Positions 1-64,000 of a DNA stretch of 64,000 nucleotides are shown in pieces; position 1 is the stretch's first letter, and each line of letters begins with the position of its first letter. Below the pieces are notes generated by a model. It did no database searches. It was given only the letters and a program-made list of their open reading frames with translations, and was not told the origin of the DNA. Location of the stretch: the NCBI RefSeq assembly GCF_000970305.1, contig NZ_CP009517.1, positions 372,001 to 436,000 on the forward strand, given 5' to 3'. This DNA is from Methanosarcina barkeri 3 (GTDB lineage Archaea; Halobacteriota; Methanosarcinia; Methanosarcinales; Methanosarcinaceae). Both the position numbers and the translations under genes were made by a program.

Positions 1-2
1 TT

Positions 3-551
3 CTAGGAGATGATATTATTGTGAATGACAAGCCCTGCACTGCCCAGCTCATTGAAAATTTTGAAAAGTATGGTAGATCCACACTCGCAGTGGAAGAAGT
101 TCCTTACGAAAAACTGAGCAGTTATGGAATTATAAAAGGAAAGGAACTCTCTGACTCTCTCTATATGCTTGAGGATATCGTCGAAAAGCCCTCACCTGAA
201 AATGCTCCTTCAAATTTGGGAGCAATAGGTCGCTATGTTTTCACTCCTGAAATATTTGACTGTATAAAAGAAGCCGGGACAGGGGTAGGAAATGAAATCC
301 AGCTTACTGATGGGATCCGGGTTCTTAACAGGTCTCAGATTATCTATGCCTGCAGGTTCAAAGGAAAAAGGTTCGATACAGGCGACAGGTTAGGGTACGT
401 AAAATCAATACTGGACTTTGCTCTTGAGAACGAAAACCTCAGGGAAGATGTACTCGAATATCTGAGGGAGATTCTTGAGGCCGCAGAGAGTCCGGAACAG
501 GGAAAAGCTGATATTATAAAAGATCAGTCGGTTGACAGGATCACAACTTAA
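3..551 (+). CDS. galU: UTP--glucose-1-phosphate uridylyltransferase, C-terminal part (5' end outside window)
   Basis: The reading frame is open from the first bases of the window (LGDDIIV then NDKPC) and ends at 551, so the N-terminal half with the nucleotide-binding signature lies upstream. What is visible matches the C-terminal part of GalU-type nucleotidyltransferases: a pyrophosphorylase core with VEKPSPENAPSNLGAIGRYVFTP, then GNEIQLTDGIR and FKGKRFDTGDRLGY. The enzyme makes UDP-glucose from UTP and glucose-1-phosphate in the cytosol, for surface glycans or trehalose-type solutes. The internal GTG at 21 is a valine of the frame, not the start. The family assignment is firm; the exact sugar is inferred. 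Confidence 0.9.
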   Translation, partial: LGDDIIVNDKPCTAQLIENFEKYGRSTLAVEEVPYEKLSSYGIIKGKELSDSLYMLEDIVEKPSPENAPSNLGAIGRYVFTPEIFDCIKEAGTGVGNEIQLTDGIRVLNRSQIIYACRFKGKRFDTGDRLGYVKSILDFALENENLREDVLEYLREILEAAESPEQGKADIIKDQSVDRITT

Positions 552-567
552 TAGTGGGCTTGAAAGT

Positions 568-763
568 ATGGTAATTTCAGCGAAGGATGGAAAATTAAAC
601 GAAGAATTAGAAATTAAATAATGAAATAAAGTTATCCAGGCATTACCTTGAAGTCTTTTCGATTGAGAAAACTTTTGAAACTGAGACATTTCCAGTTGAT
701 GAACAAAAAAATAGTAGTGAAATAGTCCCAATTACAGGAAAGAAGGAAGGAAAGAGTACATGA
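568..763 (+). pseudogene. Possible decayed short gene behind galU
   Basis: An ATG at 568 opens a 17-codon frame (MVISAKDGKLNEELEIK) that stops at 621. The neighbouring frame, open from 611 to 763, reads like ordinary protein (HYLEVFSIEKTFETETFP, then PVDEQKNSSEIVPITGKK) but has no start. One frameshift near 615 would join them into about 65 residues. I recognise no family, so this may be chance coding bias in a spacer. A small hairpin (GAGAA/TTCTC, 762-777) follows and could be a terminator. Confidence 0.3.
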
Positions 764-779
764 GAAGCATTATTCTCAC

Positions 780-888
780 GTACTTTCATGTCATGATACT
801 TTCATGATGATGCTTTCATGTCATAATACTTTCGCGATGATGCTTTCATGTCATGATGCTTTCATGTCATGATGCTTTCATGTCATTG
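780..888. repeat. Imperfect tandem repeats with core CTTTCATGTCATGATG
   Basis: Six to seven degenerate copies of a 15-18 bp unit containing CTTTCATG lie head to tail between the galU 3' end and the G-rich element. No frame is open through it. It looks like a slippage-derived spacer repeat. Confidence 0.7.
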
Positions 889-911
889 TATTAAAAACCA
901 TGTTGGGGATA

Positions 912-996
912 GGGCATCTGAGTAGTTGGAGTGGGGAGTTTGGGGGAAAAGTGTTGGCTGAGGTTTACAACAGAAATATATTTTTCTCAGATGCCC
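912..996 (+). repeat. 85-bp G-rich element, copy 1
   Basis: The element starts GGGCATCTGA and ends TCAGATGCCC. With flanking bases the inverted repeat is 13 bp and perfect (909-921 with 987-999). The left half of the plus strand carries several G runs (GGGG upstream, GGG, GGGG, GGGGG). Copy 2 at 50995-51079 has the same length and the same termini. The remainder of 764-1349 holds only AT-rich DNA and the repeats above. Confidence 0.75.
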
Positions 997-1349
997 TATT
1001 TATAAATATAAAAGAAAATATATAAAAATATGGATATACTGCTAGTTATCGTATGTTTTTCACAGTACTTGCGTTTTTAAGAAATATTTTCTTCATTATA
1101 CTACATTGTAACTTTGGATTAATTTTAAAAACTTTACAAACATTAGACTTGAGAAGTTACATGAATGATAAAAGATAAAAGTAGAAAATAAAAATTAATG
1201 AGTAAAAAGTAAAAAATAAAAAATAAAAAATTAAAAGATCCAAATTAAACGGACTTTGTTCATAGAGTAGCAATTAAAACGCTTCTAATTATGAAATAAA
1301 TGTAAATGTCTTTGGGTTTAACCTGTTTCTCAGAAAGCCTTTTCAACCC

Positions 1350-2027
1350 TTAATTTTTGTCAACAAGTTTTGCTTCCAGGATCTTTAAAGAGCCAGTATC
1401 ACCCTGCCATTCAACTTCGCTTTTTACAATCTCAATCCGCTTTTTAAAAAAAGGGGCATCAAGCACAACAGTCTCATATTCCCCCCCTTCTCCGGCCATG
1501 TGAACCATGTATCGCTTGTTCAGCGCTTTGAGATGTTCGATCGAGTTCACATTAATAGGGCGACCCAACCAGGATTCATCGAGACCTTCAGCTGCGACTC
1601 TGACAATCCGAATATCCAGTACTTTTGACATCTCATTGAGTAGTTCTTCAGGATCTTTGTGCCAGAGAGGAGTATAGACCTTAAGCCCCAGAGCATCACA
1701 GATCTTCTTCACCCTACCTGCCTGGTACTGGGACTCAATCGCACCTACGGACACGCCGTCTACATCTACTTTCTTGAGGGCAAGGGTCAGGTCATCCAGC
1801 TCCAGCTCCTTTATTCCGCTGGACTCTTGCTGGACCAGAGGGATTTCACAGGCGGCAGAGATTAGTTCTACCATGTGGAGGTTGATGGAATGATACATGT
1901 AGGAATCGTCCCTTGCGGGAATAATATTAATCAGGTGGGTGACTTCATGCCCTTCCTGGAGGGCTTTATATATGGCAAAAATCGAGTCCTTGCCACCGGA
2001 AACCAGTGCTGCGAGTTTCATCTGCAT
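1350..2027 (-). CDS. Dph6-type ATP-binding protein (probable diphthine--ammonia ligase)
   Basis: This 225-residue protein has the PP-loop SGGKDS at about residues 10-15, the signature of adenine-nucleotide alpha hydrolases that adenylate a carboxyl or carbonyl group. The C-terminal stretch GEGGEYETVVLDAPFF matches the archaeal MJ0570/Dph6 family. Dph6 performs the last step of diphthamide synthesis on elongation factor 2, using ATP and ammonia. Its length is typical. Diphthine synthase lies 2.4 kb away on the same strand, which supports the role. The start may be the first ATG (2027) or the third codon, also ATG (2021), which has a better-spaced AAAGGG upstream. Confidence 0.82.
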   Translation of the reverse strand: MQMKLAALVSGGKDSIFAIYKALQEGHEVTHLINIIPARDDSYMYHSINLHMVELISAACEIPLVQQESSGIKELELDDLTLALKKVDVDGVSVGAIESQYQAGRVKKICDALGLKVYTPLWHKDPEELLNEMSKVLDIRIVRVAAEGLDESWLGRPINVNSIEHLKALNKRYMVHMAGEGGEYETVVLDAPFFKKRIEIVKSEVEWQGDTGSLKILEAKLVDKN

Positions 2028-2139
2028 CCCTTTTTGTTTACTATCTTTTTCATATGTCGAGGGTTATAATGCGTGGATCATTAAGTAATATTTTATATAC
2101 TTTTTGACTTTTGATCATGCTTCTTCGGCATTTGCAATT

Positions 2140-3039
2140 TCAGCACTCTTTCTCAAGCCTTCCAAAATTTGCTTCATAACGGGTCTTCATTTCTTCCCAG
2201 GTTGGAAGACCTGTCTGGCAGCCTCGTGTCTGCACAGCAAAAGAAGCTACTGTAGACCCAATTTTTCCACATGTTGGAAGCGAGTATCCTCTTGTGAGGG
2301 CGAGAAGGAAACCTGCTCTGTAAGCATCTCCTGCTCCGGTGGGATCTGCAGCCTGGACAGAAATTACAGGGATTAAAAACTCGTCTTTACCTGTATAGAT
2401 CCTGCTGCCCTTGGAATCATATGTGACCACAATAATGTCGATCATTGCCTTGAGTTCGGAAAAACTTTTTCCGGTCATCTCTGAAACTCGTCTGATCTCG
2501 TGCCGGTTCGCAAAAAGGATGTCAGTATGAGCGAGTATTAGTTCAAGATTTTCTTTTGAATACGTAACAAGATCCTGGCCCGGATCAAAGGAGACGAAGT
2601 CGGCAATTTGTGCGAGTTTTGCGTTATAGACCGAGTCAGCGGTTGCAAGATGGACAAAATCTACAGGTTCGGGTTTCAATTCTTTGAATTTTGAAGAAGC
2701 TCCCCAGTAAAAATAGGTTGTCTGGTTGTCTTCCCGATCAGTGAAAATAAAGGCTTTTGAAATTTTCTGATCTTCAATTCTATAAAGGCGAGAAAGGTCA
2801 ACATTTGTTTCTTTAAGAAGTTTTTCATATCCTGAACTTACAAAATCCGTACCAACAGGAGAAATCAGCTGGCTCTTTCCTCCCAGTTTTGCAATGGCAA
2901 CTGCAATATTGGCAGCCCCTCCGCCAGGATATTCTTCATAGTCAATGACAGGGGACGACTCATTTTTTCCTGCGATTCTTTCAACATCTACAATATAATC
3001 AAGGGCAGTGTGCCCTACAATAGAAATTACTCTGTCCAT
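2140..3039 (-). CDS. PfkB/ribokinase-family sugar or nucleoside kinase
   Basis: The protein has the PfkB N-terminal glycine signature (EYPGGGAANIAVAIAKLGG) and the C-terminal ATP/anion-hole motif DPTGAGDAYRAGF, whose aspartate is the catalytic base. This family phosphorylates sugars or nucleosides with ATP in the cytosol; the substrate cannot be read here. I chose the ATG at 3039 because GAGGAT precedes it at good spacing. The frame remains open to 3108, but the extra 23 residues lack family features. It sits 112 bp upstream of the Dph6-like gene on the same strand. Confidence 0.85.
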   Translation of the reverse strand: MDRVISIVGHTALDYIVDVERIAGKNESSPVIDYEEYPGGGAANIAVAIAKLGGKSQLISPVGTDFVSSGYEKLLKETNVDLSRLYRIEDQKISKAFIFTDREDNQTTYFYWGASSKFKELKPEPVDFVHLATADSVYNAKLAQIADFVSFDPGQDLVTYSKENLELILAHTDILFANRHEIRRVSEMTGKSFSELKAMIDIIVVTYDSKGSRIYTGKDEFLIPVISVQAADPTGAGDAYRAGFLLALTRGYSLPTCGKIGSTVASFAVQTRGCQTGLPTWEEMKTRYEANFGRLEKEC

Positions 3040-3300
3040 GTAGTATCCTCTTTTTTCATGGGTTGTGAAAAGATTGGGTCTTGACATCGGACCCAACTTT
3101 AAAAACAAAGCCTGGAGGAGAGATAAAACTTGCTTTTTTGCTGGGCTTCGATTAATAATAGATATTTTTTCTCACGAAGGGCTCATTACTTAAAGAGAGT
3201 TTTTTTCAGCCTTATATTATTCAGATCTGAACAAAAACCAGAGGAATAACTAGCCGCAGTATAATATCTACTCTATCCCAACAGTTGTTCTGGAAAACTT

Positions 3301-3690
3301 TTATTTGCCTGTTTTGCTCTTCTGCTGCTGTTCACCCTTATCAGCTGACCTCTCGAACTCAGTGACTTCAACAACTGTCAATGGAATGTCCCTGAGAGAT
3401 TTTCCTATCACGGACTTTGCGATTCTTTCCGCATGTTCGGCAGATTCGGCATCAAAAACCTTCATCTCAAAAATAAGACCTACAAGAGCGGTGTTTGCTG
3501 CTATGAAAACGCTGCTAAAGGGCTCACCGCATACAGGGCAGGATGTAGTGCCCACGTCAACCTCTACAAAATCCAGTTTAGGATTCAGGCGTTTTCCAGC
3601 TTCTGAAATCGCGACTCCTATAGCGTCATCAGCCGTCTTTACATCTCTAACCAACCAAGCTGCTTCAAGTACCACATGGAAGTTTTTCAT
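3301..3690 (-). CDS. UPF0212 (DUF555) family protein
   Basis: This 129-residue protein matches the archaeal UPF0212 family in length and in [19 protein letters not shown] at the start. It has one CxxC pair (SCPVCGEPF, about residues 51-54) that could bind a metal, and a charged Lys/Gln-rich tail ([10 protein letters not shown]). The start has GGTGG upstream. The function of the family is unknown. The upstream region 3691-4078 is AT-rich and gene-free. Confidence 0.8.
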
Positions 3691-4078
3691 TATTGTCCAC
3701 CATAATTATTCTGTTATTATATATTCTCAAGAAGATTTCCCAATCGGGAAAAGTTTCTCACAAAATCTAAAGAATAGAATAAAGTATATAAATTATTTCT
3801 GCTTCAAATAGAATAGTATCACATTTACTTTTATACAGTTTTCCAGTTAAGTTTCTAACTCTTAGTCCTGCAACTTTAATCCTTCCAACTGAGGTATCTG
3901 TGCTTTCTTCCAGAATCAAGTTGGCATTTTTAATTTTCTTTAATTAGTTTTTTTTCATCACATTTTATTTATTATATTTTATTTATTTTACACTATTTAT
4001 TTTATGCTATTTTATTTTCTAATTATTCATTTTTATTTATTCTTTTTCAATTATTCTTCTTTTATCCTCATATCTCAT
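3691..4078. other. Gene-free AT-rich spacer
   Basis: Mostly A/T with runs such as TTTATTTATT near 3960-4075. It presumably holds the promoter of the UPF0212 gene and the 3' end of the DUF357 transcript. I see no RNA gene or repeat worth naming. Confidence 0.5.
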
Positions 4079-4372
4079 TTAAATAGTAAAAAGAGTCTCA
4101 TCATCAACTGCAAAAACTCCGAGTTTTGCGCCTGCATCGAGCCAGGCGTGACCATAACTGAAGGAGGCAAGAGCATTTACAGGGTCTCTATTCTCCAGAA
4201 AATACACCCCATCTTTATAGTAGGCTTCTGCCATTGTATAATAATCCTTTGCAACGGCATACATATGGGACCCCTTGATTGGGGAATATTTGGCTTTCTG
4301 GAGGGCCCTTTTTAACATATCCTCATATCTTTTGACTTTTTCATCCAGATCGGCAGGCATCATAATCACCAT
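4079..4372 (-). CDS. DUF357 family protein
   Basis: A 97-residue, largely helical archaeal protein with LDEKVKRYEDMLKRALQKAK followed by YAVAKDYYTMAEAYYKDG and a C-terminal FSYGHAWLDAGAKLG, as in DUF357. The helical hairpin pattern resembles TPR-like packing. The biochemical role is unknown. The next gene upstream, dphB, ends 20 bp away on the same strand, so the two are probably co-transcribed. The first ATG is at 4372; the ATGs at codons 4 and 5 (4363/4360) have GGTGA just upstream and may be the real start. Confidence 0.75.
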   Translation of the reverse strand: MVIMMPADLDEKVKRYEDMLKRALQKAKYSPIKGSHMYAVAKDYYTMAEAYYKDGVYFLENRDPVNALASFSYGHAWLDAGAKLGVFAVDDETLFTI

Positions 4373-4392
4373 GAGATATATTTATAATTTTT

Positions 4393-5193
4393 TTACTCCA
4401 CTTCTTCCATAAATCCTATTGGGCCCCCTGCAAGTTTCACAAGCGCTTCGGCTTCAAGAAAATGCAGTTTTCCGGGAATTACAAGAATGTGGAGAGGCTT
4501 TCCAAAATTAAAGTCTTTAAGGTTTTCTGCATAATCTGCTTTTACGGTCGGTTTTTCCGAGCCTGCCCTGGCTATTCCTACTGCAGCAGCTCCTCGTATA
4601 ATTCCTTCTCCTCTTTTTTCCTCAACCTCAAGGAGAAGCTCAAGGGCAGTATTTACAGTCATATAGCCTTTTTCCTTATCTATATCCAGGAAAACCAGAG
4701 TATGCAGGCCAAGTTCCAGGTTTTGTTTTATAATATCATAAGGAGTTTCCGAGATTATCCTTGTACCTCTCCTGCTCTCATAGGGATGAGGAATACTTGC
4801 GGATTTCCCGAAGCGATAGTTCTGCAGTCCTGTAAGACCCGAGACAGCTGAGGCAATGGAAGCCCCATGAATCAGGCGAGTCTCTATTCCCAGTTTTTCA
4901 GCTCTCAGGCGTAAATCGACATGAGTTGTGGAGACCATTGTATCTCCACCAGTCAGGAAGCAAAGGTTCCTGTCCTTTGCTTTGTAGAGCCAGTCAGGAT
5001 GCTGCTCTACATCCTCTCTTGAAAGCAAAAAGACTTTCTTTCCGTAGAGCTCCTCCATTTTTTCAAGGTTCGTACCCATGAGACAGGAGGTATAAAACTC
5101 AGCATAAACCAGGTCGGCTACCCTGATAGCTTCAAGTCCCTTTAGAGAAATGTCATATTCGTCGAAAAGGCCCAGACCTATAAATGTAAGCAT
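4393..5193 (-). CDS. dphB: Diphthine synthase
   Basis: S-adenosylmethionine-dependent methyltransferase of diphthamide biosynthesis, which methylates the modified His of archaeal elongation factor 2. The N-terminus MLTFIGLGLFDEYDISLKGL is the conserved start of the family, so I place the start at 5193 rather than at 5250, where the frame opens. FLTGGDTMVSTTHVDLRLRAE, HGASIASAVSGLTGLQNYRFG and VIPGKLHFLEAEALVKLAGGP are further family motifs. The length of 266 residues is normal. With the Dph6-like gene it places two diphthamide genes within 4 kb. It diverges from the thioredoxin gene. Confidence 0.93.
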   Translation of the reverse strand: MLTFIGLGLFDEYDISLKGLEAIRVADLVYAEFYTSCLMGTNLEKMEELYGKKVFLLSREDVEQHPDWLYKAKDRNLCFLTGGDTMVSTTHVDLRLRAEKLGIETRLIHGASIASAVSGLTGLQNYRFGKSASIPHPYESRRGTRIISETPYDIIKQNLELGLHTLVFLDIDKEKGYMTVNTALELLLEVEEKRGEGIIRGAAAVGIARAGSEKPTVKADYAENLKDFNFGKPLHILVIPGKLHFLEAEALVKLAGGPIGFMEEVE

Positions 5194-5352
5194 AGCCCGC
5201 TTTAAGAGCCTTGCTGGTTTAAAGCTTTTTGTTTGAATATATCCAAGCAATAATAATGCTTTATTTTCTAGGTTTACTGGTACGCTTAACTTATTTATAT
5301 CTGGAAATTAATATTAGAATGGAATTATAACTGTAATTTTAGAGGGGATTTT

Positions 5353-5595
5353 ATGGTTAAAGTTACGCTTATTCACGCTAGCTGGTGTACTGCCTGTCCG
5401 GCAACTCGAAGACTCTGGAAAGACCTGAAATCCGAGTATGATTTTGAATACGAGGAAATAGATGTGGAAACTCCAGAGGGTCAGACGTTGATTGATAAAT
5501 ACGGCATAGCCGGAGTTCCTACGACTATTATTGATGGAAGGGTAGCTTTTGTAGGCCTTCCGAAAAAAGCCGATGCTATATCCCGTATTAGCTGA
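5353..5595 (+). CDS. Small thioredoxin/glutaredoxin-like protein
   Basis: An 80-residue thioredoxin-fold protein with the redox centre CTAC at residues 12-15 (ASWCTACP) and the cis-proline loop GVPTTIIDG. It is shorter than classical thioredoxins, like the small glutaredoxin-sized thioredoxins of methanogens. It should act as a cytosolic disulfide reductant. A thioredoxin reductase follows 59 bp downstream on the same strand, its obvious electron donor. A strong GAGGGGATTTT precedes the ATG. Confidence 0.88.
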   Translation: MVKVTLIHASWCTACPATRRLWKDLKSEYDFEYEEIDVETPEGQTLIDKYGIAGVPTTIIDGRVAFVGLPKKADAISRIS

Positions 5596-5654
5596 ACTAA
5601 TTCTAAAATGAGATATTTTTTCTGAAACTGTTTTTCAGAACTCAGGAGACAAGT

Positions 5655-6584
5655 ATGTACGATCTGATAATTGTAGGAGGAGGGCCTGGAGGACTATCAG
5701 CCGGCATCTATGCCGTGCGCTTTGGACTTAACACTCTGGTTCTTGAAAGAAGCGAAATTAGCGGCCAGATTGCACTTTCAGGTTTAGTGGAAAATTACCC
5801 TGGCTTTCCAGCGATTTCAGGGCTTGAGTTGATGGAAAAGTATAAAACTCACGCTCAGGAAACTGGGGTAGAAACAAAAATAACCGATGTTCTCTCTGTC
5901 CGCAGCGAAGGGGAGAAGAAAATTGTCTCTACGGACAGCGGAGACCTTGAATCAAAAGCTGTTATAATTGCTACAGGTGCAAACCCCAAGCATCTGAATG
6001 TGCCTGGAGAAAAAGAGTTTCTCAGTAAAGGAGTCTCCTACTGTGCTACCTGTGACGGGCCTTTCTTTAGAAATAAAACCGTCGTAGTAGTTGGGGGTGG
6101 CAACACAGCTATTAATGAAGCTATTCTTCTTTCAAAGATAGCCCGGAAGGTTTATCTGATTCACAGGAGAGATCGGCTGAGAGCTGCAAAAGTACTTCAA
6201 GACAAAATTTTTGCAATTGCGAACATTGAGTTCATTTTCAATGCGTCTATTCAAGAAATCCTGGGAAGCAGCGGGGAAATTCAGAGAGTCGAAAAAATAA
6301 TCTATAAGGATATTAAAAGCGAAGAACAGCACGAGCTAGCTACGGACGGGGTTTTTATATACGTGGGCATCCATCCGAATACCGAAATCATTGATGTGGA
6401 AAAGGATAAGGAAGGTTTTATCAAAACTGACCGCTTCCTTGAAACCTCGAAGAAAGGGATTTATGCTGTAGGAGACTGCCGTGATACACCTATCTGGCAG
6501 CTTGTAGCAGCTGTTAGAGATGGAGCACTCGCAGCTACTTCTGCAAATGAGTACATAGAAAGCTTAAAAAAAGAGACTACGTGA
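5655..6584 (+). CDS. trxB: Thioredoxin reductase
   Basis: Low-molecular-weight flavoprotein reductase of 309 residues. It has an N-terminal FAD dinucleotide fold (IIVGGGPGGLSAG, residues 5-17), the redox pair CATC at C130/C133, a second dinucleotide fold for the nicotinamide cofactor (VVVVGGGNTAINEA), and the C-terminal FAD motif GIYAVGDCRD. It passes electrons to the adjacent small thioredoxin. CAGGAG lies at correct spacing before the ATG. The cofactor preference (NADPH or F420H2-type) cannot be settled by eye. Confidence 0.93.
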   Translation: MYDLIIVGGGPGGLSAGIYAVRFGLNTLVLERSEISGQIALSGLVENYPGFPAISGLELMEKYKTHAQETGVETKITDVLSVRSEGEKKIVSTDSGDLESKAVIIATGANPKHLNVPGEKEFLSKGVSYCATCDGPFFRNKTVVVVGGGNTAINEAILLSKIARKVYLIHRRDRLRAAKVLQDKIFAIANIEFIFNASIQEILGSSGEIQRVEKIIYKDIKSEEQHELATDGVFIYVGIHPNTEIIDVEKDKEGFIKTDRFLETSKKGIYAVGDCRDTPIWQLVAAVRDGALAATSANEYIESLKKETT

Positions 6585-6782
6585 GAACTATCTAAATCAG
6601 ATCTTTGATTATAGTTGCCTGAAATAAGTTACCTGAAGAGCTACCCTAACCAAGAATTTCAGGCTAAAGTTACCTTAAGCTTTAAGTGTTCAAAATTCCA
6701 AACTGTTTATAAATTTTAAATACGGAACAGTAGTCCTCTTCTGTCTCCTGTTTTCCGTTTTTCGGCCTTCTGCTCTTAAGGC

Positions 6783-7073
6783 TTATTCCAGCATCTGGTT
6801 TATCTTATTGTAGAAATCTATGATTAGCCTTGTCGCCTCATTGTCCATGTTCAGCTGGAAAGTCCGAATTTGCTTTCCCAGAGGTTTTTCTATGACGATG
6901 CCTGATGCGATCAGGGGAGTAATAACCCTTGATACGCTGGAGTGAGACAGTCCAGTTTCTTCAGCTATACCAGAAAGGTATGTTGATTCGTTCTGGTGCT
7001 CGATCAGGTTCTTGAGTACTGTCATCTGTGCAGTTTTACCGAAGATTTTTTCCATTGGATCCATTGATATCAT
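6783..7073 (-). CDS. Winged-helix transcriptional regulator
   Basis: A 96-residue protein with one winged helix-turn-helix: MTVLKNLIEHQNESTYLSGIAEETGLSHSSVSRVITPLIASGIVIEKP, followed by a wing (KQIRTFQLN) and a C-terminal amphipathic helix suited to dimerisation. No ligand-binding domain or cysteines are present. This layout is common in methanogen MarR/ArsR-like repressors. The trxB and receiver genes on either side are not clearly linked to it, so the target is unknown. It could start at Met4 (MDPMEK) or Met7. Confidence 0.75.
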   Translation of the reverse strand: MISMDPMEKIFGKTAQMTVLKNLIEHQNESTYLSGIAEETGLSHSSVSRVITPLIASGIVIEKPLGKQIRTFQLNMDNEATRLIIDFYNKINQMLE

Positions 7074-7303
7074 CTCAGAGGTGGCTGTTCTCTGTAAGTG
7101 ATTCTTATTTCCAATATTAACTTGCTATTTACGGTTATAAACTTATCTCCTAATTGGTCAAGCCGACGATCCATAAGAAGTCTTCTGAATATTTGGATAA
7201 CTCTATACTCTTCATACTGTACTAAATTTAAAGTAACGCCTATTCTAAAAAATTTGAGAAATGTTTAAGAGCTAAGAAACTATATATTGTATGGTGATGG
7301 AGG

Positions 7304-7816
7304 GTGATGAATAATAAAAATCTTGATAATGAAATTTTGAAATTAATTGAAGCACAACCTGAAATAAGCGAGATAGAGATAGCTTCTCGTCTCTCAGTTC
7401 CAGAAGAACTTGTAAAGGCCCGAATCTCAAATTTTAATGACACGCGACAGAAAATCCTGATTATGGGAGATGGAAACAGTGCTTTCAGTATTAAGGCGAC
7501 ACTTGAAACTGAAAATTATAACGTTGTCAAAGTCCCTGGCGGTCTTTCTTCATTTGAAGCCGTGAAAGCGGAAAAACCCGACCTCGTATTGCTGGATACA
7601 GGGTTTGCAGATCTTGAAGGTTTCAAAATCTGCAAACAGCTTAGAACAAGTTCAAGATACTGGTGGATACCTGTTATGGTGCTCAGTGAAAAAGGAGAGG
7701 TGAAAAATAGGGTTGAGGCTTTTGAATCTGGAGTTGATGATTATGTTACTATGCCTTTTAACCCTGTAGAACTGCGAGCTAGAGTGGGAATGATCTTGAA
7801 ACGTACTCATTTCTAA
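7304..7816 (+). CDS. Receiver-domain protein with an N-terminal helical segment and altered active site
   Basis: A 170-residue protein with a short N-terminal winged-helix-like region (LDNEILKLIEAQPEISEIEIASRLSVPEE, residues 7-36) and a CheY-like receiver from about residue 49. The phosphoacceptor Asp is present (D98, LVLLDTGF) and so is Ser128. The usual acidic pair at the strand-1 end is reduced to Gly55-Asp56, and the invariant Lys of the K-P motif is Met150 (DDYVTMPFNP). It may therefore be a phosphorylation-independent receiver. No histidine kinase is adjacent. Confidence 0.75.
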   Translation: MMNNKNLDNEILKLIEAQPEISEIEIASRLSVPEELVKARISNFNDTRQKILIMGDGNSAFSIKATLETENYNVVKVPGGLSSFEAVKAEKPDLVLLDTGFADLEGFKICKQLRTSSRYWWIPVMVLSEKGEVKNRVEAFESGVDDYVTMPFNPVELRARVGMILKRTHF

Positions 7817-7870
7817 CTGCAAAATCGGCTTATAGCAGAAAATTCATTTACATTAAAAAATTTTGGGATA

Positions 7871-7910
7871 CAAAGGTCGCTCTGAAGAGCTTTTCAGAGC
7901 ATTCCTTTGA
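7871..7910. terminator. Strong hairpin downstream of the receiver gene
   Basis: GCTCTGAA (7879-7886) pairs perfectly with TTCAGAGC (7893-7900) over a 6-nt loop, and outer AAAGG/CCTTT extends the stem. A T-rich tail (AAATTTTT) follows. It lies about 60 bp after the stop codon, so a terminator or a stable 3' UTR structure is the simplest reading. Confidence 0.5.
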
Positions 7911-8744
7911 AATTTTTACATTTCCTGCATGTCAGAAATGCTTCGGCATATTGTAAACATTATTTCATAGTAAAATGAAATTTCCTGTTAAATTCCTTAT
8001 TGAATGTCTTGTTAAATGTCTCTATTGTTATTTTTTACAAGTATCTAAAATCAAATTAATTAGTTTATTAAGTGTGTCAGTACACTCGGGGTATTTATCT
8101 TTATTATTCTTCAAAAGACTTTTCTAACAAATTTTGGAAAGACGAGAAGATATTAAGAACTGAGTTGGACCCTAATTCAGGTATCTGACCTTTAACTAAG
8201 TTTCTCCAGTCCGGGGAACTCCTCAATTCCTCAGTGTGAAATGTAGATAATTAGACATTTAACAGGCCGTGAGAGGAGGAAATTTCAACTTTCTCCAAAA
8301 TCGAACTTACTGGATTTTTCAGATTTTGTTTTATAGATCAATTTTCCCCATGTTAGGGCAAAAACACGGATTAAATAATGTGAAAATGGAAGGACTTTGG
8401 GGATGTGATAAATATATTTTTATTAATTTTAAGGATAAATTGAAAAACCTGTATAAAGTTGTTTTACTCCATCGAATTCTTGTCCATACTTTACAAACTA
8501 TATTTTTAAAATAATAGAGAACAAGAATATTTCAAAACGCTTAAAAAAGAACAACAACATAGGTTAACATGTGTAACTGTAAATTTTTCCTTAACATATA
8601 AATTATGACGAGGAATTGTGAACTCTCTTTATTTTTATTACGGAGCTAAAGTACAAAATTGATTTAACGCTTTACATATATATTATCGTTAAAATATTAT
8701 GTGATATATGATGGAAAAACGTTATCGAAAAAAGGTGTGGTTGA
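7911..8744. other. Gene-free spacer upstream of the TPR gene
   Basis: About 830 bp, AT-rich. An 81-codon open frame at 8269-8514 has GAGAGGAGG near its start, but its composition (MRGGNFNFLQNRTYWIFQIL) looks random. I found no RNA gene here. Confidence 0.4.
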
Positions 8745-9626
8745 GTGATGACTTCGAACGAGTGGTACAATACAGGTGTTGCACTCCATGAACTTGGACG
8801 ATTTACAGAAGCTCTGGATGCATACAACAAAGCTCTGGAAATAAGCCCTGACAATGCAAAAATCCTTTTTAGCAAAGGAATGGTTCTTAAAAGCCTTTTC
8901 AGATATGAAGAATCTCTTGATTCCCTAAACCGGTCTCTTCAGATCAACCCTTCGGACGCAAAGACATGGTATTCCAAAGGAGAACTGCTTATAAGTCTTA
9001 TGCAGTATAGAGAAGCTCTGGAAGCATACTACCGGGCTATTTATCTTGCTCCTGAAGACCCTGAAGTCTGGTACAGACGAGGAATGGCTCTGAGGGAAAT
9101 GAAGGCATATGAAGAAGCTATGGATGACTTTGAGAAAGCTATTCACCTTTATGAAAAGAATTACGATCTGGGCTCCATGAGCGCAAGTGAATGGTGCAAA
9201 AAAGGTATGGGACTCTGCAAAATAAAAAGTTATGAAGAAGCCATCAGCGCTTTTAATAGAGCTCTTGAGTTAAACCCTGCTAACGGGAAAGCCCTTTATA
9301 ACAAGGGTGTGGCTCTCCGCTGGCTTGGAAAACACGAAGATGCGAGAATTTATATTGAAAAAGCTGTGGAGATTTTTGACACCAAGATAAAGACAAACCC
9401 GGACAATGCAAGGTTCTGGTACAATAAGGGAATTGCCCTGAGAGACCTGGAAAAATACAAAGATGCACTTCAAGCTTTTGAGAGGGCTATCGAGATCAAT
9501 CCAAGTTTTACAAAAGCCTGGATTGGTAAAGGTATCGTGTACGACAGGATTAAGAAACACCAGAAAGCAATTGAGGCTTACGAGAGAGCAGTAGATATAA
9601 ACCCGATATATTCCGATCTTCTTTAA
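8745..9626 (+). CDS. Tetratricopeptide-repeat protein
   Basis: 293 residues, almost entirely 34-residue TPR units with the W/Y-x2-G-x3-A-x7-A-x5-A pattern, for example WYNTGVALHELGRFTEALDAYN and WYSKGELLISLMQYREALEAYY. Two units carry short insertions (LYEKNYDLGSMSASEW and IFDTKIKTNPDNARFW). There is no signal peptide or transmembrane segment, so it is a cytosolic scaffold for protein-protein contacts; the partner is unknown. A second, longer TPR protein lies at 14494. The start is the ATG after GGTTGAGTG. Confidence 0.88.
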   Translation: MMTSNEWYNTGVALHELGRFTEALDAYNKALEISPDNAKILFSKGMVLKSLFRYEESLDSLNRSLQINPSDAKTWYSKGELLISLMQYREALEAYYRAIYLAPEDPEVWYRRGMALREMKAYEEAMDDFEKAIHLYEKNYDLGSMSASEWCKKGMGLCKIKSYEEAISAFNRALELNPANGKALYNKGVALRWLGKHEDARIYIEKAVEIFDTKIKTNPDNARFWYNKGIALRDLEKYKDALQAFERAIEINPSFTKAWIGKGIVYDRIKKHQKAIEAYERAVDINPIYSDLL

Positions 9627-9829
9627 AGTAACCAGACCTCAGGTTTTTCCATATGAATCAAAGACCCAGAGCTAGAAGATGCCGTTAGTTGAAATTCCTT
9701 TCCGGAATCTTCAGGACTGGCGGCCAGAAGTTTTTCTTTTCTCTAAAGGTTTTTTTCATTTCTCCAAAAATTTACTTTTCTCCTGGTGCATCCGGCTTGC
9801 AGGTGTACAGCTTACAGGTTTATGGGATA

Positions 9830-9907
9830 CTGTCAAGTCTATGCTTGTTAAGGAATTTTCCAGCTACGATTGAACCTATAAGTGTTCATTCCTTGCCAAC
9901 TTGACAG
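9830..9907 (+). repeat. Hairpin repeat, copy A
   Basis: CTGTCAAGT (9830-9838) and ACTTGACAG (9899-9907) form inverted ends around a core reading TTTTCCAGCTAC and TTGAACCTATAA. The same core and ends recur at 11661-11748 (B), 11837-11912 (C, degraded) and, on the opposite strand, 36982-37056 (D). Copy A lies just past the 3' end of the HTH-array gene. The rest of 9627-9968 has no other feature I can support. Confidence 0.65.
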
Positions 9908-9968
9908 AATCCTATAATCTTAATGGACAAAATATAATTCGGTCGTTCTATAGCAATAACAAAAATAG

Positions 9969-11567
9969 TTACTTAATCTCTTTTCCAAGATAGTTTTCAA
10001 GGAATTCTGTATCGTAGAAAAGTGATTCCGAGTCAATTCGAGCCGGTTTTTTTTCTTTGAGGTTTGACAACTCAATATTGTGAGCATCAGTAACCATATC
10101 ATCATAGTCATTTGCAGGCAGTTTGTGGCTTTGACGCCATTTAGTAACATCGTGTTTCCTAACTTTGAGTATTTCGGCAATTTTACTATCCGATAATTTT
10201 AAATCATACAATTCACGCATTTTCCAGTGTCTTTTTCCACTGTTTGATGCAAGCCCGAGATAATGGCGTATTCTGAAGACAGCTGATTGAGAAATGCCTA
10301 TAGTTCTACCAATTTCGACATCGTTCATACCTTTCAGATATAGACGTTTAAACTCTTCAATATCAATGTTTTTTCGTCTAATCTGTCTTGGCTTTTGCCT
10401 GTATAGCCCTAAATTTCGGCGACGATTTGAGATTGTCCTTTCAGAAACATCAAAATATTTTGCAATCTCTGCATCACTAAAACCTTTAGTAAAAAGTTGT
10501 TTAAGTATATCTTTATTTGTTTTTTCCGTTGTGAATGTAAACACAATCGTGTTTTTCTTAATCTCCTTTTCCACAAAGTTTTCAATAGTTCCCGGATCAT
10601 AAGTAGATGACTCTGAGTTTGGTTGGATAGTTTCATTTTCATTAACATTTGACAACTTGGCTTCAAGAACAACACTAAGTGCACTATTCGACTTGTTTGG
10701 AGGAAGTCCGTGGTTTCGACGCCATGCAGCAACACTTTTCTTTTTTCCTTTTATTATTTTTGCGATTTGCCTGTCAGACATTCCTGCATTGTATAATTCT
10801 CTTTTCTTCTCGTTATGCCTTCCTTGATTGGGTGCAAGCGCAAAATGATGACGTATTTCTCTTATTAATTCACAATTTTGTATGCCAAGTGCTTCGGCTA
10901 TCCTTACATCACTCATGCCTTCAGCATATAGCTTTTTGAAATCATCTATATTTATGTTCTCAAACCAGGTTTGTTTCTGGCGTCGAAACAAACCCACATC
11001 ACGGCGTCTTTCATAAATAGTATGAGCACTAACACCGAAAATAGCTCCAATTTCCTTATCAGTAAGTCCTATGGTCAGGTAACGTATTAACTCCTCAGTG
11101 TTAACGTGTTTCCTACTTAATGGCTGTGGAGGTAACCCTAAATCGTGACGGATTTTCCTTGCTGTGTCAATGCATATGCCAAGAGAATTTCCTATCTTTC
11201 TGTCACTTAAACCTTCAGAATAAAGTTGCTTGAATTTTTCGATGTTATCAACTGTTTTTTCCCACTTCTTCCATCTTAATAAACCTAAACTTTGGCGATG
11301 TTTGAAGATTATATTATCACTTACGCCAAAAAATTTGCCAATTTCCTTGTCGTTAAGACCTTTTTCGAAAAGCTTTTTGAGTTCTTCATGGTCTATGATT
11401 ACTGCTACTGCAGTGTGACCACTGATTAGTGGCGACAACCCTAATTTACAGCGTATATTGCGTGCAGTAGCTTGAGAAAAGCCAAGATTATTAGCGATTT
11501 CTTTATCGGTCATTCCATTATCATGGAGTTTTTTGAATTCTTCCATATCGACGTTTAGTTTTCTCAA
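9969..11567 (-). CDS. Nine-unit helix-turn-helix array protein
   Basis: About 532 residues built almost only from about 38-residue units with the pattern FKKLY-x2-GMSD-x2-IA-x2-LG-(V/I)S-x3-(I/V)-x4-R-x2-LGL, the recognition-helix layout of Hin/resolvase-type HTHs. Counting from the upstream GTG, units lie near residues 9-47, 62-99, 111-148, 159-197, 209-247, 256-292, 354-392, 405-443 and 452-487. Units 4-5-6 plus linker and 7-8-9 plus linker are a duplication: the linkers share SES, YD, an EN(F/Y) and KEIK. No catalytic domain is visible. The GTG at 11576 overlaps GGAGGT, so I prefer the TTG at 11567 (7-nt spacing). Multi-site DNA binding is inferred. Confidence 0.8.
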   Translation of the reverse strand: MRKLNVDMEEFKKLHDNGMTDKEIANNLGFSQATARNIRCKLGLSPLISGHTAVAVIIDHEELKKLFEKGLNDKEIGKFFGVSDNIIFKHRQSLGLLRWKKWEKTVDNIEKFKQLYSEGLSDRKIGNSLGICIDTARKIRHDLGLPPQPLSRKHVNTEELIRYLTIGLTDKEIGAIFGVSAHTIYERRRDVGLFRRQKQTWFENINIDDFKKLYAEGMSDVRIAEALGIQNCELIREIRHHFALAPNQGRHNEKKRELYNAGMSDRQIAKIIKGKKKSVAAWRRNHGLPPNKSNSALSVVLEAKLSNVNENETIQPNSESSTYDPGTIENFVEKEIKKNTIVFTFTTEKTNKDILKQLFTKGFSDAEIAKYFDVSERTISNRRRNLGLYRQKPRQIRRKNIDIEEFKRLYLKGMNDVEIGRTIGISQSAVFRIRHYLGLASNSGKRHWKMRELYDLKLSDSKIAEILKVRKHDVTKWRQSHKLPANDYDDMVTDAHNIELSNLKEKKPARIDSESLFYDTEFLENYLGKEIK

Positions 11568-11660
11568 TCTGCACACCTCCGAAAACGAGTGACCATTTGC
11601 ATGGAAAAATCGGTCGTAGGAGTGAGGCTCAAAGCAGATTTCCTCTTATGGTTGGTGTAA

Positions 11661-11748
11661 CGATTCTGTCAAGGTGACGAGAGTTAAGAAATTTTCAACT
11701 GCTATTAAGCCTATAAAATGACCAACTCTCGTCACCTTGACAGAATCG
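11661..11748 (+). repeat. Hairpin repeat, copy B, with perfect 25-bp arms
   Basis: Arms 11661-11685 and 11724-11748 are exact reverse complements (CGATTCTGTCAAGG at the outer end) around a 38-nt loop containing TTTTCAACTGC and CCTATAAAATG. It lies about 90 bp upstream of the HTH-array start and has the same loop core as copy A beyond the gene's 3' end. If transcribed it would be a very stable stem. Confidence 0.8.
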
Positions 11749-11836
11749 ATATACAAATTATTTATATTATATGTTAGGAAATCTACTTCCTTTTTCTGAC
11801 ATATTCATATAAAAGTTTATCTATTACTGGTTATAT

Positions 11837-11912
11837 CGATCTGGTGAGGAATCAGAATTTCAGTTACTACTGAATCTATAAAATATCCAATCCTTGTCAA
11901 CTTGGTAAAGCA
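11837..11912 (+). repeat. Hairpin repeat, copy C (degraded)
   Basis: The core GAATTTCAGTTACTAC, then TGAATCTATAAAATATCC and CTTGTCAACTTGG, aligns with copies A and B, but the left arm no longer pairs well. It is probably an older copy. Confidence 0.5.
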
Positions 11913-11983
11913 CGATTTAGGGTTTCTACAAAGTTAAGTTTTGCAAAGCAAATCCTTAACATTTCAGGAAAATATCTGATTTT

Positions 11984-12178
11984 GTAACTATTCAGCCAGT
12001 TTAAAAACGTCCGTTGATATCGATTCTAACGGAATATAAATATCTAATAAATAACTCACATGCGATGAAAAAACACAGTCAATTACCGATAATCAGAAAA
12101 ATCCATTTGCAGAAATTTATCTGTCGAGTATTAATAAATGTGTTTATTGATGCTGTTTTACGTAGACTGAAAAGTTAC
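11984..12178 (-). mobile_element. MITE-like element, old copy (195 bp)
   Basis: The left end GTAACTATTCAGCC (11984-11997) is identical to the terminal repeat of the element at 36672-36868. The right end GACTGAAAAGTTAC (12165-12178) differs from its complement at two positions. Internal segments such as TATTGATGCTGTTTTA match the other copy in reverse orientation. I find no clear target duplication here, as expected for an old insertion. The frame at 12014-12211 overlaps it and is not a real gene. The rest of 11749-12521 is AT-rich spacer. Confidence 0.65.
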
Positions 12179-12521
12179 TTAACTTTTAAAAATTGTTCAT
12201 CTCTTCAATGATATAGCTACGGTGTTATATATGACATTTTTTACCTAACTTTAATTTCATACAGTTAAATAGGTCGCTAAATTATACAATTATAAATATT
12301 TAAATGTTGTTTACTGAAAAAATATTTTACTCGTGGATATTATTTGTTCAGAACCATTTTTTCATATAATTAACTATAAATAAATTTAGTAACTATTCTA
12401 GTTTGTAAACTAAAGGATATAGTCAAGTTTACTGGAGTTAGGCATTTCTTAGATTCAGATGCAGTTGTAAAAGTATGTTAATCTTAGTAAACTTTACTGA
12501 ATCATTTGGAGACATATCTAT

Positions 12522-13181
12522 ATGAAAAATAACTTACTTGAAAAAGGTGCAATTGTTCAGAGAGACCGTGAAACCTATGCAATAGCTCCCCATATTCCAG
12601 GAGGTGTTGTAGATCCTGCAACCCTCAGGAAGATTGCTGATGTCGCTGAAAAATATGGAGCAGCTGCTCTCAAAATAACTTCTGCCCAAAGGATTGCAAT
12701 AGTGGGTTTGAAAGAAGAAGATCTTGATAATATATGGGCTGATCTTGGGATCAAACCAGGGGCGGCTGTAGGACTATGTGTAAGAAGTATAAAGATTTGT
12801 CCAGGTACGACTTTTTGTAAGCAAGCAAAGCAAGATTCTTTAGGGCTTGGTCTGAAACTCGATGAGAAATATCACGGAATGCCTATGCCTTCCAAACTAA
12901 AAATAGGCGTCTCGGGATGCTCAAACTCCTGTTCTGAATCAGCTATTAAAGACATTGGAGTAATCGGTACTTCCAAAGGATATACTCTAATGGTTGGCGG
13001 TGCCGTGGCTGCATCTCCAAGACTTGCTGACGTTGTAGCAAAGGAATTATCTGAAGAAAAAGTTCTTGAGACTATTGATAGGATAATTGATTACTATAAA
13101 AATTCAGGTACTAAAAAGAGACTTGGTAAACACATTGAAGACATTGGCCTTGAGAATTTCAAAGCTCAAGTCGGGCTATAA
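12522..13181 (+). CDS. Small Dsr-like siroheme/[4Fe-4S] protein (nitrite/sulfite reductase family)
   Basis: 219 residues with a ferredoxin-like half domain (residues 1-80) and the coupled siroheme-iron-sulfur signature: C93-x5-C99 (KICPGTTFCK) and C133-x3-C137 (GCSNSCSES). This is the compact dissimilatory-sulfite-reductase-like group known from methanogens, much shorter than full assimilatory enzymes or Fsr. It could reduce sulfite or nitrite, or act on another small molecule; the in vivo substrate is not known to me. It stands alone after 950 bp of repeat-rich spacer. The ATG has GGAGACAT about 10 nt upstream. Confidence 0.85.
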   Translation: MKNNLLEKGAIVQRDRETYAIAPHIPGGVVDPATLRKIADVAEKYGAAALKITSAQRIAIVGLKEEDLDNIWADLGIKPGAAVGLCVRSIKICPGTTFCKQAKQDSLGLGLKLDEKYHGMPMPSKLKIGVSGCSNSCSESAIKDIGVIGTSKGYTLMVGGAVAASPRLADVVAKELSEEKVLETIDRIIDYYKNSGTKKRLGKHIEDIGLENFKAQVGL

Positions 13182-13282
13182 GATTGTAGTGCAAAAAGCG
13201 GAAAAGTATAATTTTGCATTAATTCCTTGAAAGTGAAGTTCACTTGTGACAGCAAATAAAGAAAAGGATATAGCATCAAGCC

Positions 13283-13340
13283 AATTTTACAGAACTGTCG
13301 GTGCACTAGATCACGTAGTACGCCAATTTTCTGTAAAATT
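13283..13340. terminator. 12-bp inverted repeat after the Dsr-like gene
   Basis: AATTTTACAGAA (13283-13294) and TTCTGTAAAATT (13329-13340) are perfect complements with a 34-nt loop. It lies 100 bp past the stop and may act as a 3' structure. No U-run is obvious, so the terminator role is tentative. Confidence 0.35.
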
Positions 13341-13410
13341 ATAACTCTTAATAAGTTAGTGGTTTGGGAATCCAGTATTAAGAGAACTGAGTTGTGCTAA
13401 GTATACAAAG

Positions 13411-13500
13411 TTTTAGTTTGAATTTACAGAAATTCGGAACGATTTTAGCTTGAACTACAGAAACCCGGAACGATTTTAATTTGAATTTACAAAAGTTCGT
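13411..13500. repeat. Tandem repeat of about 32 bp, nearly three copies
   Basis: Units begin TTTTAGTTTGAATTTACAG and end CGGAACGA; the second and third copies diverge slightly. They fill the spacer before the HAD gene's 3' end. Confidence 0.7.
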
Positions 13501-13516
13501 CATATTGTCCGATATT

Positions 13517-14224
13517 TTAGTGAAATAAATCAAGCATATCCGAAAATTTATCTAGCCTGAAATCGAAGCATTGATCAGTCTCTCCTTCGGTTCTCCAGTC
13601 TCCATAGGAAGCATAAGCTGTTCTCAATCCAAGTTTGCGAGCGGGCACTATATCTCTTTTGATATTATCTCCGACTACCAGGGTTTCTCCGGGTTTTATC
13701 CCAAGCATCTCAAGCGCGAAAAGAAAATGTGCCGGATCTGGTTTTTTTGTACCTGTTGTGTCCGTAGCCACGATAAGATCAAAGTAATTAAGAAGCCCGA
13801 CTCTTGTAAGCCTTGCGAGAGCATGATTACTATCGGCATCAGTTATAATCACAAGCTTTAAGCCTAATTTTTTAAGCTTATCAAGAGTATCCGTTACAGC
13901 TGGATAGAGTTCTAAATTTTGCAATTTTTCCCGTTCATAGATCTCACAGCACTTTCTGTAGTCTTGAGCTGTAAAAATATTTCTCTCCTGCATGTAGTCC
14001 TGAATGTTTTCGTAATCCTCAAAACCGTAAACTCCTCTCAGAAAATACCTGAAAAGTACCGAAGGTTCCTCGGTAACATTTTCCTTCCAAATAAAAGAGA
14101 GAATCTCTCTGCAAGCTTCCAGTTTTGCGGCTACGAAATCAAAAAGAGTGTTATCCATATCAAAAAGCACTGCTTTCAGACCTCCAGGATAAATTTGCTC
14201 CGGATCTTTCTGAATTGTATTCAT
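13517..14224 (-). CDS. HAD-superfamily phosphatase (subfamily I)
   Basis: The catalytic motif DMDNT has the nucleophile Asp and acid/base Asp at residues 22 and 24 from the ATG. Motif II is VIITDAD, the motif III Lys is in GTKKPDPAHF, and motif IV is VVGDNIKRDIVPARKLG, with an alpha-helical cap between motifs I and II. Such proteins hydrolyse phosphate monoesters; the substrate is unknown. The frame is open to a TTG at 14239, but the ATG at 14224 gives the normal N-terminus. Its leader contains one arm of the 30-bp inverted repeat shared with the divergent TPR gene. Confidence 0.82.
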   Translation of the reverse strand: MNTIQKDPEQIYPGGLKAVLFDMDNTLFDFVAAKLEACREILSFIWKENVTEEPSVLFRYFLRGVYGFEDYENIQDYMQERNIFTAQDYRKCCEIYEREKLQNLELYPAVTDTLDKLKKLGLKLVIITDADSNHALARLTRVGLLNYFDLIVATDTTGTKKPDPAHFLFALEMLGIKPGETLVVGDNIKRDIVPARKLGLRTAYASYGDWRTEGETDQCFDFRLDKFSDMLDLFH

Positions 14225-14234
14225 GTTTTTCCCA

Positions 14235-14493
14235 ATCAAAATTTCCTGCTCTGCCTTTTATAATCTTCCATTTCTTGGAGCCTGCTGCTTTTTTTTAAAT
14301 TATGTAAATTTGTTTTTTCTTCTTCTGCTCTTCTTTCCGGAACTTTTCTCAGAGCCTTTCGGGGAGAGGCTATAAAAGCCATAAAGAACAGATGTATAGA
14401 TCATAAACGAACAACGAATTTAAGTAAATACCGAACGCGGACATTTAAGAATCCGCAGGATATATTATAAAAGGCAGAGCAGGAAATTTTGAT
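14235..14493. promoter_or_regulatory. Divergent promoter region with a perfect 30-bp inverted repeat
   Basis: Arm 14235-14264 is the exact reverse complement of 14464-14493. Each arm, read toward its own gene, gives TTATAAAAGGCAGAGC followed by AGGAAATTTTGAT. It therefore combines an AT-rich box and an AGGA ribosome-binding site. On the right the ATG follows directly; on the left the HAD reading frame begins within or just beyond the arm. The 199-bp interval between them is not symmetric. Confidence 0.75.
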
Positions 14494-15684
14494 ATGAGTT
14501 CCGACGAACCAAAAGACAAAGCCTTCAGAGGGGAAGGCGGGAAAGAAAAATCCGAAGAAAAGACTGTTTCCGAAGACATGTATATTTTGAGTGATTCGGG
14601 GGACATAGGTAAGCAGGAAGTCAGTGATGAGTTTCTGGCAGCCGAACTTAATGAGTACGGACTTGACCTTCTCAGAAGCGGTAAGCTTAAAGAGGCAGTT
14701 GTGGCCCTTGATAAGGCAATCGAGAAGGATCCAGAGAATATAAATCTATTAAATAATAAGGCTCAGGTTCTTGAAACCCTTGGAAAATACGAGGAAGCTC
14801 TTGAGCTTTATGATAAAGCTATCAAAATTGATTCTGAAGATCCAGATCTCTGGAACAATATGGCTTTCTCCTTATCCCAGGTTGGTAAGTATGAAGAAGC
14901 TGTTAAAGCTTATGAAAAAGCCCTTGAGCTCAGACCTGACTATCCCAACGCATGGTATGGAAAGGCCCTTAACCTGAGTCAGGCAGGAGATTATGAGGCT
15001 GCTATAAAAGCTTATGAAAAAGTCCTTGGCGAGAATCCTGATTATAAAGAAGCCTGGGTAGGAAAAGGTATAGCTTTGGGGCAAATTGGCAACTATGATG
15101 AAGCAATTCTAGCGTACGATAAGGCAATTGAACTTGATCCCGGTTTTGTCGAGGCCTGGCAATATAAAGGTGTGGATCTGGACAGCCTTGGAAGTTACAG
15201 ACAGGCCTTAAAAGCTTATCAAAAAGCTGTAGAGCTGGATCCTGAGAACGATGACGCCTGGAACAACATGGGTATAGACCTAGAAAACCTCGAAAAGTAC
15301 GACGAGGCAATCAAAGCCTTTGACAAAGCAATCGAAATCAATGCTGAAAATGCCGATGTCTGGTATAATAAAGGCTTTACCCTCAGCCAGGTACAGAGAT
15401 TTGAGGAAGCCGCAAAGGCGTACAGGAAAGCTACCCAGCTTGACCCTGAGTATTTAGAAGCATATTCCAGTCTAGGTTTCGTGCTTGCTCAGCTCAGACG
15501 CTTCGACGAAGCTCTGGAGATTTATGAGCAAGCACTCAAGCTTAACTTTGAAGCTGCAGACTCATGGTTTGGGAAAGCTGTCTGTCTGAGTTTCCTCGGA
15601 CGGGAAGAAGAAGCTGAAGAAGCATACAGGAAAGCTATAGAAATTGATCCCAGATATGCCGAAGTAGGGGGAGATACCCAGTAA
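14494..15684 (+). CDS. Tetratricopeptide-repeat protein with acidic N-terminal tail
   Basis: 396 residues. Residues 1-50 are charged and low-complexity (KAFRGEGGKEKSEEKTVS); the rest is about ten TPR units such as WYGKALNLSQAGDYEAAIKAYE and WNNMGIDLENLEKYDEAIKAFD. There is no signal peptide or membrane span, so it is a cytosolic scaffold protein with unknown partners. The repeats are more regular than in the TPR protein at 8745. AGGA about 9 nt before the ATG lies within the inverted leader shared with the HAD gene, suggesting joint control. Confidence 0.88.
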   Translation: MSSDEPKDKAFRGEGGKEKSEEKTVSEDMYILSDSGDIGKQEVSDEFLAAELNEYGLDLLRSGKLKEAVVALDKAIEKDPENINLLNNKAQVLETLGKYEEALELYDKAIKIDSEDPDLWNNMAFSLSQVGKYEEAVKAYEKALELRPDYPNAWYGKALNLSQAGDYEAAIKAYEKVLGENPDYKEAWVGKGIALGQIGNYDEAILAYDKAIELDPGFVEAWQYKGVDLDSLGSYRQALKAYQKAVELDPENDDAWNNMGIDLENLEKYDEAIKAFDKAIEINAENADVWYNKGFTLSQVQRFEEAAKAYRKATQLDPEYLEAYSSLGFVLAQLRRFDEALEIYEQALKLNFEAADSWFGKAVCLSFLGREEEAEEAYRKAIEIDPRYAEVGGDTQ

Positions 15685-16230
15685 TCGAATTTTTACATAA
15701 CGACCTGATTTTGTTCAATATCCTAACATTATTCAGCGTTTACTTTTTTAAGATCCTTGAATTTTATTTTTTAGGTCAAATGACATAAGGGGAAAGGCTT
15801 GGCACTAAAATAGAAACCCTGTCACAATAAAAGAAATCATATTCAACTCGTCGCCTTTTGGAGCAGGAAGAAAAAGAGGACATATGATGCAGGTAATCGG
15901 AACAATGCGCTGCTGTATGAATGTTACCTCATTTATGAGAAGGAATAGTTACGTAGCTATGAGAAAGTTCTGAGAAGCCCTGAATTTCCTTTTATAGGTT
16001 TAGTTTTTCTAGCTTATTTATAGTGAATATTCAAAGGTATTTCTATATTAAAGTGAAAACTGCAGATTTATTTTCTCATATTATCCAGGAAATATCCTTA
16101 GCAATTCATTTTATCCTTGAAAACTACTTATTTTGAATTTGTGGTCCCTAAAAATTAAACTGTTTTAAAAAAGTAATAAAACGGAGTTATCAGTAGTTTT
16201 AACTGCATTTAAAACTTTGTTGATAAAATT
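15685..16230. other. Spacer with a possible TPR remnant
   Basis: Between about 15880 and 15985 one plus frame reads NRNNALLYECYLIYEKE, a stop, then LRSYEKVLRSPE. This resembles a decayed TPR unit, fitting the intact TPR gene just upstream. The rest is AT-rich with nothing recognised. Confidence 0.3.
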
Positions 16231-16635
16231 TTACTCTTTTTCTGTAACTACTACAGTACCTTTCATAGAAGGATGGATCGAACATTTATAATTATAGGTT
16301 CCGGCGTCCGTAAACAGGAATTCATATGTGTCTCCATTCTCAAGTACCTCTGAGTCAAAAGTAGGCCCCGTAACGGTATGAGCAATTGAGTCCTTGTTCG
16401 TCCATCTTACGGTATCACCTGTCAGGATTTCTACTGACTGCGGATTAAAGGAAGAGTTCAGAATATCAACTTCAACGATCTTGCCTTCATCTACAGGTTG
16501 AGGCGTTACATCCGAAACCGGAGCTACAGGTGTTTCAACCGGAGTTACCTCAGGAGTTGCCGGTTCGTTTCCCGCACATCCTGTTGCCAGGAATATTCCA
16601 AGTAAAACTATGAAAACTGCAAGTTCTTTTCTCAT
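16231..16635 (-). CDS. Cupredoxin-domain lipoprotein
   Basis: 134 residues. A lipoprotein signal ends at the lipobox LATGC (Cys20), then comes a Thr/Pro/Val linker (residues 22-50), then a plastocyanin-like domain. All four type-1 copper ligands are visible: His86 (IAHTV), Cys118, His121 and Met124 (YKCSIHPSMKG). It should be an outward-facing, membrane-tethered blue-copper electron carrier or copper-binding protein. The redox partner is unknown. GGGGGAAA precedes the ATG, as in the two lipoprotein genes at 17255 and 18335, whose signal peptides are closely similar. Confidence 0.88.
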   Translation of the reverse strand: MRKELAVFIVLLGIFLATGCAGNEPATPEVTPVETPVAPVSDVTPQPVDEGKIVEVDILNSSFNPQSVEILTGDTVRWTNKDSIAHTVTGPTFDSEVLENGDTYEFLFTDAGTYNYKCSIHPSMKGTVVVTEKE

Positions 16636-17254
16636 TCTTTCCCCCCATAAAAAATAAGTTGCTTTATAATTAATATTTATAGTTTTATAATAGTTCCTAT
16701 CAGATTCTAAACATAATTCCTTTTAAGGCTTAACCTTTCTAATGATTCTTTGAAGATTCAGTGTTAAACAAACTTTAGAGATCTGGAGTTTCCAGGTTTA
16801 AATTTGCTTTGAATAGTGAAGTAAAGTGTGTTAAACTACCGAAAGATATTATTCTTTGAAATGTTACAAAAAAACTTCTCAAAAACAGGTTTTTAAAGGT
16901 AGACAGCATTACGTAGGTCAATAAAAAGCAGTTGAATCGACCAAAAACAGGATAGTTCTCTAAAAGCGAAGTTACTTTTAAAAGACCCTTTCTTAAAACC
17001 GATTTCCATGCAATCTATATGCCTTTTTCGATCAACGCAGCTATTATACTTTATTCAGGTATTTTTGTCTTTCTTGATATTTGTCTTGTTGCTAATTACT
17101 AAAGTGCCTGGCTACGCTTTATTGGATTTGAAGTTTATACTACACTATTAAGTGTAAAAATTTTGTATTATGGGCAGAGTCCTTATTGTTACTATTATCA
17201 CTTGATAACTCACACTGACTCAGAATTACTGGATTATCTGCCCATATGGAATAC
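16636..17254. other. Gene-free spacer
   Basis: About 620 bp of AT-rich DNA, including the promoter of the cupredoxin gene near 16660-16700. I recognise no gene or notable repeat. Confidence 0.45.
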
Positions 17255-17656
17255 TTAGTCATTGCTCGGAGTTATTCTGATCACTCTTCCTTCCTCGCTT
17301 GTATCATTTCTAGCTGGAGTTTCCATAGTTCTAGCTGGAGTTTCCATAGTTCTAGCTGGAGTTTCTTCTCCAGTTACAGTATTTTCCTCAGCCGGAGTCA
17401 CTACCACAACTGGAGTTACTGCTACAACTGGAGTTTCTGCTACTACTTCTTCAACTGGAGTTACAACTTCAACTTCAGTTACAGCTTCAACTTCAGTTAC
17501 AACCTGTGCTGGAGTGCCTGCTTGTGCTGGAGTTATATCTTCTACTTCCTCAGCTGGAGTTCCTGTTAGGTTTGGAGTTTCCTCTCTCTGACCGGTGCAT
17601 CCTATTGCAAGGAATATGCCGAACATGACTATCAATATAACAAGTGCTTTTCTCAT
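17255..17656 (-). CDS. Thr/Pro/Val-repeat lipoprotein
   Basis: About 133 residues with signal MRKALVILIVMFGIFLAIGC, the lipobox Cys ending it. The mature part is low-complexity: EAVTEVEVVTPVEEVVAETP, then repeated TP-rich units including a direct duplicate of ETPARTM. The first 100 residues closely match the lipoprotein at 18335, while the C-terminal tails differ. It has no recognisable catalytic domain and is probably a cell-envelope stalk or spacer protein. GGGGGAAAGT before the ATG at 17656 decides the start over the GTG at 17668. Confidence 0.7.
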   Translation of the reverse strand: MRKALVILIVMFGIFLAIGCTGQREETPNLTGTPAEEVEDITPAQAGTPAQVVTEVEAVTEVEVVTPVEEVVAETPVVAVTPVVVVTPAEENTVTGEETPARTMETPARTMETPARNDTSEEGRVIRITPSND

Positions 17657-17963
17657 ACTTTCCCCCACTTAAATTATGTGTTTTATAAAAGATGCTTTAT
17701 AATTGATATTGAAGTTTTATAACAATTACTACTAGATTCTGAACATAATTCCTCTTATGATCTGTTCATTCTAGTGCTTAATTTCTTTGAGATTAGAGAT
17801 CTTCCGCTAACTTAACACTCTTTTTCTATTCTAATTCATTTTCTTCATTATCCAAAAATAGAGTTTATAAAAGTAAGACTGCAGAAAAGCAGATAAAATA
17901 TTGATAATATGTAAGATAACTAATATAAGCTGATTTACAGGAAATCTGTATTGATCTTACTTC

Positions 17964-18002
<39 letters not shown>

Positions 18003-18102
18003 GAGCCTATCCCAAAATCTTGAATTTTGAATAATCACTCTAATTTTTAATATGAAAATAGTATAATAGATTTGGGAATGAAATTGGTTTTGGGATGAGC
18101 TC
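18003..18102. mobile_element. 100-bp MITE-like element with 15-bp terminal inverted repeats
   Basis: The left end GAGCCTATCCCAAAA (18003-18017) pairs with the right end TTTTGGGATGAGCTC (18088-18102) at 13 of 15 positions. ATT flanks both ends and could be a 3-bp target duplication, but the left flank is an ATT microsatellite, which weakens that. The frame through it encodes a run of Asn and is not a gene. Confidence 0.5.
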
Positions 18103-18334
18103 ATTATCAGCATTTTATTATTTTATTGTACACACTAATCAATAGTCATCGGGATCAACAGTGATGGGAATCAATAATGATAGAAGTGTTTTTCGATAAA
18201 ATATAAATTTAGATATTTATTTACACAGTTGTCAAAAGGAAATCCATAGCTACTGACCTTATGTGTACAGTTCGCATTTAAATGCGAACTATACCATATA
18301 TATGAGGCAAAGGTCTGTGCTCTCCTCAGAGGGT

Positions 18335-18769
18335 TTAGGAACCCTTGCTGGGAGTCATTTTAATTACTCTGCCTTCGCTGGTGTTATTTCCAGATTGGGT
18401 GTTCTCCAGAATACGTTCCTTCTTTCTTTGAGTACTACTCACATGTTTAGTTACATTTTGAGTAGTATTTGCGTTTTGGTTTTCAGTTACAGTATTTTCC
18501 TCAGCCGGAGTCACTGCCACAACTGGAGTTTCTGCTACAACTGGAGTTTCTGCTACTACTTCTTCAACTGGAGTTACAACTTCAACTTCAGTTACAGCTT
18601 CAACTGGAGTTACAACCTGTGCTGGAGTGCCTGCTTGTGCTGGAGTTATATCTTCTACTTCCTCAGCTGGAGTTCCTGTTAGGTTTGGAGCTTCCTCTCT
18701 CTGACCGGTGCATCCTACTGCAAGGAACACACCGAACAGTAATATCAAAATAATCAACATTTTTTTCAT
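18335..18769 (-). CDS. Thr/Pro/Val-repeat lipoprotein, paralogue
   Basis: About 144 residues with signal MKKMLIILILLFGVFLAVGC and a mature Thr/Pro/Glu/Val region nearly identical to that of the protein at 17255 (LTGTPAEEVEDITPAQAG). The C-terminus differs: an Asn/Thr/Lys-rich segment (ENQNANTTQNVTKHVSS) replaces the ETPARTM units. No catalytic domain is seen, so an envelope-anchored spacer protein is likely. GGGGGAAAAT sets the ATG at 18769 as start. The two genes look like a tandem duplication that diverged by repeat gain and loss. Confidence 0.68.
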   Translation of the reverse strand: MKKMLIILILLFGVFLAVGCTGQREEAPNLTGTPAEEVEDITPAQAGTPAQVVTPVEAVTEVEVVTPVEEVVAETPVVAETPVVAVTPAEENTVTENQNANTTQNVTKHVSSTQRKKERILENTQSGNNTSEGRVIKMTPSKGS

Positions 18770-19033
18770 ATTTTCCCCCACTTATAATTATGTCCGTTAT
18801 TAGTTGACACTTTATAATTGATGTTTGGATCTTATAATAATTACGACTAGGTTCTGAACATAATTCATCGTACAGGATTAAGGATGGTTATATATCCACA
18901 TCTGTTTATTTTAAACACTTATGAATGTATGTAAAATCCGGAATCTTTATTTTCTGCTTAATTTCCTTAAATTATAATACTGGAAATTCCAATATTGTTA
19001 AATGATTTTTTAATGACTTTTTGGGGGGAAGTC

Positions 19034-20398
19034 ATGAAAATAAAATCCATAAATCCTTATACTGAAGAGGTAAACTGGACTTATGACTCATTTTCTTTCG
19101 GAGAATGCGAGTCCAGGATTGAAAATTCAAGGACTGCTTTTTCCGGGTGGAGTTCATTGTTTGCTGAGGAAAGGACAAAATACTTCTCAAGGGCTGGGAA
19201 AGTCCTCAGGCAGAACGCCGAAATTTATGCCGAGATTATTACAAAAGAAATAGGAAAACCTATCAAGCAGTCAAGAGGCGAAATTGAAAAATGTGCCTGG
19301 CTCTGTGATTATTACGCAGAAAATGCGGCCGAACTTCTTAAAGACGAAATTGTGAATACTGATAATGAGAAAAGTTACGTAACCTTTGAACCTCTTGGAG
19401 TAATTTTCGGGATAATGCCCTGGAATTTCCCGTTCTGGTATGTTTTCAGGTTTGCAGTGCCTGCAATGTGTGCAGGAAATGTGTGCATAATAAAGCCTGC
19501 TTCAAATGTGCCTGCTTCGGCGCTGGAAATCGAAAAAATCTTTCTTGAGGCAGGATTTCCTGAAAATGTTTTCAGTACCTTATTAATTGACTCAAAAACA
19601 GCAATGCAAGTTATTGAAGAAGAACTGGTAGATGGAATTTCGCTTACTGGCAACATAGACGCAGGCTCGGAGATAGGTGAACTTGCAGGGAGCCTGGTAA
19701 AGCCTTTCGTACTTGAGCTGGGAGGTTCAGATCCTTTCATAATACTTGAAGATGCCAATATCGAGAGAGCTGCTGAGGTTGCTGTAAAGTCCAGTTTTCT
19801 AAATACCGGACAGAATTTTACTGCTGCCAAGCGATTTATTGCCCTTGAAGATGTTGCTGTGGACTTTATCGAGGCATTTGAGCTTGAAATGCAGGAACTG
19901 AAAATCGGGGACCCTATGGATGAGGAAACCGATATTGGACCACTTGCAAAGAAAGAGTTTCTTGACAGTCTAGAGAGAATTCTGAAAGACGCAAAAAAGA
20001 AAGGTGCAGAGCCTCATGTTTACGGAGAGGAGCAAAGTAAGGGTTTTTTCTTCAGACCGACTATCATCCCTGCAGCCAGTACCGATATGAAGGTCTGCAA
20101 TGTAGAAGTTTTCGGACCAATTGCTCCGGTAATCACGGTAAAAGATGAAGATGAGGCTGTTAAAGTCGCAAACTCCACCGAGTTTGGGCTTGGAGCCGAG
20201 ATATGGTCCAGAGACCTTGAAAGGGCTCAGAGGTTAGCAAAAAAAATAAAATCGGGATTTGTAGCTATTAATGGAATGGTTAAACCCGATCCGAGGCTAC
20301 CTTTTGGGGGAGTAAAAAAATCCGGAGTCGGGCGAGAGCTTTCTCATTATGGACTTAAGGAATTTGTAAATATAAAGACGGTTGTGGTCAACAAGTGA
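19034..20398 (+). CDS. Aldehyde dehydrogenase family protein lacking the catalytic cysteine
   Basis: 454 residues, closest by eye to succinate-semialdehyde-type dehydrogenases (NAD(P)-dependent oxidation of aldehydes to acids). The cofactor motif PWNFPFW with Asn131, the general base Glu228 (LELGGSDPF) and the C-terminal LPFGGVKKSGVGRE are all present. The nucleophile position is Phe262: NTGQNFTAAKRF stands where the family has GQxC, with codon TTT at 19817-19819. As written, classical dehydrogenase activity should be lost. GGGGGGAA before 19034 fixes the start, so the longer frame from 18995 is not used. The next gene encodes a TPP enzyme on the same strand. Confidence 0.85.
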   Translation: MKIKSINPYTEEVNWTYDSFSFGECESRIENSRTAFSGWSSLFAEERTKYFSRAGKVLRQNAEIYAEIITKEIGKPIKQSRGEIEKCAWLCDYYAENAAELLKDEIVNTDNEKSYVTFEPLGVIFGIMPWNFPFWYVFRFAVPAMCAGNVCIIKPASNVPASALEIEKIFLEAGFPENVFSTLLIDSKTAMQVIEEELVDGISLTGNIDAGSEIGELAGSLVKPFVLELGGSDPFIILEDANIERAAEVAVKSSFLNTGQNFTAAKRFIALEDVAVDFIEAFELEMQELKIGDPMDEETDIGPLAKKEFLDSLERILKDAKKKGAEPHVYGEEQSKGFFFRPTIIPAASTDMKVCNVEVFGPIAPVITVKDEDEAVKVANSTEFGLGAEIWSRDLERAQRLAKKIKSGFVAINGMVKPDPRLPFGGVKKSGVGRELSHYGLKEFVNIKTVVVNK

Positions 20399-20482
20399 GT
20401 TTAAAGGAGTGAGTCTAAAGGGCTGAGAATCGATTGAAGTTTTTATGAATAAATTTATCCATAATTTATTAAGCTAATTTGT

Positions 20483-20590
20483 TTAAGCTTTGCAGTCTTC
20501 CTGCTCAAATCTTACAGTTTGTTTAAGCTTAAAAATTCTGATTAAGTAAAAATTCTGATTAAGCTTAAACAGTAAACTGAATAAGCTTAA
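20483..20590. repeat. Cluster of TAAGCTTA palindromes upstream of the TPP enzyme
   Basis: Four AAGCTT-centred sites (near 20483, 20523, 20560 and 20582), mostly within (T)TAAGCTTAA, occur within 110 bp. Two repeats of AATTCTGATTAAG lie between them. The spacing suits either a repeated operator or plain tandem duplication. Confidence 0.55.
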
Positions 20591-20678
20591 CAAATAACTT
20601 AATCAAGGCTCAGTAAGCAAACCTGAGTTAAGTTAAACTCGGGTTAAATAAATCATACAGTTGTATTGGAGTTTTTTC

Positions 20679-22313
20679 ATGAAAGCTTCGGATCTTTTTG
20701 TTGCCCAGCTGGAAGAAGAGGGCGTTGAATATATGTTTGGATTGCCAGGTGAGGAAAACCTTGACCTGCTTGAGTCCCTGAGAACTTCAAGAATCAAACT
20801 GATAGTAACAAGGCACGAACAGGCTGCGGCGTTTATGGCTGCAACTTATGGAAGGTTGACCGGAAAGCCAGGAGTTTGCTTTTCAACACTTGGACCTGGA
20901 GCCACAAATCTTGTTACGGGGGTTGCCCAGGCACAGCTTATAGGAGCACCTCTTATTTCCATATCCGGACAGAAGGCTCTAACTGACAACTGGCAGGCCC
21001 GTTTCCAGCTTGTAAATGCTGTCAGAATGATGGAACCTCTCTGTAAAAAGGCTGTGTCCATTACCGATCCAGGAATGATCCCTACGGTGATCCGTAACGC
21101 TTTCAAACACGCCGAAGCTGACAGGCCGGGAGCTATACACATTGAGCTTCCGGAAGATATAGCTGAGGAAGAAACTGAGGCGACGGTTCAGAGGCGAAGC
21201 GAAATTAAAATTCCTTACCCTGATCCGGAGTCTGTAAAAAGAGCTGCAGCTATGATCAATGAGGCTAAGAATCCCCTGATTATAGTTTCCTCAGGAGCAA
21301 ACCGAAAAGCGATTACTGAGGAGCTCGAAAATTTTGTCGGGCAGACAGGCATTTACCTGGTGCATACCCAGATGGGGAAAGGAATTGTTCCCGATGACTG
21401 CAGCTACAGTCTATTTGCTACAGGAATTCATGCAAGGGATTATGTTAACTGCGGAATTGACGGAGCTGACCTTATTATCACCATTGGGTATGACATAGTC
21501 GAATATCCTCCGTATCTATGGAACAGTACACTTGATAAACAGATCATAAATATTGACTTTGTGGAGTCCGTACCTGACAGATATTTTAACCCCACATTAG
21601 AAGTCATTGGGGATATTGCTTCTTCAATCCGGGAACTCGCTACAAGTATTCCGGAGAAACGGAAGTTTCCGATCTTTGAACACACCAGATATTTCATTGA
21701 GGAAAAAATAAATACCGCTGCCAGGAAAAGCTATCCTCCTCTCCCCCAAGCCGTAGTTCAGAGTGTTAGAAAGGTTATGGGGAGAGAAGATATAATTACA
21801 CTGGACAATGGTATTTACAAACTCTGGTTCGCTCGCCTTTACAAGACTTATGCCCCTAATACCGTGCTCCTTGACAATGCCCTTGCAACCATGGGTGCAG
21901 GTCTCCCTTCAGGGATTACTGCAAAGCTTCTTTTTCCTGACCATCGCGTGCTTGTAATCTGCGGAGACGGGGGTTTTATGATGAACTGTCAGGAAATTGA
22001 GACTGCAATCCGTTATGGGATTCCTATTGTTGTCCTTGTCCTGAACGACAATGGTTTTGGCTTTATTAAGTGGAAACAGAAAAATATGCATTTTGAGGAT
22101 TTCGGGCTGGATTATGGAAACCCTGATTTTTCTCTCTTTGCCAGGAGCTTCGGGGCTGTAGGTATCAGGGTCAAGGAAGACGATGACCTTGCAGAAGTCC
22201 TGGAGAAAGCTTTCGCATTGAACAAAGTGGCAGTTATTGAGTGCCCGATTGACTATTCCATAAACTATGAAACTTTCTCGATCGAACTTGGAAAGCTTAC
22301 ATGTGAGTTCTGA
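20679..22313 (+). CDS. Acetolactate synthase-type thiamine-diphosphate enzyme
   Basis: About 544 residues in the usual three-domain layout: N-terminal PYR domain with the catalytic Glu47 (VTRHEQAA), a central domain, and a C-terminal PP domain with the TPP/Mg motif ICGDGGFMMN ending in LNDNGFG. It resembles the catabolic, single-subunit AlsS-like branch, which condenses two pyruvates to acetolactate. No regulatory small subunit gene is nearby. It could be another member of the family such as an oxo-acid decarboxylase. The ATG at 20679, after TTGGAG, fits the family start; the upstream ATG at 20661 adds only MYWSFF. Confidence 0.82.
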   Translation: MKASDLFVAQLEEEGVEYMFGLPGEENLDLLESLRTSRIKLIVTRHEQAAAFMAATYGRLTGKPGVCFSTLGPGATNLVTGVAQAQLIGAPLISISGQKALTDNWQARFQLVNAVRMMEPLCKKAVSITDPGMIPTVIRNAFKHAEADRPGAIHIELPEDIAEEETEATVQRRSEIKIPYPDPESVKRAAAMINEAKNPLIIVSSGANRKAITEELENFVGQTGIYLVHTQMGKGIVPDDCSYSLFATGIHARDYVNCGIDGADLIITIGYDIVEYPPYLWNSTLDKQIINIDFVESVPDRYFNPTLEVIGDIASSIRELATSIPEKRKFPIFEHTRYFIEEKINTAARKSYPPLPQAVVQSVRKVMGREDIITLDNGIYKLWFARLYKTYAPNTVLLDNALATMGAGLPSGITAKLLFPDHRVLVICGDGGFMMNCQEIETAIRYGIPIVVLVLNDNGFGFIKWKQKNMHFEDFGLDYGNPDFSLFARSFGAVGIRVKEDDDLAEVLEKAFALNKVAVIECPIDYSINYETFSIELGKLTCEF

Positions 22314-22730
22314 TTGGGAACTATTCTTCAGGAGTTATAGCTTTCTTTATTACTGGTAAAAAGAGATTAAAAGCCTGGCTGAGAGTTAAGAAAAAAAGCA
22401 CCATAAATTGCTTACTTACATAAATCTTCCTGTAACAAATGGCTGGAAAAATCCAAAAATATAAAAATGAATCAAAAAAATACAGATTTTATTAAAAAAA
22501 CAAACATCAAAATATGTGGAATAGACACCGATGCACATAGGAACCAGGTGTCCTGGTCTAAAAGATCACAAAATGATCTAAAATGTATAAATCAGTCACA
22601 GAAAGACCATTATCGTTCAAATGAAAATATTATTCAAACGACATTATAAAAGAATAGAGTCCGTTTAGCCTGCTCGAACTAAACGAAACGGACATAATTT
22701 GTATAATAAATCTTTTGAGTAAACCTGATA
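22314..22730. other. Gene-free spacer
   Basis: Contains a 60-codon frame (22467-22649) with no start signal and random-looking composition. A GTCC/GGAC-type symmetric stretch near 22660-22692 (GTCCGTTTAGCC and AAACGAAACGGAC) may be the terminator of the CxxC gene arriving from the right. Confidence 0.4.
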
Positions 22731-22934
22731 TTAGTATCTGTTTTCTCTGGGTTTTCTGTGGTTAGGGAGACAATCTCTGCAGTAGACTGGTCTGTCAGGG
22801 TCAGGCTTGAAAGGTACCTGAGTTTCAGCGCCACAGTCAGAACAGGTTGCATTGTACATTTCCCTGGGTCCTCCGAAACCTCCCCGGTTGCTGTCTCTTC
22901 CTCTGAAGGAATTTCCTCTGTCATTAAAAGCCAT
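22731..22934 (-). CDS. CxxC-x17-CxxC zinc-ribbon protein with RG-rich tail (copy 1)
   Basis: 67 residues. The N-terminal tail is Arg/Gly/Asn-rich (FNDRGNSFRGRDSNRGGFGG) like an RGG-type RNA-binding segment. The core has two cysteine pairs, CSDC and CRDC, separated by exactly 17 residues and able to hold one zinc. This matches the CxxC-x17-CxxC family I remember from Methanosarcina. Two paralogues follow at 24235 and 24756 and aIF1A lies between, so a role in RNA or ribosome handling is plausible but inferred. It has a perfect GGAGGTGA and a conserved structured leader. Confidence 0.85.
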   Translation of the reverse strand: MAFNDRGNSFRGRDSNRGGFGGPREMYNATCSDCGAETQVPFKPDPDRPVYCRDCLPNHRKPRENRY

Positions 22935-23086
22935 TTTCTTTTCACCTCCGCTTACAGCGGATAGTCCATAGTTTAAAAATAAGGTTGTATATTGCTCTTT
23001 GATTAAAAACAGAAACTAGTTTTTAATAACAGATTATACATCTCTTTATTTTTAATGCTCTTAGTATACGGTCAAATTATATAAGT
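22935..23086 (-). promoter_or_regulatory. Conserved leader and promoter of CxxC gene 1
   Basis: Read leftward: a TATA-like box (CTTATATAATT, 23074-23086); about 25 nt later a box (23019-23055) containing CTGTTATTAAAAAC that is shared with the other two CxxC genes; an AU-rich hairpin; then TCCGCT-GTA-AGCGGA (22947-22961), whose 3' arm overlaps the GGAGGTGA ribosome-binding site. The box begins about where transcription should start. The rest of the spacer to 23432 shows nothing else. Confidence 0.72.
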
Positions 23087-23432
23087 TTTACTCATAAAAA
23101 TCAACTCAAAATCATGCGGAAAGTGCTTGCTGCTTTAGAGTTGACTCTTCTTAACCTGCTTCTTAAAACTTCCATATAATATTTTACGAACAGAAAAGAA
23201 CTGAACTGCAAGTGGAATTCACTCCCCAGTCATATGAGGAAATTAAGAGGTTATATGCTAAGCTAGAGGGCTGAAGGAAATAGGAAGAAATTAAAGGTAA
23301 TTGCCTGAAGAAGGGGATATAAGAGGAGAAGAGGTTTAACCGAAAAGCGGCTAAAACCGGATATAATCAGGGAAAACGAGTATAATCAAGGAAATTGGAT
23401 TTATAAGTTTTACTGTATTTATTTCGCGGTAC

Positions 23433-23723
23433 TTACTTGAGGTACCCTTTTCTCTCAAGCCATTCAACCTGGGGCCTTGTATACTTCCAGATCACGTCGG
23501 CTTTAGAATCCTGAATCTCCCACGGAGTAACGATTACTACGTCTCCTTCATGGATCCACATTTTCTTATTTTTGGACCCGGGAATTCGGCCCATTCGGAC
23601 TACACCGTCCATGCACTGCAGTGTAACTCTTTTTGAACCAAGTAAACTTGATACTGTTGCCAGAACTTCGTGATTTTCCCTACGTGGTGTGCGTACTCTT
23701 GTTACTTCCTGAGTAGGAGGCAT
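23433..23723 (-). CDS. Translation initiation factor aIF1A
   Basis: An OB-fold protein homologous to eukaryotic eIF1[23 protein letters not shown], then [20 protein letters not shown] and [22 protein letters not shown]. It helps place initiator tRNA on the small ribosomal subunit. The first ATG gives 96 residues. The frame continues upstream through a basic stretch ([12 protein letters not shown]) typical of the family's N-terminal tail, and AGAGG lies 7 nt before a CTG at 23777, so translation may begin there (114 residues). It sits among three CxxC RNA-binding-like genes on the same strand. Confidence 0.93.
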
Positions 23724-23777
23724 GGAGCTTCCGGTCCCTGCTTTTCTCTTTCTTACATTGCTTCTATAGTTTGCCAG

Positions 23778-24234
23778 GTTAATTCCTCTTGTTATTAGTT
23801 TATTACGATCTGCTTTTACTATGTCAGTTTTTTTAAATTTATTGTGTCTATGGATGCTTCATTTATTTTGACATCAAGGTTCATAAATGAATAGGGACTA
23901 AAGTATCTCTTAAAGATCTAAAATCTCTGAAAAACCCCAAACTCAGGAAACTTTCTCATTTCAAAGATTCTTGAAAATCCTTCAAGTACTCTTTAGTCTA
24001 TACTAAGAGTTTTTTTAAACCCCCATTCTGATACTTTTATATAATAATAAGTTATAAAAATATTCGCGATAGTATCCAGACTCCATTATATAACCAAATA
24101 TGAAAGGTTGATTAAACTCAGGGTTCTGATATCCTTCGCTAGCCTTAATGTAAAAACAAAGACTAAAAATGGAGTAAGTGTTGGTTTTGAAAAGTGTCAA
24201 CACTTTACTTAAGTTTTAGTTAAGAAGTCTTATT
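23778..24234. other. Gene-free spacer
   Basis: AT-rich. A symmetric stretch near 24185-24205 (GTTTTGAAAAGTGTCAACACT) may be part of the terminator of CxxC gene 2. The 62-codon frame at 24015 looks like chance. Confidence 0.35.
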
Positions 24235-24441
24235 TTAGAACTTCCTGTGGTTAGGAAGGCAATCCCTGCAATAAACCGGGCGTCCTTCTGTTGGTTTGAA
24301 TGGAACCTCAGTCTCAACTCCGCAGTCAGAACAGACAACCTTGTGCATTTCTCTGGGACCGCTGTTGCCGCCTCTAAAACCTCCGCGACCGCCGTTTCGA
24401 TTGCCACCGCGATAGGAATTTCCTCTGTCATTAAAACCCAT
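24235..24441 (-). CDS. CxxC-x17-CxxC zinc-ribbon protein with RG-rich tail (copy 2)
   Basis: 68 residues. The Gly/Arg/Asn-rich tail (GGNRNGGRGGFRGGNSGP) is longer in RGG units than in copy 1. The cysteine pairs CSDC and CRDC are again 17 residues apart, and the C-terminus is LPNHRKF. It probably binds zinc and RNA. GGAGGTGAAC precedes the ATG. The leader hairpin carries a G-U change (AGTGGA against TCCGCT) that keeps the stem, which argues that the RNA structure is under selection. Confidence 0.85.
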   Translation of the reverse strand: MGFNDRGNSYRGGNRNGGRGGFRGGNSGPREMHKVVCSDCGVETEVPFKPTEGRPVYCRDCLPNHRKF

Positions 24442-24597
24442 TTTCGTTCACCTCCACTTATAGCGGATACGTATTCTCTATAAAAACATGATCGGATATA
24501 ACTTATTATTTAAAAACAAAAATGGAGTTTTTAATAACAGATTATATGTCTCACTATTTTTACTATAAATATAACCATTTCCATGTTATATAAGATT
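24442..24597 (-). promoter_or_regulatory. Conserved leader and promoter of CxxC gene 2
   Basis: TATA-like CTTATATAAC (24588-24597), conserved box 24527-24563 (CTGTTATTAAAAAC core), AU-rich hairpin, then a hairpin formed by plus-strand TCCACT (24453-24458) and AGCGGA (24462-24467) that overlaps the ribosome-binding site. The box start is 85 nt before the ATG, against 84 and 88 in the two sister genes. Confidence 0.72.
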
Positions 24598-24755
24598 AAT
24601 CCAAATAACAACCGAAAAAAATAGGGACGGATCCCTCAAAGAGAAAATATCCTGGAAGGGAATGTATCTAAAAGAATAAAAAGAGTGTGGAAGCCCCTGT
24701 TACAGGAGAGTTTCCAGTGATAAGTTTAAAGTAAGAAAAGTCGGGATTTCTGAAT

Positions 24756-24977
24756 TTAGAACTTTCTGTGTTTTGGTAGGCAGTCTCTGCAGTAAACCGG
24801 TCTTCCTTCAGCTGGCTTGAATGGAACCTGAGTCTCTACACCACAGTCAGAGCAAACTGCGGGGTACATTTCCCTAGGGCCGTTATTTCCACCTCTGAAA
24901 CCTCCGCGATTGTTGTCTCTGTTTCCCCGGTTGTTGTCTCTTCCCCTGAAAGAGTTCCCTCTGTCATTAAAACTCAT
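24756..24977 (-). CDS. CxxC-x17-CxxC zinc-ribbon protein with RG-rich tail (copy 3)
   Basis: 73 residues. The N-terminal RGRDNNRGNRDNNRGGFRGG region is an expanded Asp-Asn-Arg-Gly repeat, and the core CSDC-x17-CRDC is the same as in the two sister proteins, ending LPKHRKF. Copy number and strong ribosome-binding sites suggest abundant small proteins. Their resemblance to RGG-box cold-inducible proteins is by composition only. Tandem duplication around aIF1A is the likely origin. Confidence 0.85.
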   Translation of the reverse strand: MSFNDRGNSFRGRDNNRGNRDNNRGGFRGGNNGPREMYPAVCSDCGVETQVPFKPAEGRPVYCRDCLPKHRKF

Positions 24978-25140
24978 TTTCGTTTCACCTCCGCTTATAG
25001 CGGATATAGTCTAAGTTGCTATAAAAATAAGATCTATACATTCTTTTATTAAAAACAAAATTGAAGTTTTTAATAACAGATTATATGACTCTTTATTTTT
25101 ACTGCCAATATTTCCCAAGCTTTTATCGTATATAAATATA
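24978..25140 (-). promoter_or_regulatory. Conserved leader and promoter of CxxC gene 3
   Basis: TATA-like box within 25128-25140, conserved box 25066-25102, AU-rich hairpin with TTAAAAAC/GTTTTTAA arms, and hairpin TCCGCT-ATA-AGCGGA (24990-25004) overlapping GGAGGTGA. Same order and spacing as the other two leaders. Confidence 0.72.
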
Positions 25141-25557
25141 TCTACAAAGTAACCGAAGTTCTAGCAATAAAAGTATGCAAATAAAAGAAAATATTCAGGA
25201 CTTTAATTCGCTATTTTGGTTGAAAAAAGTAAGTATAACGGCTTGACAGAGTAGCTGTATTTCGTCAATTAGAAAGACACTAAACCTGTAAAAAGGAACT
25301 AAAAATTATAGGCTAATTTAGATAAACAGATAACAAATCCAATTAAAAGACAAAGTAACAGATAATAAATAATGTACGGAATAAATATAATATGTCAATA
25401 AGGAATAAAAGTTAAATAAAAAACAAAGTTATCTTTTTTCTTTGTCTTGATATGTGTAACTGGCTTAACCTTAGTGACAAACAACATTAAATGGACCTGA
25501 AATAACTTTGAATGTGCTCAAGAGTAAAGATAGTATTAGGGTTATCTCCTTACTAAT

Positions 25558-25651
25558 AAACCTGAATTAACATATCTCGAAAACCTGAATTAACATATCT
25601 CGAAAACCTGAATTAACATATCTCGAAAACCTGAATTAACATATCTCGAGC
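25558..25651. repeat. 23-bp tandem repeat, about four copies
   Basis: The unit CCTGAATTAACATATCTCGA plus AAA is repeated without change at 25561, 25584, 25607 and 25630. Each unit contains CTCGA and a GAATTAAC segment. It lies in gene-poor DNA with no open frame across it. Confidence 0.9.
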
Positions 25652-25904
25652 CCTAAGTCTACGTGCAGGACATAGTTTTTAGAAAAACAATGTTCGGTTG
25701 TCAGGTTTCCTGTTTACCAGCAAATAACCTCAGGTATTCTTACTAAGCCTGAAGATATTTTCTCCTGCTTGCAAAGAACTTTTAGGTTTGTAAGTTTTAA
25801 TATTTTAGCTTGCAAACAAATTTCTCGACATGAAAATTCCTGATCGGTCTGAAAGCAAGTTTTTATTAGGGCTCCTTAACTTAAAAGATTCGCTTAAAAA
25901 TAAG

Positions 25905-26225
25905 AAAGATATTTCAGGCAGATCCTGAAACCGCCCTCATGAGCTGCCTGAAAGATTCTTCTTTGTAAGGAACTGCCCTTATTGACACGGCATCCGACAT
26001 TGTCTTGAAACCGTTACATTAGGGTTTTCGTTCCCGCAGTTGACCCTGGGTCTGACCGCAGGTTTGAACCCTTACAGAGAAATACGGCAACTATTGTTTC
26101 TGCTGTCGTGCAACTACTGTCCCTTAAATATGTCAGGGTGCAAATTTGCCTGTACGGGTTCATTTACGACTTCTGCTGTAGTGGCTCCGGAAGGGATCGG
26201 AGATTACAATGTTTTTATAATTAGC
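25905..26225 (-). pseudogene. GC-richer island, possible decayed coding sequence
   Basis: Inside a 2-kb AT-rich desert this stretch has clearly higher GC. On the minus strand, separate frames read SPIPSGATTAEVVNEPVQAN then LHPDIFKGQ and, further on, KTMSDAVSIRAVPYKEESFR then QLMRAVSGSA, each bounded by stops. The plus-strand frame at 26040-26255 is alternatively open. I recognise no family. A broken gene or a structured RNA are both possible. Confidence 0.35.
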
Positions 26226-26314
26226 AGATGTCGCAGTTTTTTTGAATTTCCCTAAAATTCATTTTATTTCTTAACATTAGATTATTTACCCGTTTTTGAA
26301 TTTTCCTTCTCATT

Positions 26315-26415
26315 TTTAAGACCTTTTTCCTTTTCGTTTTTAAGGTCTTTTTCCTTTTTGTTTTTAAGATCCTTTTTGTTTTTAAGATCTTTATTTTTTA
26401 TTTTTAAAATCTTTG
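26315..26415. repeat. T-rich tandem repeats (TTTTTAAGATCTTTTTCC type)
   Basis: About five imperfect 18-22 bp copies of a TTTTTAAG(A/G)(T/C)C unit. Outside this and the GC-richer island, 25140-27127 is AT-rich. The 93-codon frame at 26817-27098 (minus) has a membrane-like but unconvincing composition, so I leave it out. Confidence 0.65.
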
Positions 26416-27127
26416 TACTGAATTCCAAAGATCCTAAAATTCCCATTTTATTGCTTCCTTACTTTTGACCTAACTTTTTTAAAAGGAAAGCTGGGACTAA
26501 AATCTTATATTGTAAAATTAAAATATAAGTATACTTTTTCCAGTAGTCTATGTATTACTTTTAACTAAGGCTTTATTACTTTGAAATAAGATCCTAAAAC
26601 TTGATGATACTTTATTTTTCTTTAAAAAAGAGAACGGAAACTTAAAATTTAAAAATAATATATATGAACTTAAATATTAATTAAAAAAGATCACAGGAAA
26701 TCAAAATTGATTTTTCAGTTATTATTCTACCTTATATTACATATTATATATGTTTAAATTACTGAAAAAATAAATGAATCAGTAAATCTTTTCCAATAGG
26801 CCCCAAGATTAATCTACTACCTCAAAATTCGACTAAGAGCTCTTAATAAGCTGGCTGGGATTAAGATGAATTGAGGGTCAAAATGGGTTAAAATTAGAGT
26901 GGGCAGATTTTCTCTTTCTAAACTTAATTCCATATTTTTAAGTAAATAAACCTCACTGATAGCAGTATATGAGCTTGAACTTAAATATATCATAAACCTA
27001 AGCATAGTAGATGCAAGATAATATTTGTAAATCGTAATCGTTTGACTTCTTATATACAGAAAATAATATCTGAACCTGAAAACCGGTTCAATCTTCATTA
27101 ATAAAATTAATATGTAATTAATGTGTA

Positions 27128-27994
27128 ATGTATCTTTTACAGAACTTCGTATTATGGTTTACTTTTGATAAAAGTAAGGGAAAGAATAACTTGCTAGATA
27201 GTGAAGTAAAAAACCTCAGACACCCTGCCGAAATACCTCTTTTTATTATCTGTCTACTGATCAGTGTTTTTATTTATGTCACACTAATGACAGCTCCCCT
27301 TCTGTATCCTGAAGAACTTGGGCCTGAATATATACTGGTAGTTCCTGCAGCAATTGCTTTTCTCTCGTTTGTTTCCGGACAGACCTACGGAGGCATGATG
27401 GCAAATGCAATCAAGCTTTCAGAAAAGCAGTTTCCTGAACTCTATGGAGTCATAACACGCCTTTCTTCCGAAATGAACTTCAAAGAAGTTCCGGATGCCT
27501 TTCTGATCCAGGAAGGCGGGATGATAAATGCATTTGCTACCCGGTTGTATTTCCGAAAAAATTACGTAGTTTTTTATGCAGATATAGTTGAGGTCGCGTA
27601 TAGGGAAGGGGACTTTGATTCGCTTGAGTTCATTGTTGCTCATGAACTGGCTCACATAAAGGCAGGCCATGTAACCCTGCTCTACAACCTTGCTATCTTT
27701 CCTATTGCTTTTGTGCCTGTCCTCAAGAACTTTTTGTGGACTGCCCTGAGCCGAGCAAGGGAATATACTTCGGATAGAATTGCAATCCGACTCGTTCCTT
27801 CAGGCAAAAAAGGACTCATAGTTCTTTCAGCAGGCGAACATCTTTATAAGGTTGTTGATTATGAGGAATACCTTGAAACCGCAATAAGTCCTGAAGGCTT
27901 CTGGATCTGGTCTACCAATCTGTTTTCAACGCATCCTGTATTGCTCAGAAGGATAAGAGCCATAAACGAAGATAAACCGGGAAGGATTTTTTAA
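27128..27994 (+). CDS. M48-family zinc metalloprotease (HtpX-like)
   Basis: 288 residues. Two N-terminal membrane segments (about 36-56 and 68-85) anchor a catalytic domain with the zinc motif HELAH at residues 172-176 and a third ligand, Glu212 in SRAREYTSDRIA. A conserved Ser/Pro-His near the end (STHPVLLRRI) is typical. HtpX-like proteases degrade damaged or misassembled membrane proteins on the cytoplasmic face. It is a single gene after the long desert. The exact start is uncertain because ATGs cluster near 27110-27128 without a clear ribosome-binding site. Confidence 0.88.
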   Translation: MYLLQNFVLWFTFDKSKGKNNLLDSEVKNLRHPAEIPLFIICLLISVFIYVTLMTAPLLYPEELGPEYILVVPAAIAFLSFVSGQTYGGMMANAIKLSEKQFPELYGVITRLSSEMNFKEVPDAFLIQEGGMINAFATRLYFRKNYVVFYADIVEVAYREGDFDSLEFIVAHELAHIKAGHVTLLYNLAIFPIAFVPVLKNFLWTALSRAREYTSDRIAIRLVPSGKKGLIVLSAGEHLYKVVDYEEYLETAISPEGFWIWSTNLFSTHPVLLRRIRAINEDKPGRIF

Positions 27995-28213
27995 GTTATT
28001 ATTTTTTAATTTTACTGGAATTTATCTTGAGAGTTTTTCTTGAAAGCTTTGCTAATTCTCAGATTGAGAGGCATATATGACTTAATACTGGAGCTGTAAG
28101 GCTTAATCTTAGGGTTATGGAAAAATTCAAAAGCTGTCGGCACCCTACCAAATTTCAGGGAAAAAATAGTTACTTAAAGAAAAAACAAATTAATAAAAAT
28201 ACAAAAGTACAAA

Positions 28214-28320
28214 AGTAGAAACATGAAAAAGGTACAGAGTAGAAACATGAAAAAGGTACAGAGTAGAAACATGAAAAAGATACAGAAGTAGTAACATGAA
28301 AAAAATACACAAGTAAAACA
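28214..28320. repeat. 24-bp tandem repeat before the CNNM gene
   Basis: Three near-perfect units AGTAGAAACATGAAAAAGGT plus ACAG (28214, 28238, 28262) and a fourth, degraded one. They lie about 120 bp upstream of the CNNM start, in the spacer 27995-28439, which holds nothing else recognised. Confidence 0.85.
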
Positions 28321-28439
28321 CAAAAAACACACAAATAAAAACATGAAACGAGTAAGTAGAACTGATAAATGTATAAATTTGTAAATTTTTCTAAAAATTA
28401 TAAATAACTTTATGTTATAATCTAACCAATACCTTCAAA

Positions 28440-29750
28440 ATGACATATCTACTTGAGATCGCAATCGTTCTTGTTTTGATCGCACTCAACGGCATATTTT
28501 CCATGTCAGAATTTGCCCTTGTATCTGCCAAAAAAACCCGCCTGAAGCAGCGGGAGAAAGAAGGAGATAAACGGGCAGCTGTTGCACTTAAGCTTGCGAA
28601 TGAACCAACTCCGTTTCTGTCTACGATCCAGATAGGAATTACTCTTGTGGGGATCTTTGCAGGTGCGTTAGGTGGAGCTACTATATCAAAAGAATTTGCA
28701 GTTTACCTTGGAAAATTTTCTGTTCTTTCTCCGTACAGTAATGCGATCAGCATCACTCTCGTAGTGCTCTTAATAACCTATTTGACATTGATCTTCGGAG
28801 AACTTGTTCCGAAAAGGCTTGCACTCAATAATGCGGAGTCAATTGCCTCCAGCATGGCAAAACCTATGTTCTATCTATCTGTTATCGCAAGACCGCTTGT
28901 TGTAATTCTCAGTAGTTCTACCGAAGCTGTGCTCAGGTTCATGAAAGTCAGGAAAACTACGGAACCTCCGGTAACAGAAGAGGAAATCAAGATTATGTTT
29001 GAGGAAGGAACCAGAGCCGGAGTATTTGAGAAAGCAGAACTAAACATGATAGAAGGCGTGCTTGAAATCGGTGATCGCCGCGTAGATTCCCTTATGACAC
29101 ATCGCACTGATCTAATCGCGCTTGATCTCGAAGACCCGACAGACGAAAACCTGCTAAGGATGATCGAAAGTGGTCGATCCAACTTTCCGGTATATGAAGG
29201 AGACCTAAACAACATTGTCGGGATGATCTCCGTAAAAAAAGTTCTTGAGGAATCCGTGAAAAGAGGTACTGTTGATCTCAAATCACTGGTTACAAAACCT
29301 CTTTTTGTACCTGAAAGTGCCTCAGTTTTAAAACTTCTCGAGTTGTTCAAGGGAACCGGAGTGCATATTGCCCTTATAACTGATGAATATGGAATTATTC
29401 AGGGTGTAATAACCCTTTATGACATCCTTGAAGCTATTGTAGGTGAGATCCGCTCCCTTGGCGAGCCAGTGGAAACCGAGATTAGTGTTAGGGAAGATGG
29501 TTCCTGGTTGATCGACGGGAATACACCCATTGAGAAGATTAAAGATGTTCTGTCTGTTGATTCCTTTCCAGGGGAGAGCCTGGGATATTACCGGACCATA
29601 GCAGGGCTAATTATATTTATCCTGCAACGGATTCCAGAAACCGGAGACCACATTATTTTAGGGAAACTGAGGTACGAGGTTGTGGATATGGACGGCAATC
29701 GAATAGATAAAGTACTGGTAACGCCGATTCATCTGGAGCCTCAAAGTTGA
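28440..29750 (+). CDS. CNNM/CorC-type membrane protein (DUF21, CBS pair, CorC_HlyC)
   Basis: 436 residues. An N-terminal DUF21 membrane domain (about 1-180, with hydrophobic spans such as AIVLVLIALNGIFSMSEFAL) carries the family motif FGELVPKRLALNNAE. A CBS-domain pair follows (about 205-330, MTHRTDLIALD and FVPESASVLKLLELF), then the C-terminal CorC_HlyC domain. These proteins are linked to magnesium or cobalt efflux and were once called hemolysins. The domain order and length are standard. No ribosome-binding site is visible 5' of the ATG; TATGTTATAAT about 35 bp upstream suggests a short leader. Confidence 0.9.
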   Translation: MTYLLEIAIVLVLIALNGIFSMSEFALVSAKKTRLKQREKEGDKRAAVALKLANEPTPFLSTIQIGITLVGIFAGALGGATISKEFAVYLGKFSVLSPYSNAISITLVVLLITYLTLIFGELVPKRLALNNAESIASSMAKPMFYLSVIARPLVVILSSSTEAVLRFMKVRKTTEPPVTEEEIKIMFEEGTRAGVFEKAELNMIEGVLEIGDRRVDSLMTHRTDLIALDLEDPTDENLLRMIESGRSNFPVYEGDLNNIVGMISVKKVLEESVKRGTVDLKSLVTKPLFVPESASVLKLLELFKGTGVHIALITDEYGIIQGVITLYDILEAIVGEIRSLGEPVETEISVREDGSWLIDGNTPIEKIKDVLSVDSFPGESLGYYRTIAGLIIFILQRIPETGDHIILGKLRYEVVDMDGNRIDKVLVTPIHLEPQS

Positions 29751-29948
29751 ATGTTGTCCTTTACTGTCAAGAAGGTGAGTTTTAGATAATGAAAACGAAA
29801 TGCTACTGAATACCCCAGAAATTAAAAAGAAATTAAGAGAATTTCGACAAATCACGACTATGTCAAAAAAGATTTATCACGATCTGGATATCCGAAACTC
29901 TCAATCCTGTTTTTTATAGGCCTAAATCGAATCAGGCCTTTAAAAAGT

Positions 29949-30689
29949 TTATTTATTGCATGTGGTCTTTTCAGAGCTGTATTTATTGCATGTGGTTTGT
30001 TCAGAACTGTACTTATTGCAGGTGGTTTGTTCAGAGTTGTCACTGCAGTTTTTTACACAATCGGTTCCATTACAATTTTCTGTAAAGTTGTCGCAGCATT
30101 CTCCTGTGCAATTCTCGCCGCAGGTTTCTTCACACTGGTCACAGCAGTCGCCTGCGCAGTTTACTGCGTTACAGTTTTCAGTACAGTTATCGCGACATTC
30201 TCCTGTGCAATTCTCGCCACAGGTTTCTTTACACTGGTCACAGCAGTTGCCTGAACATTCTGTTTCAGTACAGTTATCGCAACAGTTTCCAGTACAGTTT
30301 TCGCCACAGACCTCTGAGCACTTATCACAGCAGTCGCCTGCGCATGTAGTCTCGGTACAGTTGTCGCAGCATTCTCCTGTGCAGTTATCGCCGCAGGTGT
30401 CTTTACATTGATCACAGCAATCGCCTGAGCAGTTTTCCTCGCTATAGTTTTCAGTACAGGTATCACAGCATTCTCCTGTGCAATCCTCTCCGCAGACTTC
30501 TGAGCATTTGTTACAGCAGTTTCCAGTACAGTCTGCCTTGTCACAGTGGGATGAGCTGTACTTATAAGAGTAGGTAGAAGGTGTCTGAGCATGACATGCT
30601 GAGGCTGCAGAAACTCCCAGAGTCAATATCGTTAATACAACAGAAACAGACACTATAGTTTTCCAGATTGATTTTCTGTTAAAGTTCAC
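29949..30689 (-). CDS. Secreted cysteine-repeat protein
   Basis: 246 residues: a signal peptide (about 1-32, ending SAASA), then around eight copies of a 23-27 residue unit CxGxCCDxCxExCGENCTG, giving well over 50 cysteines. The C-terminus is a separate repeat, SEQTTCNKYS. The CC and CxxC spacing would suit metal clusters or dense disulfides outside the membrane; I know no named family. The GTG start follows GGAGGAAAAAA and is well supported. Opposite-strand open frames here are artefacts of the repeat. Confidence 0.75.
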   Translation of the reverse strand: MNFNRKSIWKTIVSVSVVLTILTLGVSAASACHAQTPSTYSYKYSSSHCDKADCTGNCCNKCSEVCGEDCTGECCDTCTENYSEENCSGDCCDQCKDTCGDNCTGECCDNCTETTCAGDCCDKCSEVCGENCTGNCCDNCTETECSGNCCDQCKETCGENCTGECRDNCTENCNAVNCAGDCCDQCEETCGENCTGECCDNFTENCNGTDCVKNCSDNSEQTTCNKYSSEQTTCNKYSSEKTTCNK

Positions 30690-31543
30690 TTTTTTCCTCC
30701 TATTTTTCTTACATTTGATACGAAAATACTCGTAATCAGGAATTCACTGGGTAAATTAATATATAAATACACTTACTTTTATATGATCTTATAAAAATCG
30801 AAAACCGAATTTAAAGCTTTATAATACTTTGTTTTCCAGCCTGAAATATTATGATAATATAAATTTTGTTTAACTATATCTCTCGTCAGTCAAATGTTAA
30901 ATATAAGTCCCTTCAGGATTTCATGTCCGCTAAAATCTTAATACAGTCCTCTACAATTAAACAAGCCTACAGTCTAAGGCCCTTTTTACATCCCTGAGCT
31001 CTTAAGCCCCGAAATTCACTTGGAGGCTCAGATTTCCTATATTTAATGAAAAAGCAGGATAAGAAGCACCATATCTGTCTCGTCAATGTAGTGTCTGAAG
31101 CCTTTCCTTTGATAGTTATAAAACCAGCCAGACCAGAGTTTTCTGAGAATGACTTGATGATGTAGAGATGCAAGAGAAAAGTGTTTTAAAAAATATTGAA
31201 GATATAATAATTCTAATCGTGAAACATCGACAAAAAATAAGTGTATAGTGTAGATAGCTGAATGAATATTGTCGAGCATTATAAGAGAGAAGGAGGTTAT
31301 AATAAAAATATGCCTGTAAATTTATAGTACTTTGTTTTCTCCTCACTCCCTTCCTTCATTACTCTTTAATTTCATTGCTCTTTAATTTCGTTGCTCTTTA
31401 ATTTCGTTGCTCTTTATTTCACTACTCTCTTCCTTCGTTATTCTTTTATTCATTGCTCTTTTATTTCATTGCTCTTTTATTTCATTGCTCTTTCATTTCA
31501 CTACTATTTTACTTTATCATTCTACTTTTACAATTTTTCTACT
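30690..31543. other. Spacer with 17-bp tandem repeats
   Basis: From about 31352 to 31505 the unit TTCATTGCTCTTTAATT recurs about nine times in degraded form, up to the hydrolase 3' end. The rest is AT-rich. Several 60-80 codon frames here have no start signals and look accidental. Confidence 0.6.
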
Positions 31544-33034
31544 TTATTCTTCCTGGGTATGTTCCAAGATCCAATTTCCTATAATTTCCAGAGCATCCGG
31601 AGAGATTGTTTCTTCGATTTTTGCGTACTCCGAGGGAGACCCTGTTTTAGCGGTCTGGAACAAATGGTTGAGGCCTGGCAGTTCTTTGACTATGTAATCT
31701 TTATTACCACCTGCCTTGAGAGCATCATCTATAGCCCTGAGGTTTTCTTCAGGCGGAACCTGAAGGTCTTTTTCGCCGTTTATGGCAAGGACAGGACATT
31801 TGACTTTCATTAATGTTGGCCTTGGATCATAAGTAAGGAAAAAGCGCATCCATGGTGAGGTGAGTGCCGTTACTTGAGCGTCAATGACAGCTTCGGAATG
31901 GCCTGAACTTTCTGTTTTCTGCCCACTTGTGTTCGCTATCTCGGTCCTTAGAATTTCCCGAAGCTCTTCCTCAGCTGCTGTGTTATTCTTTTCTTCTTTT
32001 ATTACAGAATACATTCTTCTCATCAGAGCTTCATTTTGTACGATAGTCTCATTGCTTGCTCCTTCAGCTCTTGCAATCCGTTCACTTTGCATGTACAGAA
32101 TTTCCTCTCCGGTCACCCCAGGTGCTGCCATCAGTACAATGAATGCGATATCTGGAGACTTTACTGCTACCATAGGTGCAATTAGCCCTCCTTCGCTGTG
32201 TCCAATCAGTCCGATTCGGCTCGGATCGATCTCCTTGCGATTTTTGAGGTATTCAACTCCTGTGAGTACGTCTCCAGCAAAGTCCTCAGTTGTATCCTGT
32301 GAAACATTTCCGGTAGAACCTCCGATACCTCGATCATCGACCCGAAGCACTGCAATCCCCTGGCGTGTTAGATAGTCCGAAAGTACAAGGAACGGACGAT
32401 GACCTGCAATTTCCTCATTACGATTTTGCTGTCCTGAACCCGTTATGAGTATGACTGCCGGAAAAGGCCCCTCTGACTGCGGAAGAGTTAAAGTTCCTGC
32501 CAGCTTTACTCCTGCTTCCTTATTTTCATAAACAACTTCTTCTTCGGTATACGGATACGGTTTTACAGGGTCCTGCTCTCGGTGCGTCTCAGGAGCTTTT
32601 TCTATCCTGTTAAGCACAAGTGGAAAAGTTGATCCTGACTGCTTCCATTCTCCTTCTATGGTTTCATTATTCTCCTTATATACCCCTTCAAAACTTCCCG
32701 GTATGGACTTTACTCCAAGGTTCAAGTTACCGTTTTTGTAACTGACACTCTCAACAGGTATACCGCTTACTCCCTGATCAGGGCTGTCCATACTGGCATT
32801 GATGGACCCATCAGGATTAGTAGAAATATTGAATACTATCCTTAATTCCAATCCACTTGGAACTGTTAAATTTCCCATCCAGATGCCTTCAATGTCCTTG
32901 AGATCCCCAGTAATATTATTGGTCTCATTTATTTGTGAATTGTTTTGCTTTGACTTATCTGACTGCGAAGTACATCCAAGACTTGCTACAGTAATACTTA
33001 GTAGGACTAGACAAATTATAATTTTGCTTTTCAT
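31544..33034 (-). CDS. Alpha/beta hydrolase lipoprotein
   Basis: 496 residues. A lipoprotein signal ends at Cys21 (VASLGC). Residues 45-145 form a beta-rich domain (GIWMGNLTVPSGLELRIVFN). The rest is an alpha/beta hydrolase with nucleophile Ser280 in GHSEGG, oxyanion region TGSGQQNRNE, acidic residue in NGEKDLQVP and His in PGLNHLFQT. It should be a surface-attached serine esterase or peptidase-like enzyme with unknown substrate. The two-domain layout resembles bacterial secreted S9/S33-like hydrolases, so an origin by transfer is possible. It stands alone between repeat-filled spacers. Confidence 0.87.
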   Translation of the reverse strand: MKSKIIICLVLLSITVASLGCTSQSDKSKQNNSQINETNNITGDLKDIEGIWMGNLTVPSGLELRIVFNISTNPDGSINASMDSPDQGVSGIPVESVSYKNGNLNLGVKSIPGSFEGVYKENNETIEGEWKQSGSTFPLVLNRIEKAPETHREQDPVKPYPYTEEEVVYENKEAGVKLAGTLTLPQSEGPFPAVILITGSGQQNRNEEIAGHRPFLVLSDYLTRQGIAVLRVDDRGIGGSTGNVSQDTTEDFAGDVLTGVEYLKNRKEIDPSRIGLIGHSEGGLIAPMVAVKSPDIAFIVLMAAPGVTGEEILYMQSERIARAEGASNETIVQNEALMRRMYSVIKEEKNNTAAEEELREILRTEIANTSGQKTESSGHSEAVIDAQVTALTSPWMRFFLTYDPRPTLMKVKCPVLAINGEKDLQVPPEENLRAIDDALKAGGNKDYIVKELPGLNHLFQTAKTGSPSEYAKIEETISPDALEIIGNWILEHTQEE

Positions 33035-33228
33035 AATAATTTCTCTCTTACAAATTTTCTTTGACTCTCTATGTTTAATTCTATCAGATTTATTTTTAAA
33101 CTTGGATTCTATTGTTTTTCAACTTTTTTACCTGGACAAAGTTACAGCTGTTAGAACCTGATCAATCCAAGTTCGGTTACTGAGAAAAGTAGCATGCCAG
33201 TCTGATATCTTTGTGAATTATTTTAGAT

Positions 33229-33353
33229 CATTATACTCTTTTTATTATACTCTTTTTATTATACTCTTTTTATTATACTCTATTTTATTATACTTTGTTT
33301 TATTATACTCTATTTTATTATACTTTGTTTTATTATACTCTATATTATTATAA
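33229..33353. repeat. 15-bp tandem repeat (TTTTTATTATACTCT)
   Basis: About eight units of TTATTATACTCTTTT with a few variants (TTTGTTTTATTATAC). The following 33470-33570 has loose ATTCGAAA/TTATTC repeats. No gene lies between 33035 and 33671. Confidence 0.8.
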
Positions 33354-33671
33354 AGGGATTAGATTCCACCTCGGTCAGCCAGGGAAAGACATGTAAAAAC
33401 AAACGAAAACACAATTCCTGAGAATCAAACTCTCGCCAGTAAAGACCGAAAAGAAATGTCTGTTCAAAACGACAAATTATTCAAAAGAAAAATTCATTCA
33501 AAATATTTATTCGAATGAAAAATTTATTCGAAAATAAGTTATTCAAATAAAAAACTTGTTCGAAAACAGTCAAATAAAAAAGGAATTAAAGGTTCAAAAG
33601 GAAGATTGTTCGGAAAAAATAAGTTAAGTTGTTGGAAGGAAAACTATGTTATAAAAAGAGTAAATGAAAAT

Positions 33672-34361
33672 TTACCTTCTAAGTATCATTGTTCTTAGGC
33701 GGTCAGCAGCACTTGCGGACTTATCAGCAATGCCGCCTACTCTTTCGACAAGACCTATCAGGTGACAGACACCTGCACCTCCTATAGTATCTTCGTTTTC
33801 GAAGATCTTTTTTAGGAGAGAAGTTTCAAGAACATCTACATCATGTTCCAGTCTTTCTACTTCAGGGATAATGGCCATAGTTTCTCTGATTTCTTCCTTG
33901 CTGAAAGAAGTTGCAAGAAGTTTGTAAAGCGCGCCCGCAAGTTCATCGTAAAGCCTTGCAGTCTTCAGGGAGGTGCCCATTAGTTCCAGAAAACCTTCCT
34001 TGATTTCCTCAGGTATATCCTTACAGGGCCGAAGGGTCATCCAGTAGGCAGCCGCCTGAGCATAATCCGCAATAGAATCCTGTTGCTTAAGGAAGGAAAG
34101 GAGATCTTTTTTATTCACGGGCAGCCTTATTAATGAGGGAATGCTGGCCCTTATCTTCTGTTTGAGTTTATCAGCCTCGTGCTCCAGTTTGTCAATCTCA
34201 TCTGTTCTCTCCTCCAGGATGGACTGATTTCCTGCACAGTAGGCTTCCATTGCTTCAGCCAGCTTTTCAACTGCCAGCACTCCCTTTTTTGCGTGTGCTT
34301 CCAGAGGCACAAAGGGAGATTCAGCAACCACGTCAAGGACAGAACGGATGTAGTCTATCAT
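33672..34361 (-). CDS. DUF47 (PhoU-like) phosphate transport accessory protein
   Basis: 229 residues, all-helical, with repeated E/D-x3-D helices (LEHEADKLKQKIR, about residues 57-70, and VERLEHDVDVLE, about 160-172) characteristic of PhoU/DUF47 metal-binding bundles. It overlaps the upstream transporter gene by ATGA, so the two are translationally coupled. Family members modulate low-affinity phosphate uptake by PiT permeases. It acts in the cytoplasm at the membrane. Length and context are standard. Confidence 0.9.
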   Translation of the reverse strand: MIDYIRSVLDVVAESPFVPLEAHAKKGVLAVEKLAEAMEAYCAGNQSILEERTDEIDKLEHEADKLKQKIRASIPSLIRLPVNKKDLLSFLKQQDSIADYAQAAAYWMTLRPCKDIPEEIKEGFLELMGTSLKTARLYDELAGALYKLLATSFSKEEIRETMAIIPEVERLEHDVDVLETSLLKKIFENEDTIGGAGVCHLIGLVERVGGIADKSASAADRLRTMILRR

Positions 34362-35392
34362 AAAAAGATCACCTCTAATCCTATAAAGATCAATGCTGAT
34401 GTAAGGGCTGCTATAGGAACTGTTGCTACCCAGGAAGAAATAATTCTCCAGATCACACGAAGGTCAACGGCTGCAATCCCGCCTGCAAGTCCAACCCCTA
34501 TAACCGAACCGACAAGTGTATGGGTAGTCGAAATCGGAAGCGAACTGTAACTGTGAAGCAAAACAACTGACGCTGTTGCAAACTGGGCAGAAAAACCACG
34601 TGTAGGAGTTAGTTCCGTAATCTTTGAGCCAATTGTTAGAACCACTTTGTAGCCCCAGGTGGCCATTCCTATTACCATTCCAAGGCCTCCCATTAAAAGC
34701 ACCCATAAAGGAATTCCGGCTTCTACTCCTGATACCCCCATTACCTTAAGTGCTGCACAGAGAGGACCAATCGCGTTTGCTACGTCATTTGATCCATGCG
34801 CAAATGCGATATAACAGCCTGTTATGAGCTGTAAGGATATGAATTTTTTCTCAACAAAAGGCAGGTCTATAGCTCTATGAAGATAAATTCTTCTTATTAC
34901 GGAAAAGGTGAGATAAGCAAAAATTGCTCCCAGAACTGGAGATATAAACCAGCTGGCAACAATCTTAATAAGTTCTCCCCAGTGGATCTCAGAAACAGAG
35001 ATAGTTCCGTTATAAACCAGGATCAGCCCGAAACCAAGCACTGAACCAACTATGGAATGGCTGGTTGAAACAGGAAGGTTATAAAAAGTGGTAAGAGTTA
35101 CCCAGAAACTTGCTGCAAGAATCGCAGCCAGCATCCCTACAGCTACCATATTCGGATGAACTTTGCCGATTAAATCGATGGGGACAATTCCGTTTGCAAT
35201 TGTCTGAGTAACTCGGTCACCAAAGAATACGGCGCCTAAAAGTTCAAAGATGGCAGCAATAATAATCACTTGCTTGATTGACAAGGACCCTGTTCCAACT
35301 GAAGTTCCCATAGCATTTGCGAGGTCGTTTGCCCCTATATTCCAGGCCATATAAAGGCCCGCTAAAATAAGCGCTATGATAAGTAAATCCAT
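34358..35392 (-). CDS. PiT-family inorganic phosphate transporter
   Basis: 344 residues, about ten membrane segments. The two inverted PiT signatures are visible: GANDLANAMGTSVGTGSLS (about 20-38) and AHGSNDVANAIGPL (about 197-210), plus the repeated LPVSTSHSIVGSVLG and LPISTTHTLVGSVIG. It imports phosphate by cation symport. GGAG precedes the ATG. The DUF47 gene overlaps its stop codon by 4 bp. No Pst genes are in the window. Confidence 0.93.
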   Translation of the reverse strand: MDLLIIALILAGLYMAWNIGANDLANAMGTSVGTGSLSIKQVIIIAAIFELLGAVFFGDRVTQTIANGIVPIDLIGKVHPNMVAVGMLAAILAASFWVTLTTFYNLPVSTSHSIVGSVLGFGLILVYNGTISVSEIHWGELIKIVASWFISPVLGAIFAYLTFSVIRRIYLHRAIDLPFVEKKFISLQLITGCYIAFAHGSNDVANAIGPLCAALKVMGVSGVEAGIPLWVLLMGGLGMVIGMATWGYKVVLTIGSKITELTPTRGFSAQFATASVVLLHSYSSLPISTTHTLVGSVIGVGLAGGIAAVDLRVIWRIISSWVATVPIAALTSALIFIGLEVIFL

Positions 35393-36025
35393 TTTTTTCT
35401 GCTCCAGAAATCTTAAAATTCAAACCTTTTATAGTAATTATAACGATAATTATAAAATACATATTTTTTAGTTTTCATATTAAAGATTTTATCAATCCCA
35501 TTGTCCAGAATTTATTATTTACATTAGTCTCTGAACGTTTCTCTTAATTTCAAGCGTGTGGTATTTCAGACAATTTCATTATATTTTATAGTTTCCATAT
35601 ATTTTCGAGCGCTCTATATAATCTATAGACCTATATATCACTATTTTTGGTATATTTATTTTCTTTTCCTTAGGGTTAGTAATTTCAAACCTTCAATCTG
35701 AAGATAACAAAGACAAACTCTAAAAAACAAAACTTTTCCTTTATTCAAAATAATGATCGAATCTCCTTGGAGTTGTTAGTTCTTTCGTTTTTAGGTGATA
35801 AGAAAAGAGGGCGTTTAAAATTTTATTTTTATATACTGTTTAAAATTTTTGATAAAAATGTCTTATTTCATGTATTTAATTAATTTTAACTATCTCCACT
35901 AGTACTAGCTTTCAAAACTTTCTTTGAGCAATAAACTACCTTTATAGGATAGTTTATAATATTGTAAAATACCCACAGTGGGGAAGTGGGGAAATAAAAA
36001 CCAATAACTTGGGGAGTATTATAAT
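35393..36025. other. Spacer with a palindrome before the 111-residue gene
   Basis: ATAAACTA (35931-35938) and TAGTTTAT (35950-35957) are perfect complements around CCTTTATAGGA, about 70 bp upstream of the next start. This could be an operator or promoter symmetry. The rest is AT-rich. Confidence 0.4.
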
Positions 36026-36361
36026 ATGTTTTCAACATTTGGTATTATTCCAACGTATGAAACCTTAACTAAATCCTGTTTACAGGGAAAAGAGAGAATA
36101 CTAATATTACGTGAGCATGGTCTTGGTTTGCTGTCAAAAGAAGGACAAGAAACTTTGTGGCGCATAGATAATATCGCAATTGTTCTAGATTTGATCAAAA
36201 CTCGAGTTTTTATATGCGCCCCATTTCAAACGGAAGAAGAGCTTTTAGAAAACGTGCTGCTATTTACAGGTCTCGACTATAAAGCTGCAGTGAAAGTCAC
36301 AAAAACAATTATTGAATCCGATTGGATTCCTATGTTGGAGGAGAACTTTTATTCTTTGTAG
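36026..36361 (+). CDS. Hypothetical protein, 111 residues
   Basis: I do not recognise this protein. It has no signal peptide, membrane span or cysteine motif. The N-terminal half has short beta-like stretches (ERILILREHGLGLLS, NIAIVLDLIKTRVFI), and the C-terminal half is helical (EEELLENVLLFTGLDYKAAVKV). GGGGAGTATTATAAT before the ATG is a good ribosome-binding site, and codon use looks ordinary. The DNA just after its stop (36368-36403) is partly repeated at 36923-36960. Confidence 0.6.
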   Translation: MFSTFGIIPTYETLTKSCLQGKERILILREHGLGLLSKEGQETLWRIDNIAIVLDLIKTRVFICAPFQTEEELLENVLLFTGLDYKAAVKVTKTIIESDWIPMLEENFYSL

Positions 36362-36516
36362 GGCTTTATAGGAGGTTCTACAAACGCTTTTCTTTTGAGG
36401 TAGTTTAAACCTGGCCTTCAAATTTCGTCTTTTATGTTTAAAAATAGACCGACTACATTATATGATCTACGGATTTATAGTTTACAATAAGATAATAATA
36501 GAAAGGAGTAGAGAAC

Positions 36517-36675
36517 GTGCGCAATTACGTATATCATGGCATCTTGTCAGAATGCGATCTTTACTATTACAAACGGCATAGGGATGGATTCCCATGTTCA
36601 ACTTGCACACGCAGTCCGTTGAGTCAAGAAAATATATTCCAAAAACTCAGTGAAATTAGACAATGTCATTTGTAA
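36517..36675 (+). CDS. Small CxxC-containing ORF cut short by a MITE
   Basis: A GTG start with AAAGGAGTAGAGAAC upstream opens a 52-codon frame (MRNYVYHGILSECDLYYYKR, then a segment with FPCSTCTRS and a C-terminal IRQCHL). Its stop TAA lies inside the terminal repeat of the MITE at 36672. Joining the two copies of the target duplication would restore a frame ending about 11 codons later (CHFLLLFFFCGMAN). It may be a small zinc-binding protein; I recognise no family, and it could be inactive. Confidence 0.45.
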   Translation: MRNYVYHGILSECDLYYYKRHRDGFPCSTCTRSPLSQENIFQKLSEIRQCHL

Positions 36676-36868
36676 CTATTCAGCCTATTTAAAACAGCAT
36701 CAATAGCCGTCTTTACTAAAGTTCAATTGACAAATTTCTGTAACTTGATTTTCTTGTACTGTAGCCGATTGAGTGCGTTTCTTCCTTTTCCGGATATTAT
36801 TTTTTTGGATTCCACTATTTTATTATAATCAATATCAATAGGCACGTTTTGATGGGCTGAATAGTTAC
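36672..36868 (+). mobile_element. MITE-like element, 197 bp, intact with 8-bp target duplication
   Basis: Perfect 14-bp terminal inverted repeats GTAACTATTCAGCC (36672-36685) and GGCTGAATAGTTAC (36855-36868), flanked on both sides by TGTCATTT (36664-36671 and 36869-36876). It has no transposase. Ends beginning GTAA and 8-bp duplications are features I associate with IS66-family elements, so it is probably moved by such a transposase encoded elsewhere. An older copy lies at 11984-12178. The frame at 36723-36908 is not a gene. Confidence 0.85.
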
Positions 36869-36981
36869 TGTCATTTTTTACTTTTGTTTTTCTTTTGTGG
36901 AATGGCAAACTAATAGAACTTCATAGGCGGTTCTAAAAGTGGTTTTCTTTTGTAGGGTAGGAATTACATCCACTCTCTATT

Positions 36982-37056
36982 CAGTTGACGGGTGTTAAAC
37001 ATTATAGAGGCTCGGCTGTAACTGGAAAAATTCTTTAACATCCGTTAATTTGACAG
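36982..37056 (-). repeat. Hairpin repeat, copy D (reverse orientation)
   Basis: ACGGGTGTTAAA (36988-36999) pairs with TTTAACATCCGT (37034-37045), one mismatch in twelve. Read leftward, the core (GAATTTTTCCAGTTAC, CCTCTATAATG) matches copies A to C near 9.8-11.9 kb. The surrounding 36877-37283 is otherwise gene-free. Confidence 0.55.
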
Positions 37057-37283
37057 TACCTGTTTATCTAAAAAGAAATATTAATCAAATCTAATAATTC
37101 AAAAGCATCTGTGGGTACGGTAATGAACACAAAAACAAGACGAAGAATAAACACTACCGCGAATTACCTGCAGCAGCTACCATAACAAAAATAAGGACTT
37201 TAGATTACTGTATTACATATTTACCTGAAAACATATTGAGTTAATGTGACAGGAATTACAGAAGAAGATATTTTTTTCAGGTT

Positions 37284-37943
37284 TCAAGCATGAAAATCCT
37301 GATCTTTCAGTTCCTTTTTCCTTATATTCTCTCTCAATAGATCGAGAACCTCTTCATCCGAAACATCGTACCATTTTTCATAAGCCTGGGCGACAGCCCT
37401 AAAATAGGCAGGAGTCTCAATCACCACGAGTTCATCTACCTTTTTCTGGAGCTCTTCTGCAATCTCCCTTCCTGCTACAGGTACTGCAACCACGATTTTT
37501 CCGGCTTTCCTGTTTTTACAAAGCTCAATGGCTGCCCGCATTGTAGATCCCATTGCAATGCCGTCATCGATAAGAATCACGGTTCTCCCTGTAAGCTCAG
37601 GTATGGGATTTCCTCCTCTAAGAGCTTTTACTCGCCTTTCAATCTCAGCAGTTTGCTCCTGTTTTATCTGCTCAATGGTCTCTTCAGAAAGCCAGTAATA
37701 CGCATTTTCTAAAATAAAAGTGCTCCCATTCTCGGCTATTGCCCCGAATCCGGCTTCAGGATTATCCGGGAAAGGCAGTTTTCTTGCAATAATGAGAGAA
37801 AAATCGGCATCCAGCTTCGCTGCGACCTGCAGTCCAACTTCCACTCCCCCACGTGGAATAGCAAGAATAACAGGATTTTCAGTCCTGTATTTTTCAAGAG
37901 CTTTTGCAAGCTTTTCTCCTGCATCTTTACGGTTTTTGAACAT
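37284..37943 (-). CDS. Phosphoribosyltransferase-fold protein
   Basis: 219 residues with the type-I phosphoribosyltransferase PRPP loop VILIDDGIAMGSTM (about residues 121-134), an N-terminal IPRGGVEVG loop and a C-terminal AYEKWYDVSDEEVLDLL hood. These enzymes transfer phosphoribose or bind PRPP as sensors. This particular branch occurs in many bacteria and methanogens as a stand-alone protein of unknown substrate. GGTGGA precedes the ATG. It has no obvious operon partner. Confidence 0.85.
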   Translation of the reverse strand: MFKNRKDAGEKLAKALEKYRTENPVILAIPRGGVEVGLQVAAKLDADFSLIIARKLPFPDNPEAGFGAIAENGSTFILENAYYWLSEETIEQIKQEQTAEIERRVKALRGGNPIPELTGRTVILIDDGIAMGSTMRAAIELCKNRKAGKIVVAVPVAGREIAEELQKKVDELVVIETPAYFRAVAQAYEKWYDVSDEEVLDLLRENIRKKELKDQDFHA

Positions 37944-38110
37944 ATTTCCACCTTATATTCAAAATTACACTTTCTATTCAGGAATCACGCTTTATATCCA
38001 GAAATTAAAATCTATATTCAGAAACTAAAATTTATTTCAAACCTACACTTTCCATTCAGAAACTATACCTCACATTCCAAAGCTACGTTTTTTTCCATCA
38101 AATGTCAAAG

Positions 38111-38821
38111 TTAAACTATCCTCATAGGCTGCCTGTAAATCTCGACTGAAGAGCCTGAAGGAAGAGTCATTTCTGGTAAACAAAGTTCCAGAACTTTGTT
38201 TGCAACATCTTCGGGCTTAAGAACAGGTTCATCTGAAAAAAGCGAGTGGTACATGCCGGTATTCACACCTGCAGGACAAACTGCATAAACCTGAATCCCA
38301 CCTCCTACTTCGTAAGCAAGAGACTCTGTAAATCCAATTACTGCAAATTTTGAAGCGCAATATATCGAAAGCTTCGGGATACCATGTTTTCCTGCACCAG
38401 AGGATATATTTACAATTCTGCCATCTCCCCTTCTAAGTAAATGGGGAAGAGCATACTTTGTACAGAAAAACATGCCTTTTACGTTTGTATCCATAATCTC
38501 ATCATATTCTTCGGTTGAAGTCTCCACAAGATATTTCCTGTATGCTACTCCTGCATTGTTCACGAGGATGTCAATTCTTCCAAAAGCATTCATTGCCTTT
38601 GAAACCATACTAATGACTTCCTCTTCATTTCGAATATCAGTCTTTACCGCAAGAGCTTCTCTACCTTCCCTTTCCACCAACCTGGCAGTTTCTCGAATTT
38701 CCCTTTCGGTTCTTGCGACAATTACAATATTGGCTCCTTCTCCTGCAAGTGACAGGCAAATGGCCCTGCCAATTCCTCTTCCCCCACCGGTTACAATGGC
38801 TGTCTGGTCTTTCAATCTCAT
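38111..38821 (-). CDS. Short-chain dehydrogenase/reductase (copy 1)
   Basis: 236 residues with a complete classical SDR set: cofactor motif TGGGRGIG (11-18), NNAG (88-91), catalytic Ser140/141, Tyr154 and Lys158 (YCASK). The basic residues in the first loop favour NADP(H). It reduces or oxidises a carbonyl/alcohol of unknown identity. AGAGGAA precedes the ATG. A close paralogue follows upstream at 39082 with the same C-terminal layout (CPAGVNTGMYHSLFSDEP against CPGAVDTDMYRSLFSNRP), so they are a tandem duplicate pair. Confidence 0.9.
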   Translation of the reverse strand: MRLKDQTAIVTGGGRGIGRAICLSLAGEGANIVIVARTEREIRETARLVEREGREALAVKTDIRNEEEVISMVSKAMNAFGRIDILVNNAGVAYRKYLVETSTEEYDEIMDTNVKGMFFCTKYALPHLLRRGDGRIVNISSGAGKHGIPKLSIYCASKFAVIGFTESLAYEVGGGIQVYAVCPAGVNTGMYHSLFSDEPVLKPEDVANKVLELCLPEMTLPSGSSVEIYRQPMRIV

Positions 38822-39081
38822 AGCAGTTCCTCTACAGTCATCTTTTAATTATCATGCAGGATAAGAATATAATTTTGGAAGCAATAATTCTGAACTACAA
38901 TTAAGCATTATCTATCTTTTTTAAAAACTGTCGACATCTTAAAAGGAAAAGGTAACTCCGACAAAAGAATGAAAGAAGATCCGGCGAAGAAATGCTGTAA
39001 ATTATAAATTTACAAGCCACCTGTTATAAGTCTGCCAGAACTACTCCATATTGCCGGACGCCTGCTCTTTGGTTTTTACAA

Positions 39082-39792
39082 TTAAAGCTGAGGGACTGGA
39101 GGAGCCTGTATCTCTATTATCTTTCCGGATGTAACTTTTGAATCAGGAGAGGCAAGTTCCAGAACCTTTTCCGCAATATGTTCGGGTTTAAGTGAAGGTC
39201 TGTTTGAAAATAATGACCTGTACATATCCGTATCCACAGCACCCGGGCAGACAGCGTACACTTTAATTTCTCCTTCCAACTCGGAGGCAATGGATTCCGT
39301 TATTCCGTTTACTCCAAACTTAGATGCGCAGTATACGGAAAATTCCGGAAGCCCGTGTAATCCTCCTACTGAAGATATATTGATAATTTTTCCGTTTTTA
39401 CTCTCTCTTATGTATGGAATCGCATACTTCGTACAGAGAAAAACTCCTTTTAAGTTCGTATCTATGATTTTTTCGTACTCTTCGAGAGTTGTTTCCTCCA
39501 GTCTCCTTTTATATGCCACTCCTGCATTATTGATAAGGATGTCAAGTTTACCGCATTTATCAATTGTCATTGAAATCAGGCGCCTTACGTCTTCTTCGCT
39601 ACGTACATCAGCCTGGATAGCCAGGGACTTACTGCCCATTTCTTTTAACTTATCCATTGTTTCTTTGATTTCACTCTCGTTCCTTGATGCAATGATGATG
39701 TTTGCTCCCTCTTTTGCCAGAGCAAGGCAGATAGCTCTTCCTATCCCTTTGCTTCCCCCGGTTACAAGAGCTGTTTGACCTGCTAAACTCAT
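39082..39792 (-). CDS. Short-chain dehydrogenase/reductase (copy 2)
   Basis: 236 residues, closely similar in sequence to the neighbouring SDR and collinear with it. TGGSKGIG (11-18), NNAG (88-91), Ser140/141, Tyr154 and Lys158 are intact. Both copies are likely active, perhaps on related substrates. GGGAG precedes the ATG. The 260-bp gap between the two genes holds no other ORF, and each probably has its own promoter. Confidence 0.9.
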   Translation of the reverse strand: MSLAGQTALVTGGSKGIGRAICLALAKEGANIIIASRNESEIKETMDKLKEMGSKSLAIQADVRSEEDVRRLISMTIDKCGKLDILINNAGVAYKRRLEETTLEEYEKIIDTNLKGVFLCTKYAIPYIRESKNGKIINISSVGGLHGLPEFSVYCASKFGVNGITESIASELEGEIKVYAVCPGAVDTDMYRSLFSNRPSLKPEHIAEKVLELASPDSKVTSGKIIEIQAPPVPQL

Positions 39793-39928
39793 TGCTACTC
39801 CCTTTATTGGTTTATTTTTATCTAATTGTTTTTTATTAAATAAAAGATAAAACGGATAAAAAAGGGATATATTTTTGGAAATTTAGTTTCTGAAAAGATA
39901 TTCTTCAAGCCAGTGAGCAGTATTGAAA

Positions 39929-40765
39929 TCATGTAACTGTAACCTTGGTAAATCTCCATCTAGCTATAAGAAACATTATTGTAGCGAAAATCAGAAGTGC
40001 AATAAAGGAAGTAACAGCCTCTCCTTGCGTGTAAGTGTAACGAATGCCTATTGACGAAAAATCACTTCCTATTGCAAAATACCTGATCCCACTGACCAGA
40101 TGGGTAAGTGGATTGACTGTGGATAGCGCTCGGAGAAGAGGAGGAAAAGAGTTAGCCGGATAAAGTGCATTGCTCGTGAAGAAGAAAGGCATGGTCAGCA
40201 GAGTTATTACTGCCTGCATCCCTTCCGGACTTTCCATAGTTATTGCGATTGCGGCTGACAGGAAAAGAAATCCCAGTGAAAATGCTCCTATAAAAAGCGT
40301 GATTCCAATCAGTGAAATCAAAACCTGCGTTGCTGTGTAGCCTTCAAAAAATTTGACTCCAAGCAGAAGCCCAAAACCCATTATAACAGCTGCCTGGATA
40401 AAGGATTTTGTCATGGCTGAAAGCCCTATTCCCACAATTATATGAATTCTTGGTAGAGGACTTGAAAGGGTCTCTCGCATAAGCCCCCAGTTTTTATCAA
40501 ACAGCAGTACTGTCCCCCCAAAAAGGCTTGTAAAAAGCGTGGTCATGGCAATAACACCTGCACCTATAAAAGTCAGGTAGCCCACAGCTCTCACTCCGGG
40601 GACAGCCGGCATTGTTGCAGTTAGTCTATCAAAGTTGTTTGACATTGCTATCCCAAAGAAAGCTAACCAGAGTGCAGGCTGGATAAGAGAAGTAAATAGG
40701 AGAGTACGAAATCGGACAAACCTCAGCATATCTCGCCAGTATATAGTAAGAAAGCCTTTATGCAT
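39929..40765 (-). CDS. ABC-2 type transporter permease
   Basis: 278 residues with six hydrophobic segments (for example AVGYLTFIGAGVIAMTTLFT, then LIGITLFIGAFSLGFLFLSA) and the ABC-2 motif region NPLTHLVSGIRYFAIG near the C-terminus. It starts 3 bp after the stop of the ATPase gene, with GGAGGG upstream, so the pair forms one exporter. DrrB-like permeases export drugs or lipids; the substrate is unknown here. Confidence 0.88.
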   Translation of the reverse strand: MHKGFLTIYWRDMLRFVRFRTLLFTSLIQPALWLAFFGIAMSNNFDRLTATMPAVPGVRAVGYLTFIGAGVIAMTTLFTSLFGGTVLLFDKNWGLMRETLSSPLPRIHIIVGIGLSAMTKSFIQAAVIMGFGLLLGVKFFEGYTATQVLISLIGITLFIGAFSLGFLFLSAAIAITMESPEGMQAVITLLTMPFFFTSNALYPANSFPPLLRALSTVNPLTHLVSGIRYFAIGSDFSSIGIRYTYTQGEAVTSFIALLIFATIMFLIARWRFTKVTVT

Positions 40766-40768
40766 CTT

Positions 40769-41773
40769 TTAACGCCCTCCTGGCTTTACCACAACAGTTT
40801 TTTCGGTTCCGGTATCCCTGAGCTCCCTTCCTGTATAGTGGACAAAAACATCATCCATTGACGGCTTTTTGAGGTTTACGACCCTGATCTTAATCCCCCC
40901 TTTCTGAAGTTTTTCCATGATCTCAGGTAGCAGGTGAGTACCATCCACATTGACCATGACAATTATTCCTTTCGATTTGTCTCTAACCCCTCTTACAGTA
41001 TCAAGTCCCTCTAAGATGTTTGAAGCTCCCTGGTTATCGCTTGTTTCAAGATATATAATATCCTGACCAAGTGCGTTTTTCAGTTCCCATGGTTTGCCTG
41101 TGGCAATTATTTGTCCATGATCTACAATACTTATATAATCGCTGAGCTGGTCGGCTTCGTCCATATAGTGAGTTGTCAGAAAAATGGTTGTGCCCTGCCG
41201 ATTTATGTCCCTTACATACTCCCAGATTCTTATTCTTGTCTGAGGGTCAAGCCCGATTGTAGGCTCGTCCATGAAAAGCACTTTCGGGCGGGTCATCAAT
41301 CCTCTCGCAATCTCAAGCCTTCGCTTCATTCCGCCGCTCAGATGCCTTGTTAGAACATTCCTCTTTGCTTCAAGCTCGACCAGACTGAGCAGTTCGTCCA
41401 CACGTGCCTGCCTTTGAGTTTTTGGCATGGAATAGAGCCTTCCATGGTACTCCAGAATCTCCTGAACAGTCATATCTCTGTCAAGAGTCAACTCTTGAAA
41501 GACGATCCCTATTGATTCTCTCACTTTTTCAGGCTCGGTTCTCAAGTCATGGCCTGCAATAGTTACTCTTCCTTTCTGCATAGGCAGGAGAGTAGTAAGA
41601 ATATTGATGACAGTACTCTTTCCAGCGCCATTGGGTCCGAGAAACGAGAAAATTTCCCCTTTTCTTACCTTAAAACTGATATCATCGACTGCTTTTATTT
41701 CGTCGAAAAAATACTCAAGGTTATTTACTTCTATAATATTGTCTTCCAGAATCAGTACCCCATTTTGCTCCAT
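40769..41773 (-). CDS. ABC transporter ATP-binding protein, DrrA-like
   Basis: 334 residues. Walker A GPNGAGKST, Q-loop FQELTLDRDMTVQE, signature LSGGMKRRLEIARGL, Walker B VLFMDEPTIGLDP and the His switch TTHYMDEADQ are all intact. A C-terminal extension (about 230-334), ending KPSMDDVFVHYTGRELRD, is typical of the daunorubicin-resistance DrrA group. It powers the permease encoded directly downstream. The start at 41773 has AAGGGAAAAGG nearby. Confidence 0.92.
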   Translation of the reverse strand: MEQNGVLILEDNIIEVNNLEYFFDEIKAVDDISFKVRKGEIFSFLGPNGAGKSTVINILTTLLPMQKGRVTIAGHDLRTEPEKVRESIGIVFQELTLDRDMTVQEILEYHGRLYSMPKTQRQARVDELLSLVELEAKRNVLTRHLSGGMKRRLEIARGLMTRPKVLFMDEPTIGLDPQTRIRIWEYVRDINRQGTTIFLTTHYMDEADQLSDYISIVDHGQIIATGKPWELKNALGQDIIYLETSDNQGASNILEGLDTVRGVRDKSKGIIVMVNVDGTHLLPEIMEKLQKGGIKIRVVNLKKPSMDDVFVHYTGRELRDTGTEKTVVVKPGGR

Positions 41774-42220
41774 TGACCTTTTCCCTTAAACAGATTGAAC
41801 CTTCAGTAATAAATAGATTTATTTCTTTCGCGAATCCCTTATGCGGAATTTACTCCAGCAACAAAGATGTAAGGGATCGGAAATATCACGGATTACTACC
41901 TGCAAGCAGGATTTCTGAGTTTCAGTAACCTGATACTTTTCTGCAGTCTCAACATACTTGTGGTTTTTTCTGGACATTCTGGATATAACGTGTTATATTG
42001 AATCTTATAGACTGGATCAAGTCAAGATTTATATTCATTCAAAATAATAAATTAAAAACAAACTTGATGATCTAGAGCTAAGAAATATTCTACAAAATTA
42101 ATCTTGAATGGTAATTTAAGGGAAGGACATTGAATAAAGACCATTGAATAAAGATCATTTAATAAAAGCCATTGAATATGTGTGGAAGCTAGAGTTATTG
42201 TATACTAAAGGGGGAGTTAA
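41774..42220. other. Spacer with short repeats
   Basis: From 42131 to 42178 there are four loose copies of CATTGAATAAAGAC (14-15 bp). The rest has no recognised feature; the promoter of the SpoIIAA-like gene should lie near 42180-42200. Confidence 0.5.
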
Positions 42221-42583
42221 ATGATAGAGATTATATCTGGTTTGCCTGATAACGTTGTAGCAGTCAGTGTAAGTGGAGAGGTAACTGGAGACGACTACAA
42301 AAATGTGTTAATTCCTGCTGTTGAAGAAAAAATAAAAAAGTACGGGAAAGTCCGTATGCTTTACCAGCTGGACGAGGAACTCGAATGGTTTACCCTTAAC
42401 GCTATGCTTGAGGATGCCAAAGTTGGTATACAGAATATTACAGCATTTGAAAAGATAGCAGTTGTCTCAGATGTAGACTGGGTGAACAGTGCTGTTGGAA
42501 TATTCAAGTTTGTTATTCCCTTCCCGGTGAAAACTTACAAGAACGAGGAACTTTCTGAAGCAAAAGCCTGGATCAGTGAGTAA
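42221..42583 (+). CDS. SpoIIAA-like (STAS-type) protein
   Basis: 120 residues: MIEIISGLPDNVVAVSVSGEVTGDDYKNVLIPAVEEKIKK at the start and AVVSDVDWVNSAVGIFKFVIPFPVKTY later match the SpoIIAA-like family (CRAL-TRIO/STAS-like fold). There is no signal or membrane span. The family is widespread and poorly understood, sometimes linked to lipid binding or stress. GGGGGAGTTAA is a strong ribosome-binding site. Downstream, at 42664-42726, a direct repeat of TTTTTTGAAAAGGCTTGC separates it from the convergent ATP-grasp gene. Confidence 0.83.
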   Translation: MIEIISGLPDNVVAVSVSGEVTGDDYKNVLIPAVEEKIKKYGKVRMLYQLDEELEWFTLNAMLEDAKVGIQNITAFEKIAVVSDVDWVNSAVGIFKFVIPFPVKTYKNEELSEAKAWISE

Positions 42584-42745
42584 ACAAACCGTTGACCCGA
42601 AACCGTTGCGCCGGTTTATCACGCCGATAGGGTTTGGGGATAAGTTCTTCAAATCCAAACGTTACTGGTTTTTCGCTCAAGCTTTTTTTGAAAAGGCTTG
42701 CAGGCAAGCAGTTTTTTGAAAAGGCTTGCGATTTGGCTTTTATTT

Positions 42746-43957
42746 TCATTCCTTCTTATTTTTGAGTACCGAAATGGCGGGTACTACTTCTTTGAAAGTG
42801 ATATATTCTTTCAGGTCTGATTTCAGAATCCTTTCGATCTCGCTCCAGTTGCTGTCTCTGGTTTCGGTAAACATGTACCCGAAGTAGCCGCGTTTTTCAT
42901 GGTCCGCTTTTCTGAGTTCCAGGGGTTTTTCGAAGTCCGAAAGCAGTTTTTCGTAATTAAAAGACTTTACGTCCTTCAAATTGAGGTCTTCCGATTTGCT
43001 CAGCATAACAAGGCAGAAGCTCTTTCCTTCTTTATCAGCAAGAACTTTGTCCCAGTCCGGTTCAAGCTGTTCCATAAAGTACCTGTAAGTGTTAATCCCA
43101 TATGCAAAATATGCAATATCAGTCACGCACAGGCCGGCAAAACGCATAGGGTTCAGTTCAATCGGCTGGATTCGTCTGTCTTCAGCTATTCGAAGTTCCA
43201 GATGAAGGGGAAAATTCCTGAGCCCGGCCAGCTTTCCGATTTCATTTAAAAGGTCCTCAATGGCTTCCCTGTAGGTTTCTATCACTTTTTTCGAAGTAAA
43301 ATATATCCTGTCACTGACATCGTTTTCCGAAGAAAATATGTGCTTGAAGATATTAAGGACTACAGGCTTTCCTTCACGATTGAAATAAGCATCAACTGCA
43401 AATTCGTCTCCTTCGATATTTCCTTCGATGATGAAATTCTCCACATTAAGAACCGAAGCCGGATAAAGCTTTTTGATTTCTTCAACTTCAGCCTTTATGG
43501 ATTTCAAAACCGAATCCCATTCCTCGCTGGTGGAAACTTTATGCACTCCTAGACTGAAAAATCCCACAGCAGGCTTTATGATGAACGGCTTTTCGATTTC
43601 TTCAACCCGGATTTCGTCCAGTTCTTCAAATTTAACACTCTTAAAATATAATTCGGGGTAAAGCCTCTGTAGTAACTCCCTGAACTTAACTTTATTCTTA
43701 AAAAGCTCGATTTTTTTAGGCAGCCCTGTAAAACCCAATTTTTCCGAAATCCAGCCAACTGAGTTTTCGGAATTGGAATAAAGGGTACACTCACCCTTTT
43801 CTTTTATTAATTCGATAAATTCAGCTTCTTCAAGGAGATTTAGCTTTTTTTCAGTCTTCAGTTCGGCTGCCATTTCATTTTTTAAAACAGGAATCTGTAA
43901 TTCCGCAGCAGTATTTTTTAAGAATTCAGAGACGTAGGGGTGGTCGAGGATTAACAT
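42746..43957 (-). CDS. ATP-grasp domain protein
   Basis: 403 residues. A central ATP-grasp fold is indicated by KPFIIKPAVGFFSLGVHKV (ATP-binding Lys), FIIEGNIEGDEFAVDAYFNREG, and the Mg-binding pair in IQPIELNPMRFAG (E-x-N). The N-terminal 90 residues form a pre-ATP-grasp-like domain. Such enzymes ligate a carboxylate to an amine or thiol through an acyl-phosphate. The substrate is not evident and there is no neighbour that identifies it. Biosynthesis of a peptide-like or amino-acid-derived compound is one possibility. Confidence 0.82.
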   Translation of the reverse strand: MLILDHPYVSEFLKNTAAELQIPVLKNEMAAELKTEKKLNLLEEAEFIELIKEKGECTLYSNSENSVGWISEKLGFTGLPKKIELFKNKVKFRELLQRLYPELYFKSVKFEELDEIRVEEIEKPFIIKPAVGFFSLGVHKVSTSEEWDSVLKSIKAEVEEIKKLYPASVLNVENFIIEGNIEGDEFAVDAYFNREGKPVVLNIFKHIFSSENDVSDRIYFTSKKVIETYREAIEDLLNEIGKLAGLRNFPLHLELRIAEDRRIQPIELNPMRFAGLCVTDIAYFAYGINTYRYFMEQLEPDWDKVLADKEGKSFCLVMLSKSEDLNLKDVKSFNYEKLLSDFEKPLELRKADHEKRGYFGYMFTETRDSNWSEIERILKSDLKEYITFKEVVPAISVLKNKKE

Positions 43958-44114
43958 TTTCTTTAACCTTTCTTATTGTCTTTCAGTTTGAAACCTGAAA
44001 CCAGATATTAAAAGAAGTTAATAATATTTATTACGGACTTATTCCGGGAACTATAAGTATTAACAATAATAAAACAAATGTAAAAACTAAAAAATTTCGT
44101 GGGGAATAAGAAAA

Positions 44115-44489
44115 ATGAAAATCCTTCAAACCCTCTCCCGTCTCTATGTAAACGACCTTACTTCTGCCCTGGAGTTCCATGAAGAACTCCTTGGCTCCCC
44201 CGCAGCCATGCGCTTTAAAATCCCACAAATCGGCCTGGAACTGGCTCAAATAGAGAATATTTTGCTCATAGCCGGTTCGGATGAAGCTCTAAAACCCTTC
44301 AGAAGCACGCAGGCTACTTTTCTTGTCGATTCTCTTGATGAATTCAAGGCTTATCTGGAAGAAAAAGGTGCAGAAATTCTCCGAGGCCCGAATAAGGTCC
44401 CGACCGGCAAGAATATGACAGTAAAGCATCCTGACGGCTCGATAGTAGAATATGTGGAACATTCGAACCGGCCTGAGAATAAAAAATAA
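44115..44489 (+). CDS. VOC-superfamily (glyoxalase/bleomycin-resistance-like) protein
   Basis: 124 residues with the two beta-alpha-beta-beta-beta halves of the vicinal-oxygen-chelate fold: TLSRLYVNDLTSALEFHEELLG and ATFLVDSLDEFKAYLEEKGAEIL, closing with VKHPDGSIVEYVEH, whose Glu is a usual metal ligand. The canonical first-half His ligand is not obvious, so metal binding and catalysis are unsure. GGGGAATAAG precedes the ATG. It is transcribed toward the DUF5996 gene, 260 bp away. Confidence 0.8.
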   Translation: MKILQTLSRLYVNDLTSALEFHEELLGSPAAMRFKIPQIGLELAQIENILLIAGSDEALKPFRSTQATFLVDSLDEFKAYLEEKGAEILRGPNKVPTGKNMTVKHPDGSIVEYVEHSNRPENKK

Positions 44490-44639
44490 GCCATAATTCA
44501 AAAATTCTGCTCCAGAGCTCCAGAGTCAATATTTTAATTTTTTTCACTCAGGCAGGAAAGGTTTTAAACTTATAAATTAACGGAATCTACAACTCATAAT
44601 CATGGTTTTATAAATTTAACAGGATCGTTACCAAACTTT

Positions 44640-44712
44640 ACTATCGCTGATAATGTCAGTGATAATGCTACTGATACTGTTACTAATGCTGTTACTAACA
44701 CTGTCATTGATT
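44640..44712. repeat. 12-bp tandem repeats (ACTGTTACTAATGCT type)
   Basis: Several imperfect units of GATAATG(C/T)(C/T)A and TACTGTTACTAA lie just before the DUF5996 ribosome-binding site. No frame with a start runs through them. Confidence 0.55.
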
Positions 44713-44745
44713 TAGTAATCCAGGAGTTTTCCAGAGGGGGTAATT

Positions 44746-45759
44746 ATGGTAAATACTAGCTTTACGCGGGATATTCAATTTCCGCCTTTGCCGCTTGAAG
44801 AATGGGAAGATACGAAGAATACGCTGCACCTGTTCCTGCAAATCGTGGGAAAGATCAGGCTTGCGCTGTTTCCGAAAATGAACCACTGGTGGCATGTTTC
44901 GTTTTATGTTTCCGTGCGTGGGCTCACGACTGGCTCCATTCCTTACGAAGATATGACTTTTGAGATGGAGTTTAATTTCCGGGACAAGGAACATGTTTTA
45001 AGGATTGAGACCAGCGAAGGGGATTTGAAAACCGTGCCTTTAAAAGGGCTGTCGGTTGCTGTTTTTTATGACAGGGTGTTTTCAAGTTTGGGTGAACTCG
45101 GGATTATGGTGGGCATCAGGCCGGTTCCATATGATATGCCTGGGGTGAGTACCGAGTCTTTTCCGTCCGATTATCAGCATATGGCCTATGATGAAGAATA
45201 TGTGAACCGGTTCTGGAGAATCCTTGTGCAGGTCTCCTCCATTTTTCAGGTATTCAGAGGCTGGTTTATAGGAAAAAGTTCGCCTGTGCACTTTTTCTGG
45301 CACCATGCCGATCTGGCCCTTACTCTGTTTTCAGGCCGACCTGTACCTGTAACGGAAGGGGCAAAACAGGTAGAACTTGAGGCTTCTTCACATGAAATGA
45401 TCAGCTTCGGGTTCTGGGCCGGAGACCAGCAAATAAGAGAGCCGGCTTTTTATGCGTACATGCACCCGCAGCCTGCAGGCTTCATGAATGAGCCGCTAAG
45501 CCCGAAAGAAGCTTTCTGGAGCCATCAGGCAGGCCTTGCACTTTTAATGTATGAAGATGTCCGAAACGCTGCAGATTCGCCGGAAAAAGCGGTCCTGGAT
45601 TTTCTTGAGAGTGTATATCAGGCAGGAGCAAAGAGGGCAAACTGGAGCATTGAGGCTTTCAGGCTTCCGTCATCCGAAAAGCAAGTTAAGGAGCAAGCTC
45701 AAACGCAGCACAAAGAACATGCGGATATACTGGAAAAACTGGAAAGACCGGACGCTTGA
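44746..45759 (+). CDS. DUF5996 family protein
   Basis: 337 residues. MNHWWHVSFYVSVRGLTTG, the central PVHFFWHHADLALTLFSGR and the C-terminal YAYMHPQPAGF match the DUF5996 family. Several conserved His residues suggest a metal site. It has no signal peptide and no known reaction. GAGGGGGTAATT before the ATG is strong. The C-terminal 30 residues (EKQVKEQAQTQHKEHADILE) are a charged helical tail. Confidence 0.8.
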   Translation: MVNTSFTRDIQFPPLPLEEWEDTKNTLHLFLQIVGKIRLALFPKMNHWWHVSFYVSVRGLTTGSIPYEDMTFEMEFNFRDKEHVLRIETSEGDLKTVPLKGLSVAVFYDRVFSSLGELGIMVGIRPVPYDMPGVSTESFPSDYQHMAYDEEYVNRFWRILVQVSSIFQVFRGWFIGKSSPVHFFWHHADLALTLFSGRPVPVTEGAKQVELEASSHEMISFGFWAGDQQIREPAFYAYMHPQPAGFMNEPLSPKEAFWSHQAGLALLMYEDVRNAADSPEKAVLDFLESVYQAGAKRANWSIEAFRLPSSEKQVKEQAQTQHKEHADILEKLERPDA

Positions 45760-46282
45760 ACTTCAAATTGGAAGAATTGCAAGATGTTTTTACCTGATTT
45801 TTACTTTGTTTTTTGTTTAATTTTTCCTTTGATTTTTATGTGAGACGCTCCGAAGAAGAACACTTACTTCTCTAGTGTTTTTTTGAACTGGATGTCGCAT
45901 TTAACCGGTATAAACTGCTAAAAGCCGGCATTTTACCAGATATCGTAAAAAAGGATTTTTTTCTATCTTTTTATGTGCACCAATCAGTTATAAATGGTTA
46001 AATCATAAATTAAAGCTTTAGAAAAGATTATTTTCTCAATTTAGCAATTTCATGCCGGCTTTATATAAGTATATTTATATTTAATCTGGCTAATATATGA
46101 ATTATAAGTTCAAGAATACCGCAAAACAATCAAGTAATTCTTTCAAAAGCCGGAGGTCAAGTAGAAGTTAAGCACGAATATCTGGTGAGGTCAAAGTGAG
46201 GTCAAAGGTTAGTTTAGGTTGGTGAGGTTAAGGATCGAGTTCAGGCTAGCGAGTGTAGAATATAAGTACGGAGAGTTAATCC
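45760..46282. other. Gene-free spacer
   Basis: Contains GTGAGGTCAAAGTGAGGTCA-type short repeats at 46181-46235 near the next gene's promoter. Nothing else was recognised. Confidence 0.4.
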
Positions 46283-46618
46283 ATGATAAGCAAAAAATTT
46301 GATAGAATAAAAAGGACTTTTGCCGTTTTGCTGACAGTTTGTTTTGTATTGTCAGTAACGGTTGCAGCAGCAAGTGCAGCTGCTGATAGCAGGAACAAAG
46401 ATGGATATAATGATGGTTATAATAAAGGTTATGGAGATGGCAGAAAACAGGGTCAAATAGACTGCGATAATTATGGCAGTAGAGAAATCCTCTCGAAAAT
46501 CCCCTCTCCTTACAACGATAACAAATGGACAAAAAATTACAAAGACCGTTATAATAGGGGATACCAAAAAGGATACATCGATGGTTACAACGGAAATAGG
46601 TACACATGCCTAAAATAA
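46283..46618 (+). CDS. Small secreted GY-repeat protein
   Basis: 111 residues. The signal peptide contains VCFVLSVTVAAASAA and is shared with the proteins at 48686 and 49200. The mature part has GYNDGYNKGYGDGRKQG and RGYQKGYIDGYNG, a Gly-Tyr every four residues as in Yae1/glycine-zipper-like helices, around a linker with REILSKIPSPYNDNKW. It has two Cys (CDNY and the terminal CLK). It probably sits in the cell envelope; the function is unknown. Confidence 0.72.
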   Translation: MISKKFDRIKRTFAVLLTVCFVLSVTVAAASAAADSRNKDGYNDGYNKGYGDGRKQGQIDCDNYGSREILSKIPSPYNDNKWTKNYKDRYNRGYQKGYIDGYNGNRYTCLK

Positions 46619-47254
46619 GGGATAAGAGCTGGATAAGAGCTACATGCCTAAATTAAGGGATAATAACTTTTAAATATAAAAACAAAAAGGTTAACTCCTG
46701 ATGTAATACAAATTGCCAGAATGGAGGACTTTGTGTAAGAACCCCTGTTTTATTGGTCTTACCTGGTAATGCTGTCAGTCTTCCAGCTCAATTATTCTTT
46801 TACGATTCTTCTGGTAGTTTTTCGGGAATCTTGTTTTTGAATTTTTAAAGATATGTCTGTTTTGATAAAAAAGATTGCGTAAAGCAGGACCAGAGCACTG
46901 TATTGTTTTTATTGATTTATTTAATCCGAAATAAATAATAAACGATATATTTATCTATTATCTATATTATTATTATAATTTATAGCCGTAGTATTCTATG
47001 AACATGAGTAATGTGCTCAATGAGTCAGCTTTAAGGTTCTATATTTGGCTTACCAGGAGCAATTTTTAGACGCACTTATTAAAAAATTCATTTTGGGTCA
47101 CGGGGATAAGTCATTAAAACGATCCGAAAAAAGGATAGATCTTATATTCAGAAGAATTTAGAGAGATATTATGCTCAGAATTTTCAGCAGCTGAATCCCT
47201 TAACTTCAACTTACAATTCTGAATTAACTGGTAATACTGGATTAACTGGTAGAG
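46619..47254. other. Gene-free spacer
   Basis: Short direct repeats of AAGGGATAAGAGCT(GG) at 46615-46665. AT-rich elsewhere, with an ATTATTATTAT-type stretch near 46960. I see no gene. Confidence 0.4.
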
Positions 47255-48202
47255 ATGAACTTGAGGTTCTATATTCTGTGCACTGCTGCTTTACTCGCTT
47301 TAGGGATATCTCCTCCCTCCTCAGGAGTACCTTTCTTAGCAGACAGCAACATCACTGCAACAATCCATGGGGCAACATATGCATGGGATACCCTTGAACC
47401 CCTAAATGACACTGTGATTAGTATCAATTCTAATCCTCCTCAGTCAGTACTGGCAAAAGACGGCACGTATTCCTTTGAACTCGGTCCTGGGGACTACATT
47501 ATCACAGCAAGGTATTACCGGAACAATACCGTTATTTATTTAAAAGAAACGACTTTGAAGGTTCAAGAAGAAGGGAACTATGTCTTCGATCTCCTGCTTT
47601 ATCCAGTCTCCGAAAATTCTGCAATGAAAACAGCTGAAGACGAAATAAGTAGTGTCAATAGTGTTAATCCTACCAAAAAAACAAGGAATGACTTTTTTAC
47701 TGTAAGCTACCTACCAGTAGCCTTTATGGTTCTTATTCTGCTTGGTGGAGGTTATAAACTTTCCAGAAAGCAGAGCAAGATGAAAATAAACAGGCTTCAG
47801 GCAGGGCAGTTCAATACATCCGGGTTTCTGGCAAATGCTCTCGGTAAAATCTCTAGTTCTGGAGTGAAGCCGGAGTTCGGAGACCTAGGAGAAGCAGTCT
47901 TAGCAAAGGAGACAGTACTGGAGCCTGGAGAGTCAGGAATAGGAGTTCCAGATAACTCCGAAATTGAGCCTGCGGACTTAAAAAGACCTCCTCTTACTAC
48001 AGATCTGCGAGAAATCCTGGATATGATTAGGGGACATAGAGGTAGAATTACGCAAAAAGAACTACGCAGCCGGCTGGAGTATTCTGAAGTAAAAGTCAGC
48101 CTTCTGCTTTCAGAACTGGAAAAAAGAGGACTAATTAAGAAGTTCAAACATGGGCGTGAGAATATTGTGACCTTAATAGATGAGGAACGCAGGAGAAGCT
48201 AA
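47255..48202 (+). CDS. Membrane-anchored winged-helix regulator with extracytoplasmic domain
   Basis: 315 residues in four parts: a signal sequence (1-27); an outside beta-sandwich resembling carboxypeptidase-regulatory folds (about 32-120, ATIHGATYAWDTLEPLNDTV and FELGPGDYIITARYYRNN); one membrane segment (about 149-167, VSYLPVAFMVLILLGGGYKL); and a cytoplasmic C-terminal winged helix (about 245-312, ITQKELRSRLEYSEVKVSLL). It therefore looks like a one-component transmembrane sensor-regulator. The ligand and target genes are unknown. Small secreted repeat proteins lie on both sides. No clear ribosome-binding site is seen. Confidence 0.78.
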   Translation: MNLRFYILCTAALLALGISPPSSGVPFLADSNITATIHGATYAWDTLEPLNDTVISINSNPPQSVLAKDGTYSFELGPGDYIITARYYRNNTVIYLKETTLKVQEEGNYVFDLLLYPVSENSAMKTAEDEISSVNSVNPTKKTRNDFFTVSYLPVAFMVLILLGGGYKLSRKQSKMKINRLQAGQFNTSGFLANALGKISSSGVKPEFGDLGEAVLAKETVLEPGESGIGVPDNSEIEPADLKRPPLTTDLREILDMIRGHRGRITQKELRSRLEYSEVKVSLLLSELEKRGLIKKFKHGRENIVTLIDEERRRS

Positions 48203-48685
48203 ACTTTATACGGCTCAACAAAATGTTCAACAAAATGTAACAGGATGGAATGTAATTAACGTAATGATACAACGATAATAACGTAATGACCTAACAATAG
48301 TAATGTAATGACATAACAATAATAATGTAATATTTAGTAATGTAAACGATGTAATGATAATGGAAAAAGAGAACCAGTGGAAAAAGAGAATCAAGGAGAA
48401 AGAGAAAATCAGGGAGATTTCACCTTATTCCTCGGGGTTGAGAACTTGTGAATCTCCCTACTTTCTAGGTAGTAAGAACCCCACTGCTCTTGGTCTTATT
48501 GCTTTTTAATTAAAACTGTTTTTTAATCCAGACTATTTTCTCTTATCCAGATTATTGTTTTCCAGATTATTGTTTTTTGATCCTTGTTTTTTGATCCAAA
48601 GGGGTGTATGGCTAAGTAATCACCATAGGTTACATTTCACCATAGTTATATTTACATAATTTACAGCCAGCTCTGACCATCTATT
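48203..48685. repeat. Spacer with AATGTAATGA-type repeats
   Basis: 48225-48360 is built from imperfect units of AACGTAATGACCTAACAATA, followed by GGAAAAAGAGAA repeats to 48410 and TCCAGATTATTGTTTT repeats at 48535-48600. No gene is seen. Confidence 0.6.
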
Positions 48686-49042
48686 TCAACGGTACCTGTT
48701 ATAATTGCCGTAGAATTTTTTATAGCCTCCAAACCAGTTCATATACGTTTTAAGCCACTTCATATAAGCTGCGTACCATTTATTGTACCCACTGTCATGT
48801 TTCTTATTGTCCCACTTTCTCTTGTCGTTGTCCCATTTTCTCTTGTCGTTATCCCATTTCCTCTTATCGTTGTCCCATTTTCTCTTATCTTTGTCCCACT
48901 TATTCCGGTCGTAGTTATCAAATTTGTTCCTGTTGTCATTCCGTTTGTTCCTGTCATTATCCCAGGATGCTGCACTTACTGATGCAACTGTCACTGACAG
49001 TACAAAACAGACTGCTAGGAAAATCCCCAGTATTTTTTTCAT
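48686..49042 (-). CDS. Secreted KRKWDND-heptad repeat protein (copy 1)
   Basis: About 118 residues: signal peptide MKKILGIFLAVCFVLSVTVA to SAA, then an Asn/Asp/Lys/Arg region ending in four perfect heptads KRKWDND with a Trp every seven residues, then a Tyr/Trp-rich tail (YNKWYAAYMKWLKTYMNWFG). Heptad spacing would place the Trp residues on one helix face. The strong charge and aromatics suit cell-envelope polymer binding, but this is a guess. The start at the ATG, 49042, gives a signal peptide matching the paralogue; the frame is open to 49066. Confidence 0.68.
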   Translation of the reverse strand: MKKILGIFLAVCFVLSVTVASVSAASWDNDRNKRNDNRNKFDNYDRNKWDKDKRKWDNDKRKWDNDKRKWDNDKRKWDNKKHDSGYNKWYAAYMKWLKTYMNWFGGYKKFYGNYNRYR

Positions 49043-49199
49043 TTTTGACAGATCATCCACTCCCAAGTTTAATTGAAATTACTCTTTTTTTATACTCTTT
49101 TTTTAGTCCAGATTGCTGCTTATTTAATCCAAGGGATATGAGATGGATATGAGATAATTGTCATCTCATTTTACAACTATCTCATTTTACAGCTAGTTC

Positions 49200-49616
49200 T
49201 TACCATCTTCCAAAGTAGCTACTATAACTGCTGTAGAATTCGTAATAGTAGCTGTAGAACTCAGTATACTGACCGCAGAACGTTTTATAGCTGACAAACC
49301 AACTTATATACACTTTATACCATGTGGTGTATTCTTTACCATGTTTCTTGTTGTCCCATTTTCTCTTATCGTTATCCCATTTTCTCTTATCATTATCCCA
49401 TTTTCTCTTATCGTTGTCCCATTTTCTCTTATCGTTGTTCCAGTTAATCTTGTAATTGTCCCACTTAATCTTGTCATGTTTGTCAAACTTGTTCTTTTGG
49501 TTGTCCCATTTCTTATATTTGAAATTGTCCCAGGGCGCTGCACTTACTGATGCAACTGTTACTGACAGTACAAAACAGACTGCCAGGAAAATTCCCATTA
49601 TCTTTTTTATTTTCAA
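49200..49616 (-). CDS. Secreted KRKWDND-heptad repeat protein (copy 2)
   Basis: About 138 residues. The signal peptide (IMGIFLAVCFVLSVTVASVS) is almost identical to copy 1. The mature region has five KRKWDND-type heptads after a looser start, then an aromatic tail (TEFYSYYYEFYSSYSSYFGR) unlike that of copy 1. GAGGT lies 5 nt before a TTG at 49616, which I take as the start (MKIKKIMG); the GTG at 49628 is possible. The heptads are encoded by near-perfect 21-bp DNA repeats, so copy number may vary. Confidence 0.68.
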   Translation of the reverse strand: MKIKKIMGIFLAVCFVLSVTVASVSAAPWDNFKYKKWDNQKNKFDKHDKIKWDNYKINWNNDKRKWDNDKRKWDNDKRKWDNDKRKWDNKKHGKEYTTWYKVYISWFVSYKTFCGQYTEFYSYYYEFYSSYSSYFGRW

Positions 49617-50297
49617 CACATACCTCACTCCAGAAATTTATTTAATTTAATTTAATTTAATTTATTTTATTATTTCTATCTTCTATTTACTATGTTATTA
49701 CTCGTTTATTACTCGACTTTGTTTTGTACCTTAATTACCTGCTTAGTTTACCTAGTCGTTTTTACCAGTTCCAGTTGTCTTGTCGACTACCTGCAACTTG
49801 ACAATTCTAAAATTCGCCAGATTAAATATAAATATACTTATACTAAAAAATAGCTTAAAAGGGTTTAATTAATAAAATAATAGTTTTAAATGGTTTAATT
49901 GAAAAAATAAAGGTTTTTAAAACTTAAAAGTTATTTTTATCTATATATGATGAGTTTGACACTAATAAACCGTTTTAAACACGGAATTTAAATGCAAGTT
50001 GCTGAAATCTCAGGTTTATAAGTCCCCAAGTACTTCCAAGAAAATTAGGTTGTACTTTTTCCTTAAATATAATAATAATTTGACTTATGTTTTCGTCTTC
50101 AAAGTGCTGCTTCCGATATTGATTATCTACTTTCATCTTATATATAGGTTTTTTAGATAAAAAGGTTTTAGCGGGTTTTTTCAAGAAAATAAGTTTTTTA
50201 AAACTTTAAATTTTACAGAAAATCATATATAAGCCCTATAATTGTTGAAAATCCTCTTAATAATCTTATATTTTGAAAAAAAAGAATTTATTTGTTT
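49617..50297. other. Gene-free spacer
   Basis: Starts with TTTAATTTAATTTAATT repeats at 49639-49662. A 69-codon minus-strand frame at 49975-50184 has no ribosome-binding site and looks accidental. Nothing else was recognised. Confidence 0.4.
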
Positions 50298-50388
50298 ACT
50301 GGTGGTTTTCAGTGCAAACATAAGAAAGCGTTTGACGATTATTTTAAGCGTAAGAGCTGTGTGGCATGCAGCTTAACTGAAAACCAGT
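50298..50388. ncRNA. Candidate structured RNA element
   Basis: ACTGGTGGTTTTCAGT (50298-50313) can pair with ACTGAAAACCAGT (50376-50388) with a 3-nt bulge, enclosing a second stem TAAGAGCTG/CAGCTTA (about 50351-50375) and a possible third (AAGCG/CGTTT type). No open frame covers it. The following 50395-50520 has one 40-codon open stretch (FHSCYFYGHGKVPEPQPS) without a start. An RNA or a remnant of a mobile element are both possible. Confidence 0.35.
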
Positions 50389-50994
50389 AGCGTGAGGTTA
50401 AAACCTGTCTTTCATTCTTGCTACTTCTATGGACATGGTAAGGTTCCAGAACCTCAGCCAAGTTGTACCAAGTACTTCTATAGTCAGGTACGTACGCTTT
50501 AGATAGATATCCGTAAAAAATCTAATAAAATCCAGCAATTATGGTTGAGAACAGGCTAGTTGATGGTTTTTAAGGTAAAGTGGAAATTTATTTTTCAGAA
50601 ACTGGATGTTCACTACATGTAATGAAGTGCATAAAATAACTGTGTAAAGGATCATAAAAAAAATTGCAAAAAAGAGTTGCAAAAAACCCAATACCGGTTT
50701 TAAACCTTTTGATCATCTTCCTGAGAACTCCATTCGGATCGAATCTAAAATCTATGTGAAATCACTTGGTGAAGAAAACGAACTATGTTCTAACGATATG
50801 AGAAAACAAATAGCAATGTCGTGAATTTGCTGTAAATTCAAAGTCAATTTTTTGGACAAAGCATGTGAAACTCATTTACCGATCTAGAATTTTTGACCCA
50901 AAACATCTCAAAATTTGTAATTTTACAGAAAAACTTGTACACTGCCTACAGAATACTGAAAACAAAAGATGATAAGCAAACGTTAATGGGGATT

Positions 50995-51079
50995 GGGCAT
51001 CTGGCTATTGGGGAGTTGGGGGGTATGGGGGGGTTATTAAAAAGAGTTAAAAGGTCTCTTATGACCTTCCCAGATGCCC
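50995..51079 (+). repeat. 85-bp G-rich element, copy 2
   Basis: Starts GGGCATCTGG and ends CCAGATGCCC; the perfect inverted repeat is 13 bp (50992-51004 with 51070-51082). The plus strand has GGGG, GGG, GGGG, GGGGGG and GGGGGGG runs separated by 2-12 bases. Same length and termini as copy 1 at 912-996, and both are preceded by GGGGAT. The 63-codon frame across it is incidental. Confidence 0.75.
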
Positions 51080-51264
51080 AATAGCCTAGAGTACTTCATG
51101 ATATATAAACTTAAAGATTTAATCGCAAATTGGCTAAGCATAGTCAAAATTTATAACAAATAAACCGGTGCAAAGTCTAATATTGTCCGGGAAATACCGT
51201 ATAGTTCTTGTGTTAAGATGAAATAACAATAAAAACCCAAGTTAAAAATTGGAGACAATTGCTT

Positions 51265-51606
51265 TTAACTTAAAATTTTAATAATCAACGGTTTTAAGGA
51301 TGAAATGTCCTCTACTGCTATATTCCAGATGGCTTCAAGATCAAGACCAAAATCGCCGTGTACCATTTTGTCGCGCAGATCGGACATTTCTCTCCATGGA
51401 ATCTCCGGGTGCTTCATTTTTAGGGAATCCGGCAGACCTTTCGTTGCTTCTCCAATAATCTCAAGAGCAAGGATTACGGCATATATGGTTTTATCGTCTA
51501 TGGAAAAATCCTCAAACTCAAATCCTTCAATAAAACTCTCGATTTTCTCGATTGAATCAAGAATGTCAATCAAGAAATCCTCTGGGTCTCTCTCTTCGGC
51601 TTGCAT
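51265..51606 (-). CDS. HepT-like (DUF86) protein without MntA partner
   Basis: 113 residues, four-helix HEPN fold: LIDILDSIEKIESFIEGF, YAVILALEIIGEATKGLP, and the catalytic-region motif RDKMVHGDFG. The HepT RNase motif is R-x4-H-x-Y; here Arg78 and His83 are present but the Tyr position is Asp85 (codon at 51352-51354). In HepT/MntA systems that Tyr is the AMPylated residue. No nucleotidyltransferase (MntA) gene is adjacent. It may be a remnant toxin or a repurposed HEPN protein. GAGGT precedes the ATG. Confidence 0.82.
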   Translation of the reverse strand: MQAEERDPEDFLIDILDSIEKIESFIEGFEFEDFSIDDKTIYAVILALEIIGEATKGLPDSLKMKHPEIPWREMSDLRDKMVHGDFGLDLEAIWNIAVEDISSLKPLIIKILS

Positions 51607-51913
51607 AAGCCATACCTCATTAAGAAGTTAAATCTCAATAGCGGAATATGTTTTTTATCTATTTGTTATTTTCTACTGTCAATCTGTTAAAAGAGGGTCA
51701 GGATAAGAAAAACTATCCTTAAAAACTATCCTTAAAAACTATCCTTAAAAACTATCCTTATAATTAGCTCTCCAGCAAATTTACGGTCAGTTATCCAAAA
51801 TAACTCTGATCGAAAAAATAACTCTGCTTGGAACCTCTGTCGGAGCATTTGCTCTGAACATAAAATCACAGGAGTATAAAATCGTGTCTACATAAGCTGA
51901 CCGCTTTAATTAC
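51607..51913. repeat. Spacer with 14-bp tandem repeat
   Basis: AAAACTATCCTTAA is repeated four times in perfect tandem at 51709-51762, about 100 bp upstream of the HepT-like gene. The rest is AT-rich. Confidence 0.8.
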
Positions 51914-52435
51914 TCAAGCAACGGACATTGATAGGCGTACCTGATAGTAATCGTTATTCACTTTAATCACGTTTGACCCTTTTAAATGAAGAAATTTTTC
52001 TACCCTTATCCATTCAGCAGAATCAACTGTAAAGCCCTCTCCTGAATTCTTGAGTGCTTTCCTCAAAGCAGGATATTCTTCTATTTCACTTTCGGTAACA
52101 ACAGCAAATTCATCGGGTGCTTTTTCGAGTTTTTCGGTTTCGATCCAGTACTCATCTGAGTTCATATGGTTATAGGCCCCAAGAGCAAAAAAACCAGCAG
52201 AGATTAGAAAGAGAGCTCCTAAAGATGTAGCAAATCCTTTAAGAATAAAACCAGGAGAATAGTCCCTTAAAACCAATATTCCGATTGCAAAAAGGGTCCA
52301 GTAAACCAGAAACATTAGATAAATTGATTTCGGAGGATGTATTCCTCTAAGTATATAACCACTCAAGTAAAAAGTAAAAATTCCAATAAAAAAGAATATT
52401 GCATATTTTTTGGCATTTTTGCTCTGATCTTTCAT
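51914..52435 (-). CDS. Membrane protein of unknown function
   Basis: 173 residues. Three membrane segments in the first half (about 11-30, 38-56 and 64-88), then a soluble C-terminal domain (about 92-173, ETEKLEKAPDEFAVVTESEI, EYPALRKALKNSGEGFTVDS) ending VNNDYYQVRLSMSVA. I recognise no family. The C-terminal part looks like a small alpha-beta domain found in several Methanosarcina membrane proteins, but that is an impression only. Convergent or parallel neighbours give no hint. Confidence 0.65.
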   Translation of the reverse strand: MKDQSKNAKKYAIFFFIGIFTFYLSGYILRGIHPPKSIYLMFLVYWTLFAIGILVLRDYSPGFILKGFATSLGALFLISAGFFALGAYNHMNSDEYWIETEKLEKAPDEFAVVTESEIEEYPALRKALKNSGEGFTVDSAEWIRVEKFLHLKGSNVIKVNNDYYQVRLSMSVA

Positions 52436-52599
52436 AAAACCCCAGTAAAAATGGACGCAACAGTATTTATTTCTAGACTGAAAATTTTGATAGCAGCATT
52501 AAAATGGCGGGATTAGCCCTTCTTTTTTCTTCAAGAGGCTGAAAACAAACAAGCAAAAAGACACATGCCATTAAGCAGTCTGGCAATCCAAATCCTATG

Positions 52600-53991
52600 T
52601 TACTTCTTCCTGAACTTCCAAACTCCATATAGGCAGGTCAAGCTCCCCAATAATCCAAATCCTGGTGTAGAGTTATTTTTGCTTGATTCATTTCCACTTG
52701 AGCTGCTATCATTATCAGATTCAGAAGATGATAGATTAGATTTTTCAACTTCTGTATCTTCAGTTGCATTTGAGATTGCCTCTGTGCTTTGAGTACTCAT
52801 ATTAGAGTCCATAAAAGGCACAATTACAACTCCAGTAGGATAGATTCCTGCATTCACCGTGGCTATAACAGTGTCTGTGGCTGTGTCAATCACTGAGACA
52901 TTGTCACTTTCGGCATTTGCCACATATACTTTTTTTCCGTCCGGTGTGACTGCAATTCCCATTGGCCATTCTCCTACAGGCACTCTGGCTGTAACGGTGT
53001 TTGTTTTTGTATTAATTACAGTGACACTTTTATTGTAAAAGTTTCCTAAATATACCTTACTTCCATCTGGACTGATTACAATTTCACGAGAAAAAGTTCC
53101 TACAGGCACGGTGGCTATTACAGTATCCGTGGCTGTATCAATTACAGAGACAGTATTGTTGTTAGCTACATATACTTTATTTCCATCAGAAGTAAATGCA
53201 ACACGATGAGGCGAGTCTCCTACAGGCACAGTCGCTGTAACATTATCAGTGGCTGTGTCAATTACAGACACAGTGCTGCTGTTATAGTTAGGTACGTATA
53301 CCTTTTTTCCGTCCGGTGTGACTACAACTTCATAAGGACTGTCTCCTACGGATACATTGGCTGTAACTTTGTTTGTAGCCGCATCAATTATGTAAATAGT
53401 GTTGTTGTCACTGTTTGCAGCATAGATTTTTTTTCCATCCGGTGTAAATGCAATATCATAAGTACTCGGCCCCACAATAATCGGTGCCATTAAGGTATTT
53501 GTCGCTGGGTTGATTACAGAGATATCGGTGTTGTCTCGCTGCTTCGTCACATAAACTCTTGTTCCTGCAGGGTTAAATGTAATTCCCGAAGGATAACTAC
53601 TTCTGATATTCACTTTGGTATTGACCGTGTTTTCGGCTGTGTCAATTACATAAACAATGCAGACGTCGTCTATAGTTGCGGACGCTACATATACCTTTGT
53701 TCCTTCAGGGTTGACTGCAACTCCCACAGGCCACCCATCGCCGAGAGGCACTCTGGCTGTAATATTGTTAGTTGCTGTGTCAATTACAGCGACACTAGGA
53801 GTCGGGATAGCACCATTATAATTCGTATCGTAATAATGACCTCTCAGACTATAATCTCCCAGATTTGTCACATATGCAAATGGAGCTGCACATGCTACAC
53901 CAGCCAATACTAAAATCGTAAGTGAAGATATTCCCAAAATTCTTATGAGAGTACGCTTTCGATATATTTTATCACATGTTATTTCTTCCAT
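52600..53991 (-). CDS. YVTN beta-propeller surface protein with PGF-CTERM anchor (copy 1)
   Basis: About 463 residues: a hydrophobic signal segment (about 12-36 from the ATG), eight 40-42 residue YVTN units (VSVIDTATDTVIATVPVG then a PDGKKVYVAN strand) forming a beta-propeller, a Ser/Asn-rich linker (NLSSSESDNDSSSSGNES) and the C-terminal sorting signal STPGFGLLGSLTCLYGVWKF with basic end. PGF-CTERM tails are processed by archaeosortase and tether proteins to the S-layer or membrane. The ATG at 53991 follows GGGAT; the TTG at 54003 is not needed. Confidence 0.88.
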   Translation of the reverse strand: MEEITCDKIYRKRTLIRILGISSLTILVLAGVACAAPFAYVTNLGDYSLRGHYYDTNYNGAIPTPSVAVIDTATNNITARVPLGDGWPVGVAVNPEGTKVYVASATIDDVCIVYVIDTAENTVNTKVNIRSSYPSGITFNPAGTRVYVTKQRDNTDISVINPATNTLMAPIIVGPSTYDIAFTPDGKKIYAANSDNNTIYIIDAATNKVTANVSVGDSPYEVVVTPDGKKVYVPNYNSSTVSVIDTATDNVTATVPVGDSPHRVAFTSDGNKVYVANNNTVSVIDTATDTVIATVPVGTFSREIVISPDGSKVYLGNFYNKSVTVINTKTNTVTARVPVGEWPMGIAVTPDGKKVYVANAESDNVSVIDTATDTVIATVNAGIYPTGVVIVPFMDSNMSTQSTEAISNATEDTEVEKSNLSSSESDNDSSSSGNESSKNNSTPGFGLLGSLTCLYGVWKFRKK

Positions 53992-54199
53992 TTTAAATCC
54001 CAACTTATGGACTCATTAAAAAGCGACAACATCAGCGTCTCTCTCCTGAATTTTGTTTATACCAGCACATAAAAATTGAAGAATTTCAATCCCTCATGAT
54101 GTGCAGTGTTTCGATATATCAGGTTTCTTAAGTTTGTACATCAGACTTGAGAGAAGATAGATCATTAATACCAATACTTCGGGTTCTTCAAGTCTCGCA

Positions 54200-55546
54200 T
54201 TACTTTTTCTTGAGTTTCCATCCCCCATAAAGGCAGGTCAAGCTCCCTAATAATTCAAAACCTGGAGTAGAGTTATTTTTGCTCGAGTTATTCTCACCTG
54301 GACTGCTGCTATTATCAGGTTCGGAATTATTGTCTGAATGATTGAGTCCGGCGGCGTTTACTTTATCAGGTGACGATAAGTTAGTTTCTTCAACTCCTGA
54401 ACTTTCAGTTGCATTGGAGATTATTTTTGTGCTTTGACCAGTCATATTAGAATCTACAAAGTTCCCAAAGGCAACTTCAATAGGATATTTTCCTACTTTC
54501 ACTGTATCTGTAACCTTGTCTGTAGTGGTATCAATTACAGATACAGTGTGGCTCGCGCAATTCACCACATATACCTTTGTTCCATCTGGAGTGACTTCGA
54601 TTCCACCAGGTGCCTTTCCTACAGGTACAGTGGCTGTAACCTTGTTTGTGGCTGTATCAATTATATTAACAGCACCTGTAAGTGAATCAGGTCCAGGAAA
54701 CTGTATAGCTACATATACCTTTTTCCCATCTGGACTGACTGCAACTCCGCGAGGAATGTCTCCTACATGTACTGTAGTTGTAACATCGCTTGTGGTTGTG
54801 TCAATTATCAAAATAGTAGCTGTGGAGTCATGGTAAATATTGGAGTTCATCACATATGCCTTTGTTCCGTCCGGACTGAATGCGACTTCAAGTGAGTTGT
54901 TTCCTGTATTTATTGTGGCTGCAACAGCGTTTGTAGCTGTGTCAATTACAGAGACTGTACCTGTAAAGTTAGTTGAGTCACCGCCAGAATTCGTTACATA
55001 TGCCTTTTTCCCATCCGGGCTGACTGCAACTCCAAAAGGAAAGTTTCCTACAATTACTGTAGCTGTAACTTTGTTCGTAGAAGTGTCAATTACAGAAACA
55101 GTGTTGTTACTGAAACTTGTCACATACGCCTTTTTCCCATCCGGGCTGACTGCAATTTCTTGAGGATAGGTTCCTACTTTCACTGTGTCTATAACCTTAT
55201 TTTTGGCAGTGTCAATTACAGAAACAGTGTTGCTACCTGCGTTCACCACATATGCCTTTTTCCCATCTGGACTGACTGCAACTCCAGCAGGATGGTCTCC
55301 TACATCTACTGTGGCTGTAACCTTATTTATTGCGGTGTCAATTACAGAAATATTATTACTTTCGTAGTTAGAAACATATGCAAATGGCGATGCACCCGCG
55401 ATGCCAACAAGTGTCAAAATCACAAATGCCTTTATTCCAAAAGCTTTTATGATAGTATGTTGCCTGTGTACCTTATTGGATGTAGCCACAGAGAGTAGAC
55501 TCGAAAAAATGGCAATCCCTATTGTTGATACAATTTTGTTTTTCAT
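54200..55546 (-). CDS. YVTN beta-propeller surface protein with PGF-CTERM anchor (copy 2)
   Basis: 448 residues, paralogue of the preceding gene. Hydrophobic segment about 31-52, seven YVTN units (VSVIDTATNKVTATV with SPDGKKAYVTN), a Ser/Asn/Asp-rich linker and the tail STPGFELLGSLTCLYGGWKL. It should be exported and anchored like copy 1, and may bind ligands or other surface proteins. A GGGGGATAAAAAG ribosome-binding site precedes the ATG at 55546. Tandem duplication of the whole gene followed by unit gain or loss is the likely origin. Confidence 0.88.
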   Translation of the reverse strand: MKNKIVSTIGIAIFSSLLSVATSNKVHRQHTIIKAFGIKAFVILTLVGIAGASPFAYVSNYESNNISVIDTAINKVTATVDVGDHPAGVAVSPDGKKAYVVNAGSNTVSVIDTAKNKVIDTVKVGTYPQEIAVSPDGKKAYVTSFSNNTVSVIDTSTNKVTATVIVGNFPFGVAVSPDGKKAYVTNSGGDSTNFTGTVSVIDTATNAVAATINTGNNSLEVAFSPDGTKAYVMNSNIYHDSTATILIIDTTTSDVTTTVHVGDIPRGVAVSPDGKKVYVAIQFPGPDSLTGAVNIIDTATNKVTATVPVGKAPGGIEVTPDGTKVYVVNCASHTVSVIDTTTDKVTDTVKVGKYPIEVAFGNFVDSNMTGQSTKIISNATESSGVEETNLSSPDKVNAAGLNHSDNNSEPDNSSSPGENNSSKNNSTPGFELLGSLTCLYGGWKLKKK

Positions 55547-55844
55547 CTTTTTATCCCCCGATATTGTTTATTTTTTACTTTAGTGATTCAATTGGAAATT
55601 ATGTGTTAATTTGTACATACCCTTTCATCAATTATAGGTATTAGTTTATTCATAAACAAAACAATGCCTTATTATAAATAATTGAAAAGCAGCAGATTAC
55701 CGCATTGGACTTAAAATCTTTCAGAAAAACAGTAGAACCAGTAATTACCTTGTAAATATTATTCTTATCGGTTTCTAAAAAATGAGGAGTTAAACTCCTC
55801 ATATATATGCTACCAATCTCAGTCTTCGATAGTATTTTCCAAGC

Positions 55845-56612
55845 TCAGAAAATCACATAAATACGTTGAAGTTCTGGACTATTTGATACAGCTTCCCAAT
55901 ACTCGCCTTTACTGGGAGCTGGGTCCTGAATGTATAAACAGTCTTCTGCGCTATCATAGAAAACCCAATATCCAGCACAAGCTCGACAATGAGTATAAGT
56001 GAGACTATTGAAGGGTCTAAGATAGTCAATTTCACTCATTGCTTTAGTAAAAGATAAAACACTAGTTTTGGACGACCTCGTTGCCCCTAATCCTCCATCA
56101 CTTCTAGATAACTTATACCAAGATAGTGCCGCAGCAGGGGTAACTCCAACAATGTTACCGTTTGTCCCACCCATTTTTTGATATATGTAATCTTGGGTAT
56201 AAGAGTAGCCATGCCACGCAGCAATCATTTTAGCAGTTGCTGGAACACAGTAAAAATTCTTTTCTTGAACATACAAGGGAACATCAAGTAGTACTTTTGT
56301 ATCTGTTGTTGTAGACATTTTTGAACTGATATTTAGTTTGTTGCTTAGTTTTTTAATATTTTCTTCAGTAATTGGCGCACTGATATCAATTCCTATATTA
56401 TTTACTTCTTGTTCTACTGTTTTAGTAAGCTGTTCACTCTTCTGCCAGTCTTTTAAATTCTTGTCCAGTTTATCCTTCGATATCTTTTCATACATTGACC
56501 AAACTCCAAGCTCGGTTTCAGTCGCAGGTTTGTCTTGCACCTCTTCAAGGGTGTATGCATCTACAAATATCCGATGTTCAACTCCAGTAATCTTATCTTT
56601 TACTACGGTCAT
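55845..56612 (-). pseudogene. C39-like papain-fold protein, 5'-truncated paralogue
   Basis: 255 codons matching residues 159 to the end of the intact gene at 57232 (MTVVKDKTTGNEYRIFVDVY against MTVVKDKITGVEHRIFVDAY). The signal peptide and N-terminal domain are missing. Homology extends a few codons upstream (IGAM), then the frame runs into a stop just beyond the end of the UPF0228-like gene. The catalytic triad positions are intact (Cys122, His208, Asp230). It could be an inactive remnant, or be translated by coupling to the upstream gene as a non-exported protein. Confidence 0.7.
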
Positions 56613-56634
56613 TGCCCCTATTTCATGTGTCTTT

Positions 56635-57204
56635 TTACCCTTCGATATAGTCTGGGATTACAATCAAAACTTTCTCATTATTCTCAAGCTCATCTTTTAT
56701 TCTGACTGCATCTTTCTCTGGAATCCAATACTTTGATTCATCTCCAAGATGAATATGACAAAGCAAGGACTCTTTCAATTGAAGGCTATTTTTTTCCAGC
56801 ATTACAAGTAATTCTTCATCTGGAATAAAATTTTCAGTTTCAGGTAACATAATTATGCTATAATTTCCTTTTTTAATTTCGCTGTAAGAAGGATAATTTT
56901 CATCTTTCCCCAGTTCGTTTATTATATCCGTTCTTTTATCTTGACTTGTGATTATATAGTACCTTTTCAGCATGTTATTAGAATCATAATCTATGGTATA
57001 GTTCACAGTCATGTTGTAATTCTCAAGAATAGCTTTTACTTCTGACTCGGTAGTTCCATTTTCAAATTGGATATCTAAACCATTTACTTTAGGGGTTTGA
57101 GTTTCTTTTATCATATCAATTGAACTTTTCACAGCTAGTCCCAATAGTACTGCAAGAGTCAGAAAAAAGAGAAAAAAAGTAATTTTATTCTTTGTTTTAT
57201 TCAT
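56635..57204 (-). CDS. UPF0228-like protein
   Basis: About 189 residues with an N-terminal membrane or signal segment (ITFFLFFLTLAVLLGLAVKS). The body has FENGTTESEVKAILENYNMT, DSNNMLKRYYIITSQDKRTD and FIPDEELLVMLEKNSLQL, which I associate with UPF0228, a family I recall mainly from Methanosarcina. Many conserved acidic residues suggest metal or protein contacts. Function is unknown. GGGTG 7 nt before the ATG at 57204 is the likely ribosome-binding site. It lies between the intact C39-like gene and its truncated copy, about 28 bp from the former. Confidence 0.7.
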   Translation of the reverse strand: MNKTKNKITFFLFFLTLAVLLGLAVKSSIDMIKETQTPKVNGLDIQFENGTTESEVKAILENYNMTVNYTIDYDSNNMLKRYYIITSQDKRTDIINELGKDENYPSYSEIKKGNYSIIMLPETENFIPDEELLVMLEKNSLQLKESLLCHIHLGDESKYWIPEKDAVRIKDELENNEKVLIVIPDYIEG

Positions 57205-57231
57205 ATACTTCACCCAAAAAGATGAGGAATT

Positions 57232-58443
57232 TTAACTCCCCACATATATGCGATTACTTTCAGAACCAATTAGTTCCCAATAAGCCATACCTAATGAAGT
57301 GGGGGACGGATCACAGATACGCAAATATTGTTCCGAGTCAACTTGTTTGTATCCTCGACAAACTCTAGCATGAGTTCCAGTTCCACTTTTGAAGGGTCTA
57401 TAATTATTAATTTCAGTAACAGCTTTACTAAAAGTTACATTGGACGAACTATATGCATTAGGTTTATTTAACCCATTACTTGCTTTATAATAAACTAATG
57501 CCTCAGTATTATTAAGGCCATTAGGAGCTACCCCACCCATCATTTGATATATAGAATCTTGAGAAGGCTTTGTACCTCTATAATATTTGGTAAGCATTTG
57601 AGCACTTGCTGGCTGACAGTAGTAGTTTGTCGTTTGTAAATATACAGTAGGACTGCCGAGATCTTTTTGAATAGCTGTTGCCACTGTTACTGTATCGCCA
57701 CTAAATTTTTTCATGTTTTCTTCAGTGACCGCCACATTAATATTAACTCCTTTATTAATTGCTGTTTGTTCTATAGATTTAGTAAGATTATCACTTTCCT
57801 GCCAGTTCTTTAAATTCTTGTCTATTCCATTATTCAGCCTCTGTTCGTATATTGACCAAATTCCACGCTTTGTTTCAGTCGCAGGTTCATCTGGTATCAC
57901 CTCAAGGGTATATACATCTACAAATATTCGATATTCGTTTCCTGTTGTTTTGTCCTTTACTACGGTCATCGCTCCTATAGCAGGATAATCGTATACAACC
58001 AGCTGAGTTGACTTAATTTTTCCATTTGGATATTCATTTTTGGCGATTTCGATTGATTTTTTCATGGCTTCAGTAGCATTAAGAGGTTTTGAATCAAGTT
58101 CGACGAGTTGTACTGAGTGTCCTATCTTTTTATTGGCACCGATGTCGATTCTACCTATTAGACCAGTATTTTTATATACAGAAAATTGATAATACAATTT
58201 TTGACCGCTTGGATCATAAAGTTCCAATGGCTTAGGATCAATAGATACCTCAGTCCAGTTTTCAAATCCTGGTGTGTTGGTTGCGATAAAATATATCACA
58301 TTCGCATTAGCATGCTTAAAGGCTTCTTCGGCAGTTACAGAATAATTATCTTCTTTCTGTGCACTCACAGCTGGTATCAATGCCATACCAACCAGCAGTA
58401 TTGCTAAAACTAGCGTTCCTACTCTAATTTTGTCCTTAATCAT
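57232..58443 (-). CDS. Secreted C39-like papain-fold protease
   Basis: 403 residues: signal peptide 1-28 (ending AVSAQ), a PepSY-like region of about 33-180 with two repeated beta-alpha units (AEEAFKHANANVIYF, ATEAMKKSIEIAKNEYPNG), a linker, and a C39-like cysteine-peptidase domain with Cys276 (YYCQPASAQM), His358 (GTHARVCRGY) and Asp378 (ICDPSP). It is probably exported and acts on peptides or cell-wall material; the PepSY-like part may be an inhibitor or chaperone. TAGGAG at 7-nt spacing sets the start, within a leader hairpin. Confidence 0.82.
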   Translation of the reverse strand: MIKDKIRVGTLVLAILLVGMALIPAVSAQKEDNYSVTAEEAFKHANANVIYFIATNTPGFENWTEVSIDPKPLELYDPSGQKLYYQFSVYKNTGLIGRIDIGANKKIGHSVQLVELDSKPLNATEAMKKSIEIAKNEYPNGKIKSTQLVVYDYPAIGAMTVVKDKTTGNEYRIFVDVYTLEVIPDEPATETKRGIWSIYEQRLNNGIDKNLKNWQESDNLTKSIEQTAINKGVNINVAVTEENMKKFSGDTVTVATAIQKDLGSPTVYLQTTNYYCQPASAQMLTKYYRGTKPSQDSIYQMMGGVAPNGLNNTEALVYYKASNGLNKPNAYSSSNVTFSKAVTEINNYRPFKSGTGTHARVCRGYKQVDSEQYLRICDPSPTSLGMAYWELIGSESNRIYVGS

Positions 58444-58451
58444 TTTATTAC

Positions 58452-58471
58452 TCCTAGATTTTTCCCTAGGA
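58452..58471 (-). promoter_or_regulatory. Hairpin covering the ribosome-binding site of the C39-like gene
   Basis: TCCTAG (58452-58457) and CTAGGA (58466-58471) pair over an 8-nt loop. In the transcript the second arm contains the TAGGAG ribosome-binding site, so the stem could hide it. Confidence 0.5.
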
Positions 58472-58536
58472 GGCAGAATCAGGCAAGCTTAAATATTCGC
58501 ACAGCTAATCATGATAACTGCCTCTCGGGGCTTATC

Positions 58537-58580
58537 TTATGGAGTTTGGATGACTTGGAAGGTACTTTCAAACTCCATAA
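58537..58580. promoter_or_regulatory. 12-bp inverted repeat upstream of the C39-like gene
   Basis: TTATGGAGTTTG (58537-58548) and CAAACTCCATAA (58569-58580) are perfect complements with a 20-nt loop, about 100-135 bp before the start codon. It may be an operator, an attenuator or part of a long 5' leader. The rest of 58581-59018 is AT-rich with no gene. Confidence 0.5.
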
Positions 58581-59018
58581 ACTTCTCCTTACTTAACTCC
58601 TTATAACTTTTCCGGCCAATTTCTCTAACTGTATAATTCTTAAACAAATTTCAAGTCTGGATTATTTTTTCATATTTTTACTGTTTAATGATTTGGCCAT
58701 AAATTATTTATTTGAGTATATGCCCCGACTCATACTCAAATATATATAAAAGAAAAAGTTCTTTAATCTTAAGATACATGAGTCTTATTTGAGTTAATAA
58801 ATCTAGACTGCTTTGTCTATAGATTATCTAACTCTGACTATACCTGCGTAATCACTTAAAGAGTTCGAAGGATAGGATTAGTAAATTTTATACTGTAATT
58901 AGGCAAATTTGTAAAATGTTTTTATTATATAACCAGTGATTAAGTATAAAAGTTATAAAATATCTTAAAATATCCTAATACAAATAACTGATGAAAGTTG
59001 GTATCAGCTTTACCGACT

Positions 59019-59756
59019 TCAAAGTACATATTTCCAGCCCTCCTTTTTCAGGTTATTCCTGTGTTCTTCATAATCAGGCATAAGTTCTCGGACAAGTTTC
59101 CAGAACCGTGCAGAATGATTTTTCTCTTTTATGTGGCAGAGTTCATGCACTACCACATACTCGAGCTGTCTTGGCGGGGCCATTATAAGCTGGAAATTTA
59201 TCCTTAGTATATTCTTTGCAGAACAGCTTCCCCAGCGTTTATTCTGGTGCTTTACCTTAAAAACCGGAGTGGTTACCTCGAGTTTTTTCGAGTAAATCTT
59301 CAGAAGCTTCTCAACTTCCTCTTCGGCACATTTGCTATAAAAGTTCCAGACAGCTTTTTTTACCGGAAAGGAAACCTGATCTTCAGAAGTATTCTCAGGA
59401 ATCTCAACCATGAGTTCAGAATCCTTGAAAAAAGCCAGAGGTCTTTTAACGTTATTCGTTAGTGTAATTCTCAGGGGGTATTCTCTGCCCAGATAAAGAT
59501 AAATCTCTCCTTCACAATATTGCTTTTTTTGATCAGGCAGCTTGTTTTCCTCGAACCATTCAAGCTTTTTGAATATCCAACGAGCTTTTCCTTCAACCAT
59601 TCCTCGAATAGTATCAGCACTCAGACCCTGAGGCGCCCGAAACTCGACTTTCATATCCGGACGGACTAAAATAGCCGCTTTCTTTCGTTTTTTACTGTAT
59701 ATAATCTCGTAATTTATAGTCCTACCACAGGCACTGATTCTATCGTTTTTCCTCAT
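59019..59756 (-). CDS. YgjP-like M48/WLM-type metallopeptidase
   Basis: 245 residues. The zinc motif HELCHIKEKNHSARFW (about residues 206-221) and the preceding KVKHQNKRWGSCSAKNILRINF are the YgjP/DUF45 signature. The N-terminal half is beta-rich (YEIIYSKKRKKAAILVRPDM). There is no membrane segment, so it is cytosolic. The family is often linked to restriction or repair loci, but none is seen here. The start at the ATG (59756) is likely. Confidence 0.87.
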   Translation of the reverse strand: MRKNDRISACGRTINYEIIYSKKRKKAAILVRPDMKVEFRAPQGLSADTIRGMVEGKARWIFKKLEWFEENKLPDQKKQYCEGEIYLYLGREYPLRITLTNNVKRPLAFFKDSELMVEIPENTSEDQVSFPVKKAVWNFYSKCAEEEVEKLLKIYSKKLEVTTPVFKVKHQNKRWGSCSAKNILRINFQLIMAPPRQLEYVVVHELCHIKEKNHSARFWKLVRELMPDYEEHRNNLKKEGWKYVL

Positions 59757-59814
59757 CCCGGTTTCCTCAGTTATAACGAGTTTTCAATTCAATGTTTTTT
59801 ATCGTTCCTTTATT

Positions 59815-59880
59815 GTTCTTTTACTGTTCTTTTATCATTCTTTTATCATTCTTTTATCATTCTTATTGTTCTTTTGTGTT
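59815..59880. repeat. 11-bp tandem repeat (TTCTTTTATCA)
   Basis: Five to six units of TTCTTTTATCATTC type between the convergently placed ABC permease end and the peptidase start. Confidence 0.7.
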
Positions 59881-59921
59881 TTCTTGATTACTTCCTTTAA
59901 TCCAGGCCTGATTTGCCTTTT

Positions 59922-60689
59922 TCATTCATTGAATTTTTTATAAAGGTAGTTTGCCGTTACCTGAAAGATCAGGATAAATATTATGATTGCCAGAATATCC
60001 ACCAGTGGTGAAAAAAGCGATTTACCGGTATAAGCATACTCAATCATATCATTTCCGTAAGTAAGAGGCGACACCAGTGCAATCTGCTGTCCGATCCTGG
60101 GCATAACCGATATAGGGATAAAAACGCCGGAAATAAAAATAAGCGGCAGCCTGACCGTGTTGAGTATGGACATAACCTCTCCCACGTTTTCGGTGGGATA
60201 TGCGGCAAATAGTGTTCCAAGAGTCGCAAAACAGAATGCTGTAAGTACCATGGAAATAATTAGGATCGGTATATTGAGGATAGGCGTATCAAACACAATA
60301 ACACCGATAGCAAGCGGTAAACATGCAATGCCGAGACTATACAGAAAACCGCTCAGGCTTTCACCCGTTACCAGTGAGTATAAGGATATAGGTGCCGAAA
60401 GCAGACGTTCAAAGGTCTTTACCCGCCGTTCGATAGGAATTGAGACAGGTTCTATTGATGAAGCTGAAAACAGGAGAGTAATTGAGATTAATCCGGGAAT
60501 GAGAGTACCTGGTGGTGTATTTTTTCCAATGGCAAAAGCAAGGAACATGAAAAGTGGGAAAAATAAGCCGGAAACTATGATGTTGGGCTTGAAATAGTAA
60601 ATCCTCATGTCTTTTTTGGCAATTGCCCATGCAGCAGAGATCTCGCAGGAAAGGCGCTTTACCAATCCTTCATTATCAGTCGATGGCAT
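59922..60689 (-). CDS. ABC-2 type transporter permease (second exporter)
   Basis: About 255 residues with six hydrophobic segments (for example NIIVSGLFFPLFMFLAFAIG, LIPGLISITLLFSASSIEPV) and the ABC-2 hallmark LISVMPRIGQQIALVSPLTYGND-like region near the C-terminus. The frame opens at 60701, overlapping the end of the ATPase gene (stop at 60676), so the two are coupled. I favour Met5 (MPSTDNEG, 60689). The substrate is unknown. Confidence 0.85.
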   Translation of the reverse strand: MPSTDNEGLVKRLSCEISAAWAIAKKDMRIYYFKPNIIVSGLFFPLFMFLAFAIGKNTPPGTLIPGLISITLLFSASSIEPVSIPIERRVKTFERLLSAPISLYSLVTGESLSGFLYSLGIACLPLAIGVIVFDTPILNIPILIISMVLTAFCFATLGTLFAAYPTENVGEVMSILNTVRLPLIFISGVFIPISVMPRIGQQIALVSPLTYGNDMIEYAYTGKSLFSPLVDILAIIIFILIFQVTANYLYKKFNE

Positions 60690-61632
60690 GGATTCTCTCA
60701 CCTGTCCGCTGTAGACCTGTCAAGCGTATGAAAACATCCTCAAGACTGGGGCCAAGAGTTGTTATACTGACGACTTTAAGGTTATGTGTATTGGCATAAG
60801 CTATCACTGCATTGATAACTTCAGAGGGATCTTCGGTATAGAGCTTAAACTTATCGCCTGATTTTTGTGCTCTATTTACCACTGAAAGGCGGCTAAGCTC
60901 ATCAAGCTGATCTGCCGAATTATGATCAAAAGAGACCTCTATCGACTGTACGCTCTGTATGGTTTTTTTCAAGGATTCCGGAGCATCAATTGCAACAATA
61001 TGCCCTTTATTGATAATTGCTACCCGGTCACACATAACATTTGCCTCCTCAATATTATGCGTCGTTAAAAAAACAGTTACACCCTCGAGAACAAGATCGG
61101 CAACTACATCCCGAATGATGATATTGCTCTGTACATCGAGCCCGGAGGTTGGTTCATCCAGGAACAACAAACGTGGGCTATTGACCAGTCCCATTGCAAG
61201 CGTGAGACGACGCTTCATCCCCTTTGAAAATCCATGCGCTTTATCATTGCGCCGGTTGTATAATTCAAACTTTTTGAGCAGTTCCTCTGCCTTTTTTTCT
61301 CTTTCTTTTCGTCCCACATGGTAAAGCTCGGCGGAAAACATCATGTTTTGCCATGCAGTAAGGTCGTCATAAACGTTTGAATTCTCGGACACTATGCCCA
61401 TTGACTGCCGTGCGGCAATAGTGTCATGCTCAATATCATGGCCAAAAATAGTTGCTGTTCCAGATGTCGGTCTCGAGACTCCAGTCAAAATACGAATGGT
61501 GGTGGTCTTGCCAGCACCGTTGGGACCCAAAAAACCAAATGTTTCTCCCTTGCCAACCGAGAAAGTAATATCATTAAGTGCAGTAAGAGAACCAAATTTC
61601 TTGATTAGATGAGATACCTCAATTGCTTGCAT
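60676..61632 (-). CDS. ABC transporter ATP-binding protein (second exporter)
   Basis: 318 residues with Walker A GPNGAGKTT, signature FSKGMKRRLTLAMGL (a slightly altered LSGGQ), Walker B LLFLDEPTSGLD and His switch TTHNIEEANV. The C-terminal extension (about 225-318, ending SLEDVFIRLTGLQRTG) is of the DrrA/NatA type. It energises the permease overlapping its 3' end. CAGGAT precedes the ATG. It is distinct from, but similar to, the exporter ATPase at 40769. Confidence 0.9.
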   Translation of the reverse strand: MQAIEVSHLIKKFGSLTALNDITFSVGKGETFGFLGPNGAGKTTTIRILTGVSRPTSGTATIFGHDIEHDTIAARQSMGIVSENSNVYDDLTAWQNMMFSAELYHVGRKEREKKAEELLKKFELYNRRNDKAHGFSKGMKRRLTLAMGLVNSPRLLFLDEPTSGLDVQSNIIIRDVVADLVLEGVTVFLTTHNIEEANVMCDRVAIINKGHIVAIDAPESLKKTIQSVQSIEVSFDHNSADQLDELSRLSVVNRAQKSGDKFKLYTEDPSEVINAVIAYANTHNLKVVSITTLGPSLEDVFIRLTGLQRTGERIHAID

Positions 61633-61834
61633 ATATCCTGATATCGTGTTTAAAACTTAAATCATTCTCACAACCTTTTTTCAAAATACGCGATCACAAA
61701 AAAACAGTACTTGATTAAAAACAGTTCTTGACTAAAAATAGTGCTTAACCGAAAAACAATAATGTTTGACCAAAAAACTGTGCTTGACCAAAAACCAGTA
61801 CTCACGAATGTTGTCTTTGATACTTTGCTTCTAT

Positions 61835-62116
61835 TTATGCATAAGCGGTGTACATATTATACGCCTTCGTGTAATGCTCAAAAGCCAGCATGGTAAGAAT
61901 GTTTGCGTCACGGTCAAAAGTGTAAACCAGCACAAAGGGCCCAATATGAATTCTCCATTTGTCTTCAAAATCGGCTTCAAGGGGAATGCCAATTTCCGGC
62001 CTGTAAGCCAGAAAGCGAAGACGATGTTTCACGTAATCGTAACCTGGCCTGTCAAGCCTATACAAATTTTGAAGGTTTTTACGGACTGAGGGATGAAGGG
62101 CTACTTTATATGTCAT
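61835..62116 (-). CDS. RelE/ParE-type toxin
   Basis: 93 residues, RelE fold: YKVALHPSVRKNLQNLYRLD, then YDYVKHRLRFLAYRPEIGIP, LEADFEDKWRIHIGPFVLVYTFD and a C-terminal strand. The Arg/Lys-rich positions (WRIHIGPFVLVY) match the ribosome-dependent mRNA interferase core, though the catalytic residues cannot be confirmed by eye. Its ATG overlaps the antitoxin stop (ATGA), the standard toxin-antitoxin coupling. It probably cleaves mRNA when free of the antitoxin. Confidence 0.85.
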   Translation of the reverse strand: MTYKVALHPSVRKNLQNLYRLDRPGYDYVKHRLRFLAYRPEIGIPLEADFEDKWRIHIGPFVLVYTFDRDANILTMLAFEHYTKAYNMYTAYA

Positions 62117-62301
62117 TCCTCTACCTTCTCGAAAAGTTCGTCAAGCTCATAAGCAGGTATCTGATGGATCAAACTATCCTGTTCCGCTTTACGGATTTTA
62201 GAAGAGAAAGATGGCTGAAAAGCAGCTTCAGGCGGATACTTGATCTCATTATATTTATTCTCAAGCTCTTTTAGCTGGTTGAAAATTTCTGCAAGTGTCA
62301 T
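62113..62301 (-). CDS. Antitoxin of the RelE-type pair
   Basis: About 62 residues, acidic and helical: MTLAEIFNQLKELENKYNEI then IRKAEQDSLIHQIPAYELDE and FEKVEE. No clear DNA-binding motif is visible, so autorepression may depend on another fold. GCTGGTGG precedes the ATG at 62301; the GTG at 62307 is an alternative. It ends in an ATGA overlap with the toxin gene. Confidence 0.75.
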   Translation of the reverse strand: MTLAEIFNQLKELENKYNEIKYPPEAAFQPSFSSKIRKAEQDSLIHQIPAYELDELFEKVEE

Positions 62302-62679
62302 ACCCACCAGCCCAATCGGTTTATAAATATAAAGATTTCAGAAATTTTCTTTTAATTCTAAGGTACTTAAGGTGTTCTTAGAACTATGTTTAAAGACATA
62401 CTTTAATATAACGGTTTATATAAATTATCTAACTTTAAATTTGAAGATTGAACTCAGAAACGAAATTAAAATTAGTTCTCAGAATGTTTTTAAATTCCAG
62501 AATTTTACTTCATAATCTGAAATTAGTGCTATTTTTCGCAGCTTAGGGTTAGTGTTAATTTCCCATGAGCTGTAGCATTTTTAATTGTAATAGGTTTTGA
62601 AAAGGTATTGTTCCTTTCCATAAACCACGTCAATTCTTTTCTTAATCATCCTGAACTTAACCGACTTTCCCTTGATAAA
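62302..62679. other. Gene-free spacer
   Basis: AT-rich region with the toxin-antitoxin promoter near 62330-62420 and the 3' end of the next gene. No repeat or RNA was recognised. Confidence 0.4.
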
Positions 62680-63075
62680 TCAAAGCTGATCGTTAATTCT
62701 TTTTTCATAGCTCTTTGATGGCTTCCATCCCTCAGTTACTAATGCTTCCAGTACTGTATAAACTCTGCGATCTGTGGTTCCGCTTTGTTCTGCTATCTCA
62801 TCTATGGCTGCTTTAGGGATCATTCCGTCATTCCTTGCTTTACACTGGACCAGCAATGAAGCTATTTCATTGAATGTCTTTTTTGCCCCATTAAATTTTT
62901 TTGTCTCACTGTAGTCTTCTGTGCCTGATAAGTTCAGAAACTCTCTTGCAAACTGTTTTGATGTTTTACTAACATTCACTCCCTTCTCAGGTGTCCATTC
63001 TAAAAAGTCCAGTTTGCATGCTTGCAACTCTGCAAGATACATTTCGTCATTTTGATCTCCCATAAAGTTCACCAA
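62680..63075 (-). CDS. Hypothetical protein with a C-terminal HTH-like segment
   Basis: 131 residues, not recognised. The C-terminal half, KAAIDEIAEQSGTTDRRVYT followed by VLEALVTEGW, reads as a winged-helix or HTH: helix, turn at SGTTDR, then a recognition-like helix. The N-terminal 70 residues are charged and helical. GGTG before the ATG at 63063 (MGDQNDEM) suggests that start; the TTG at 63075 is the longest frame. It may be a small transcription regulator. Confidence 0.6.
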   Translation of the reverse strand: MVNFMGDQNDEMYLAELQACKLDFLEWTPEKGVNVSKTSKQFAREFLNLSGTEDYSETKKFNGAKKTFNEIASLLVQCKARNDGMIPKAAIDEIAEQSGTTDRRVYTVLEALVTEGWKPSKSYEKRINDQL

Positions 63076-63740
63076 CTCCTAAAATTACGATTTCTGTTCA
63101 ACTCTGTTCTTCTATTAGATTCAATTCTTCTATTGCTTATTGGATGTCGAATGATAAAGTACTTTTTAATTCAAGATTTAATCAGAAGTATGGCCTATTC
63201 CAAAACCAACTTTTTTCCAAACTCATAGATGTCTCACAATTACTTGCCTTCTTACCTTCCTTATTGTCATTTCAGAGTGCTGTTTCAGGATTGGCATTCA
63301 AAACTAATTTTGAGTTTCGGAATTAGGCTCAATAATTAATTATGAGCCCATCCTGAAGTCCACTTTATTCTTAGTTGGAATTTTCAGAATTGTTTTCATG
63401 ATCATGAGCTTGATTGATTGTTCGAAATACGAAGCCTAAGAGGTAAGTTTCAAGTTTTTGAATGAGCTTTATACACACATGCTCAGATGTTTTTACTAAT
63501 TTGCTTTGGTCTCACTATTTTTTTCGAATCCTAATCTTTAATAATCGATTATACTACTTGCATTAAAATCATTTTAGACTTTTTCCTTTCTATTCGTCAA
63601 AAATCACTAAATTTTCCCTAAACTTTTCCAATCGCATATTATGCACATGAATAAAATACTTTTAAATATAATATATGCCCGGCAATTTTAACTATCCAAA
63701 CTATATCATGAACCCCAATTCTAAAAAATAAGTAGGAGGC
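63076..63740. other. Spacer with a near-perfect palindrome
   Basis: GGCTCAATAATTAATTATGAGCC-type symmetry at 63326-63348 (arms GGCTCA and TGAGCC) could be a bidirectional terminator. A TATA-like TTTAAATATAATATAT at 63661-63676 should be the promoter of the hydantoinase-type gene. Several short frames here look accidental. Confidence 0.45.
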
Positions 63741-63746
63741 ATTTAG

Positions 63747-64000
63747 ATACAGTACAGCATGGGTATTGATGCAGGAGGCACCTACACTGATTCGGTCATC
63801 ATTCGGGACTCAGATGGCAAAGTGATGGACTCGAACAAGGCGCTTACCACTTATCCCGACCTGCTTGAAGGAATCAGGAATTCCATAGACGGCCTGGATG
63901 AAAAATATTTAAAAAATGTAAAAATGGTTTCGGTCTCAACAACACTTGCCACAAACACAATCCTTGAAAAAAATGGCTATCCTGTAGGTTTGATCCTCGT
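63747..64000 (+). CDS. Hydantoinase/oxoprolinase (HyuA-type) N-terminal domain, 3' end outside window
   Basis: The partial frame reads (IQYS)MGIDAGGTYTDSVIIRD and MVSVSTTLATNTILEKNG, the ATP-binding phosphate loop and following strand of HyuA-type ATP-dependent amidohydrolases (hydantoin or 5-oxoproline opening, or acetone carboxylase-like). The TAGGAGG ribosome-binding site (63733-63739) is 7 nt before an ATA codon at 63747 and 19 nt before the ATG at 63759. Related proteins begin four residues ahead of MGIDAGG, so the original start may be this ATA. The gene runs off the right edge. Confidence 0.87.
   Translation, partial: MQYSMGIDAGGTYTDSVIIRDSDGKVMDSNKALTTYPDLLEGIRNSIDGLDEKYLKNVKMVSVSTTLATNTILEKNGYPVGLIL

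Follow-up and report, generated by a model that had tools for sequence, protein, structure and literature searches.

Helix-turn-helix (HTH) domains usually work two at a time, as dimers or pairs. Tandem arrays of such domains are already known and little studied, and the nine-unit cellular protein described here is an unusually long example of them. By sequence and fold, its closest characterised relatives are the archaeal CRISPR-repeat-binding proteins Cbp1 and Cbp2, which are known from Crenarchaeota, whereas the present protein comes from Methanosarcina. Like the nine-HTH protein, Cbp1 and Cbp2 consist of tandem homeodomain-like HTHs with short linkers and without a catalytic domain; however, Cbp1 has three HTHs and Cbp2 two, against nine here, and Cbp1 comprises about 135 amino acids, against 532. 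It is a trait of the Cbp1 family to work with the chromatin protein Cren7. The three HTHs of Cbp1 are arranged along the CRISPR repeat in order, 5′ to 3′ (PMC10883916).

Other tandem arrays occur in a phage, a plasmid and an archaeal virus. ORF18 of Bacillus phage PM1, a phage gene without an assigned function and without a match to the Cbp1 model, encodes seven tandem HTHs, which recur every 50 residues or so, and, like the nine-HTH protein, no other domain. A Streptomyces plasmid protein contains five tandem HTH units. In gp23 of the haloarchaeal virus HJTV-4, four tandem units are followed by a C-terminal HNH-like Cys/His nuclease domain (recognised by eye), in contrast to nine HTHs without a nuclease here. 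The unit counts of these three proteins were obtained by eye from the translations. The HJTV-4 gene (L123, 2920–3894) is annotated merely as hypothetical. A preliminary description of the present locus had stated that HTHs of this kind usually occur singly, a statement to be corrected in the light of these arrays and of Cbp1/Cbp2.

The gene for the nine-HTH protein is located in a window of 64,000 nucleotides, the whole stretch of DNA that was analysed. The host genome is a single contig of 4.56 Mb, in which the gene is single-copy. The TTG at 11567 is the likeliest start codon; all five orthologues keep it together with the Shine-Dalgarno-like sequence ahead of it, AGGTGYGCAGA. A GTG at 11576, which is in frame and overlaps this sequence, is a less likely start. 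The protein is basic (pI 9.6), and its parts are as follows.

9969–11567, minus strand: gene of the nine-HTH protein, 532 aa, TTG start; dN/dS 0.20–0.41 between orthologues
11436–11552, minus strand: HTH unit 1, subtype B; unit profile match, AlphaFold2 helices
11280–11396, minus strand: HTH unit 2, subtype A; unit profile match, AlphaFold2 helices
11133–11246, minus strand: HTH unit 3, subtype B; unit profile match, AlphaFold2 helices
10989–11105, minus strand: HTH unit 4, subtype A; unit profile match, AlphaFold2 helices
10842–10955, minus strand: HTH unit 5, subtype B; the least conserved of the units, with one residue inserted into its turn
10704–10814, minus strand: HTH unit 6, subtype C; unit profile match, AlphaFold2 helices
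10518–10703, minus strand: acidic linker 1; words SES, YD and KEIK, low-confidence helices
10404–10517, minus strand: HTH unit 7, subtype A; unit profile match, AlphaFold2 helices
10251–10367, minus strand: HTH unit 8, subtype B; unit profile match, AlphaFold2 helices
10119–10229, minus strand: HTH unit 9, subtype C; unit profile match, AlphaFold2 helices
9972–10118, minus strand: acidic C-terminal tail; duplicate of linker 1, shortened in two distant orthologues

Nine tri-helical HTH units were found in the protein, and no further domain was recognised. Pfam HTH_23 matched seven separate stretches (E 9e-30; 102 bits against a gathering score of 24.6), and the AlphaFold2 models of four orthologues contain nine successive helix triplets, with a pLDDT of about 70–87 in most units. 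By both the gathering score and the three-helix fold, the protein belongs to the homeodomain-like HTHs (HTH_23 and related families). Further Pfam matches were HTH_7 (E 1.2e-15), GcrA, HTH_38 and other homeodomain-like families, and the solved HTH of gamma-delta resolvase was a weak match. The preliminary description had counted nine units, likened them to Hin/resolvase-type HTHs and named a Pfam profile search and structure prediction as ways of checking them; the HTH family matches and the three-helix triplets bear out the HTH identity and the count, and HTH_7 and the resolvase match bear out the likeness. It had also held that the protein contains nothing else, which is correct for recognised domains, but outside the units lie a linker and a tail segment, both short (about 58 and 46 aa) and acidic, with helices predicted at low confidence. 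The connectors between the triplets were likewise of low confidence (mean 63, pTM 0.24), and because of this pTM the model fixes no arrangement of the units, either overall or on DNA.

At the level of the single unit, the protein thus resembles the HTH of resolvases and invertases (PF02796, gamma-delta resolvase). It differs from a serine recombinase in having many units, and no catalytic domain, of the resolvase type or otherwise, was present among the best 25 of its 46 Pfam matches. It is not a member of the serine recombinases, because the units and linkers leave no room for a catalytic domain. A search of a defence-system library yielded generic HTH matches only. One match, 8vd6 ('CAP repeat'), was set aside as the entry of a protein-design paper (PMC12339374).

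The units also record how the array was assembled. In a tree of 36 units from four orthologues, subtype A comprises units 2, 4 and 7, subtype B units 1, 3, 5 and 8, and subtype C units 6 and 9; the order along the protein is B-A-B-A-B-C-linker-A-B-C-linker. Units 4–6 with their linker and units 7–9 with theirs share 75 identities over 181 positions (41%), with a score of 347 against 33±5 for shuffled sequences (maximum 50). When the linkers were aligned alone, the score was 74 against 23±5, a value reached by none of 1000 shuffles. The three-unit segments scored 280 in register and 176–195 in the wrong register. The paired units of the two blocks are 44–45% identical, and unit 6 is 45% identical to unit 9 but at most 31% to every other unit. 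The two blocks are therefore a true duplication. On the subtype order and the duplication of three units plus linker, the preliminary description was right in every checkable detail. The array may have grown by stepwise internal duplication, from B through A-B to A-B-C plus linker, the last of which would have been doubled.

Six of the 31 Methanosarcina genomes carry the gene, two as an intact copy, two without the last tail, one broken and one as a remnant. The closest orthologue is that of Methanosarcina spelaei (92–93%). Another, from a Methanosarcina MAG (91%), is broken by two TGA codons, and in two more distant Methanosarcina orthologues (60–63%) the last tail is removed by a TAA codon or a frameshift. 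The other Methanosarcina of the 31 genomes, the remaining family members searched and 295 sampled genomes of the phylum yielded no nine-unit protein; in the phylum sample, a profile search gave the host and one weak match (G335). Short relatives with one to three units were found in four genomes (G080, G081, G084 and G093). Those of G080 (L038, about 5091–5489) and G084 (L039, about 1173–1463) have two to three units; both are apparently broken by frameshifts or stops, and a similar gene for a surface-type protein lies near each. A Cbp1-like match at host position 1768913 was rejected as a second array, as the matched stretch contains a stop and the ORF is an ordinary HTH protein of 84 aa.

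The pairwise dN/dS values among orthologues (0.20–0.41) indicate that the gene is under purifying selection. Between the host and the 60–63% orthologues, the recognition helices are 80–90% identical in units 3, 4, 6, 7 and 8, 64–73% in unit 1, 60% in unit 9, 40–60% in unit 5 and 36% in unit 2; different units within one protein are about 20–50% identical. From the dN/dS values and the conservation of the helices unit by unit, it follows that the protein is, or formerly was, in use. The helix comparison suggests that most units read something particular, but perhaps not all nine, since conservation of this helix is poor in units 2 and 5 and, in part, in unit 9. The gene is dispensable, as judged from the loss of the tail or breakage in several genomes and from its presence in only 6 of the 31.

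The surroundings of the gene contain the following features.

About 9794–12262, no strand: stretch missing from the empty-site genome G104; holds the nine-HTH gene and the hairpins
11784–11805, minus strand: 22-nt element AATATGTCAGAAAAAGGAAGTA, candidate promoter or auto-operator; adjoins a TATA-like stretch
11652–11757, no strand: hairpin element with 34-nt arms, lying in the leader after the 22-nt element and ahead of the start codon; belongs to a genus-wide dispersed family and is not specific to the nine-HTH gene
9820–9917, no strand: second hairpin element of the same dispersed family, downstream of the nine-HTH gene

Homology with G104 breaks off at about 9794 and resumes at about 12262, and about 2.5 kb is thus either extra in the host or was lost in G104. 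Close relatives without the gene have different sequence after the conserved TPR gene. In two of the orthologue carriers, G091 and G076, the gene is found at other loci, and it has therefore moved; neither a target-site duplication nor a transposase of its own was observed at the gene. The neighbourhoods in G091 and G076 contain amtB and PII genes. A common amtB/PII neighbourhood was nevertheless rejected, as the gene order differs and the PII genes look by eye like different paralogues.

The upstream regions of the host and G091 align only beside the start codon and in one further place, a shared 22-nt block (AATATRTCAGAAAAAGGAAGTA, E 5e-5) that closely follows the TATA-like AAACTTTTATAT. With zero or one mismatch, this element was found in the 31 genomes only upstream of the nine-HTH gene (host, G091 and G102), and with two mismatches it precedes the G100 orthologue; two unrelated loci also appear at two mismatches, the same count as for the reversed-pattern control. 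It is thus present upstream of four orthologues at two unrelated genomic locations, while it was not found upstream of the G076 orthologue. The element is a candidate for a promoter part, an auto-operator or both, and a lead suggested by its sequence conservation; it may be only a promoter.

On this evidence, we give about an even chance to the reading that the protein is a non-enzymatic, sequence-specific DNA-binding array that recognises one long composite site and acts at few places in the genome. The recognition helix of each unit would enter the major groove, and flexible connectors of 10–15 residues would allow successive units to track along one duplex, as Cbp1 does on the CRISPR repeat. 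If each unit covers about 8 bp, as for Cbp1, the array would read one composite site of about 70 bp. A specific composite target, not a simple repeat, is probable because the helices differ between units and are kept per unit between orthologues. The likeliest role would be regulation or a local organisation of chromatin at a small number of sites. The best candidate among these would be the promoter of the gene itself, where the conserved 22-nt element closely follows the TATA-like box. We thus infer DNA binding, the length of the footprint and autoregulation. The earlier suggestion that the array contacts a long DNA target accords, as a prediction, with the HTH family matches and the nine AlphaFold2 triplets. 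A further step, which we regard as unlikely, is that the protein is a natural modular DNA reader, whose nine diversified HTHs would specify a single site of about 70 bp, occurring once per genome in its own promoter; if true, it would be a natural analogue, made from HTHs, of engineered zinc-finger or TALE arrays. Nine diverged recognition helices, conserved unit by unit, would allow one to test on a natural protein whether long DNA can be read by HTHs joined in series. Such an array would extend the Cbp1/Cbp2 design beyond CRISPR, and the 22-nt element provides a concrete first DNA probe.

The relationship to Cbp1 and Cbp2 raises another reading, namely a long protein of this type that coats CRISPR repeats, its nine units spanning at least one repeat and aiding the transcription of long arrays. 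The nearest solved natural relative is a CRISPR-repeat-binding protein, 2lvs (phmmer E 0.0036; Foldseek probability 0.97 but E 0.23), and the host has a long CRISPR array, of which a single 13-kb stretch contains at least 69 copies of the repeat. The top NCBIfam match is indeed Cbp1 (NF040595; E 8.9e-17), but its 61.3 bits are far below the curated cut-off of 140 bits; when this model was applied to 14 control genomes, M. jannaschii and Sulfolobus acidocaldarius matched, and one passed the cut-off. By score and by unit number, the nine-HTH protein is not a Cbp1. Its gene is not adjacent to cas genes, and it follows neither cas1 nor the repeat type: cas1 is present in 26 of the 31 genomes against 6 for the nine-HTH gene, and was not found in the carrier G091 at 92% completeness; the host and M. 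spelaei have the same repeat type, while the carrier G076 has an unrelated one, also present in G096 and G099, which lack the gene. Co-occurrence with cas1 and repeat type thus lends no support to the binding of CRISPR repeats, and the reading is very improbable. The repeat of a long CRISPR array at 3732000–3745000 of the host genome (L119) contains TTCGTGAGCAAGATCCATTAAAACAAGGATTGAAAC. Just as improbable, in our view, is a protein that bridges the nucleoid or compacts DNA in general, with units that attach at many sites and with little specificity: many basic HTH units, flexibly joined and with acidic linkers, would suit such a role, but the different recognition helices conserved per unit point to specific reading, and a gene carried by few genomes does not encode a core chromatin protein.

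A viral origin of the protein is plausible, and it is possible, though doubtful, that a virus or plasmid was the source of this DNA-binding protein, which would be of the D5-like or another multi-HTH phage type, temporarily chromosomal and possibly a silencer of related invaders. PM1 ORF18, of the same architecture, aligned over 90% of the query (E 6e-14, 24% identity); phrog_12058 matched in three stretches (E 1.2e-41) and the D5-like phrog_323 at E 3.7e-23, and 27 viral structure matches were obtained at E ≤ 0.001. The profile match to the type of phrog_12058 and PM1 ORF18 extends over several successive units, a likeness in type that may or may not reflect orthology. The patchy occurrence of the gene, at different loci and decaying in some genomes, would also fit this origin. 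However, no viral or plasmid gene was found above about 30% identity, no integrase or other viral gene lies beside the nine-HTH gene, and the viral matches may reflect just the common HTH fold. The viral contigs searched contained no relative of the nine-unit proteins, and for ORF18 only phage PM1 itself; in the unit alignment, conservation was nowhere sufficient for such a search. The hairpins bear on the remaining reading, in which the protein binds them or forms a mobile unit with them, as the preliminary description had suggested in linking the two. The elements, of about 100 bp, belong to a low-copy dispersed Methanosarcina family, which is MITE-like, with GATTCTGTCAAG-like ends, and also occurs at about 11858–11915. 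In three close species, the gene is flanked by two hairpins and by a further copy, which is degenerate. However, none was found up to 700 bp from the gene in two of the five orthologue genomes, G091 and G076, and of the nine Methanosarcina genomes of the sample that have the family, five lack the gene (G075, G087, G088, G095 and G097). In addition, the leader hairpin is placed as would be expected of a later insertion. The suggested link therefore fails; the hairpins are probably not the partner of the protein, and this reading is extremely unlikely. Other repeats in the window are two 300-nt direct repeats (17362–17661 and 18475–18774; 92% identical) and an 81-nt inverted repeat pair (12098–12178 and 36672–36752; 75% complementary), whose members are 24 kb apart.
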